DNA of 34,577 nucleotides, from IMG/VR virus record IMGVR_UViG_3300022871_000058, positions 1-34,577 of that record, one strand, 5' to 3'. Position numbers and translations under genes: made by a program. Shown here one piece after another: positions 1 through 34,577 of the stretch (positions are counted from its first letter, which is position 1; every line of letters begins with the position of its first letter). The notes below the pieces were generated by a model. The model was not told the origin of the DNA. It was given only the letters and a program-made list of their open reading frames with translations, and ran no database searches. Source of the stretch: a virus.

Positions 1-141
1 AGTAGATTTGGTATGTCATACTCACAATCTATACTATTTTTGTTTGGTGAAATAGATAAGCTTGAACAGGAAGCGTTGAAGGATAGAAGGAACTATGTTT
101 TAGCTATAGCTAAACTTGAAGAACATGGAATTAAGTTTTAG
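1..141 (+). CDS. 3' part of small unknown gene (complete copy at 34269-34472)
   Basis: The reading frame is open from base 1 to a TAG at 139-141 and encodes the last 46 residues of a 67-residue protein. The complete copy lies at the other end of the window. The two copies differ by one base in the overlap (121 G versus 34452 A), giving Glu versus Lys four residues before HGIKF. The product is Lys/Glu-rich and probably helical. It is truncated only because the contig was opened here. Function is not recognised. Confidence 0.75.
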   Translation, partial: SRFGMSYSQSILFLFGEIDKLEQEALKDRRNYVLAIAKLEEHGIKF

Positions 142-442
142 GTGATAAGAATGGATAAACCAAGGTTAGAAGCAATAGACTGTTTTTGTCAAGAAATTAA
201 TGATAATGAACATTTTATAGAATATTATAATACAATATCTACTGATGACCCATATGAAAATAAAAATGTTTTTAGACAAGACCAATTAAAAGCTCGTCTT
301 GAGTGGTTGATTGGTACTACCACACCTACTTTATATGATGCTGGAAACACACCAGGCGAAGTAGATGATGAACATAAATTTATATCAATAAAACAAATTA
401 AAGAATCATTCAGTGAGATTCTAAACGGTGATAAGAATGGAT
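141..442 (+). repeat. 286-bp cassette bounded by 16-bp direct repeats
   Basis: The 16-mer GGTGATAAGAATGGAT occurs at 141-156 and 427-442. Each copy contains a Shine-Dalgarno and a start codon. In the second copy of this locus at the window end (34472-34487) only one 16-mer is present, and sequence jumps directly from the position equal to 156 to the one equal to 443. One repeat plus the gene between is therefore absent in that variant, as expected for recombination between the direct repeats. Confidence 0.85.
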
Positions 443-444
443 GA
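151..444 (+). CDS. Small unknown protein carried on the polymorphic cassette
   Basis: It encodes 97 residues from ATG 151, preceded by AGGTGAT at 140-146. A GTG nine bases upstream is in frame but lies inside the Shine-Dalgarno, so ATG is preferred. The protein is acidic and mostly polar, with no membrane segment, cysteine cluster or recognised catalytic motif. The stop (442-444) overlaps the start of the next gene (437), so translation is coupled. The gene is missing from the other copy of this locus at the window end, which makes it dispensable accessory content. Function unknown. Confidence 0.65.
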   Translation: MDKPRLEAIDCFCQEINDNEHFIEYYNTISTDDPYENKNVFRQDQLKARLEWLIGTTTPTLYDAGNTPGEVDDEHKFISIKQIKESFSEILNGDKNG

Positions 445-784
445 GGAATATTTTAACAAGGATTCATTAAAGTATTTCACAATGTATTACTTTCTTATTA
501 AGGATACATCTATTAATATAGATAATTTAATAACTAAGTTTGATGAATATAGTAATAATAAAGGATTAGATATTATTCTAAGTAATAAACAGAAGGAGGC
601 ATTATACTATTATTACATACAAAAGAAGTCTAGCGTTGAATTTGAGTTAATCAATACGAAGAATCATAATGTTATTGAACAGAATTTGTTTAAGGCAGAC
701 TTGGAAATTAAGTTCCTGAAGGAAAGTGTCGCACACTGGAAGGAAGTAGTGTCTAAGTTGGAAAGATTAGAGGAGATTGAATGA
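437..784 (+). CDS. Unknown early protein with C-terminal coiled coil
   Basis: It encodes 115 residues from ATG 437 behind AGGTGAT-like GGTGAT at 427-432. The N-terminal half is Tyr/Phe-rich. Residues 45-60 (SNKQKEALYYYYI) could form part of a helical DNA-binding segment, but this is only an impression. The last 35 residues are Glu/Lys/Leu heptad-like and predict a coiled coil. The stop overlaps the next gene as ATGA. The same gene begins again at 34482 in the redundant end, directly behind the 67-residue gene. Function not recognised. Confidence 0.65.
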   Translation: MDEEYFNKDSLKYFTMYYFLIKDTSINIDNLITKFDEYSNNKGLDIILSNKQKEALYYYYIQKKSSVEFELINTKNHNVIEQNLFKADLEIKFLKESVAHWKEVVSKLERLEEIE

Positions 785-1161
785 GAGAAATAAAATTTAG
801 AGCATGGGATAAACAAATTAAAGAAATGTTAAGTGTTGATAAAATTGAATGGGATAGAAAATTAGTTTATATTAGAAGCTCAACAAGAGATCATATGGAA
901 ACTCCACGAAGAATATCTGAAGATATATGTTGCTTAATGCAATACACCGGTCTTAATGATAAGAACGGAAAGGAAATCTACGAAGGAGATATAGTAGAGT
1001 ATTTTAAGAGGCGTTATTTTATTAAATTTCATTTAGCTAATTTTATGTTATCAAAGAAAGAATCTAATTTTTTAGGATTAAATAGTGCCATATATTCTCA
1101 AGACGGAGTATTAACAGTAATAGGTAACATACATAAAAACCCTAAATTATTAAAGGAGTGA
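781..1161 (+). CDS. YopX family protein
   Basis: It encodes 126 residues, the usual size of the family. It opens with REIKFRAWDK and contains LMQYTGLNDKNGKEIYEGDI, the hallmark of YopX proteins of tailed phages and mobile elements (a mainly beta fold whose biochemical role is unknown). The ATG sits behind GGAGATTGA and overlaps the previous stop, and the zinc microprotein gene follows within 6 bp, so it belongs to the small early rightward operon. Family assignment is confident; function is not known even in well-studied phages. Confidence 0.9.
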   Translation: MREIKFRAWDKQIKEMLSVDKIEWDRKLVYIRSSTRDHMETPRRISEDICCLMQYTGLNDKNGKEIYEGDIVEYFKRRYFIKFHLANFMLSKKESNFLGLNSAIYSQDGVLTVIGNIHKNPKLLKE

Positions 1162-1166
1162 GGATT

Positions 1167-1271
1167 ATGGATGTTATAGAACATGATATTAAATGTATTA
1201 AGTGTGGAAAGGTAATGAGGACATTCTTGCCATTGGAAGAATATATTTGCGATGAATGTAATAAGGAATAG
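1167..1271 (+). CDS. 34-residue zinc-ribbon microprotein
   Basis: An ATG at 1167 follows GGAGTGAGG. The 34-residue product has two CxxC pairs (CIKC and CDEC) separated by 14 residues, the spacing of a single zinc ribbon with nothing attached. It follows YopX by 5 bp in the same operon. It is one of several free-standing zinc knuckle proteins in this genome (compare 31059-31175 and 31172-31333). It may bind nucleic acid or host transcription machinery, but that is inference. Confidence 0.7.
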   Translation: MDVIEHDIKCIKCGKVMRTFLPLEEYICDECNKE

Positions 1272-1274
1272 TAA

Positions 1275-1318
1275 CCTTTATATAGTACTATATATATTAT
1301 ATATAGGAAGAAATTCCT
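1275..1318 (+). promoter_or_regulatory. TATA box with 16-bp palindrome and leader hairpin
   Basis: CTTTATATAG begins at about 1276. TATATAGTACTATATA (1279-1294) is a perfect 16-bp palindrome that overlaps it. Downstream, AGGAA-GAAA-TTCCT (1305-1318) forms a 5-bp hairpin with a GNRA-type tetraloop in the predicted leader of the gene at 1341. The palindrome over the TATA box is a plausible operator. AT-only palindromes also arise by chance, so confidence is moderate. Confidence 0.45.
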
Positions 1319-1340
1319 TATAAATTATAGGTGATAAATT

Positions 1341-1583
1341 ATGGCAGGGCCAGAAAAAGAGTTCCGTAGTGGAGCAATTAAAGCAACAGTGTGGAAGAAC
1401 GAAGTTGAATTTAAAGGCGTTAAGACAGATGTATTTAAAATAACACTTACTAAATCATACAAAGATAAAAATGGTGAATGGAAAGATACTAACCAATACA
1501 CTATGAATGATGCACTTAAAGCGGCAGAATTACTTAGAACTGTGGCTAATCAGTATAACATTGAAGAGGTTAAGAGGGATTAA
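1341..1583 (+). CDS. Small conserved phage/archaeal-type protein, possibly nucleic-acid binding
   Basis: It encodes 80 residues from an ATG behind AGGTGATAAATT. Central features are FRSGAIKATVWKNE, then ITLTKSYKDKNGEW and a helical end (NDALKAAELLRTVANQY). The strand-rich first 50 residues ending in one helix recall small single-strand-binding, PC4/Whirly-like modules found beside viral replication genes. I recognise the pattern but not a named family. It is the last gene before the tRNA-like element and the packaging operon, and has its own TATA box upstream. Confidence 0.7.
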   Translation: MAGPEKEFRSGAIKATVWKNEVEFKGVKTDVFKITLTKSYKDKNGEWKDTNQYTMNDALKAAELLRTVANQYNIEEVKRD

Positions 1584-1598
1584 TTTCCTTCATTTTAT

Positions 1599-1667
1599 AG
1601 CAGGGTAGTATAATAGTATTACGCAGTTTGATCAACTGAGATGCGAGTTCAATTCTCGTTCCAGCTA
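1599..1667 (+). tRNA. Degenerate tRNA or tRNA-like element with a short anticodon loop
   Basis: The 69 nt fold as a tRNA: acceptor AGCAGGG/TCCAGCT with one A-A mismatch, D arm from 1608 to 1622, T arm GCGAG-TTCAATT-CTCGT (1643-1659) and discriminator A (1667). No CCA is encoded. The anticodon stem CAGTT/AACTG (1624-1628, 1634-1638) is perfect but encloses only 5 nt (TGATC) instead of 7. Opening the last pair gives loop TTGATCA and would read GAT (Ile) on a 4-bp stem. D-loop GG is AG. This is likely a decayed or specialised tRNA. Confidence 0.55.
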
Positions 1668-1699
1668 TTATAGAAAGACTTATAAAGATTGAATCCCTC

Positions 1700-1709
1700 T
1701 TTATAAATA
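1700..1709 (+). promoter_or_regulatory. TATA box of the packaging operon
   Basis: TTTATAAATA lies 27-37 bp before the ATG at 1737, so the transcript should begin about 5-10 nt upstream of the start codon. This fits a near-leaderless archaeal mRNA and explains the weak Shine-Dalgarno (GAAGTGA). Confidence 0.55.
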
Positions 1710-1736
1710 TATGCAGACTGACAAAGAAGTGACAAT

Positions 1737-2207
1737 ATGGGAAAAGTAGGAAGACCACCAGTAAAAACATCATTTAAGAAAGGTGATGCACGTAGCAGAG
1801 CTGCTGCTAGTAAAGGTGGGAAGACAAAGAAAATACAAACTAAAATACTTAAGGAACTTAAAGATATTGCTAAACTTGATTCTAATAATTACATGGAAAA
1901 GATAGATGTAATTAATCCGTCAACAGGTGACAGGAAACAAACCTACTCAATCCTATTAGCTGGAGAGAAAGGGTTTGACTATTTATTATCTCGTAGATTT
2001 ACTGAGATAGAAGAATCAATACAACAAGCGATGGCTAAGACTAATAATCCTAAGGAACACATGGAATTGATGAAGCAAGGATTCAATACACTGAAACAAT
2101 TAAGAGAAACATTGTACGGAACTAATACTAATATTAAAGCTGACGTTAAGACAGAAGATGTATCAAAAGACTTATGGGACAAATTAGGGCAGAAGTGGAA
2201 GAAATGA
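1737..2207 (+). CDS. Probable terminase small subunit
   Basis: It encodes 156 residues. It begins GKVGRPPVKTSFKKGDARSR, a basic N-terminus typical of small terminases that bind viral DNA, followed by a helical middle and an amphipathic C-terminus (residues 90-130) that could drive oligomerisation. It ends in ATGA overlap with the large terminase start, the standard gene pair for headful packaging. Similarity is by composition and position rather than a specific motif, so another DNA-binding packaging cofactor remains possible. Confidence 0.75.
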   Translation: MGKVGRPPVKTSFKKGDARSRAAASKGGKTKKIQTKILKELKDIAKLDSNNYMEKIDVINPSTGDRKQTYSILLAGEKGFDYLLSRRFTEIEESIQQAMAKTNNPKEHMELMKQGFNTLKQLRETLYGTNTNIKADVKTEDVSKDLWDKLGQKWKK

Positions 2208-3544
2208 AAGAGGCAATGCCTGACTTAGACTTAGTTGTTAAGTCTTACTTCGGAATTGATCTCTTCCCTTACCAGAAAGAAATAATAGAATCTATTTTTA
2301 GTGATGACCGTAAGGTTACAATTAGAGCAACAACACGTGCTGGTAAATCATATTCAGTTGCACTAGCTGCACTGTTATTTGCGTTATGTTACCCAGGTAA
2401 GAAGGTTGGGATAATAGCGCCAACACAGCATAAGACTAAAATTATAATGGGATACATTGGTGAGTTCTTATCAGTTGCTCCAGACTTAGTTGGTATGCTT
2501 GACATGAGTATGTCTAGTAATGACATCGCAAGACTAAAGAAAGAAACATCTAAGCAGCGTCTAACATTTGTCAATGGAAGTTCAATAGAGGTTTTAACTG
2601 CTGACTTGCCAAGTGGTGGTCAGGGATTAATGGGACGTGCTTATCATTTAACTATAGTAGATGAGAGCGCTGAAATTAGTGCTGAAGCTTATTCAAAGAT
2701 ATACCGAATGCTGGTTGAGTCTAAAGATGCTAAATTGGTTGAGATATACAACCCATGGTATTTAAATCATACTTACGAACACTTCAATGACGAGTCATGG
2801 AAGAAGATACACATTGACTGGAGACGTTGCGTTAAGGAAGGACGATTACACGAGAACGATATAATGGATCAGAAGAGGAACTTAACTGAGTTAGAGTTTA
2901 GTGTATTGTATGATGCTAACTTCCCGAAGGATATAGAGAACAGTATATTCTCACAACAGGGCCATATAGAAAATGCTATACGGAAGAAAGAGTTTAAGTT
3001 ATACGACAGAATATTAATAGGTGTAGATGTTGCACGAGGCGGTAAGGACTACACGGTAATTACCATAGTTGGTGAATACAAGGGCGACTTCAGTTATATA
3101 GAATACAAGAAGATGGACACCAACGACATAATGAAAGTGGTAGGAATGACAACATTATATGCTGATAAATACAAAGCTTACGAAGTGAAGATAAGTGTTG
3201 ATACTGTTGGACTAGGCGCTGGAGTTCATGACAGACTCAAAGAAATGTCATACAATTCAACTGCATTCTCTGCAGGGTCACGTGCAAGGAATAAGTCACG
3301 ATTCTATAATATAAAGGCAGAGACTATATTTGAGTTGGCTGATATTATGAAGGAGGGTAAGTTTTACAATTTACCATATCCAAGCGAGTACGCACTACAG
3401 TTAAAGAAATGGATATTTGAAGTGAGGTCAGACAGACAGCTTAGAGTAATTGACCCAGAAGATAAGAGTCCTGATTTCGCGGATAGTTTAGCAATTACAT
3501 TTAATAGACCACAACAAGTATTAGTGGGATCAATAGATTTATAG
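2204..3544 (+). CDS. terL: Terminase large subunit (packaging ATPase-nuclease)
   Basis: The motor protein that pumps and cuts DNA into the prohead. From ATG 2204 (446 residues) the visible motifs are: Walker A around residues 41-49 (RATTRAGKS), Walker B LTIVDE at 149-154, and RNase H-like nuclease acidic residues D275 (GVDVARGG), D333 (SVDTVGLGAG) and D424/D427 (PDFADSLA). An in-frame ATG 30 bp upstream has no Shine-Dalgarno and would overlap the previous gene further. ATG 2204 gives the ATGA coupling seen throughout this genome. Length is normal for the family. Confidence 0.95.
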   Translation: MKEAMPDLDLVVKSYFGIDLFPYQKEIIESIFSDDRKVTIRATTRAGKSYSVALAALLFALCYPGKKVGIIAPTQHKTKIIMGYIGEFLSVAPDLVGMLDMSMSSNDIARLKKETSKQRLTFVNGSSIEVLTADLPSGGQGLMGRAYHLTIVDESAEISAEAYSKIYRMLVESKDAKLVEIYNPWYLNHTYEHFNDESWKKIHIDWRRCVKEGRLHENDIMDQKRNLTELEFSVLYDANFPKDIENSIFSQQGHIENAIRKKEFKLYDRILIGVDVARGGKDYTVITIVGEYKGDFSYIEYKKMDTNDIMKVVGMTTLYADKYKAYEVKISVDTVGLGAGVHDRLKEMSYNSTAFSAGSRARNKSRFYNIKAETIFELADIMKEGKFYNLPYPSEYALQLKKWIFEVRSDRQLRVIDPEDKSPDFADSLAITFNRPQQVLVGSIDL

Positions 3545-3589
3545 ATAAGTTTATAAAGTCACAGAACTTGTATACTATATAACTTATCT
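3543..3589 (+). promoter_or_regulatory. Portal operon promoter flanked by a 9-bp inverted repeat
   Basis: TTTATAAA (3550-3557) is followed by AGTCACAGAACTTGTAT, a variant of the TATA plus ACTTCTAT layout seen at 6692, 11525 and 19668. AGATAAGTT (3543-3551) and AACTTATCT (3581-3589) form a perfect inverted repeat that brackets the TATA box and the predicted start site. A GGAGG Shine-Dalgarno follows at about 3593. Confidence 0.55.
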
Positions 3590-3604
3590 CTTGGAGGAAT
3601 AAAT

Positions 3605-5035
3605 ATGGCATTTTTTGATTTTTTTAGTAACATATTCGTACAGAAAAGCGCACCAGTACAAAAATCTGATTTTATGAGTAAACAAATAGGTAAATACACA
3701 CAAGTAATTGATTCGATACCTACTTATAACCCTAATGATATTACTGCATTTGAATTAGATAGGAATAAATGTTACATAATGGCTGAGGCAAACGACACAT
3801 TAAAAAATGTTTTATACGTTGTCAATAGGGAAACTTTCAAGGAAGGATATGATATACAACCTAAATACAGGTTCAAATGTTTAGATTGTGGTGCTGAATA
3901 TGATAGAGAAGTTGAAATTTGTGAGAACGATAAATGTAAGTCAAGTAATTTAATAGAGCCTGACGAAGAAGAGAAGAAAAGATTAGAGACAACACTTGAT
4001 ATTATTAACAGGAACGACGAGAGTGTTATTAAGTTATTCAAACAAATAGAAAAAGACCTTAATATAGTTGATGAGGCTTACATTTTAAATACAGGTGAAG
4101 ATGAATACTATAGATTACATCCACTGTCAATCAAGCCGATTATATCTGAGCAAGGATTATTAGGTCACGATGAAGGCGGACGAATGTTAGTATTCCAAAC
4201 ATATGATAGAACTCAAGTATTTCCATTAGATGAAGAACAAGAGATACCTGAAGGACACGTTAGTGCAGATTACTTATCTAACGATGGTAAATATTATAAC
4301 AGAAGGGAACTAATCAGGATACATAAATTTGATGATGGATTACATGAGTCTTATCCTCCAGTAATGACTCTATGGGATAAATTATATATGTTGAATAAAA
4401 TGGATGAATATTTAGCATTATGGTATGCAGGTAAGAGACCAGCAAAGGGTATTATGGTATTCAATACAGACGATCCAATCTCAATGCAAAAACAATTAGC
4501 TGATCAGGCTCTTAACCAAAAGAAGAACCCACATTCATTAATGACTATATACACAGATTTAAAAGATGCTAAGAAATTAGTAGAGTATTTACCACTTACA
4601 CCAACACCGAGTGAGTTAGATTCTGAAGCTACAAGAGATAACATACGTAGATATATTGCAGGATTTTATGGTATACTTCCACTATATATGGGAGACGTTT
4701 CTAATACTGGTGGCTTAAATAACGAGACATTACAATTAACTGTAACACGTGACACAATTTTATCTAACGTTCGTAGGTACGATAAGATCCTTGAGTTGAT
4801 AGCTAAGAGATTAGAAATTAACGATTGGGTTGTAACTATTAAATTACCAGACGAAATTAAAATGACAAGATCCTTAGAACTTGAGAACCAGAAGATAGAC
4901 GTTGCTATTAAGAAGCAAAATTTAGGTTACGAGATGGAATACGACGAGGATACTGATGATTGGGAACTTGGGGAAAAGCGAGAAGCTCCTACAGAAGAAT
5001 CAGGAGTCCCGTTCAAGTTTGACGAACAGTTTTAG
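3605..5035 (+). CDS. Portal protein with an inserted zinc ribbon
   Basis: The dodecameric ring at the packaging vertex. It encodes 476 residues behind a strong GGAGG. The core and C-terminal half read as a phage portal: LWYAGKRPAKGIMVF, then IRRYIAGFYGILPLYMGDVSN and a long helix before residue 420. Unusually, residues 92-111 hold CLDC and C-x4-C (C92, C95, C106, C111), a zinc ribbon inserted in the N-terminal region. It lies between terminase and minor head protein as expected. Portal identity is confident; the ribbon's role is unknown. Confidence 0.92.
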   Translation: MAFFDFFSNIFVQKSAPVQKSDFMSKQIGKYTQVIDSIPTYNPNDITAFELDRNKCYIMAEANDTLKNVLYVVNRETFKEGYDIQPKYRFKCLDCGAEYDREVEICENDKCKSSNLIEPDEEEKKRLETTLDIINRNDESVIKLFKQIEKDLNIVDEAYILNTGEDEYYRLHPLSIKPIISEQGLLGHDEGGRMLVFQTYDRTQVFPLDEEQEIPEGHVSADYLSNDGKYYNRRELIRIHKFDDGLHESYPPVMTLWDKLYMLNKMDEYLALWYAGKRPAKGIMVFNTDDPISMQKQLADQALNQKKNPHSLMTIYTDLKDAKKLVEYLPLTPTPSELDSEATRDNIRRYIAGFYGILPLYMGDVSNTGGLNNETLQLTVTRDTILSNVRRYDKILELIAKRLEINDWVVTIKLPDEIKMTRSLELENQKIDVAIKKQNLGYEMEYDEDTDDWELGEKREAPTEESGVPFKFDEQF

Positions 5036-5045
5036 GTGTGATTAA

Positions 5046-6338
5046 ATGGCTAGGGTATATGTAAAAGACCCCAGCAAAGCACCCGCTGGAGCAAAACTTA
5101 CACAAGGTAAACGTGGTGGATTTTATTATGAGTCTGGGCCTAAACAGCCTAAGGCTACATCTTCTTATTCTGAACAAGTAAGCCACTTTACTAAAGAAGT
5201 ACCTATTAATTCTGAAGTTGAATATAACTACGATTACTTCGGTGATCATGTTATACGTACTAAGGGTGAGAGTGACAGAGTTGAGTCCCTTATAACACCT
5301 GAGCATTTCAGTAAGGATCATGTAAGTATCCATAACCACACAGATAATACTCCTCCGTCCCCGCAAGATATAATGGCATTTTTATATATGAAGCAGAGCG
5401 CTAGCATTATTACTAATCCTGATGGAACTGTATATGTAATGACTAAGGACGAGAACACTACTGATTTAGATTTAGGCATAGTACCTAAGGACAAAGAAGA
5501 GTTAAGGGATTTAGTTGGATATGTATCTGAAAGGTCAGAGGAAGAAATGAGAGACTTCGTTGTTAATGTATCTGATCAGACAGTGCCATTTAGTGTACAG
5601 GTATTACCATATTTCCAGAAGAAGTATAATTTCAAAGTAGATGTAATTAATAAGACTGCTAAGAAGTATATCAAGAAGGCGGGGATTACTAACCAGATAG
5701 ACAGTATAATAGGTGTGCGTAAAGACCCTAAAAAAGTTATACTATTATTAAACTCATTTTTCAAGACCACACTTAAGGCATTTATATCTACTAAGTTATT
5801 TGAGGTATTCACTAAATCAAAGCGTAGTATAATACCAAGCGCTAAAATAACCCGTAATGACGACAATATAGTAGAAAGTGTTTTAAATAGTAAAGTACTA
5901 TCTAATACATATTCATACTTGTCAAAAAGGACAAGCAAGAAGATAAATGACATTATAGCTCAGGGCGTTAAACAAGGCATCGGACAACAGAAGATCCGTG
6001 CCGCAGTTAGCAATGAGATCAAGACATTCACTAACAATAGAGTAGAAACTATAGTTAGAACCGAAAGTAACAATATAATGAACCTTGCAAGAGAGAAAGC
6101 ATATTCCGAGATAGATCCAGAACAAAAGAGAAAGTATATAATGCGAGGCCCTACAGATTCACGTAATGCAGAATCAAGCAGGGTAATAAAGAGAGAACAA
6201 GGACGAGGATTACCAATGAAAGACTTAAAGAAATTAGTAAAGAGAGTGGCAATGAAATACCATCCGACTACTTACGATCCAAGCCGTCCCTTTTCCTATC
6301 ATATTAATCAAAGACATAGTTTAGGTGTAGCAATATGA
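5046..6338 (+). CDS. MuF/SPP1 gp7-type minor head protein with JAB-like domain
   Basis: It encodes 430 residues behind AGGTGTGAT. The N-terminus (APAGAKLTQGKRGGFYY, residues 13-28) is a linker type common in minor head proteins. Residues 55-130 contain HNHTDNTPPSPQD (H96, H98, S105, D108), closely matching the HxH...SxxD metal site of JAB/MPN metalloproteases. The C-terminal half (about 290-430) is the MuF-like region with RVETIVRTESNNI and HINQRHSLG. MuF proteins sit in the head and can carry ejected effector domains, so the JAB-like part may be an ejected peptidase. It overlaps the next gene as ATGA. Confidence 0.8.
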   Translation: MARVYVKDPSKAPAGAKLTQGKRGGFYYESGPKQPKATSSYSEQVSHFTKEVPINSEVEYNYDYFGDHVIRTKGESDRVESLITPEHFSKDHVSIHNHTDNTPPSPQDIMAFLYMKQSASIITNPDGTVYVMTKDENTTDLDLGIVPKDKEELRDLVGYVSERSEEEMRDFVVNVSDQTVPFSVQVLPYFQKKYNFKVDVINKTAKKYIKKAGITNQIDSIIGVRKDPKKVILLLNSFFKTTLKAFISTKLFEVFTKSKRSIIPSAKITRNDDNIVESVLNSKVLSNTYSYLSKRTSKKINDIIAQGVKQGIGQQKIRAAVSNEIKTFTNNRVETIVRTESNNIMNLAREKAYSEIDPEQKRKYIMRGPTDSRNAESSRVIKREQGRGLPMKDLKKLVKRVAMKYHPTTYDPSRPFSYHINQRHSLGVAI

Positions 6339-6685
6339 GTGGATTCGCAGAGTATGAAAAATCAGGTTACGATCCAGTTAAGTGGAACGATGCCATTGAG
6401 AAGAGATATCCTAATGGAGGGGTGTGTGATTATTGTGGGAAGAATGCTGAGTTTTTGCACGTTTATGAAGAGAGTGTTTGTCGTAATTGTATTGAAGATA
6501 TTAATAAGCATTGTAATACTTCTTTTCCTATTACCAGTATTGAGTCTGGTTTTTGTGACTTTTGTGGCCACTATTCTTCTATACCCGAGATGCAAGGACA
6601 AGTAAGAATAGATATATGTACTGAGTGTATGGCACGTATAGGTAAACAAACAAGAACAAACAACCACAAAAAAATGAAGCTTTAG
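6335..6685 (+). CDS. Double zinc-ribbon protein of the head operon
   Basis: It encodes 116 residues with two four-cysteine knuckles: C31/C34 with C49/C52, and C74/C77 with C95/C98. Each has a CDYC or CDFC opening, suggesting an internal duplication. The C-terminus is basic (TRTNNHKKMKL). The start overlaps the minor head gene stop (ATGA), so it is translated with that gene. The GT-rich wording of its middle part differs from neighbours and may indicate later acquisition. It could bind DNA or be an internal head protein. No specific family recognised. Confidence 0.75.
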   Translation: MSGFAEYEKSGYDPVKWNDAIEKRYPNGGVCDYCGKNAEFLHVYEESVCRNCIEDINKHCNTSFPITSIESGFCDFCGHYSSIPEMQGQVRIDICTECMARIGKQTRTNNHKKMKL

Positions 6686-6720
6686 ACGAAAGCTTTATAA
6701 ACTACTTTTCACTTCTATTT
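6681..6720 (+). promoter_or_regulatory. Late-type promoter of the protease-capsid operon
   Basis: GACGAAAGC precedes the TATA box CTTTATAAAC (6693-6702), followed by CACTTCTATTTTTATAT. The same order (CGAAGC, TTTATAAA, ACTTCTAT) occurs before the genes at 11586 and 19784. GAAGCTTTA occurs just upstream as a partial direct repeat. The transcript then carries GAGAGGT before ATG 6745. Confidence 0.65.
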
Positions 6721-6744
6721 TTATATACCTTCGGAGAGGTTGAT

Positions 6745-7680
6745 ATGAAACTAATAAAAGAGAATGACAGACGTATTGTACAGGGTTATGGTTCAGTAGA
6801 AGTATTGGATCGCCAAAATGAATTAATTCCGATTGACGAAATAAGGAAGTTCATGAGGACTTATATTAAACGTGGCGCTCCGTTGATGTATAATCACACT
6901 AATCAGTCTGTAGGGAAGCTTATTGATTACGAAATAGTAGAGAAGAATAATAAACCTGCTATTTTAATCAAAGCCGAAGTATACGACGATTATCCAGAAG
7001 ACGATGATATTTGGGACAAAGTTAATTCTAACATTATTACTGGGTTTTCTATAGGGGGCGGCCGTCCGGAACGTAAAGTTACCAAAGAGGGGGCTGTGTT
7101 ATACAATACTCCTGTGTGGGAATTTAGTCTAGTTGAGAGACCAGCAAATCAGATGTCTACTATAACGGCACATAGTGTGGCTAAATCTGATAATAGTGAG
7201 ACATTATTTGTACCATTATCCAAGGCTTGTGATGAACAAATTAAACCTGAAGTTAAAGACAAAAAGATTAATGAGGTGGAAACTATGGTAGTTAAAGAAG
7301 AAGCTCCTAAGGAAGAAACTCCTACATTGGAATCTCGTGTTGATGTATTAGAAAAAGCATTAGTAAAAATACAAAAAGCAGATGAAGAAGTTAAGGAAGC
7401 TCCAAAGGAAGAAGATAAAAAAGAAGAAGTAGCAAAAGAAGAAGCTCCAAAAAAAGAACCAGCTGCTGAAGAAGATAAAAAAGAAGATATAAAAGACATG
7501 CAAAAAGCAATGATTTCAGCTATAGCAGAAGGCTTCGCAAATTTAAAGAAATCCGATAAGAAAGTAGAAGAGCCAAAAGTTGAAAAGAACATTAAGAAAA
7601 AAGTTGAATTACCAGTGAAAAAATCAGCTAGTAATGATTTCAACGACTTCTTAGTTAAAGTAGGAGCTAGAGGTGAATAG
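6745..7680 (+). CDS. HK97-type prohead protease fused to scaffold
   Basis: A serine protease that matures the prohead. It encodes 311 residues. The protease domain (1-145) has GYGSVEVLDRQNE, His51 (MYNHT), Ser102 (GFSIGGG) and WEFSLVERPAN, the known catalytic landmarks. Residues about 175-290 are Glu/Lys/Ala-rich low-complexity coiled coil typical of a scaffold or delta domain, ending in a basic tail. The protein is longer than a bare protease (usually about 200 residues). It precedes the major capsid gene by 2 bp; the SD for that gene overlaps its 3' end. Confidence 0.92.
   Translation: MKLIKENDRRIVQGYGSVEVLDRQNELIPIDEIRKFMRTYIKRGAPLMYNHTNQSVGKLIDYEIVEKNNKPAILIKAEVYDDYPEDDDIWDKVNSNIITGFSIGGGRPERKVTKEGAVLYNTPVWEFSLVERPANQMSTITAHSVAKSDNSETLFVPLSKACDEQIKPEVKDKKINEVETMVVKEEAPKEETPTLESRVDVLEKALVKIQKADEEVKEAPKEEDKKEEVAKEEAPKKEPAAEEDKKEDIKDMQKAMISAIAEGFANLKKSDKKVEEPKVEKNIKKKVELPVKKSASNDFNDFLVKVGARGE
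7285..7680 (+). CDS. Possible internally started scaffold protein
   Basis: Inside the protease gene an in-frame ATG at 7285 follows GAGGTGGAAACT, a Shine-Dalgarno as good as those used by true genes. Initiation here would make a 131-residue scaffold-only protein starting MVVKEEAPKEE, separate from the protease-scaffold fusion. Lambda C/Nu3 uses the same arrangement. The site falls exactly at the boundary between protease and scaffold, which argues against chance. Confidence 0.5.
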   Translation: MVVKEEAPKEETPTLESRVDVLEKALVKIQKADEEVKEAPKEEDKKEEVAKEEAPKKEPAAEEDKKEDIKDMQKAMISAIAEGFANLKKSDKKVEEPKVEKNIKKKVELPVKKSASNDFNDFLVKVGARGE

Positions 7681-7682
7681 AT

Positions 7683-8834
7683 ATGGCTTACACAAATTTA
7701 GACGCATTACCAAGATTCAACACTCTTGAAGATCAATTTAGTTATTATTATGAAGCAGCAGTTAAGAAATCTGATGACCCGATTATTTCAACAACATCAG
7801 GTATGATTAACGCTAGATACGGAATGGAATTATTTTCCGCATTATCTCAAGAAGCTAACGCATTCGGAATTTTACCTAAATTCTCATACACTAGAAAAGG
7901 TTTCAGAGCTATAACAGCAAACGAAGCAACTAGTGCAGGTGCAGCAGAAAACGCTAACTGGCCTGAAACAGACAAACCAGATGTTACAGAAGTATCTGTA
8001 GCTTTGAAAAATGTTAGAACTCCTTACGATATTTCAATGCAAGAAATGATTTACGAAGGTAATGATGACACTGTATCTAACGCTGACTTACACAAATATT
8101 ACGGTGTTAGACACGCAAGTGTAATCAACGGTCAATTAATGGCTACTAACGGAACTTTAGCTTCAAACAATTTCGAAAGTTTAGACCGTGTTTGTGGTTC
8201 ATACTCTGAGGTAACTAACTGTACAGATGCAGCAGCTGGTGCATACTCCGCTGGAGACTTAGATATTTACTCACAAGACAGAGACGCAGCTGTAAGTTGG
8301 GTTGATGCTTATGTTGATCATAACAGCTCAGTAATGAGAACTTTTAGTTTAGACTTAATCGTAGATGCATTCGGTGAAGTTGAAGTATACGGTGGAAAAA
8401 CAAATGTTATTATGACAGGTAAAGATACATGCGCTGACATTGAAAAAGAAGCAGATGTATATGTTAGATATAACATGACTGGTGGAGCATTAAAATCTTC
8501 ATTTGTTAGCTTAGGTGTTAACGGTGTACAAACTATTGAAGGAACTGGAAAAGGAACTAGAACTGCTGAATTATATGGTGTACCTTTATTTAAATCTAAA
8601 GACACAGTAGCAGAATCAACAGGTTCAAGTAGAATTTACGGTTTAGACACAGGAATTAATGAATTGGGTGTAACTCCAAAAGTAGGAATTAAAATGGGAA
8701 TGCCTCCAAAGAGATTCGTAAGTGAAGATGTTTTAGGAAATAATAACTTAGCTGTAAAATACGGTTATGCAACTATTGCTGAATTACAATGTGAAATCTT
8801 CAGACATCAATGGAAAATTAGAGATTTAGCTTAA
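7683..8834 (+). CDS. Major capsid protein (HK97 fold)
   Basis: It encodes 383 residues and starts AYTNLDALPRFNTLEDQF. It follows the protease-scaffold gene immediately, as in HK97-type viruses. Features include an N-terminal helical region, GFRAITANEATSAGAAENANW (about 78-98, resembling the E-loop region) and alternating strand-rich A and P domain sequence. Codon use is unusually regular (mostly GCA/GCT, AGA, GAA), consistent with a highly expressed gene, and a poly-T terminator follows. Identity rests mainly on position and composition. Confidence 0.88.
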   Translation: MAYTNLDALPRFNTLEDQFSYYYEAAVKKSDDPIISTTSGMINARYGMELFSALSQEANAFGILPKFSYTRKGFRAITANEATSAGAAENANWPETDKPDVTEVSVALKNVRTPYDISMQEMIYEGNDDTVSNADLHKYYGVRHASVINGQLMATNGTLASNNFESLDRVCGSYSEVTNCTDAAAGAYSAGDLDIYSQDRDAAVSWVDAYVDHNSSVMRTFSLDLIVDAFGEVEVYGGKTNVIMTGKDTCADIEKEADVYVRYNMTGGALKSSFVSLGVNGVQTIEGTGKGTRTAELYGVPLFKSKDTVAESTGSSRIYGLDTGINELGVTPKVGIKMGMPPKRFVSEDVLGNNNLAVKYGYATIAELQCEIFRHQWKIRDLA

Positions 8835-8839
8835 TTGCT

Positions 8840-8863
8840 ATTTCTTTTTTTTCTTTTTTTTTA
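8840..8863 (+). terminator. Poly-T terminator after the capsid gene
   Basis: Eighteen or more T residues broken by single C residues follow the capsid stop, with no hairpin. Long U tracts are sufficient for termination by archaeal RNA polymerase. Downstream TTATAAAG may also act as a TATA box, though it is very near the next ATG. Partial termination here would lower expression of downstream neck genes relative to capsid. Confidence 0.6.
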
Positions 8864-8878
8864 TAAAGAGGTGTATAA

Positions 8879-9157
8879 ATGGTATATTATATTAAGAGAA
8901 AATTCGCAGAGGGTGACAAAAAGCTTATCTGTGTTTTAGCACCAAGATCAGGTATTAGATATGATTTCTTTGAAGACAAGTCTACAGGTAGTACTTACGG
9001 TGTAGATAGAAAGTTTTTTGAAGACAGCCCAATGTTTGAAGTATCTGACAAACCAATGAAAGTATCAAAGAAAGTAGAAAAAACAGTAGACGATATAGAA
9101 GAAGAAATAATAGAAGTAAAAACAGTTAAGAAGAGGGTTGCTAAAAAAAAAAAGTAA
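8879..9157 (+). CDS. Small basic-tailed head-region protein, unknown
   Basis: It encodes 92 residues behind AGAGGTGTATAA. The first 60 residues are strand-rich (YYIKRKFAEGDKKLICVLAP) with no known motif. After an acidic stretch, the last 15 residues are mostly Lys/Arg/Val, ending in four lysines, which suggests contact with DNA or with the acidic scaffold. Lying between capsid and decoration-like genes it is probably a minor virion or assembly protein. Function inferred only from position. Confidence 0.65.
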   Translation: MVYYIKRKFAEGDKKLICVLAPRSGIRYDFFEDKSTGSTYGVDRKFFEDSPMFEVSDKPMKVSKKVEKTVDDIEEEIIEVKTVKKRVAKKKK

Positions 9158-9210
9158 CTGATAAAAGTTTAATGAGTAAAATAAAAAGTTTATTCTAAGA
9201 GGTGGATATT

Positions 9211-9561
9211 ATGACAGCAATAACAATTACTTATGCAGAGAAAGCATTAATTAAAGGAAGAAAAGGACCAGGTGTTGGAATTTCTGAAATTAAATATGTA
9301 TCAGAAGTAATAACATTAGGTTCAACAAGTGAAACATACACAACAGGTGGAAACGCATTTGATTTAAGAACATTCAGTAAAGATGGATCAACAGAACCAA
9401 CTAAAGTATACTTCCACGACTTTGTTAATAATACATATTTATTCAAATATGATGATGCAAACCACAAATTATTAATTTACGACCTATCAGCAGGTACAGA
9501 ATTAGCTAACACTACAAACGTTGGTGCAAAAACAGTATTATGTGAAATGGAATTTGAATAG
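9211..9561 (+). CDS. Small beta-rich protein, possible capsid decoration
   Basis: It encodes 116 residues from ATG 9211 behind AAGAGGTGGATATT; a GTG 9 bp upstream lies within the SD and is rejected. The protein is rich in Thr, Val and Gly with alternating strands and no cysteines, resembling compact beta decoration proteins encoded next to capsid genes. No named family is recognised. The next gene starts 9 bp after the stop behind a weak GTGAT, so the two are cotranslated. Confidence 0.65.
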   Translation: MTAITITYAEKALIKGRKGPGVGISEIKYVSEVITLGSTSETYTTGGNAFDLRTFSKDGSTEPTKVYFHDFVNNTYLFKYDDANHKLLIYDLSAGTELANTTNVGAKTVLCEMEFE

Positions 9562-9570
9562 TGATATAAA

Positions 9571-10470
9571 ATGGCTACATACGACTTCAATGTACTTGTA
9601 GAGGATCAAAGCGAGAACTTGGTATCTGGGGCAACAGTAACAGTGTATAAAAGTGACAATACCAGTGCAGGTACAGGAACAACAACAGCTTCAGGTGTTC
9701 TTGCAGCAGCAATATCTTTAGATACTACTGACAATGTACATTTAATTGAAGTTACTAAGACAGGGTATGAAACTGTATCTCGTTCTTATGAGATCGCGTA
9801 CGAAGATACTAGTTATTATATCAAATTACCAAGTTACGATACTACATACACAACAGTAGACAAAGTACGCAGATTTATGCAACTAAGTCAGAACGCATAT
9901 CAGGCTAACACTAGAGTAACTGACTCAACTATAGCTGATAGAATAAACGAAGCAGAAGACTATATGGACAAGTATTGTCGTAGAGCGTGGCGTTCAACTA
10001 CAGTTACAGAGAAATTTGGTGCATACAGAAGAGAGCGTGACGATGAATTATTTAATCATTGTTTCTTAACATACCCAGATACATACACTTTAGATTCAGT
10101 ATCATTAGATGAATTGAATGTATGGACTGAAAACGCTTGGGTAGATTACTTATCTACTAAGACTGAAGGCCGTGCAAACGATTTCTACCAAGATAACACT
10201 AAGGGAATAGTATATATCAAACCAGATTCATACGGTGAACGTAGAATATCTATAAAATATAGATACGGAAACGTAGATGTACCTAACGATATTGAGAAAG
10301 CTTGTATATTATTAGCTACAGTATCAATAGTAGAATTTGACCAAATGAGTAGTAATATCCCTGAAGGGTACCAACCAAGTGTAAGTTTCATGAGTAAGAT
10401 GGAAAGAATGGACTCAGAAGCTAAAGATATATTAGAGAAATACAAGAATACATACTATGCGAGGTTATAG
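9571..10470 (+). CDS. Head-tail connector (gp6-like) with N-terminal Ig-like domain
   Basis: It encodes 299 residues. Residues 1-90 read as a carboxypeptidase-regulatory/Ig-like beta sandwich (SGATVTVYKSD...TTTASGVL...VTKTGYETVS). From about 95 onward the pattern is that of gp6-like head-tail adaptors: VDKVRRFMQLSQ, IADRINEAEDYMDKYCRR and a helical C-terminal part. Connector genes normally lie here, after capsid and before the gp10-like gene. The fusion means the surface domain would project from the neck. Connector role moderately confident; fusion directly visible. Confidence 0.75.
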   Translation: MATYDFNVLVEDQSENLVSGATVTVYKSDNTSAGTGTTTASGVLAAAISLDTTDNVHLIEVTKTGYETVSRSYEIAYEDTSYYIKLPSYDTTYTTVDKVRRFMQLSQNAYQANTRVTDSTIADRINEAEDYMDKYCRRAWRSTTVTEKFGAYRRERDDELFNHCFLTYPDTYTLDSVSLDELNVWTENAWVDYLSTKTEGRANDFYQDNTKGIVYIKPDSYGERRISIKYRYGNVDVPNDIEKACILLATVSIVEFDQMSSNIPEGYQPSVSFMSKMERMDSEAKDILEKYKNTYYARL

Positions 10471-10472
10471 TA

Positions 10473-10877
10473 ATGCCTAAAATGGTTGTCAACGCTTCTG
10501 GTCTTAAAGACTCAGAAGATAAAATATTAAAAGAGATGGCCATACGCATAGAAGCAACAGCTAACCAAATGTTGGCAGATCATGGTACTATTGATACTGG
10601 TGAGCTTAGCGGGTCTTCAATGATCAATAAAACAGAAACAGGTTATAGAATTACATGGTCTGCACCACAGGCAGAGTGGATTGAATATGGAACAGATCCA
10701 CACAGACCACCTTTCCAGCCTTTATATATGTGGGCGCGGCGTAAGTTAGGTTTACCAGACAAAGAAGCTAGGAAACGTGCTTATGCAATGGTTAATAAAA
10801 TAGAGAGAGTTGGTACTGAATCAAAACCATTTATAATTCCAGCGATCTATAAAGTATTAGACGAATTAAAACGATAA
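10473..10877 (+). CDS. HK97 gp10-like neck / head closure protein
   Basis: It encodes 134 residues. Key features of the gp10 family are IDTGELSGSS (about 40-49), YRITWSAPQAEWIEYGTDPHRPPFQP (66-91, written in the family as Y..YVE.GT...PF..P) and a helical C-terminus with KPFIIPAI. These proteins join head and tail. It starts 2 bp after the connector stop. The gene is followed not by a tail gene but by an HNH endonuclease gene, which separates the two halves of the neck module. Confidence 0.82.
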   Translation: MPKMVVNASGLKDSEDKILKEMAIRIEATANQMLADHGTIDTGELSGSSMINKTETGYRITWSAPQAEWIEYGTDPHRPPFQPLYMWARRKLGLPDKEARKRAYAMVNKIERVGTESKPFIIPAIYKVLDELKR

Positions 10878-10879
10878 TA

Positions 10880-10889
10880 ATATAAATAT
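10880..10889 (+). promoter_or_regulatory. TATA box of the HNH gene, leaderless start
   Basis: ATATAAATAT lies 20-29 bp before ATG 10909. Archaeal transcription starts about 25 bp after the TATA box, so the mRNA should begin at or beside the ATG. There is no Shine-Dalgarno, unlike almost every neighbour, so this gene is probably read on its own leaderless transcript. Confidence 0.6.
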
Positions 10890-10908
10890 ATCACGTTTAT
10901 ATTAATAT

Positions 10909-11517
10909 ATGTGTAAAATAAAAGATTGTAATAATAAAGTATATCAATGTGGGTATTGCTCTAAACATTATTCACAAATATACCGTCATGGAAAGATATC
11001 TAGGACTATTTATGATAAAAATGATTATATAATTGAAAATGAAATTATGTATGTGAATCTTTATGATAAAAATGGTTTGTTTAAATTAAAAACTAAACTT
11101 GACTTAAAATATAAATATTTGTTAGATAAATATAAGTTAGGTATAAGTTATTTAGGAAAAGATAGAATATCATATGTCTCAGTAAGAAAGGGAAGAAAAT
11201 TTTCTAAATTATTACATAGATATATAACTAATTGTCCTAACAATATGGAAGTAGATCATATAAATGGTGATCCGTTAGATAATAGGTTATCTAATTTAAG
11301 AATAGTAACTCATAGTATTAATCTAAGAAATAGATCATTACCTATAAACAATAAATCTGGCAAAACAGGAGTTAGTTGGTCTTTACGTGATAAACGATGG
11401 AGAGCTTATATAAAAATGAATAATAAACAAAAACATTTAGGTTATTATAATAATAAGGAAGATGCTATTTGTGCTCGTATTAATTATGAAAAAAAATATG
11501 GATTTATATCAAGATAA
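10909..11517 (+). CDS. HNH endonuclease with AP2 DNA-binding domain (free-standing homing type)
   Basis: It encodes 202 residues. Residues 2-20 have a Cys/His cluster (CKIKDC...CGYCSKH) that may bind zinc. The HNH core is at about 103-140 with H103, VDHING (D116, H117) and N-rich LSNLRIVTHSIN. Residues 149-195 match a phage-type AP2 domain (SGKTGVSWS...W.A.I...HLGYY). Such genes nick or cut DNA and insert between essential viral genes. Base use is AT-richer than the flanking structural genes, and it has its own promoter and lies between neck genes, all signs of a recent mobile insertion. Confidence 0.92.
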   Translation: MCKIKDCNNKVYQCGYCSKHYSQIYRHGKISRTIYDKNDYIIENEIMYVNLYDKNGLFKLKTKLDLKYKYLLDKYKLGISYLGKDRISYVSVRKGRKFSKLLHRYITNCPNNMEVDHINGDPLDNRLSNLRIVTHSINLRNRSLPINNKSGKTGVSWSLRDKRWRAYIKMNNKQKHLGYYNNKEDAICARINYEKKYGFISR

Positions 11518-11550
11518 AGCGATAGTTTTATAAATGACTTTCTACTTCTA
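11516..11550 (+). promoter_or_regulatory. Late-type promoter of the tail operon
   Basis: AAAGCGATAG precedes TTTTATAAATG (11525-11535), then CTACTTCTATTCTATATT. This is the same element as at 6681-6720 and 19661-19699. Placing it right after the HNH gene restores transcription of the tail genes downstream of the insertion. Confidence 0.65.
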
Positions 11551-11585
11551 TTCTATATTAAGTTAGTAGGTAGGAGTAGATTAAT

Positions 11586-12047
11586 ATGGCATTTGAATTC
11601 ACAGACGCACTGTCTGAAGTTAAGACATTAATATCATCAAATTGGACAAAAGCAAATACTGATTCTATAGAACCTACTTTTGAATACGTTTATGACAAAA
11701 AAGTATACACCCATTACGATGGGCAAGATGTTGTCTTTTTCCAAGAAATAGGACAAAACCAAGAATTATCTTCATTGGGTAATACGGCTCGTGATAGATT
11801 TTACCGTATTCGTATTGACATTCGTTCTAATTATGAGGGTCGGGCTGACGATGCTGGAAGATCACATTTAGTTAAAATGAAGAAAGAAACTGAGCGGATT
11901 ATTAATACTAATGCACCTTATGAATTTACCAATGGTCAGGGCATTATTGTTATAACTAACCAAACAGATTTAACTAACGGCATGAAGAAGCTTTGGCGTG
12001 TTGTATACGAATTAGAGGTAAGGAAGTATAACGAGGTGTTAGCATGA
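11586..12047 (+). CDS. Probable tail terminator / tail completion protein
   Basis: It encodes 153 residues. The fold pattern (N-terminal helix, strands RFYRIRIDIRSNYE at 90-103, helix KKETERIINTN, strand-rich end KKLWRVVYELEVRKY) resembles small tail terminators such as lambda gpU-like proteins. Position between the gp10-like gene and the tube gene supports this. It overlaps the next gene by ATGA. No catalytic motif. Assignment is by position and length rather than a diagnostic motif. Confidence 0.65.
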   Translation: MAFEFTDALSEVKTLISSNWTKANTDSIEPTFEYVYDKKVYTHYDGQDVVFFQEIGQNQELSSLGNTARDRFYRIRIDIRSNYEGRADDAGRSHLVKMKKETERIINTNAPYEFTNGQGIIVITNQTDLTNGMKKLWRVVYELEVRKYNEVLA

Positions 12048-12232
12048 AATTAAAAAACGCAACAGGTACATTAAATAAATATGCTATAATTACTATCAAA
12101 GGTAACCAATACTATAGTATTGATGGCATAGTAGAATTAGATGATAGTGAGGATATTGATTTCTTAATAGAAAGAGGATATTTCCCTATTGAAGCAGTTA
12201 AAAAGAAAAAGGCGAATAAAGGTGATAAATAA
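12044..12232 (+). CDS. Small protein before the tail tube gene, unknown
   Basis: It encodes 62 residues. Its start overlaps the previous stop (ATGA) and its stop overlaps the tube gene start by one base, so it is tightly coupled to both. The first 45 residues are strand-rich (YAIITIKGNQYYSIDGIVEL) and acidic; the last 12 are lysine-rich. In layout it resembles the 92-residue protein at 8879 (beta part plus basic tail). Probably a virion or assembly cofactor; no family recognised. Confidence 0.65.
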   Translation: MKLKNATGTLNKYAIITIKGNQYYSIDGIVELDDSEDIDFLIERGYFPIEAVKKKKANKGDK

Positions 12233-13206
12233 TGGCTTATGATACAGGTTATAGTAGTTTTTTTAAGGTATCTGATGAGGTAACATTCGGTACAGCAGTT
12301 GCACCAACAGATGATTTGTTAATATTAGATGCTACTGGAAATATAAAAGAAACACAAAACATAACAGAAGAATATAAGACAGGTTCAAGAGTAACACAGT
12401 GCGTTAAATACGGAAACTATGCAGTTGATGGATCTCTTACAGGTAAATTACAAGGTGGAAGATTAATATCTTATGCATTAGGTACAGAAGCAGGAACTGT
12501 AGCTACAGGATTATATACACACACAATAACACAAGCAGACACTACATCTTTACCTAGTTTTACATTGGATAAGGCACATATAAAAACAGACACTGCACAA
12601 AGAGCAGCTGGATGTAAAATCAATGACTTTTCATTAAATTTAGATGTTGATGGAATGCTTACAAGCACATTCAATTGGTTAGGTGCTTCAGTAACAAATA
12701 TTGAAACAACAGTAGGTACTAGAGGAGCTAGTACAACTTGCCCATTTAGTGCATACCAAGGTGTTATAGCATGGAATAGTAATACTATAGAATGTTCAGC
12801 ATTTGACTTTAATTATTCAAATAACTTAAGTGGTGATGAGTATAATTTAGGTGACAGAAGAAGACAAACAATTACTGAAGGTGCAGCTAACGTTAATGGT
12901 ACATTCACATTATTATTTGAAGACTTTACAGTATACGATGACTTCCAAAGTACATGGAGTGCAGGAACTGAAACAGGAACTTCAAGAGCATTAACATTTA
13001 CAGCAAATAATGGAGCATCTGGTACTGATGAAAGAGAATTGGCAATTACAATGGCAGATACAACTTTATCTGAAGTAGACAGTCCAGTAGAATTATCAGA
13101 AGGTAGAATGGTACAAACATTTAGTTATATCCCTAAAACATTAACTAATATAGTTTTCAAGGACGATGTAGCAGTAGAATATATTGACGGTAGTGCTATT
13201 GTTTAA
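12232..13206 (+). CDS. Major tail tube protein
   Basis: It encodes 324 residues and starts AYDTGYSSFFKVSDEVTFGT. The protein is dominated by Thr/Ser/Gly beta strands, contains a central GSLTGKLQGG and a late Ig-like stretch, and has the length of tube proteins of siphoviruses. A U-rich tract follows, and the next genes are the frameshifted tail chaperone and tape measure, the classic order. A strong AGGTGAT precedes the ATG, fitting high expression. Confidence 0.82.
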   Translation: MAYDTGYSSFFKVSDEVTFGTAVAPTDDLLILDATGNIKETQNITEEYKTGSRVTQCVKYGNYAVDGSLTGKLQGGRLISYALGTEAGTVATGLYTHTITQADTTSLPSFTLDKAHIKTDTAQRAAGCKINDFSLNLDVDGMLTSTFNWLGASVTNIETTVGTRGASTTCPFSAYQGVIAWNSNTIECSAFDFNYSNNLSGDEYNLGDRRRQTITEGAANVNGTFTLLFEDFTVYDDFQSTWSAGTETGTSRALTFTANNGASGTDERELAITMADTTLSEVDSPVELSEGRMVQTFSYIPKTLTNIVFKDDVAVEYIDGSAIV

Positions 13207-13210
13207 TAGC

Positions 13211-13228
13211 ATTATTTTCTTTCCTTTA
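13211..13228 (+). terminator. U-rich tract after the tail tube gene
   Basis: ATTATTTTCTTTCCTTTA follows the tube gene stop without a hairpin. It could cause partial termination after the abundant tube protein, as at 8840-8863, but it is shorter and more interrupted. Confidence 0.35.
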
Positions 13229-13249
13229 TACAGTAGGTAGGTGATGAGA

Positions 13250-13537
13250 GTGGAAAGAGTAATAGAATTTAACAAAGAACAAATAGAATTAGGTAAAATA
13301 AGCTTCAGTAAGAGATTAAATTTCTTTGACAAGCTTGACAAAATAGGTAAGAACAAAGATTTATCAGATATAGATAGAATAAGATTAATATACAAAGAAA
13401 ACTTCAAGATAATAGAGAAATTATCAGAAGGAAAGATTAAAGCAGAGCAATTAGAAGAAGAAGACGCAGTAGAAGTTGACAATATCATAATTAAATTACA
13501 TAATATATTGGGCGGTGGTCTATCAAAAAAAAATTAG
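13250..13537 (+). CDS. Tail assembly chaperone, short form (gpG-like)
   Basis: It encodes 95 residues if started at GTG 13250, which keeps the AGGTGAT-N4-start spacing used elsewhere; ATG 13244 is the alternative. The protein is helical and acidic (LSDIDRIRLIYKENFKIIEKL), like gpG proteins that coat the tape measure during tail assembly. It stops at TAG 13535-13537 directly after a run of nine A residues, and an open -1 frame continues, so this is the unshifted product of a frameshift pair. It lies immediately upstream of the tape measure. Confidence 0.8.
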   Translation: MERVIEFNKEQIELGKISFSKRLNFFDKLDKIGKNKDLSDIDRIRLIYKENFKIIEKLSEGKIKAEQLEEEDAVEVDNIIIKLHNILGGGLSKKN

Positions 13538-13770
13538 AGACGTTCTTTAACGTTAGTGATGATACTCGTAAAGTTCTAGTTAAAGAGGGATATTTGAGTC
13601 CTTTAGAGGTTAGACTACTAGCTTACGAAAGATTAAGTTATATTTATGGGTTCAGTCCTAAGGAAATAGACGAATCAGATTTTTCTATGATGGAAGGCTA
13701 TTTAGCTATAAGTGGATTAAGAAATTCAACAGGTAAAAAAGAGAGAAGTGAATTAGATGGCAGGAATTGA
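13250..13770 (+). CDS. Tail assembly chaperone, -1 frameshift form (gpGT-like)
   Basis: Shifting by -1 on the A run at 13525-13533 joins the first frame to an open frame that continues KLETFFNVSDDTRK...LVKEGYLSPLEVRLLAYERLSY and ends at TGA 13768-13770, adding about 80 residues. The downstream frame has no good start codon of its own and reads as a normal globular protein, so it must be made by frameshifting. It overlaps the tape measure start (13757). The arrangement matches gpG/gpGT of lambda and many siphoviruses. Confidence 0.8.
13525..13531 (+). promoter_or_regulatory. -1 frameshift slippery heptamer A AAA AAA
   Basis: In the zero frame the codons are TCA AAA AAA AAT TAG; the heptamer A-AAA-AAA allows both tRNAs to re-pair after a one-base backward slip. 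The stop two codons later confines the unshifted product. No strong downstream stem was evident by eye. Confidence 0.75.
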
Positions 13771-14998
13771 TGTAAACTTAAATATGAAAGGCGGAACAGC
13801 AGGTGCTACTACTAGTACAAATAAGGTAGAAAAACAAGCTGAGAAACAAACATCCTTACTATCAAGCACATTAGGCAAATTAGCTGTAATAGCAGGTTCT
13901 ACAGCAATATTAGCTAAATCTTCTCCTGCATTTGCTGGAACACTTAAAATACTTGAAAAAACATTCATGTTAGTATTAAAACCATTGGGAGACTTTGTTA
14001 GTAGAATACTTAGACCTCTAGCATTAATGTTACTTAAATGGGTAGCTAATGCAAACAAAACATCTGCTAAAAATATAAGTAAGTCAAAAGAATTAGCAGA
14101 ATCAGGTAAACAGAAACTATCTGAGGGTAATGTGGGTGGTGCTGTTAGTAATTTTACTAGTGGAATTTTATTATGGTTACTAGGTACAATAGAAAAAATA
14201 CCGATAATTGGTGCAGTAGCAGCAATTGGTGATGGTATTGGTAAAATTATATCAGGATGGATTAATGATATAGAAAGTCCAACAGTAAAAGCATTAGTTA
14301 GAATGTTTACAGGATTATTCTTAGGTCCAATAGGTATGCTATTAGCTCTTTTAACTACAGATTTTAGTGCAATGGTAACTGAGTTCGGAACAAGTATATT
14401 AGAAGGATTTAGAACAGCATTAAATTGGATAGTAGATTTAGCTGACACAATACTTAATGATTGGTTAGGATACGAAATAGATTTTGATAAAGTAAAGGAT
14501 ACTATTAATTTATTCTTTGATAGTATAATAGAATGGTGGGAAGAATTTAGTTTCTTAAAATGGCTTAAAGAAATATTGGATGGATTAAAAACAGCGGTAG
14601 AAGACTTTTGGAAAAGTGCAGTAGATTGGTGGAATAACTGGAAACCTAAACAAATATTTGATATATTAAAAAATGCAGTAAATAATTGGATACGTGATTC
14701 AATATCACATCTATTGGGTGGTGGAAGTTCCTCAGAATCAGGTGCTGGGGCTAGAAGCGTAGAAGATGCAATAATATCACCTAATGGTAGTATTATCACT
14801 ACAGATCCAAAAGATTATTTAATAGCTACAAAGAATCCACAAGAATTAGTAGGTGGATCAGGAACAACTGTACAAACAATGAATATTAATGTAAGTGTAC
14901 AGGAAATTAATAGTGATATGCAAGTATCAAGATTAGCTGACAAGTTAATGGAAGAAGTAAATAGAAGATTATCATATAAAACATCAGGTGGTATATAA
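13757..14998 (+). CDS. Tape measure protein (short)
   Basis: It sets tail length. It encodes 413 residues, with long hydrophobic helices at about 43-100, 150-170 and 185-215, a Trp-rich amphipathic region (IIEWWEEFSFLKWLKE, DFWKSAVDWWNNWKP) around 255-300, and a C-terminus with DAIISPNGSIITTDPKDYL, which is a typical end of tape measures. It follows the frameshifted chaperone. At about 0.15 nm per residue this would predict a short tail of roughly 60 nm. Its stop overlaps the next ATG by one base. Confidence 0.88.
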   Translation: MAGIDVNLNMKGGTAGATTSTNKVEKQAEKQTSLLSSTLGKLAVIAGSTAILAKSSPAFAGTLKILEKTFMLVLKPLGDFVSRILRPLALMLLKWVANANKTSAKNISKSKELAESGKQKLSEGNVGGAVSNFTSGILLWLLGTIEKIPIIGAVAAIGDGIGKIISGWINDIESPTVKALVRMFTGLFLGPIGMLLALLTTDFSAMVTEFGTSILEGFRTALNWIVDLADTILNDWLGYEIDFDKVKDTINLFFDSIIEWWEEFSFLKWLKEILDGLKTAVEDFWKSAVDWWNNWKPKQIFDILKNAVNNWIRDSISHLLGGGSSSESGAGARSVEDAIISPNGSIITTDPKDYLIATKNPQELVGGSGTTVQTMNINVSVQEINSDMQVSRLADKLMEEVNRRLSYKTSGGI

Positions 14999-15378
14999 TG
15001 GGATCTTATACATTTAAAATTAATACAGTAACACAAGACTTAGGAACTGTTAAGTTATTACCTGGAAAGAGAATAACTAATAGCATAACAATACCTGGGT
15101 TCGGTGATGGTCAAGCGCCAGAGGTTATAGTATGGGGTAATTCATACAAACAATATTCATTTAACGGAAGATTTTGTGGTACAGAGTCTGAAATTAATAC
15201 ATTTATTAATAATATATCCAATGCTGAATCTAATAAAACACAATGTACATTACAAACAAGATTTAATTCTACACCTGTTAATTGTACAGTAGAAGGATTT
15301 GATGATATTGACAATGGTGGAGCTCCAGGATATGTTGATTACATATTAACTGTTAATGAAGGAAACTCTATAGTGTGA
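14998..15378 (+). CDS. Probable distal tail / baseplate protein
   Basis: It encodes 126 residues, beta-rich, including LPGKRITNSITIPGFGDGQAP and YSFNGRFCGTESEINTFINNI, the latter resembling the strand-helix part of baseplate proteins that close the tail tube. It lies immediately after the tape measure, coupled by a one-base overlap, and before the hub gene. Three cysteines are present but no metal motif. Role is inferred from position. Confidence 0.65.
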   Translation: MGSYTFKINTVTQDLGTVKLLPGKRITNSITIPGFGDGQAPEVIVWGNSYKQYSFNGRFCGTESEINTFINNISNAESNKTQCTLQTRFNSTPVNCTVEGFDDIDNGGAPGYVDYILTVNEGNSIV

Positions 15379-15382
15379 TTAT

Positions 15383-16936
15383 ATGGCTGTAACTAAACTA
15401 ACTAAAGTAGAAATACAATTCACTACAGGCGTGTGGACTGATATAACGACTGATTATAGACCTTCGTGGGTATATAAAGGTGAACTTAATAACACACCAG
15501 ACATAGCAACAGTTAGAGTAGTTAATACAATTAGAGATACTTACACATTAAAACAATGGTTACCTATAAGAATTTATGAAGGTTGGACTACATCTACAGA
15601 TAGATTAGTATTCAAAGGGGTAATTACCAGAATAACAGATCAAAAACCATATATTACAATAGATTGTGCTGATGAGATATATAAATTACTTAAGGCAAAG
15701 CGTGTTAGTGTTTATAATAAAAATACAGATCCACAGGCTGGAGTATTAAGTGCAATAGCAGAAGATTTAATGGATGAAGTAATAACTACTGATGTGGAAA
15801 ATTCAGGCACATTACTTACAGTTGACCAGTTTATAATATCTAATAAAACAAATGTATTAGAGAGAGTGAGTACATTAGCTAGTGCATTAGACTGGATTAT
15901 ACTATACGATCCAGAAGATGACAAAGCATATTTTGTATCTAGGGGATATTGGACTAATTTAAATGTATTAACAATAGAAACAGATACTACTCCTGTAAAA
16001 TGGGATGAAGATGCAACTAGATTGTATAATGATCTAACATTTATAGGTGGTACAACTTCAGCCGAAGGTGTAGAAGAAACATTTAATGGTGATGGCGCAG
16101 AAACTACATTTACTACAGATAAAACACCGTCAGACACTGTAATAGTATCAGTAGGTGGAACTAAACAAACTAGAGGAACACCTGATGTAACTCCAGAATC
16201 AGATTATGATTATTCAATTAATAAAGCTAATAAACAAATTATATTTAATGCAACAAGCATACCAGCAGTTGGTGTTGGTAATGTAAGCATAACTATTTCT
16301 TCACAGATACCTCCTATAATACATTTAGAGAACGCATCAAGTATTGCAGACTATAATATAGGAACAGATTCAGACGGTAACTTGGTTGGAATAAAAGAAG
16401 TAATAGTTAAGGAAGACATATCTTCAAATGATGATGCTTTAGTATATGCACAAAATTTATTAGCTGTGGCTTCAGTTCCATTTTTAAGTACTACAGCACA
16501 ATTAACTGCAACTTCTGACAAGTATAATAATTATAAATTAGGTGAATTAATACCTGTTACCGATTCTTCTTATGGTATAACTGAAAGAGATTTTTTAATT
16601 ACTGAAATAGAAAGACAATATCCAGGTACTGGTGCTAAATTAACATTAGGTGATAAGGCTTACAGATTAGGACAAATAGAAACTAATTTACAAGATAGAA
16701 TTAGTAGATTAGAAAACCAATTATCAGGCGACTATGATATACTTGCTGACTTTAGAAGTGCAACAGCTGAGATGACATTGTTTGCTAAACACATTACAGT
16801 AACTAAATATACTATAGTTCCAGATGTATTCCGTTGGGATCATCCAGATTATGGTAATTGGGATGAGAACGATTGGGCCGCTGATTCAGGTGACGAAGGA
16901 ACACCTACAGTTATTGACGATGAGGATTATGAGTGA
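15383..16936 (+). CDS. Baseplate hub / tail-tip protein
   Basis: It encodes 517 residues. The first 200 (SWVYKGELNNTPDIATVRVVN, LPIRIYEGW...FKGVITRI, YITIDCADEIYKLL) match hub proteins of the gpD/gp27 type that thread the tube tip. Residues about 228-310 form an inserted beta module (ETFNGDGAETTFTTDKTP...V.VGG...DYDYS), a type often found in tail proteins. The C-terminus after the short coiled coil (DRISRLENQLS) carries acidic, Trp-containing sequence. It is followed by adhesin-like genes. Confidence 0.75.
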   Translation: MAVTKLTKVEIQFTTGVWTDITTDYRPSWVYKGELNNTPDIATVRVVNTIRDTYTLKQWLPIRIYEGWTTSTDRLVFKGVITRITDQKPYITIDCADEIYKLLKAKRVSVYNKNTDPQAGVLSAIAEDLMDEVITTDVENSGTLLTVDQFIISNKTNVLERVSTLASALDWIILYDPEDDKAYFVSRGYWTNLNVLTIETDTTPVKWDEDATRLYNDLTFIGGTTSAEGVEETFNGDGAETTFTTDKTPSDTVIVSVGGTKQTRGTPDVTPESDYDYSINKANKQIIFNATSIPAVGVGNVSITISSQIPPIIHLENASSIADYNIGTDSDGNLVGIKEVIVKEDISSNDDALVYAQNLLAVASVPFLSTTAQLTATSDKYNNYKLGELIPVTDSSYGITERDFLITEIERQYPGTGAKLTLGDKAYRLGQIETNLQDRISRLENQLSGDYDILADFRSATAEMTLFAKHITVTKYTIVPDVFRWDHPDYGNWDENDWAADSGDEGTPTVIDDEDYE

Positions 16937-16941
16937 TTATT

Positions 16942-17823
16942 ATGGTTAGTGCAAGAATTACAACACAAGGAAAAAATATAGCAATGGATAGATTATATAA
17001 CGGTGGAACATATAGTCAAATATTATATTACCAATTAGGAATGTGCGCTAAGTTACCAGCAATAACAGATACCAAAGTTTATAGTCCAGTTCCAGTAGAT
17101 GATTCTAATGCTGTAATAATAGACTCCTGCGACGCAACAACAGGTTGGGCAGCGAGTGGTGATGGAACAAGTGTTGTATTAGATACTACAGCAGGTAATA
17201 GATTAGAAGGAACAGGTGCTTTAGATTTAAGAGCTACACATTCAACTGGTACTGCAACTTATACTAAAACAGTATCAAGCTTTGATGGTTCTACAGATTA
17301 TTTCTTTTTAGCATTTTATATTCAAGACTTAGCACAAATAACAGCAGGAGCATCAGCTATAACAATAGATTTAGGAACTGGTGGATTTACAAATTATAAT
17401 ACTTATAATTTTAATAAAGATCAATTACAGATAGGATGGAATGCTATAGTGTGTAATGTAGATAGTCCAGACGCTACAGCAGGAACTGGAGCAGTAGAGT
17501 CTACAATTGATAGGGTTAGAGTAAATATTACAATAGCAAGTAGTTTAGCAACAGATGATATGATTATGGATTGGATACATACTTATCCAATATCAGATAC
17601 TTATGTTAGTTGGGATTCAGGTTATCCTACATTTAACGAAACTAACAAAACTGGAACGGTAAGATTTAGTATAACTACAACGGACTCAGATACTTATATT
17701 ATTAGAGAGTCGGGGTTATGGGATAGTACAAAGGTTTATCTATACAGACGCGATACATTCACTAGCATAAGTAAAGATACAAATATAACAGTAACATGGG
17801 ATTTAACAGATAAAATTAATTAG
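16942..17823 (+). CDS. Tail-tip beta-sandwich protein, possible receptor-binding
   Basis: It encodes 293 residues from ATG 16942, behind GAGTGATTATT; an upstream in-frame GTG is within that SD. Residues about 55-215 (DSCDATTGWAASGDGTS...GTGALDLRATHSTG...DDMIMDWIHTYP) have the pattern of concanavalin/carbohydrate-binding jelly rolls. The N-terminus (ARITTQGKNIAMDRLYNGGTYS) and C-terminus look like tail adhesin attachment parts. Probably displays a sugar- or surface-binding domain. Assignment is by fold impression. Confidence 0.65.
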   Translation: MVSARITTQGKNIAMDRLYNGGTYSQILYYQLGMCAKLPAITDTKVYSPVPVDDSNAVIIDSCDATTGWAASGDGTSVVLDTTAGNRLEGTGALDLRATHSTGTATYTKTVSSFDGSTDYFFLAFYIQDLAQITAGASAITIDLGTGGFTNYNTYNFNKDQLQIGWNAIVCNVDSPDATAGTGAVESTIDRVRVNITIASSLATDDMIMDWIHTYPISDTYVSWDSGYPTFNETNKTGTVRFSITTTDSDTYIIRESGLWDSTKVYLYRRDTFTSISKDTNITVTWDLTDKIN

Positions 17824-17831
17824 GTGATATG

Positions 17832-18821
17832 ATGGCTTTTACAAAATTTTCAAGTGGAACACCAGCAAAGAGCAGCGAGGTTAATGCAAACTATGGTGAA
17901 GTAATGAAACTGGCGTGTGATAATGCATTGCTCAATACAACTACTATAGATGTTGAGGGGATTATTGATTCTCCTTTTGAGATAGTAGACTTGTTCACTG
18001 ATGTTAACGGCAGCAATAACACTGTTGACACTGGTGTTACAACTGCAGACTATTGGATAGAAGATAATTATTATAGATGTGATGGAAGTTCTTCAGAGGT
18101 TACAGAACCAAGTTTTGAGACTGTTGCTACTTGGACATATTCTGAAGTAGGTGGTGCGAGAGTAGCAGGATCTGTTAATGGAACATGGTCTACTAAGGGA
18201 AGTAATTCATACAGAATTGTATTCAGTAATGGTGAGGATGGTGACTATGGACAATTACTGCAATCTGTAGATTTTACAAATATAGATACTTTACATATAG
18301 ATTATAATATAGGTAGCGCAGGAGTTACTGAAAGAGCATTGTTTAAAGTTATAGTAGATGCAGCAGAGGAGTTTTCAAAATCAGGTGGTGTTTCAGGTGA
18401 TATCGGAACTGCTGATGTTGATGTATCAGCATATACTGGATCACATAATTTAATATTAAGAATGATATCATCTAATGATGGCGTTGGTTCGCTTGGTGCA
18501 ACATGTTATTTTGATAATATAGTTACAGAATATTCAGACTCTATGATACAATCAGTTAATAGAACAGTTACCACAGGGAAGAATTATGCTTATGTTAGAC
18601 CTAGATTACAAGAAACCCTACCTAGTGGTACAGCACTAATGGCAGAGATTAGTCTTAATGCTGGTACTGCATGGTCAGCAGAACAGGATATTAATGAAGT
18701 ATTTGATATATCTGGATTAACAGACACTGGAGACTTAAGAGTTAGAATGCAAATGGATACTGATAGTGGTAATACACTAACTCCAAAAATATTAGGTTGG
18801 TCAGTAGTATTGTTTGATTAG
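17832..18821 (+). CDS. Tail fibre-like adhesin with beta-sandwich domain
   Basis: It encodes 329 residues. Of the tandem ATG codons at 17829 and 17832, the second leaves 3 nt after AGGTGAT and is preferred. The N-terminus (FTKFSSGTPAKSSEVNANYGEVM) is a common tail-fibre attachment start. Residues about 95-235 are a jelly-roll domain (WTYSEVGGARVAGSVNGTWSTKGSNSYRI...DNIVTEY), related in pattern to the neighbouring protein. No enzymatic motif. Likely a host-surface binding protein. Confidence 0.65.
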   Translation: MAFTKFSSGTPAKSSEVNANYGEVMKLACDNALLNTTTIDVEGIIDSPFEIVDLFTDVNGSNNTVDTGVTTADYWIEDNYYRCDGSSSEVTEPSFETVATWTYSEVGGARVAGSVNGTWSTKGSNSYRIVFSNGEDGDYGQLLQSVDFTNIDTLHIDYNIGSAGVTERALFKVIVDAAEEFSKSGGVSGDIGTADVDVSAYTGSHNLILRMISSNDGVGSLGATCYFDNIVTEYSDSMIQSVNRTVTTGKNYAYVRPRLQETLPSGTALMAEISLNAGTAWSAEQDINEVFDISGLTDTGDLRVRMQMDTDSGNTLTPKILGWSVVLFD

Positions 18822-18829
18822 GTGATTGA

Positions 18830-19660
18830 ATGGATTTATTAATAAAGTTACAAGAGTGGCTTTGTCCTAAGTGTAAATATAAAGAATATGAAGATATTAT
18901 ATTATATAAAAATTCAGAGATAGATCGTAAAGACAACGCGCTTAAAAGAGATAGTGTGTTAATAGCTGATCTTAGAAGTTTAATAAGAGAGCAAAAGGAC
19001 GATATACTTGTTAGAAATCTTATAATAAATAAATTAGAAGATATGCAAATGCCGCAAGAAGAACTAGAAGGATACCTTAATAATAAACACCCTAAAATAG
19101 AGAAATTATATCTAAGACACGAAACAGACCAAGACTACAAAATAGATGTAAGAAATTATATCATGCCTTACGATTCACAAATACCTACAGTAGAAGGAAA
19201 CACATTTGATGAGATAGCTTATAATTCACTATTATGGGTAATAAAAAATATTAAATATAGAACAGATAAAAAAGAGTTCGGAGAAACAGAATACTGGGCA
19301 TATTCGTATCAAACGATTAAACACGGAAAAGACGACTGTGATGGTGGAAGTATCCTAATGTATAACATAATGTTAAAGAGTGGAATACCATACTATAAAA
19401 TGCGTATTAATTGCGGTATGGTTAGAGGAGGAGGCCACGCGTACTTGTCCTACTGTCGTGACACTGATAAACAGTGGGTTGTATTAGATTGGTGCTATGC
19501 TCCTAATAAAATTAAAATTAAAGATAGACTAACACATAAAGAAGAACGTAATTATATAGATAAAAATAAAAACTATAATATTTGGTTTTCATTTAATCAA
19601 AAATACATATTTGGTAGGATTGAAAACAAAGAAGAATTAGATAACATATTTATAGTTTAA
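18830..19660 (+). CDS. Transglutaminase-like cysteine peptidase of the tail module
   Basis: It encodes 276 residues. Residues 12-15 are CPKC, followed by a coiled coil (about 20-75). The C-terminal domain (about 125-225) carries a Cys-His-Asp triad in transglutaminase order: KDDCDGG (C170), GGGHAYLSY (H203) and VVLDWCY (D220). Pseudomurein endoisopeptidases of methanogen viruses use this fold, so cell-envelope cutting at entry or exit is a reasonable role. It is the last gene before a new promoter. Catalytic residues are visible; the substrate is unknown. Confidence 0.78.
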   Translation: MDLLIKLQEWLCPKCKYKEYEDIILYKNSEIDRKDNALKRDSVLIADLRSLIREQKDDILVRNLIINKLEDMQMPQEELEGYLNNKHPKIEKLYLRHETDQDYKIDVRNYIMPYDSQIPTVEGNTFDEIAYNSLLWVIKNIKYRTDKKEFGETEYWAYSYQTIKHGKDDCDGGSILMYNIMLKSGIPYYKMRINCGMVRGGGHAYLSYCRDTDKQWVVLDWCYAPNKIKIKDRLTHKEERNYIDKNKNYNIWFSFNQKYIFGRIENKEELDNIFIV

Positions 19661-19699
19661 GGCGAAGCTTTATAAACTCTTAAAACTTCTATCTGTTAG
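19661..19699 (+). promoter_or_regulatory. Late-type promoter of the fibre operon
   Basis: GGCGAAGC then TTTATAAAC (19669-19677), followed by TTAAAACTTCTATCTGTTAGTATAT. It is the best match to the shared promoter pattern also found at 6681 and 11516. Confidence 0.65.
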
Positions 19700-19702
19700 T
19701 AT

Positions 19703-19754
19703 ATGATTTTTTTAATCATGACCGACTCGGAGGCGCGTTACAGTTCTCCGCGGT
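19703..19754 (+). promoter_or_regulatory. Structured leader: two tandem hairpins before the gene at 19784
   Basis: First hairpin ATGATT (19703-19708) / AATCAT (19714-19719) with a T5 loop. Second hairpin ACCG (19721-19724) plus CGGAG (19728-19732) pair with CTCCG (19746-19750) and CGGT (19751-19754); ACT bulges and the loop is GCGCGTTACAGTT. The second is conspicuously GC-rich for this genome and sits 30 bp before ATG 19784, in the predicted leader. It may protect the mRNA or control translation. Confidence 0.55.
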
Positions 19755-19783
19755 ATAGAAGTTAGGAAAAAGAGGTGTAGCAA

Positions 19784-20548
19784 ATGGCTATAGACTATAA
19801 TGATGCAAGAACAAATAAAAAATTTAAATATGGTGGCAATGGTGTCGCTGTTAATAGCAAACAAGTTGGAGTTATGGCAGCAGGTTATAATTCTACAGAT
19901 GGAAAAGCTTATTATTTACCAATTAAAGACGGATTATTACAAACATCTAATTCAGGAGACCTTAATGTTGATTCTACTTCAGTATCTACTGAAGGATTAA
20001 CAGGTAAAGTTTCGGGAGCAGATTTTACAACTGCATATTTAGCAGGAACTACTATTACAGTGGCTAGTTTACCATCATATCACGCTACATTTTTAGGTGA
20101 TGATATTGTTACTATTGTTCAAATAGATAATACAGGTGCAGTGGTACAAACTTACAGTAGGGACGACGCAGTAATGACTGTGGCAGCTAATGTAATTACA
20201 GTAACAGGCGCAGTATTTGCAGCTACAGATACATTTGTAATTTATACTAATATTAATAGAATGACATCAGAGGAAACACCAACTACTTTAACTGACGCAA
20301 CTAAATCAGTAACTACAGCAGGAACAGCTGAAGCATTAGGTGCAAGTACAGGTATATCAAGTGTTTCAATTAAAGCAAATGCCGCAAATACAGGAAATAT
20401 TTATGTAGGTGGTAGTGGAACAAGTTCAGCTACAGGTAAAACTTTAGCAGCAAACGATTCATGTGATATAACTATTGCAAATTTGGCAACGGTGTTTATT
20501 GATTCAGACGTTGATGGAGAAGGAGTAGGATTTATTTACTTCAGTTAA
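19784..20548 (+). CDS. Beta-rich virion protein, likely fibre or decoration component
   Basis: It encodes 254 residues and has its own strong promoter, so it is probably made in quantity. The N-terminal 60 residues (FKYGGNGVAVNSKQVGVMAAG) are followed by about 100 residues of alternating Thr/Val strands. The last 80 (TDATKSVTTAGTAEALG...GNIYVGGSGTSSATGKTL...DIDSDVDGEGVGFIYFS-like) match a small beta-sandwich often seen at the ends of phage virion proteins. No cysteine clusters. Function not specifically recognised. Confidence 0.68.
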   Translation: MAIDYNDARTNKKFKYGGNGVAVNSKQVGVMAAGYNSTDGKAYYLPIKDGLLQTSNSGDLNVDSTSVSTEGLTGKVSGADFTTAYLAGTTITVASLPSYHATFLGDDIVTIVQIDNTGAVVQTYSRDDAVMTVAANVITVTGAVFAATDTFVIYTNINRMTSEETPTTLTDATKSVTTAGTAEALGASTGISSVSIKANAANTGNIYVGGSGTSSATGKTLAANDSCDITIANLATVFIDSDVDGEGVGFIYFS

Positions 20549-20584
20549 ATAACCTAATCGGTTATACGGTTTAATTCCGGTTAT
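20549..20584 (+). repeat. Hairpin and GGTTAT repeats before the long fibre gene
   Basis: ATAACC (20549-20554) and GGTTAT (20560-20565) form a 6-bp hairpin; GGTTAT recurs at 20579-20584 and could pair alternatively. It lies between the stop of the 254-residue gene and the fibre start, and may cause partial termination or stabilise the 3' end. Confidence 0.4.
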
Positions 20585-20612
20585 TGATAAATTTATACGA
20601 TAGGTGATTAAA

Positions 20613-23600
20613 ATGGGAAATGTAAAAACAAACTTATGGCCACCTTTTAAAAGGTCAGGCACAAAAATTACACAAAGAACTGCTGGTGATGTATTTGAGT
20701 TAACTGGAAGTACGGACGATGGTAGTACAGATTTTATTTTAGGTAAAGATAAAAATGGTGTTGAAACATTTTCTATTGATACTAATGGTGCGGCTGTATT
20801 TACGTCAATAAGTGGTGCAACATCAATATTTACAGATACAATTTTCTTAGCTGATGGAACAGCTGCTAGTCCATCTATGGCGTGGACTAATTTTCCAACA
20901 ACTGGTCTTTATAATAATGGTGGAAACCAAATAGCATTCGCAGCAGATGGTCAATTAGTTGCATATTTTACTTCAGGTGATGCTAGGTTTAAAAAGATAG
21001 TAACATTCAATGGAGGAATACCTCTATATATTGAAGGTCAAGAGACCGATACTTCTGACGCTGTTATTGCAAGAATAGGGAACTCAACAGAATTAACTAC
21101 AACTGGTAGTAGATTACTAGAACTTTATAATAATAATGTATATACAGATGCGTATCTTAAAGCTTATGTAGACTACAAAGGCGGGTTTATTGGATCTAAT
21201 TTTGACACTCGTAACGATGATGCAACTGGTTCGGAATGTTTAAATGAGACAGATTTCGCTACTTCTACTGATTGGACTGAAGCGGGTGATTTTACTATTG
21301 CTTCTGGTTATGCTGAATATAATTGGACTACTGGTGCAGATTCAACAATTACTCAAGCTACAGGTGATTTGGCAATAGCATTAAAAGCAAGTAAATGGTA
21401 TGTGTTTGAATATGATATTACTTATACAAATTCACAAGTTAATAACATAAAAGCAACATTACCTGCATCTGTATCTACTGAAGTTAAAACATTAACTGTT
21501 AATACAATAGGAACAGGTCGTAAGGTTTATTTTAAAACATTACATATACCTGGTGATTTTGTAATTAAGGTTGAAGACTTAGGCGTAACTGTTGATGCTG
21601 TATTTAGAATGGATAATGTAAGTGTTAAAGAAGCATTGGGCGGAGATATGAATGCTGCTAATGTAATTGTGAGAGATGAATTAAATGCTGTAACTATAAC
21701 AGATGGTTCATTAATTATATCTGATGGCAAAATAGTATCGTCTACTACTGTATCCGATGGAGAGAAAGCGGTTGAGTTTGCAATAACTTCTAATGGATTG
21801 GGTGCTGATGAGATAGCATACGGTGATTATAAAACTATTATTACTGATGCTAGTGATGACGCGTCCTCATTAATATTCGGGGATTATTATAACTTAGATA
21901 AAACAGCTGGTGGTAGTGCATTCAATGTAGGTGTTGTATTTACTGGTGATGACTGGGATCAATGTGTAACCTCTCTTAACCAACAGCTAACTATAAGTAG
22001 TATAACCACAGTTTCAGGAAACGGGGACGACATAAAAATGGAGACTGCCGATGCTGATACTTCGGGATCTGGTGGTAATTTTTATATTAGTCTAGGTGAC
22101 GCTGCAACAAGTGGAACTGGTGGAAGTTTGTATATTAAACCAGGAACTGGCATATCATTAGGTGATGGAAACATTGTTGCTTGTTGGGATACAACAGGAA
22201 GTTCAGCAATAGGTAATTTATTTGTGGGTACTAATACTCCTGGCGATTCAAGATTTATCAGTTCTGCAAGTACTAATGACGGAACAACTTACGCAGGGTT
22301 ATTCCAAGATTCAGATTTCGCTAATGTAGTAACGATTAATAGTAATGGTGATGTAGTTATATCTGGTGACTTAACTGTTAATGGAACTACTACTACTATT
22401 GATACTACAACTTTATTAGTAGAAGATAAAAACATAGAAATTGGTGTAGTTGGAACACCTAGTGATACAACCGCCGATGGTGGTGGAATTACACTAAAAG
22501 GTGCAACAGATAAAACAATAATATGGGATAACACTAATGATAATTGGACTTCTAATCAACATTGGAATCTAGAAACAGGATTAGATTATAAGATTAATAA
22601 TGTAAGTGTTCTTAATGCAACTACCTTAGGAAGCTCAGTAGTTAATTCAAGCTTAACAAGTGTGGGCACATTAGGAAGCTTGGCTGTAACCAATGGTATA
22701 ACAGCGAAGAACTTAACTCTTACAAGTACGTTAACTAGCGAAGATTACTTACTTAGTAATACAGGAACATCTTCTGGACTAGGTGCTGACGAGATGGCTT
22801 ATATTAATAAGTATAAAATAGTAACAGCAGCTGGTGATGATGATTCTTCAATGATGTTCGGTAGTTATTACGAATTAGACCAAACAGCTGGTGGTAGTGC
22901 AGTTAATGTAGGTATTGTATTTACTGGCGATACTTGGGATAATTCTATTGTAGCTTTAGATCAAGATTTAAATATAGCAACAGTAACAATGTCTTCTGGT
23001 AACGCTAATGCTATTGTATTAGAAGCAGCAGATGCAGATGATACAGGCAACGGTGGAAATGTAAATATTAAACTAGGTGCTGCTGATACTCAAGGAGACG
23101 GTGGAAACTTATACATTGAAACAAATGCAGGTGCTGGAACAGGTGTATCTAGTAGTGTTATATCTAATTGGAATTTAGGTGATAGTGCTGCTTATGGTAG
23201 TTTCTATATAGGTAAGAATGGTGGTGACGGAACAAGCAGATTATTCGTTGCTGGAACTACTAACGATGGAACTACTGATATAATTAATTTAATGGATAGT
23301 GATTATAGCTCAGTTCACACAGTAGACACTAATGGTCGTGGATATTTCGCAAGTCAAGTTAAAATTGGCGGAGATTCAACTTTCGGTAATGAATTATTTC
23401 ATATAGCTTCTGAAACAGATGCAGATATGATTTTGGAACATGTCAAAGATGACGGTAACCCTTTATTTATATTTGATAGAGCAAAAGGAGATTTAACAAC
23501 TAAAGCAATAGTAGGTGATGGCACTATTATTGGCTCTGTTGTAGCGCATGGATATGATGGCGTTGCTTATAGAGATGCAGCCAATATTAGATTTGAGGTA

Positions 23601-23996
23601 GATGGTACACCAGCTGCTGATGATATGCCTGGAAAAATAATGCTTTCAACTTCACCAGCAGGAGCAACACTACCAGTAGCTAGGCAAACAATATATCAAG
23701 ATGGAACTATGGAGTTTAATTCTGTTAAAGATAAAACATTTTCGGTAAGTATTGCCGATGATGGTACTATTGTTTTACCTACAGCCGTGTTTGGAATGTT
23801 AGAAGTATTTACAGATGCAGAGTATATGCACGTTTATATAACGGTAGATGGAACAGTAACAAGCGTTTACGCATCTACCAATACAGCTACAACCGATAGT
23901 GATACTAATTTATGTGTATACGATGGCGGAACAGGAGCAGTAATTAAGAACAGATTAGGTGCTACAAAAACAATTAAATATAGGTTCTTATATTAG
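20613..23996 (+). CDS. Long tail fibre (1127 residues) with internal duplication
   Basis: The start is ATG 20613 behind AGGTGATTAAA (an upstream GTG is part of the SD). It is the largest gene. Residues 1-130 are a fibre stalk; about 205-345 contain a jelly-roll domain (FATSTDWTEAGDFTIASGYAEY). Residues about 395-580 and 721-910 are a duplicated unit. Between them lies a classic fibre motif (GDVVISGDLTVNGTTTTIDTTT, then GGGITLKGATDKTIIWDNTNDNW). The C-terminus is a strand-rich tip. It should attach the virion to its host. Confidence 0.85.
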   Translation: MGNVKTNLWPPFKRSGTKITQRTAGDVFELTGSTDDGSTDFILGKDKNGVETFSIDTNGAAVFTSISGATSIFTDTIFLADGTAASPSMAWTNFPTTGLYNNGGNQIAFAADGQLVAYFTSGDARFKKIVTFNGGIPLYIEGQETDTSDAVIARIGNSTELTTTGSRLLELYNNNVYTDAYLKAYVDYKGGFIGSNFDTRNDDATGSECLNETDFATSTDWTEAGDFTIASGYAEYNWTTGADSTITQATGDLAIALKASKWYVFEYDITYTNSQVNNIKATLPASVSTEVKTLTVNTIGTGRKVYFKTLHIPGDFVIKVEDLGVTVDAVFRMDNVSVKEALGGDMNAANVIVRDELNAVTITDGSLIISDGKIVSSTTVSDGEKAVEFAITSNGLGADEIAYGDYKTIITDASDDASSLIFGDYYNLDKTAGGSAFNVGVVFTGDDWDQCVTSLNQQLTISSITTVSGNGDDIKMETADADTSGSGGNFYISLGDAATSGTGGSLYIKPGTGISLGDGNIVACWDTTGSSAIGNLFVGTNTPGDSRFISSASTNDGTTYAGLFQDSDFANVVTINSNGDVVISGDLTVNGTTTTIDTTTLLVEDKNIEIGVVGTPSDTTADGGGITLKGATDKTIIWDNTNDNWTSNQHWNLETGLDYKINNVSVLNATTLGSSVVNSSLTSVGTLGSLAVTNGITAKNLTLTSTLTSEDYLLSNTGTSSGLGADEMAYINKYKIVTAAGDDDSSMMFGSYYELDQTAGGSAVNVGIVFTGDTWDNSIVALDQDLNIATVTMSSGNANAIVLEAADADDTGNGGNVNIKLGAADTQGDGGNLYIETNAGAGTGVSSSVISNWNLGDSAAYGSFYIGKNGGDGTSRLFVAGTTNDGTTDIINLMDSDYSSVHTVDTNGRGYFASQVKIGGDSTFGNELFHIASETDADMILEHVKDDGNPLFIFDRAKGDLTTKAIVGDGTIIGSVVAHGYDGVAYRDAANIRFEVDGTPAADDMPGKIMLSTSPAGATLPVARQTIYQDGTMEFNSVKDKTFSVSIADDGTIVLPTAVFGMLEVFTDAEYMHVYITVDGTVTSVYASTNTATTDSDTNLCVYDGGTGAVIKNRLGATKTIKYRFLY
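21797..23345 (+). repeat. Duplicated ~185-residue unit inside the fibre gene
   Basis: The unit starting LGADEIAYGDYK (from about 21797) and the unit starting LGADEMAYINKYK (from about 22775) share DDxSSxxFGxYYxLDxTAGGSA, NVGxVFTGDxWD, ETADAD/EAADAD and STNDGTT/TTNDGTT in the same order. Start-to-start distance is about 978 bp. The copies have diverged considerably at DNA level, so the duplication is not recent. Confidence 0.75.
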
Positions 23997-24004
23997 GTGA
24001 TTAA

Positions 24005-24154
24005 ATGGGACAAAAATATGGTAATAATAATATAAAAGTTTCAGAAGATGGTTCTGCTAATGATTATATAACTATTGATGGTTGGCACGATGCTGGTGTA
24101 GACAAAAATATAGTAAACGGATACGAAACATTTGTATCAGTAGAGAAAATATAA
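24005..24154 (+). CDS. 49-residue small protein after the fibre gene
   Basis: ATG 24005 follows AGGTGATTAA that overlaps the fibre stop. The 49-residue product (starting MGQKYGNNNIKVSEDGSAND) is polar and acidic with a WHDAG segment and no membrane helix. The strong SD and tight spacing make it credible. It could be a fibre chaperone or cap in view of position, but nothing specific is recognised. Confidence 0.6.
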   Translation: MGQKYGNNNIKVSEDGSANDYITIDGWHDAGVDKNIVNGYETFVSVEKI

Positions 24155-24168
24155 TAGTAGGGATTAAT

Positions 24169-24468
24169 ATGGATATGGAGAAGTTTGTAATGACACAATT
24201 TGATAAAGTAGACAAAAAACTAGATACAGTAGTGAAAGGTATAAACGATCTAAAAACAGAAGTGCGAGTAACAAACCAAAAAAATTGTGATGATCACGAA
24301 GTTTTTAATGGAAGAATAGAAAAAGTAGAAACTAAAATTAAGATCCCAATTACTTCTAATACCTTCATTTCAAGTTTGTTAGGGCAAACACCCGTACATA
24401 AATTAATTAATATAGTATTCATGTTAGTTGTTATTGTAGGTGTATTTTTAGGAATAAAATTTATATAG
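24169..24468 (+). CDS. Coiled-coil protein with C-terminal membrane anchor, XhlA-like layout
   Basis: The start is ATG 24169 behind TAGGGATTAAT; a longer upstream frame overlaps the previous gene and is rejected. It has 99 residues. Residues 1-60 are a coiled coil (FDKVDKKLDTVVKGINDLKTEV) and 78-97 a single hydrophobic helix (IVFMLVVIVGVFLGIKFI). This arrangement is like XhlA-type lysis accessory proteins. With the next gene it may form the egress cassette. Archaeal virus lysis is poorly known, so a tail or membrane role is also possible. Confidence 0.65.
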   Translation: MDMEKFVMTQFDKVDKKLDTVVKGINDLKTEVRVTNQKNCDDHEVFNGRIEKVETKIKIPITSNTFISSLLGQTPVHKLINIVFMLVVIVGVFLGIKFI

Positions 24469-24477
24469 GTGATTTAA

Positions 24478-24705
24478 ATGGTAGTAAAGAAATTTGATAA
24501 TAGTATAACTATTAAAAAAGTAGGTAAAGCCATGGCTGCATTATTAGTTGGTGGATTGGCTAGTTACGGATTTAATTTAGATTCACAAATCGCTATGTCT
24601 GCAAGTGTATTAATTTTGTTAATAGCTGACAATGTACTTAAACATAAATATAAATTTGATTTAATTGAATATATAAAAAAATTAGTTTCCAGAATAAATT
24701 TGTAG
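24478..24705 (+). CDS. Small two-helix membrane protein, holin candidate
   Basis: It encodes 75 residues behind AGGTGATTTAA. Two hydrophobic stretches (about 18-35, AMAALLVGGLASYGF; 39-55, IAMSASVLILLIADNVL) are followed by a basic tail (KHKYKF, KKLVSRINL). Size, topology and position at the end of the late operon match holins. It ends inside a terminator hairpin. The holin call is inference; membrane nature is visible. Confidence 0.65.
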   Translation: MVVKKFDNSITIKKVGKAMAALLVGGLASYGFNLDSQIAMSASVLILLIADNVLKHKYKFDLIEYIKKLVSRINL

Positions 24706-24731
24706 GTATTTTTTTACCTATACTTTTTTTT
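24703..24731. terminator. Hairpin-plus-T terminator between convergent operons
   Basis: TAGGTA (24703-24708) and TACCTA (24715-24720) form a 6-bp stem around a T6 loop, followed by a T run from about 24724. The stem begins with the stop codon of the holin candidate. It separates the rightward late operon from the leftward genes. Confidence 0.75.
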
Positions 24732-24732
24732 A

Positions 24733-24924
24733 TTATGGAGATTTATATTGTGACTGGTTAAAACTAGTAAACCAATTTGGTTCTTTGACACGCCATCTAT
24801 AAGTAAAAGCATATTCTATTGTATTTTTATCTATTACTCTGCCTATATCATAGGCCACTAACAGACAACGTTCGAAATTGTCTGCTTGTAACTTTAATGA
24901 TTCACGAGTTTCGTTAGGGAACAT
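24733..24924 (-). CDS. Small unknown protein, last gene of leftward operon
   Basis: It encodes 63 residues with an AAGGAG Shine-Dalgarno before the ATG. It is mixed-charge with several aromatic residues (YAFTYRWRVKEPNWF), no membrane helix and a single cysteine. It follows the zinc protein gene in the same direction and ends close to the bidirectional terminator. Function unknown. Confidence 0.6.
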   Translation of the reverse strand: MFPNETRESLKLQADNFERCLLVAYDIGRVIDKNTIEYAFTYRWRVKEPNWFTSFNQSQYKSP

Positions 24925-24929
24925 AATAT

Positions 24930-25151
24930 TTACTCCTTTAGTTTTTTACCACATCTAGGGCAAAAATCTATATTACTTGTTATAGATTTTTTATTTCCAT
25001 TTTTATCTTCATATAGTATTGTATAAAATACAATGTCTTCTGTGACATTAGATCGTATTATTTCTATAGATTCATTCCAACCTTCTTTAGCATCTCGTTT
25101 ATTTATTTGTTTAATCCTGTCACATTCGTGTATTTCATAATCTTCACTCAT
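24930..25151 (-). CDS. Small protein with C-terminal CPRC motif
   Basis: It encodes 73 residues. The C-terminus reads FCPRCGKKLKE, a zinc-ribbon half-site common at the ends of small phage proteins; a lone Cys at residue 10 might complete a partial site. The middle part is strand-rich (IVFYTILYEDKNGNKK). It starts 2 bp after the chaperonin stop and is probably translated on the same mRNA. Function unknown. Confidence 0.65.
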   Translation of the reverse strand: MSEDYEIHECDRIKQINKRDAKEGWNESIEIIRSNVTEDIVFYTILYEDKNGNKKSITSNIDFCPRCGKKLKE

Positions 25152-25153
25152 AT

Positions 25154-26662
25154 TTACGCATCCATTCTTCCCAATAGTATATTATTTATCCTTAAAATAG
25201 ATTTTGTTACTTCCATCGCACTATTTAAAGCTTGTACTTTAATTAATAATGGTTCTATTACTTCTGACATATCAGCCGCTGTTCCGTTCATTACATCTAT
25301 GCCTACATTTGTGTTGTTCTTATTCTGTGATCTTGCCTTTAAGAATGTTTCAAACTGATTAGATCCTGAACTTGTAGCTAATGACATTGGTATAATCTCA
25401 ATAGCTTCAGCTAATTTCTGTATTATTAATTGTTCAATACCCTCAAATTTTAATGCGTAATCTCTTAGTTTATTAGCTACTGCTAACTCACAAGATCCTG
25501 CACCAGTTAGTATTAAATTACTCTTCTTAATTGAATCTACAACTTTAATAGCGTCCTCTATGCTTCGTTCCATTTCTTCTATGAAACTATTATTAGTACC
25601 TCTAATAATTATTGTTCGTGCTTTAGTGTTTTTATTAGTTATTTTAGCGTATTCTTCACCGTATTTATTGACAACTTTAAAACTACCTACACCTAATTGA
25701 AAAGGGTTTAAATCTTTAATACTATTAACCACACTAGCACCAGTAATTTTAGATATATGTTCTAAGTCTTCCATCTTAACTCTCTTAATACATGATATTC
25801 TTTCTTTTGTTAAGTAGTCTTTAACAATATCAGACACCATTCCGTTACATAACACAACGTCAGCACCTATTTTTTTAATACTAGATACTATTTCCCTTGA
25901 CAATAATTCTTCTTGATCCATATAAGTTGATAATTGGCTAGGGTCTGACATATTTATATCAGGAACTTTAACTACTAACTCTCTATTAATTAATAAAAAG
26001 TGCGCTACTGGTTTATCTTTTGACATATCTTTATGTATTAATTCCTTATCAATAACAAATCCTTTTACAGTTTCAATTTCATTAGCGCTTGATCCTTTAA
26101 TAGTACAAGTAAATGTGGTATCCTTGCTATCAATATTTCTAAGTGCTGCTGCTACATCCTTAAATAATTTAGGTTTACCTGCAATCTTACCTGTTAATGT
26201 AGTCTTAACTATATTCTCTATATCTTCATCCTTAACTTTACGAGATAATTCTTTATAATATTTAATTGCTTCATCAATACCGATCTCGTAAGTATCAATA
26301 ATCTTCTGTGGGTGTTGGTTATATGGTGACTTTCTCAATTCTCCAGCTTTCTTTAGTAAAGCACCTGTCAATACTATTGAACTGGTAGTCCCGTCTCCTA
26401 CTTCTTCATCCTGTGTTCTAGCAATATCAACTAACATCCTAGAAATAGGATTATCAATATTAAGTTTTTGAATTATAGTAGCACCGTCATTAGTTATTGT
26501 TGATTTATCTGAACCTTGGAATAAAATTAGTTTGTCCATACCTTTTGGACCTAGTGTTGTTGCTAACTCATCAGCTGTAGCTTCTACAACCATTGAATTT
26601 TGTGTTAAAGCATCAATACCACGAGCTTGTGAATTGATTGGTTTTGCATTATTTTCTGTCAT
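25154..26662 (-). CDS. Viral group II chaperonin (thermosome subunit)
   Basis: An ATP-driven folding chamber subunit of 502 residues. Equatorial motifs are present: TTLGPKGMDKL (35-45), TNDGATI (57-63), VGDGTT (88-93), catalytic D370 in ERSIEDAI, GAGSCELAVANKL (387-399) and ILRINN (489-494, where cellular proteins have ILRIDD). The apical domain (190-330) retains the helical protrusion region that acts as a built-in lid. It is slightly shorter than cellular subunits and lacks the Gly-rich C-tail. It has its own TATA box and AAGGGGTG. Probably folds virion proteins or replaces host subunits. Confidence 0.93.
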   Translation of the reverse strand: MTENNAKPINSQARGIDALTQNSMVVEATADELATTLGPKGMDKLILFQGSDKSTITNDGATIIQKLNIDNPISRMLVDIARTQDEEVGDGTTSSIVLTGALLKKAGELRKSPYNQHPQKIIDTYEIGIDEAIKYYKELSRKVKDEDIENIVKTTLTGKIAGKPKLFKDVAAALRNIDSKDTTFTCTIKGSSANEIETVKGFVIDKELIHKDMSKDKPVAHFLLINRELVVKVPDINMSDPSQLSTYMDQEELLSREIVSSIKKIGADVVLCNGMVSDIVKDYLTKERISCIKRVKMEDLEHISKITGASVVNSIKDLNPFQLGVGSFKVVNKYGEEYAKITNKNTKARTIIIRGTNNSFIEEMERSIEDAIKVVDSIKKSNLILTGAGSCELAVANKLRDYALKFEGIEQLIIQKLAEAIEIIPMSLATSSGSNQFETFLKARSQNKNNTNVGIDVMNGTAADMSEVIEPLLIKVQALNSAMEVTKSILRINNILLGRMDA

Positions 26663-26690
26663 ATATACACCCCTTACCTACATACCAAAA

Positions 26691-26702
26691 CATTTATATA
26701 CG
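26691..26702 (-). promoter_or_regulatory. TATA box of the chaperonin gene
   Basis: Read on the minus strand, CGTATATAAATG lies about 30-40 bp before the chaperonin ATG, placing the transcript start next to the AAGGGGTG Shine-Dalgarno. The chaperonin can thus be expressed separately from the upstream operon. Confidence 0.6.
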
Positions 26703-26736
26703 TCTTGGATATAATAGGTAAAAGTAATATATATAC

Positions 26737-26940
26737 TTATCGTTTAATTCCTAGATACTTTTTGATTTTTGTAGAGAAATTATCTTTACATAATTTTAGC
26801 TTTGTATTTTCTTTATAAAGCTCACCATATTTTTTATGTAAATCTTGATATTCTTGTAAATTTACTAATTTTACATATGTTGATCCTATATCTATTTCTC
26901 TATTAAGATATTTTGTATCTATTCTATAAAACTTAAGCAT
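26737..26940 (-). CDS. Small coiled-coil protein, unknown
   Basis: It encodes 67 residues. Residues 28-60 (LQEYQDLHKKYGELYKENTKLKL) are heptad-like. The C-terminus is basic. Its ATG follows the preceding gene's TGA by 1 bp, with AAGGAATGAT as Shine-Dalgarno. It is followed by the chaperonin promoter. Function unknown. Confidence 0.6.
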   Translation of the reverse strand: MLKFYRIDTKYLNREIDIGSTYVKLVNLQEYQDLHKKYGELYKENTKLKLCKDNFSTKIKKYLGIKR

Positions 26941-26941
26941 A

Positions 26942-27241
26942 TCATTCCTTCTTTTTTTTAGGTGTTACTGATTTACTTAATAATTTTTTTGGTACTTGTT
27001 TAGGCACTTCCACTAATTCAAATGTTTTCAAGTCTTTACTAAAACTTATATTATATTTTTCAGTGTCAATATCATTCTCACCACATAGTTTAGCAAATAA
27101 CTCCTGTCTAATGTGATTTAAACCTTTTATAACAAATTGTGACTTAGCTATAATTGAGTTGTGCTCATTAAATAATTGAAATAAATTATTTAATTCAACT
27201 TGTTCTGATTGTTTTAATGCGTATATTTTGTTTTCTACCAT
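26942..27241 (-). CDS. Small helical protein with lysine-rich end, unknown
   Basis: It encodes 99 residues behind GGTGATATA. It is helical (LKQSEQVELNNLFQLFNEHNSIIAK in part), then has a short strand-rich part and ends in KSVTPKKKKE, suggesting nucleic-acid or acidic-partner contact. It is coupled to the next gene. No family recognised. A 73-bp spacer with a hairpin lies upstream. Confidence 0.6.
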   Translation of the reverse strand: MVENKIYALKQSEQVELNNLFQLFNEHNSIIAKSQFVIKGLNHIRQELFAKLCGENDIDTEKYNISFSKDLKTFELVEVPKQVPKKLLSKSVTPKKKKE

Positions 27242-27281
27242 TATATCACCATTTTTATTTTAAAAATGCGATAGGGTATAT

Positions 27282-27301
27282 TAGTTTTTTGAATAAAACT
27301 A
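27282..27301 (-). terminator. 7-bp hairpin between leftward genes
   Basis: TAGTTTT (27282-27288) and AAAACTA (27295-27301) form a stem with a 6-nt loop in the 73-bp gap. It could be a terminator, a processing site or a translational element. On the minus strand a run of T is not prominent behind it, so termination is uncertain. Confidence 0.4.
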
Positions 27302-27314
27302 GCTCCTACCACAA

Positions 27315-27515
27315 TCACTTCCTATTTTTAACCTTAACAACTTTTGGTGTTTTTGCTGCATAATATATTAAGTAAAATAATGCTCCGATACCTGTAAGAA
27401 ATAACCATGCTAAAAATGCAAACCAGTTAAATTTCTTTTTAGACATGAACGTGTATATATTAGTTTCTTTTACTATACTATAACCGTCCATAATATATTC
27501 GTCTACTTCACTCAT
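27315..27515 (-). CDS. Small membrane protein
   Basis: It encodes 66 residues. After a polar N-terminus, residues 30-56 (WFAFLAWLFLTGIGALFYLIYYAAK) form one long or two short membrane helices, with a basic tail. The GIGALFYLIYY pattern is common in small membrane proteins of archaea and bacteria. Start overlaps the nuclease stop. May change the host envelope early in infection; that is inference. Confidence 0.65.
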   Translation of the reverse strand: MSEVDEYIMDGYSIVKETNIYTFMSKKKFNWFAFLAWLFLTGIGALFYLIYYAAKTPKVVKVKNRK

Positions 27516-28246
27516 TAAATCCTCTCCTCTAACATTTCTTTAACTTCTTTCTCTAAGTAATCACATTCAATAACCCTAGAACCTGTCTTGCTTAGGTGTA
27601 CTAAAAATAAATCTCTTACCTTAATACCCCATTGTTCTAATAAATACTTATACATTGATAGTTGTAAACAGTATTTGTTATAACTATTATCTACTAAGTG
27701 TTTAATTGGTCCTTTTAATTTGTTATTATACTTATCATTAGCTACTATATATTCATTTGTTTTCCAGTCGCCCAAAGAAACAGTTCCATCACTATTATAA
27801 ATTATAAAGTCAATCTGTCCAGCAACTTTATAACAATCTGAATATACTATAGGTTCTGTGCATAATAATTCACAACTCTCTAATAGTTTTTCAGTAAACA
27901 TTATTCCATTCATTGCGTGTGGGTACTTTTCTGTTTCATCTCTATTAAGTAACCGACCGTAGTCCATATTTTTTTCTAATAGTTCATGAACTGCAGTGCC
28001 GTAACTACACGCCTTATCACGTTTCTCATTCCATCTGTTTTTCAAAGCGTATTCACTAATATTTTCCTTATAAGCACACGCCTTTAGTATTTTACCATCG
28101 GGGTCAAACTCATTTGCATACTTTGATATAAGTGTTGTAACTGATATAAACTCCTCAGCGGCAAACCTATACACATGATCGTCCTCTGTGAAGTTAATTT
28201 GTTTCTGTTTAAGTTTGATAATATGTTGTATTTCTTTTTTATCCAT
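27515..28246 (-). CDS. PD-(D/E)XK nuclease, RecB/Cas4-like
   Basis: It encodes 243 residues. Motifs in order: GTAVHELLE (83-91, H87), VAGQIDFII (D146), LGDWKTN (D160, K162) and QLSMYKYLL (Q195, Y199), the full set for RecB-family nucleases. The four cysteines of a Cas4 iron-sulfur cluster are not evident, so it is closer to RecB-like exonucleases. Likely digests DNA ends for recombination, replication intermediates or host DNA. It is coupled to the HD hydrolase and membrane genes on either side. Confidence 0.88.
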   Translation of the reverse strand: MDKKEIQHIIKLKQKQINFTEDDHVYRFAAEEFISVTTLISKYANEFDPDGKILKACAYKENISEYALKNRWNEKRDKACSYGTAVHELLEKNMDYGRLLNRDETEKYPHAMNGIMFTEKLLESCELLCTEPIVYSDCYKVAGQIDFIIYNSDGTVSLGDWKTNEYIVANDKYNNKLKGPIKHLVDNSYNKYCLQLSMYKYLLEQWGIKVRDLFLVHLSKTGSRVIECDYLEKEVKEMLEERI

Positions 28247-28704
28247 TATTTATCACTTCCATCTTTCCAAAAGATACTTTTATTTAAATATTGTTGCTGT
28301 CGTTTATCATCCCAGCAATCTATTCTACTTAAATTACTTAATCTATCAGCGAATTTTAATATCATCCCACGCTTTGTTTTAAGTCTAGGGAAATAATATC
28401 CGTACTGATCTTTGCTACCTTCATGTGTTACTTCCATTACTAAATCAGCAACATCCTTATTGAACTCTTTAACAAGCTCCTCATAGGTGGTGTCTGTGTC
28501 TTCTATCGTATCGTGTAAATATCCTGCTGCAATTAAATTATCGTCCCAATCATAAAATAAACTATTTAATGAATTTAATATATTACCAACAATATAACAG
28601 TGTTTATTAAAATAACTATCTTCGTTATCTGGATCACTATCATCAACTTGACCACGATGTTTTTTAATAGCAAATACATATGCTTTATCTACTAATTTAC
28701 TCAT
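28246..28704 (-). CDS. SpoT/MESH1-type HD hydrolase
   Basis: It encodes 152 residues. Metal and catalytic positions typical of RelA/SpoT hydrolase domains are visible: AIKKHRGQ (residues 12-19), H35, HDTIEDTDTTYEEL with H64-D65 and E68-D69, and LKFADRLSNL (D120). Small stand-alone members remove pyrophosphate from (p)ppGpp or related nucleotides such as NADPH. A virus could use it to cancel a host starvation or defence alarm. It overlaps the upstream gene (ATGA) and the downstream nuclease gene. Substrate is inferred. Confidence 0.87.
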   Translation of the reverse strand: MSKLVDKAYVFAIKKHRGQVDDSDPDNEDSYFNKHCYIVGNILNSLNSLFYDWDDNLIAAGYLHDTIEDTDTTYEELVKEFNKDVADLVMEVTHEGSKDQYGYYFPRLKTKRGMILKFADRLSNLSRIDCWDDKRQQQYLNKSIFWKDGSDK

Positions 28705-28910
28705 CTAACCACTCCTATTGTAATTTCTTTCATAGCGAAAAACACCGTTACATCGGCAGGTATTTCTTTTATATCCAATACTACTCCAGCCCAGAAATCT
28801 TTTCCCCACGATGCCTTAAAATAACAGGGAAGGTTATTTTTAACCTGCTTCCAGTTATCTTTGTTTAGCACTATATCTTCTAGTTCTATTCTTCTTGATA
28901 TTTTAATCAT
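28701..28910 (-). CDS. Small protein, unknown
   Basis: It encodes 69 residues from the ATG at 28910, preferred over 28934 because GAAGGTAAAA lies just before it. It is strand-rich with Trp and Val (NWKQVKNNLPCYFKASWG, VFFAMKEITIGVV). Its stop overlaps the HD gene start (ATGA), and its start overlaps the upstream gene. Function unknown. Confidence 0.6.
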   Translation of the reverse strand: MIKISRRIELEDIVLNKDNWKQVKNNLPCYFKASWGKDFWAGVVLDIKEIPADVTVFFAMKEITIGVVR

Positions 28911-29121
28911 TTTTACCTTCTTCCAACCACTCATACCTAACTGGCATTATTAAATTCCATATTTTCCATTGCAAAATTTTAATAATTGTTTTCTTATTAT
29001 AGAATTGCCAAACTATTTTTTCGGCATCACCAAATAATAGTCTACCATTAATTTTAGATTCTGGTAAAAATACATATCCTTTATCTTTTAAAAATAAATC
29101 TTCTTCTTTATATTTAGTCAT
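28903..29121 (-). CDS. Small protein, unknown
   Basis: It encodes 72 residues behind AAAGGTGGTTGA. It is rich in Lys and aromatic residues (IVWQFYNKKTIIKILQWKIW) with an acidic end, and has no cysteine pair. It lies between the ribbon-helix-helix gene and the 69-residue gene and overlaps the latter by 8 bp. Function unknown. Confidence 0.6.
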   Translation of the reverse strand: MTKYKEEDLFLKDKGYVFLPESKINGRLLFGDAEKIVWQFYNKKTIIKILQWKIWNLIMPVRYEWLEEGKND

Positions 29122-29131
29122 TCAACCACCT

Positions 29132-29275
29132 TTAAATCTCTTTTATTATTTGGTTGTTTACCCATTCTGATAATGATATTTGGTTCTTAGCGCAGAACTT
29201 TTGTAGTTTCTTTTTGTTTGCTGATTCTAAACTTACTAATGTCGGTACTCTTTTTATATATCTTCTTACGTTCAT
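29132..29275 (-). CDS. Ribbon-helix-helix-like DNA-binding protein (47 residues)
   Basis: ATG 29275 follows GGGTGAATAA and overlaps the previous stop (ATGA). The 47 residues show the ribbon-helix-helix layout: a basic strand (VRRYIKRVPTLVSL), helix A (ESANKKKLQKFCAKN) and helix B after a turn (SLSEWVNNQIIKEI). CopG/Arc-type proteins of this size are dimeric repressors. It is the only recognised transcription-factor-like protein here and could bind the palindromes at 1279 or 31503. Confidence 0.7.
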   Translation of the reverse strand: MNVRRYIKRVPTLVSLESANKKKLQKFCAKNQISLSEWVNNQIIKEI

Positions 29276-29424
29276 TTATTCACCCACATAGGATATGTTA
29301 ATTTAATAACACCTATAAAAAAAACTATTAAAAACCAAAGACTATAGTTCATTGATAAGTATACCCCTAATATTGTTATTAATACTCCTACTGCTGTATA
29401 AAATAAGTTTTCTTCATTATTCAT
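29272..29424 (-). CDS. 50-residue membrane protein
   Basis: The start at ATG 29424 follows GGAAGGGGATTATTA; longer in-frame extensions overlap the upstream gene and lack such a site. Two hydrophobic helices (FYTAVGVLITILGVYLSM; SLWFLIVFFIGVIKLTY) dominate. It is coupled to genes on both sides. Possible envelope modifier or superinfection factor; unproven. Confidence 0.62.
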   Translation of the reverse strand: MNNEENLFYTAVGVLITILGVYLSMNYSLWFLIVFFIGVIKLTYPMWVNK

Positions 29425-29930
29425 TAATAATCCCCTTCCTTTACGAACTTGAATAAGTCCACTGCTAACTTTTTTGTTCTTGGTAGTACAAAATTTGTGT
29501 CGTACTCTGGTGTGCATTTTATCTCGTTTGCAATTATGTGCGGTACAACCTTAAGTATAGCTAACATTTTTATTTGATCTTCTTTACTGTGTTCTATTAC
29601 AGGGCCTTCTGTTGTTTTTGGTAAAGTATCTAAATCTTTCATTGAATTATTTGCAGAAGCTTCATATTGCATTTTAGATACTTTCATTGTTTCTGTTTCC
29701 TTTATTTCTTCGTGTGCTGTTACTGATTTCTTTGGCACTGCTGTTACTTCTATGTATGTTAGTATGTCGTTCTTTGATGATTCGCTTTTGATACTGGTAA
29801 AGTCCACACGTGTGCCCTTGTCCATTTTCTTAACTCTTTCTTCAAACAAATCGTCGCCAACGTTAAGCCACGCGTCGTCAATTAATACTGATTTGTTTTT
29901 TATACTTACTGCCCTTAATGTTCCTAACAT
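29424..29930 (-). CDS. Possible OB-fold single-strand DNA-binding-like protein
   Basis: It encodes 168 residues. Residues 1-65 are strand-rich with LRAVSIKNKSVLIDDAWLNV and DKGTRVDFTSIK...TYIEVTAV, an OB-like order of five strands. A polar linker (70-110) follows, then a helical C-terminal module (IKMLAILKVVPHIIANEI, KLAVDLFKFV). SSB-type proteins have an OB fold with flexible tail, but the helical end is unusual. Replication context (nuclease, MCM) fits. Assignment is tentative. Confidence 0.6.
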   Translation of the reverse strand: MLGTLRAVSIKNKSVLIDDAWLNVGDDLFEERVKKMDKGTRVDFTSIKSESSKNDILTYIEVTAVPKKSVTAHEEIKETETMKVSKMQYEASANNSMKDLDTLPKTTEGPVIEHSKEDQIKMLAILKVVPHIIANEIKCTPEYDTNFVLPRTKKLAVDLFKFVKEGDY

Positions 29931-30682
29931 TACTCATCACCTGACCCTAGTTCCTCTTTAGATAATTTTATTTCATCTTCTTTAACATTATATTTCATAA
30001 ATAATCCACCTAAGCTAATTAAGTTATATGTGATATTATTATCAATAGTAATAATTGCAGATATATAATATTTATTTTTTCTAAACCAACTATATCTATC
30101 AGGTATATATTCAACTATATCATCTATTCTAACAAAGTCAGGCGCTTGTAAGAGTTTATCTGGTGGTGTAATCAATGAAAACTCAATAGGCTCAACTGTT
30201 TTAAATGCTTTTATACCATCAGCAGCTATTTCTACTTCTCCAGTAGGCTTAAATGATCCGCCTATAGATAAACTCTTTGATGATAATATATAAATTAATA
30301 CTTGCCTAGCTTCTTGTGATAAACCTTCTACTGGAAGTTTATTACACTGTTTAGATTTTTGAAGAGAATCTAAACTTTCCAACTTCTCAACTCTTGCTCT
30401 TAGTTTGCATACATCAGAATCGTCTAAGACATCTTCTATATCTGACTTCATATCATCTATGTCATCATCTGTATCATCTAATAATACTTCTAGTTTCTTC
30501 ATCTTTTGTGACAAATCTTTTATTAAAAGTTTGTCGCTCTGTTTAGATTCTTGCAGAGAATTTAAACTTACTTCTAACTCTTTGATTGATCTGAAAGCTA
30601 TATCCAATGTTTCCATACCTAATTTATTATTTATTCTAATTCTTTTCTTATCTACTTTGATCTTATCTAACCATTTACCCAT
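29930..30682 (-). CDS. Coiled-coil protein with a duplicated segment
   Basis: It encodes 250 residues from ATG 30682 (GGTTGTGAT upstream); the upstream in-frame start at 30703 lacks an SD. Residues about 30-125 are coiled coil, broken by a strongly acidic stretch (DDTDDDIDDMKSDIEDVLDD). SLNSLQESKQSDKLLIKDLSQ and SLDSLQKSKQCNKLPVEGLSQ-like segments are a duplicated block of about 22 residues. The C-terminal 100 residues are strand-rich. Function unknown; possibly a scaffold-like or nucleic-acid mimic protein. Confidence 0.62.
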   Translation of the reverse strand: MGKWLDKIKVDKKRIRINNKLGMETLDIAFRSIKELEVSLNSLQESKQSDKLLIKDLSQKMKKLEVLLDDTDDDIDDMKSDIEDVLDDSDVCKLRARVEKLESLDSLQKSKQCNKLPVEGLSQEARQVLIYILSSKSLSIGGSFKPTGEVEIAADGIKAFKTVEPIEFSLITPPDKLLQAPDFVRIDDIVEYIPDRYSWFRKNKYYISAIITIDNNITYNLISLGGLFMKYNVKEDEIKLSKEELGSGDE

Positions 30683-30686
30683 AATA

Positions 30687-30929
30687 TCACAACCTATCCT
30701 CATTTTCCATTATTCCTTTTTCTATTGTTATTCTATATCTGTTTTTAAACTTGTATTTCTTTCTTAATTTCTTCTTTTCCATTAATGCTAAGTTTCTTGA
30801 CCATACTAATTGCGGGAGGCTTGTTTTGCCATCCTTTTCTGCAAATACATAGTAGTTAGGCATAAAATTCCATTTCCATCCTGTAAATGTAATAGTGTGT
30901 ATTTGTTTTTGAACAAACAAAGTCCACAA
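30687..30929 (-). CDS. Small basic protein, start uncertain
   Basis: The frame encodes 80 residues from TTG 30929, next to the preceding stop (GGAGTGAT overlaps), or 58 residues from ATG 30863. The first choice leaves no gap in this densely packed operon; the second has an ATG but a weak SD. The C-terminal half is very basic (MEKKKLRKKYKFKNRYRI). PNYYVFAEKDGK may begin the folded part. Function unknown. Confidence 0.5.
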   Translation of the reverse strand: MWTLFVQKQIHTITFTGWKWNFMPNYYVFAEKDGKTSLPQLVWSRNLALMEKKKLRKKYKFKNRYRITIEKGIMENEDRL

Positions 30930-30930
30930 A

Positions 30931-31062
30931 TCACTCCATATACATTTTAAGGAATATAGTATTACCGTGTTTTATTAGGTGTGTAGTATATCCTCTGTCT
31001 TCGTACTCTTTAATTAACTCTTCTTGTTTCCATCTTCCCATTCTAGTTATATCAATTTTCAT
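30931..31062 (-). CDS. 43-residue small protein, unknown
   Basis: ATG 31062 follows AGGTGAGATTGA and overlaps the previous stop by ATGA. The product begins MKIDITRMGRWKQEELIKEY and ends in a strand-rich part (THLIKHGNTIFLKMY). The helix-strand pattern and charge balance look like a real small protein. Function unknown. Confidence 0.6.
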   Translation of the reverse strand: MKIDITRMGRWKQEELIKEYEDRGYTTHLIKHGNTIFLKMYME

Positions 31063-31175
31063 TCAATCTCACCTATTTCCTTTCCACATCTAGGACATAA
31101 TATAAAGTGCCCGTCTGTGATTACGTCGTCCTTTGTGAATTGTCCACAATCACTACAATAATAGTCTAACATCAT
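31059..31175 (-). CDS. 38-residue zinc-ribbon microprotein
   Basis: The start is ATG 31175 (or the adjacent ATG 31172), overlapping the stop of the upstream gene. It contains CSDC and CPRC pairs separated by 16 residues, making a complete four-cysteine zinc ribbon. It is translated in series with two other tiny genes. It may bind nucleic acid or a host factor. Confidence 0.68.
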   Translation of the reverse strand: MMLDYYCSDCGQFTKDDVITDGHFILCPRCGKEIGEIE

Positions 31176-31333
31176 CTGTCATCGCCCCATACTGCTTCTG
31201 ATACTTTATAAGATAACTCGCCATAATACTCTTTGAACTTTTCAACTGTTGAGCAATCACTACATACATAGTTCTCATCACTGAAGTCTAACCTTTCAAT
31301 TTTACCACAAATAACACATTTAATTTCTTCCAT
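31172..31333 (-). CDS. 53-residue zinc-ribbon protein, first gene of leftward operon
   Basis: It begins at ATG 31333 about 20-27 bp after a TATA box, so it should be leaderless; no good SD is present. CVIC and CSDC (residues 6-9 and 24-27) form a zinc ribbon, followed by a helical, acidic end (VEKFKEYYGELSYKVSEAVW). As the first gene of the long leftward operon it is likely one of the earliest expressed proteins. Confidence 0.68.
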   Translation of the reverse strand: MEEIKCVICGKIERLDFSDENYVCSDCSTVEKFKEYYGELSYKVSEAVWGDDR

Positions 31334-31349
31334 TGCAACCAATTCCCAA

Positions 31350-31360
31350 TTTTATACTAA
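31350..31360 (-). promoter_or_regulatory. TATA box of the long leftward operon
   Basis: On the minus strand, TTAGTATAAAA precedes the start of the 53-residue gene by about 17-27 bp. That spacing implies a leaderless transcript and a promoter for the gene series that runs down to about 27315. Confidence 0.6.
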
Positions 31361-31457
31361 AATTACTCCTGTATAATAAACATTATTCTAATGTTAATTA
31401 CCTATCTAATAATACAGTATTTGTATTATATTATATAAATATAATATAACGTGAAAG
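31361..31457. other. AT-rich divergent control region with inverted repeats
   Basis: The stretch has no gene and is almost entirely A and T. AACATTA (31379-31385) and TAATGTT (31389-31395) form a 7-bp inverted repeat. TTATATTATA (31426-31435) and TATAATATAA (31440-31449) form a perfect 10-bp inverted repeat with a 4-nt spacer. It lies between divergent promoters and near the MCM gene. It may be an operator or unwinding element. Confidence 0.5.
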
Positions 31458-31520
31458 TATATAAGGGGATATGCCGCTACATATTGTGTTGAGAATTAGT
31501 AGACCACAACATATTGTGGT
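31451..31520 (+). promoter_or_regulatory. Rightward promoter and paired operator-like repeats
   Basis: GTGAAAGTATATAAGG (31451-31466) has BRE- and TATA-like sequence. ACATATTGTG occurs at 31479-31488 and 31509-31518, 30 bp apart (about three helical turns), around the predicted transcript start. The second copy lies in a 7-bp palindrome, ACCACAA-CATA-TTGTGGT (31503-31520). These repeats look like binding sites for one regulator. Confidence 0.6.
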
Positions 31521-31534
31521 TTAAGGAGGAGAAA

Positions 31535-31627
31535 GTGGGGAAAATAGTAATGAGTAGGAGGGTAATCCTTATAGCAAAACCGTCCCCACATATCTCAGAG
31601 TTTTATGTAACTATAGTATGTTATTAA
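31535..31627 (+). CDS. Predicted 30-residue protein behind an ideal Shine-Dalgarno
   Basis: GTG 31535 follows AAGGAGGAGAAA, the strongest ribosome site in the region, and reads to TAA 31627. The product starts MGKIVMSRRVILIAKPSPH and ends FYVTIVCY: a basic start and strand-like hydrophobic end. It is the only rightward gene in this area and lies downstream of the promoter with paired repeats. Also visible is GTGGGGA (31535-31541) pairing with TCCCCAC, so the same DNA may instead form a structured RNA. Function unknown. Confidence 0.5.
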   Translation: MGKIVMSRRVILIAKPSPHISEFYVTIVCY

Positions 31628-31645
31628 AGTATTTAAATGTTGCTC

Positions 31646-33649
31646 CTACATTTTCCTATAACATCTAGGTTTGTACTCATAAATGTTACCTGATACTATT
31701 AACTTATTAAGGAAAAAATCTATATCTTCCCCGAACATTTCTTTTATCCTGTCGTATTCTAAATCACTATAGTCGTCAAACGCTTTAGATACTAGGTCTA
31801 ATGTTGTTTTAGCCTCTGTATTCATGCCGCTCTGCAACAAACTTAGGTCTGTTTTAGTATTACGGATCTTAATTCCAGCGGACTCGTAGGAGTCTATTAT
31901 TAACTCTTTAGCAAATAGTAAATCTTCTATATTAATCTCGTTGCTGAACCTTAACTTAGCACTAGCCTCGGATAATCTCTGTATTGTATTAGCTACCCTT
32001 AAATTGAAACCTTTTAAACTCTCAGAACCTTCCTTTATGTTCTTGAATAGATTAAACGCCTCACGCTTATAATCGTTAACTAATTCCTTTGGTACTACTG
32101 GGTTAAACTTCTTAGCGTGACTAATATACTTCCTAATGAAATCAACGTCTAAGTCTACACTGTCATCTATATTATTATTATAACTAAATATAGAGTCGTA
32201 AATATCTTCCATGTTGTCGTTAATTACTGTATTGTCAATTAAGAAGACTAAGTCAAACCTAGATAATAGAGACGGACTGAACGGAAGCTCCTGTATTCCT
32301 TTATGGTTAAATACGTTATTACGAGGATTAGCTGATGCTATAATACTGGTCTCAGTTTTTAGTACTTGGTGTTGGTTGAATTTATGTATGTTAATCTTAC
32401 CGTCTTCCATAGCTGTGTGTAATGAAGCTTTATCGTCATCGCGCATCTTGTCAAACTCGTCAATTAATACTATACCTTTATTACCTAGTACTAATGCTCC
32501 AGGTGTTAAAACAACTTCCTTACTACCCATAAACTCCATTTGCTGAACGGATGCGGTTAATCCTACTCTAGTAGTATCACCACCATTAGCTGTCTGAACT
32601 CTAGGAACTATATTTCTTACACTGTTCATTAGTTCGGATTTGGCTGTACCTGGGTTTCCTACCATCATTAAATGTATCTCACCACGCTTTCTATTATTAA
32701 TGTGTGTTTCACGTGTAACGCCGCCAACTAATTGTAATAGTATAGCTTTTTTAATATTGTCCATACCCTTTACCTTAGGGACAATATACTTAATTAACTC
32801 ATTTACATGGTTATTACTTAGAGCTAATGATTTTAGTTTATCTATATCATTAGGTTCTATTGTGGTATTTTCTAAGCTGTCCTTGTCAGGTTGTATGTCT
32901 ACTACCTCTAAATACCAATCCATTGTAGTGCTTTTATTCTCGTGGTCTTTTAATCGTAAGTACCCTATAAATATATTACTTAACCCTTCCTCAAACCTAT
33001 TAACTAAGTTTTCAGGGATAAAACATTCTAACTGTATGGGCTTAGATGCCATTTCGCTATCCTCGTAAGGCTCTTGTATTAGCAATCTTTGAGTTATTTG
33101 CGTGTCGCAGTGTTCTTTCTTTAATTTAAAGTATTTAGTATTATTACATTCAGCTTCAGGACATTCATATGGCTTCTCTATGTTTAAGCCGTCAATATCA
33201 ATCATGAAAGTAGTCTTACACTTACCGCACTCGTACGCTGCTTTCTTAAGTGTAGGCTTAGGGAAGGTGTGCTGTATCACCATTCCCCTTGCTTGTATTA
33301 GTTTATCTATATGTTTAGTAGTGACCGACCCGAGGTAGACCTTAAGGGGATGGAGATGGTTAGAGGTCGCAACTCGTATATCATCAATTAGTTCCATCCT
33401 TTCCTTGTCTAATTCAGATCGGTCTTCTAGTATACTAATAAAACTTGATTTAATTAAACTGTCCAATTCCTGTGTCCCTAGTTTAGCTTCTTTAAAAATA
33501 GTGTTTGAATCTTGCAGCTCCTTATAGTCTAGTTTGAATATATTATTATTATCCTTATCTATGATATCATCTATATAATCTAAATTATTATCAATCAAAA
33601 AATCTTTTGTATATCGGATTAAAGAATCCATTTCAACCATGCTAACCAT
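31646..33649 (-). CDS. mcm: MCM replicative helicase
   Basis: It encodes 667 residues from ATG 33649, with GGAGGT 8 nt upstream (an in-frame TTG further upstream lies within that SD). The N-terminal domain has the zinc site C141, C144, C163, C168. AAA+ motifs: Walker A VGNPGTAKSEL (330-340), Walker B IVLIDEFDKM (393-402), sensor 1 IIASANPR (436-443) and arginine finger LLSRFD (461-466). The C-terminal end (YSDLEYDRIKEMFGEDIDFFLNKLIVSGNIYEY) reads as a winged-helix domain. It unwinds DNA at the origin. It would form the viral replisome with host proteins, as no viral polymerase is seen. Confidence 0.95.
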   Translation of the reverse strand: MVSMVEMDSLIRYTKDFLIDNNLDYIDDIIDKDNNNIFKLDYKELQDSNTIFKEAKLGTQELDSLIKSSFISILEDRSELDKERMELIDDIRVATSNHLHPLKVYLGSVTTKHIDKLIQARGMVIQHTFPKPTLKKAAYECGKCKTTFMIDIDGLNIEKPYECPEAECNNTKYFKLKKEHCDTQITQRLLIQEPYEDSEMASKPIQLECFIPENLVNRFEEGLSNIFIGYLRLKDHENKSTTMDWYLEVVDIQPDKDSLENTTIEPNDIDKLKSLALSNNHVNELIKYIVPKVKGMDNIKKAILLQLVGGVTRETHINNRKRGEIHLMMVGNPGTAKSELMNSVRNIVPRVQTANGGDTTRVGLTASVQQMEFMGSKEVVLTPGALVLGNKGIVLIDEFDKMRDDDKASLHTAMEDGKINIHKFNQHQVLKTETSIIASANPRNNVFNHKGIQELPFSPSLLSRFDLVFLIDNTVINDNMEDIYDSIFSYNNNIDDSVDLDVDFIRKYISHAKKFNPVVPKELVNDYKREAFNLFKNIKEGSESLKGFNLRVANTIQRLSEASAKLRFSNEINIEDLLFAKELIIDSYESAGIKIRNTKTDLSLLQSGMNTEAKTTLDLVSKAFDDYSDLEYDRIKEMFGEDIDFFLNKLIVSGNIYEYKPRCYRKM

Positions 33650-34061
33650 AAAGGGCGACCTCCGCAAACTTTTAAATAAAACTTAAAAGTATAATAGTTA
33701 TAACAAGCTAGTATATATATGTTTTGTTAGCGTTTAATCAGGACACTAAAAAAAGACCCTAAAAAAGACCATATTTTTAGTTTTTATTGCACATACATAC
33801 TATTTCATACATAGATATATAAAACTAATGATAAATTTAATGGAAACAATAATCTAACAGCAACTGTGTGGAGAACCCTATAGAGTTATTCCTCTATAAT
33901 ATATATACATAATCACGTTATATAATAAAAAAACCTACTGTATACCTTCGGGGCGATACACTGTTAACCCACACCTTACATGAAATGTATAGTATGTGTT
34001 TATAATACTTTTGTATGTTTAGGTTATATTAGCAATAAATAGCTAAAAAAGGAGTGATTTT
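33650..34061. other. Non-coding region, candidate replication origin and divergent promoters
   Basis: About 410 bp hold no credible gene. CTAAAAAAAGACC (33746-33758) and CTAAAAAAGACC (33759-33770) are a tandem iteron-like pair, and CTAAAAA/TTTTTAG (33759-33765, 33774-33780) form an inverted repeat. TATAGAG/CTCTATA (33879-33885, 33892-33898) is a 7-bp hairpin. TACAT/ATGTA occurs near 33980. TATA-like stretches (for example TTTATAATAC near 33999) could drive the rightward early genes. It lies between the MCM gene and divergent early genes, where archaeal origins often lie. Confidence 0.5.
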
Positions 34062-34268
34062 TTGAGTAGAATTTTTCATGTAACAACATTAGGAATATTA
34101 CCACTTACAAATGGTGATAAAATTAATAAAAGTTGTTTTATATTTTATGATGATCATAAAGATATTATAAATGATATAAGAGTACAGTTATTAATGAAAA
34201 CCAATAATATAGAACAATGGAATATGATAGATAAAATAATTAATAAATATATTAAGGATGTGATTTAA
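34062..34268 (+). CDS. Small early protein, unknown, TTG start
   Basis: It encodes 68 residues. TTG 34062 is 3 nt after GGAGTGAT, the same spacing as the ATG genes; no ATG fits in frame with an SD. Residues start MSRIFHVTTLGILPLTNG and continue to a helical part (IINDIRVQLLMKTNN, KIINKYIKDVI). First gene of the rightward early operon that continues at base 1. The next ATG follows its stop directly. Function unknown. Confidence 0.6.
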   Translation: MSRIFHVTTLGILPLTNGDKINKSCFIFYDDHKDIINDIRVQLLMKTNNIEQWNMIDKIINKYIKDVI

Positions 34269-34472
34269 ATGGTTAAAGCGGTAACATTGAAAGATGAAGT
34301 GATAACATTATTAAATAGAATTAGAGATGATAGTAGATTTGGTATGTCATACTCACAATCTATACTATTTTTGTTTGGTGAAATAGATAAGCTTGAACAG
34401 GAAGCGTTGAAGGATAGAAGGAACTATGTTTTAGCTATAGCTAAACTTGAAAAACATGGAATTAAGTTTTAG
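34269..34472 (+). CDS. Small helical protein, complete copy of the gene cut at base 1
   Basis: It encodes 67 residues, behind AAGGATGTGAT and adjacent to the previous stop. It is rich in Leu, Lys and Glu and probably all helical, with a hydrophobic middle (SQSILFLFGEIDKLEQEAL). The final two-thirds equal the partial gene at 1-141 apart from Lys versus Glu near the end. It is followed here directly by the 115-residue gene, without the cassette gene. Function unknown. Confidence 0.72.
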   Translation: MVKAVTLKDEVITLLNRIRDDSRFGMSYSQSILFLFGEIDKLEQEALKDRRNYVLAIAKLEKHGIKF

Positions 34473-34577
34473 GTGATAAGAATGGATGAGGAATATTTTA
34501 ACAAGGATTCATTAAAGTATTTCACAATGTATTACTTTCTTATTAAGGATACATCTATTAATATAGATAATTTAATA
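34332..34577 (+). repeat. Terminal redundancy with the window start
   Basis: 34332-34487 equals 1-156 with one mismatch (34452 A versus 121 G), and 34488-34577 equals 443-532 exactly. The contig therefore overlaps itself, apart from the 286-bp cassette. This indicates a circular or circularly permuted genome of about 34,331 bp in the variant with the cassette. Confidence 0.88.
34482..34577 (+). CDS. 5' part of the 115-residue gene (redundant end)
   Basis: ATG 34482 behind AGGTGAT begins the same protein as at 437-784. The 96 bases to the window end (32 codons) are identical to 437-532. It is truncated by the contig end only, and shows that the contig closes on itself at this locus in the variant without the cassette. 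Confidence 0.8.
   Translation, partial: MDEEYFNKDSLKYFTMYYFLIKDTSINIDNLI

Follow-up and report, generated by a model that had tools for sequence, protein, structure and literature searches.

A short island in the genome of a tailed virus that appears to infect an archaeon is probably a promoter under the control of a host repressor of the NrdR type. We favor this reading because the sequence of two 16-bp boxes, their spacing and their position relative to a TATA box, a Shine-Dalgarno (SD) sequence and a start codon all fit. The DNA analysed (hereafter, the window) comprises 34,577 nt with 32.6% GC, and is a single IMG/VR virus record. NrdR has been known so far as a regulator of ribonucleotide reductase (RNR) genes that is rare in archaea (PMC9110341), where it occurs in haloarchaeal nrdR-nrdBA operons (PMC3019208), and a 2014 review described its boxes as absent from archaea (PMC4009431). 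What is new is the presence of such a predicted pair in an apparent archaeal virus devoid of RNR, together with many viral pairs located away from RNR genes.

Architecture of the island

The leftmost feature of the island is an A/T palindrome (TTATATTATATAAATATAATATAA, 31426-31449), an inverted repeat that may hold the TATA region of a divergent leftward operon; the first gene of this operon (31172-31342, minus strand) encodes a CxxC-rich protein of 56 aa from TTG 31342, with an ATG at 31333. A purine-rich upstream element, GTGAAAG (31451-31457, plus strand), lies ahead of a rightward archaeal-type TATA box, AGTATATAAGG (31456-31466, plus strand), and transcription presumably starts at about 31486-31488, at the usual archaeal distance from the TATA box. 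Box 1, CCGCTACATATTGTGT (31474-31489), overlaps this predicted start; box 2, CCACAACATATTGTGG (31504-31519), a near-perfect palindrome, is separated from it by a 14-bp spacer. Downstream, the SD sequence AAGGAGG (31523-31529, plus strand), one of three in the window, stands 5 nt from the GTG of a putative 30-codon open reading frame (ORF), MGKIVMSRRVILIAKPSPHISEFYVTIVCY (31535-31627, plus strand). A possible RNA stem-loop (31535-31589, plus strand), formed by GTGGGGA (31535-31541) and TCCCCAC (31583-31589), would bury the start codon.

An earlier note on this DNA had already placed the rightward TATA box, the AAGGAGG and the 30-aa GTG-started ORF where we find them, as well as two copies of ACATATTGTG spaced by 30 bp (31479-31488 and 31509-31518). 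Its statement that the island lies opposite to the nearby genes also holds, every confidently predicted neighbor gene being leftward. The 7-bp palindrome that it described around one copy exists, and is larger than was claimed, amounting to the 16-mer CCACAACATATTGTGG with one mismatch between its halves; the first ACATATTGTG repeat is also the core of a degenerate 16-bp palindrome. The sequence supports the view of the island as compact and regulatory, with a promoter pointing rightward. It does not support the “tiny autoregulated switch” proposed in the same note: no DNA-binding feature was recognized by eye in the 30-aa ORF, and the repeats match the operator of a host repressor family, NrdR. 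Nor does the element appear to be “undescribed,” since it would represent a known type of operator (NrdR) in an unexpected place.

The NrdR box has the 16-bp consensus acaCwAtATaTwGtg(t), and is normally found in pairs separated by an integral number of helical turns (PMC4009431; PMC4409342). The ACATATTGTG repeats are the cores of two 16-mers, boxes 1 and 2, which match this consensus at 21/24 each and are, jointly, its two best matches in the 34.6 kb; box 1 deviates by a G for A at position 3, which counts against the NrdR reading. Considered together, they form the best pair in the window (42 of 48), a score reached by 0/100 shuffles; 200 order-2 Markov genome equivalents yielded no pair at 42 or 41, and 0.005 per genome at 40 or above, although these statistics take no account of the choice among known motifs, the NrdR motif having been recognized after seeing the sequence. 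Independent tests, namely the archaeal layout and the viral distribution, therefore matter. Counted on its own and tolerating one mismatch, the core ACATATTGTG is no more frequent in the window than chance predicts (5 seen vs. 4.95 expected). NrdR binds box pairs with spacers of 14-17 or 24-27 bp (PMC12051234), and the 14-bp spacer of the island lies inside the first range. When the E. coli nrdA, nrdH, and nrdD promoters were submitted to the same scan they scored 39, 40, and 42, with spacings of 31-32, next to the 42 of the window pair.

The virus and its genome

The window is read as belonging to a tailed virus of an archaeon, and it appears archaeal in sequence because it encodes an MCM helicase (31646-33667, minus strand; Pfam MCM, E 3e-62) and a thermosome-type group II chaperonin (25154-26662; Pfam E 8e-120), because its closest MCMs are those of haloviruses and of Methanocaldococcus fervens tailed virus 1 (MFTV1), and because of its TATA-like upstream sequences and GGTGA-type SDs. 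The nearest relatives of the MCM (haloarchaeal tailed viruses/haloviruses and MFTV1) share about 25-31% with it; the better start of this gene, judged from sequence, is ATG 33649, behind GCGGAGG. Terminase, portal and head protein genes are also encoded. GGTGA- or GGAGG-type SDs are common at gene starts (an SD-like motif is present in 30/47 listed genes), and several starts have archaeal TATA-like upstream sequences; those resembling the TATA box of the island are GTATATAAATG, ahead of the thermosome gene, and TTTTTATATACC, ahead of the gene at 6745.

A single close record was found, IMGVR_UViG_3300023435_000092, which matches the window at 99.99% identity where the two overlap and is therefore uninformative on constraint or RNA covariation. 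Beyond this contig, a DNA search in phages, an MCM protein search in viral and genome contigs and an MCM alignment search returned only MCMs of at most 30% identity, and searching genome contigs with the thermosome, so as to trace the host, gave no confirmed relative. No RNR or NrdR genes were found in the window. The contig is permuted, with window positions 1-156 repeated at about 34332-34487 (99.4%), and in the sister contig the sequence of the window end is followed directly by that from position 427 of the window, with about 270 bp left out; the genome is therefore probably near complete, with ends that differ or are misassembled. Other observations on this genome are a tRNA-Ile (GAT) gene without encoded CCA (1598-1668), an internal repeat with 78% identity (30314-30395 vs. 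30506-30582) within a 257-aa gene, and a YopX-family protein (781-1161, E 3e-26), here in what appears to be an archaeal virus. The YopX family is known mainly from Firmicutes phages.

Counterparts in cellular and viral genomes

Four plasmid-borne haloarchaeal nrdR loci (Natronomonas pharaonis PL131 and relatives) have a TATA box near position 1406, box 1 at 1424-1425 and box 2 at 29-30 bp from it, followed by GGAGG or GAGGA near 1479 and a GTG start. The TATA-to-box 1 and box 1-to-box 2 distances are 18-19 and 29-30 bp in these loci, against 16 and 30 bp in the window (TATA 31458, boxes 31474 and 31504); box 1 of the island begins 8 bp downstream of the predicted TATA box, placing the pair near the predicted start, as in the haloarchaeal nrdR promoters. 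Box 2 of the window is identical at 14/16 positions to box 1 of N. pharaonis nrdR, CCACCACATATTGCGG; the second haloarchaeal boxes are weaker with respect to the consensus, and the pair scores are 32-37. Contrary to the absence from archaea put forward in 2014, these promoters, with their paired NrdR-like sequences, argue otherwise. They share with the window the order TATA, box, 13-14 bp, box, SD, and GTG at similar distances; the island differs in that it precedes a 30-aa ORF in a virus of low GC content, whereas the haloarchaeal promoters serve nrdR and RNR genes in genomes of high GC content. NrdR was not found in the archaeal control genomes, which counts against the NrdR reading, and the other fetched MCM virus loci contained no comparable NrdR boxes (best, 39).

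The box pairs of E. coli nrdAB, nrdHIEF, and nrdDG likewise consist of 16-bp palindromic boxes, about three helical turns apart and with equal score; the window differs from them in being a viral genome with an archaeal TATA promoter and without a ribonucleotide reductase gene downstream. The RNR or nrdR gene usually found downstream of an NrdR operator is thus absent here, but this is a usual association and not a requirement for binding.

Viral contigs were scanned with a strict pair pattern that left the start-to-start spacing free between 20 and 48 bp, and which matched 53 contig stretches with 54 pairs, not all of them independent, as several of the contigs are near-identical. Their spacings were 30-34 (44 pairs), 41-44 (nine) and 21 (one), i.e., the helical phases expected for NrdR, and two scrambled palindromes of like composition used as controls gave 0 and 1 matches, vs. 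53. With the exact ACATATTGTG direct repeat as a second pattern, 33 distinct sequences were obtained, 26 of which fall in the same phases. RNR large-subunit families were detected in 8/50 records of the first set and, above the cut-off, in 0/28 of the second; the resulting 70/78 records without a detected large subunit are an upper bound on true absence, as many of them are fragments. No convincing MCM was present in the other records of the first set (50 records), so the window is the only archaeal case found. Searches of the open literature that combined NrdR with operators of phages or of archaeal viruses (subscription papers and preprints lying outside) turned up neither NrdR boxes in archaeal viruses nor RNR-free viral pairs.

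The proteins neighboring the viral pairs are mixed, including portal, ParB-like, methyltransferase and scaffold proteins and a few HTH repressors. The pairs of bacterial phages without RNR, such as Streptococcus agalactiae phage LF2 and Javan536, resemble that of the window in their phase and in the mostly missing RNR in the record, and differ from it in their bacterial hosts and in their location in regulator regions, where they may serve an XRE regulator. Several bacterial phage pairs appear to overlap a candidate sigma-70 promoter. Two contigs with TATA-like words between their boxes, L004 and L007, were examined as possible archaeal relatives and then dismissed: the terminase of L007 is nearest to those of Paenibacillus/Clostridioides phages, and L004 was ruled out by a DnaB-like helicase ORF recognized by eye. 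The latter, from a bacterial phage, contains tandem repeat units (7979-8070) in which an NrdR-like box is combined with a TATATAA word. In L006, a phage contig of 44 kb that lacks RNR, there are two NrdR-type pairs 458 bp apart (419-462 and 877-920), in a decoy-like arrangement.

Proposed mode of action, product and alternative readings

NrdR loaded with dATP and ATP is a DNA-binding tetramer, whereas ATP alone does not allow binding (PMC12051234). In the mechanism that we infer, the TATA box would drive a rightward transcript, and the two boxes, 14 bp apart, would cover the predicted start site and the beginning of the transcribed region. As long as dATP is ample, host NrdR in its dATP- and ATP-loaded form would occupy the pair and block transcription. 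Viral DNA replication would drain dATP, so that NrdR would be released and the leader and the 30-aa ORF expressed. The sequence, the pair score, the spacing, the archaeal layout and the lack of RNR and NrdR genes in the viral contig are direct readings of the DNA, to which this mechanism adds that the host would possess NrdR, that NrdR would bind the boxes, where the transcript would start and in which direction the promoter would respond.

More broadly, we propose tentatively that NrdR operators detached from RNR genes may be widely carried by bacterial and archaeal viruses, which would use the host dNTP sensor as a clock or as a titration target, in the present case upstream of a microprotein or of a leader RNA. 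The distribution of the pairs suggests that viruses read or disturb this sensor, either tapping into it or soaking it up. In pneumococcus infected with phage SpSL1, no host genes are upregulated more strongly than those of the NrdR regulon (PMC6755750). Viral NrdR pairs offer an explanation for such strong induction in phage infection, and either dATP depletion or titration could account for the SpSL1 response.

Translation of the predicted 30-aa peptide is the weakest step of the NrdR explanation; searches for relatives in the fetched loci gave chance-level matches only, and the burial of the start codon in a stem counts against efficient translation. The pairing of GTGGGGA with TCCCCAC, from which the earlier note suggested an RNA form, is present, and nowhere else does the window have a 7-bp inverted repeat, within 60 bp, that contains five or more G/C. 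The leader and ORF together have a predicted fold of −34.9 kcal/mol (z −3.11; 1/200 shuffles as stable), which gives some support to that suggestion; no Rfam family matched the window above the gathering score. The product of the promoter may be a microprotein, a structured leader or an antisense RNA.

It is unlikely that the product is a structured or antisense RNA which folds back on the start codon that it contains, extends into the 3′ end of the MCM mRNA and lowers MCM expression when dNTPs are short. The stability of the fold, the unique GC-rich stem, the convergence with the MCM gene, which ends at 31646, and the lack of ORF relatives in the fetched loci speak for such an RNA, but the SD is ideal and at the right distance from the GTG, and the fold follows in part from the DNA palindrome of box 2. 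This possibility concerns the output of the promoter, and is compatible with NrdR control.

Distinctly unlikely is a decoy, in which the pair would mainly titrate host NrdR off the host nrd promoters as viral copies accumulate, inducing RNR and raising dNTPs, with the ORF incidental. Most viral records with box pairs lack a detected RNR, contig L006 bears its two pairs in a single poorly coding stretch, and the NrdR-regulon response to SpSL1 (PMC6755750) would be expected; nevertheless, dATP depletion explains this response equally well, and the pair of the window sits exactly at the predicted start with an SD and a start codon after it, as in real nrdR promoters, an arrangement needless for a decoy. 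It is improbable that the pair is the operator of a virus-encoded regulator resembling NrdR boxes by chance. In the streptococcal phages Javan536 and LF2 similar pairs adjoin HTH (XRE-type) regulator genes, and HTH-type matches occur in a few of the 53 neighboring proteins, and part of the viral pairs may thus be bound by regulators of the phages themselves; the island, however, has no HTH gene beside it, its neighbors being CxxC-rich small proteins and MCM, and NrdR fits in sequence, spacing and archaeal layout. That the motifs came together by chance in AT-rich intergenic DNA is highly improbable: short motifs recur in such DNA, the 10-mer alone is not over-represented and the NrdR match was recognized post hoc, but the pair expectation is <0.005 per genome and across viruses this family of pairs is real and keeps to the helical phases.
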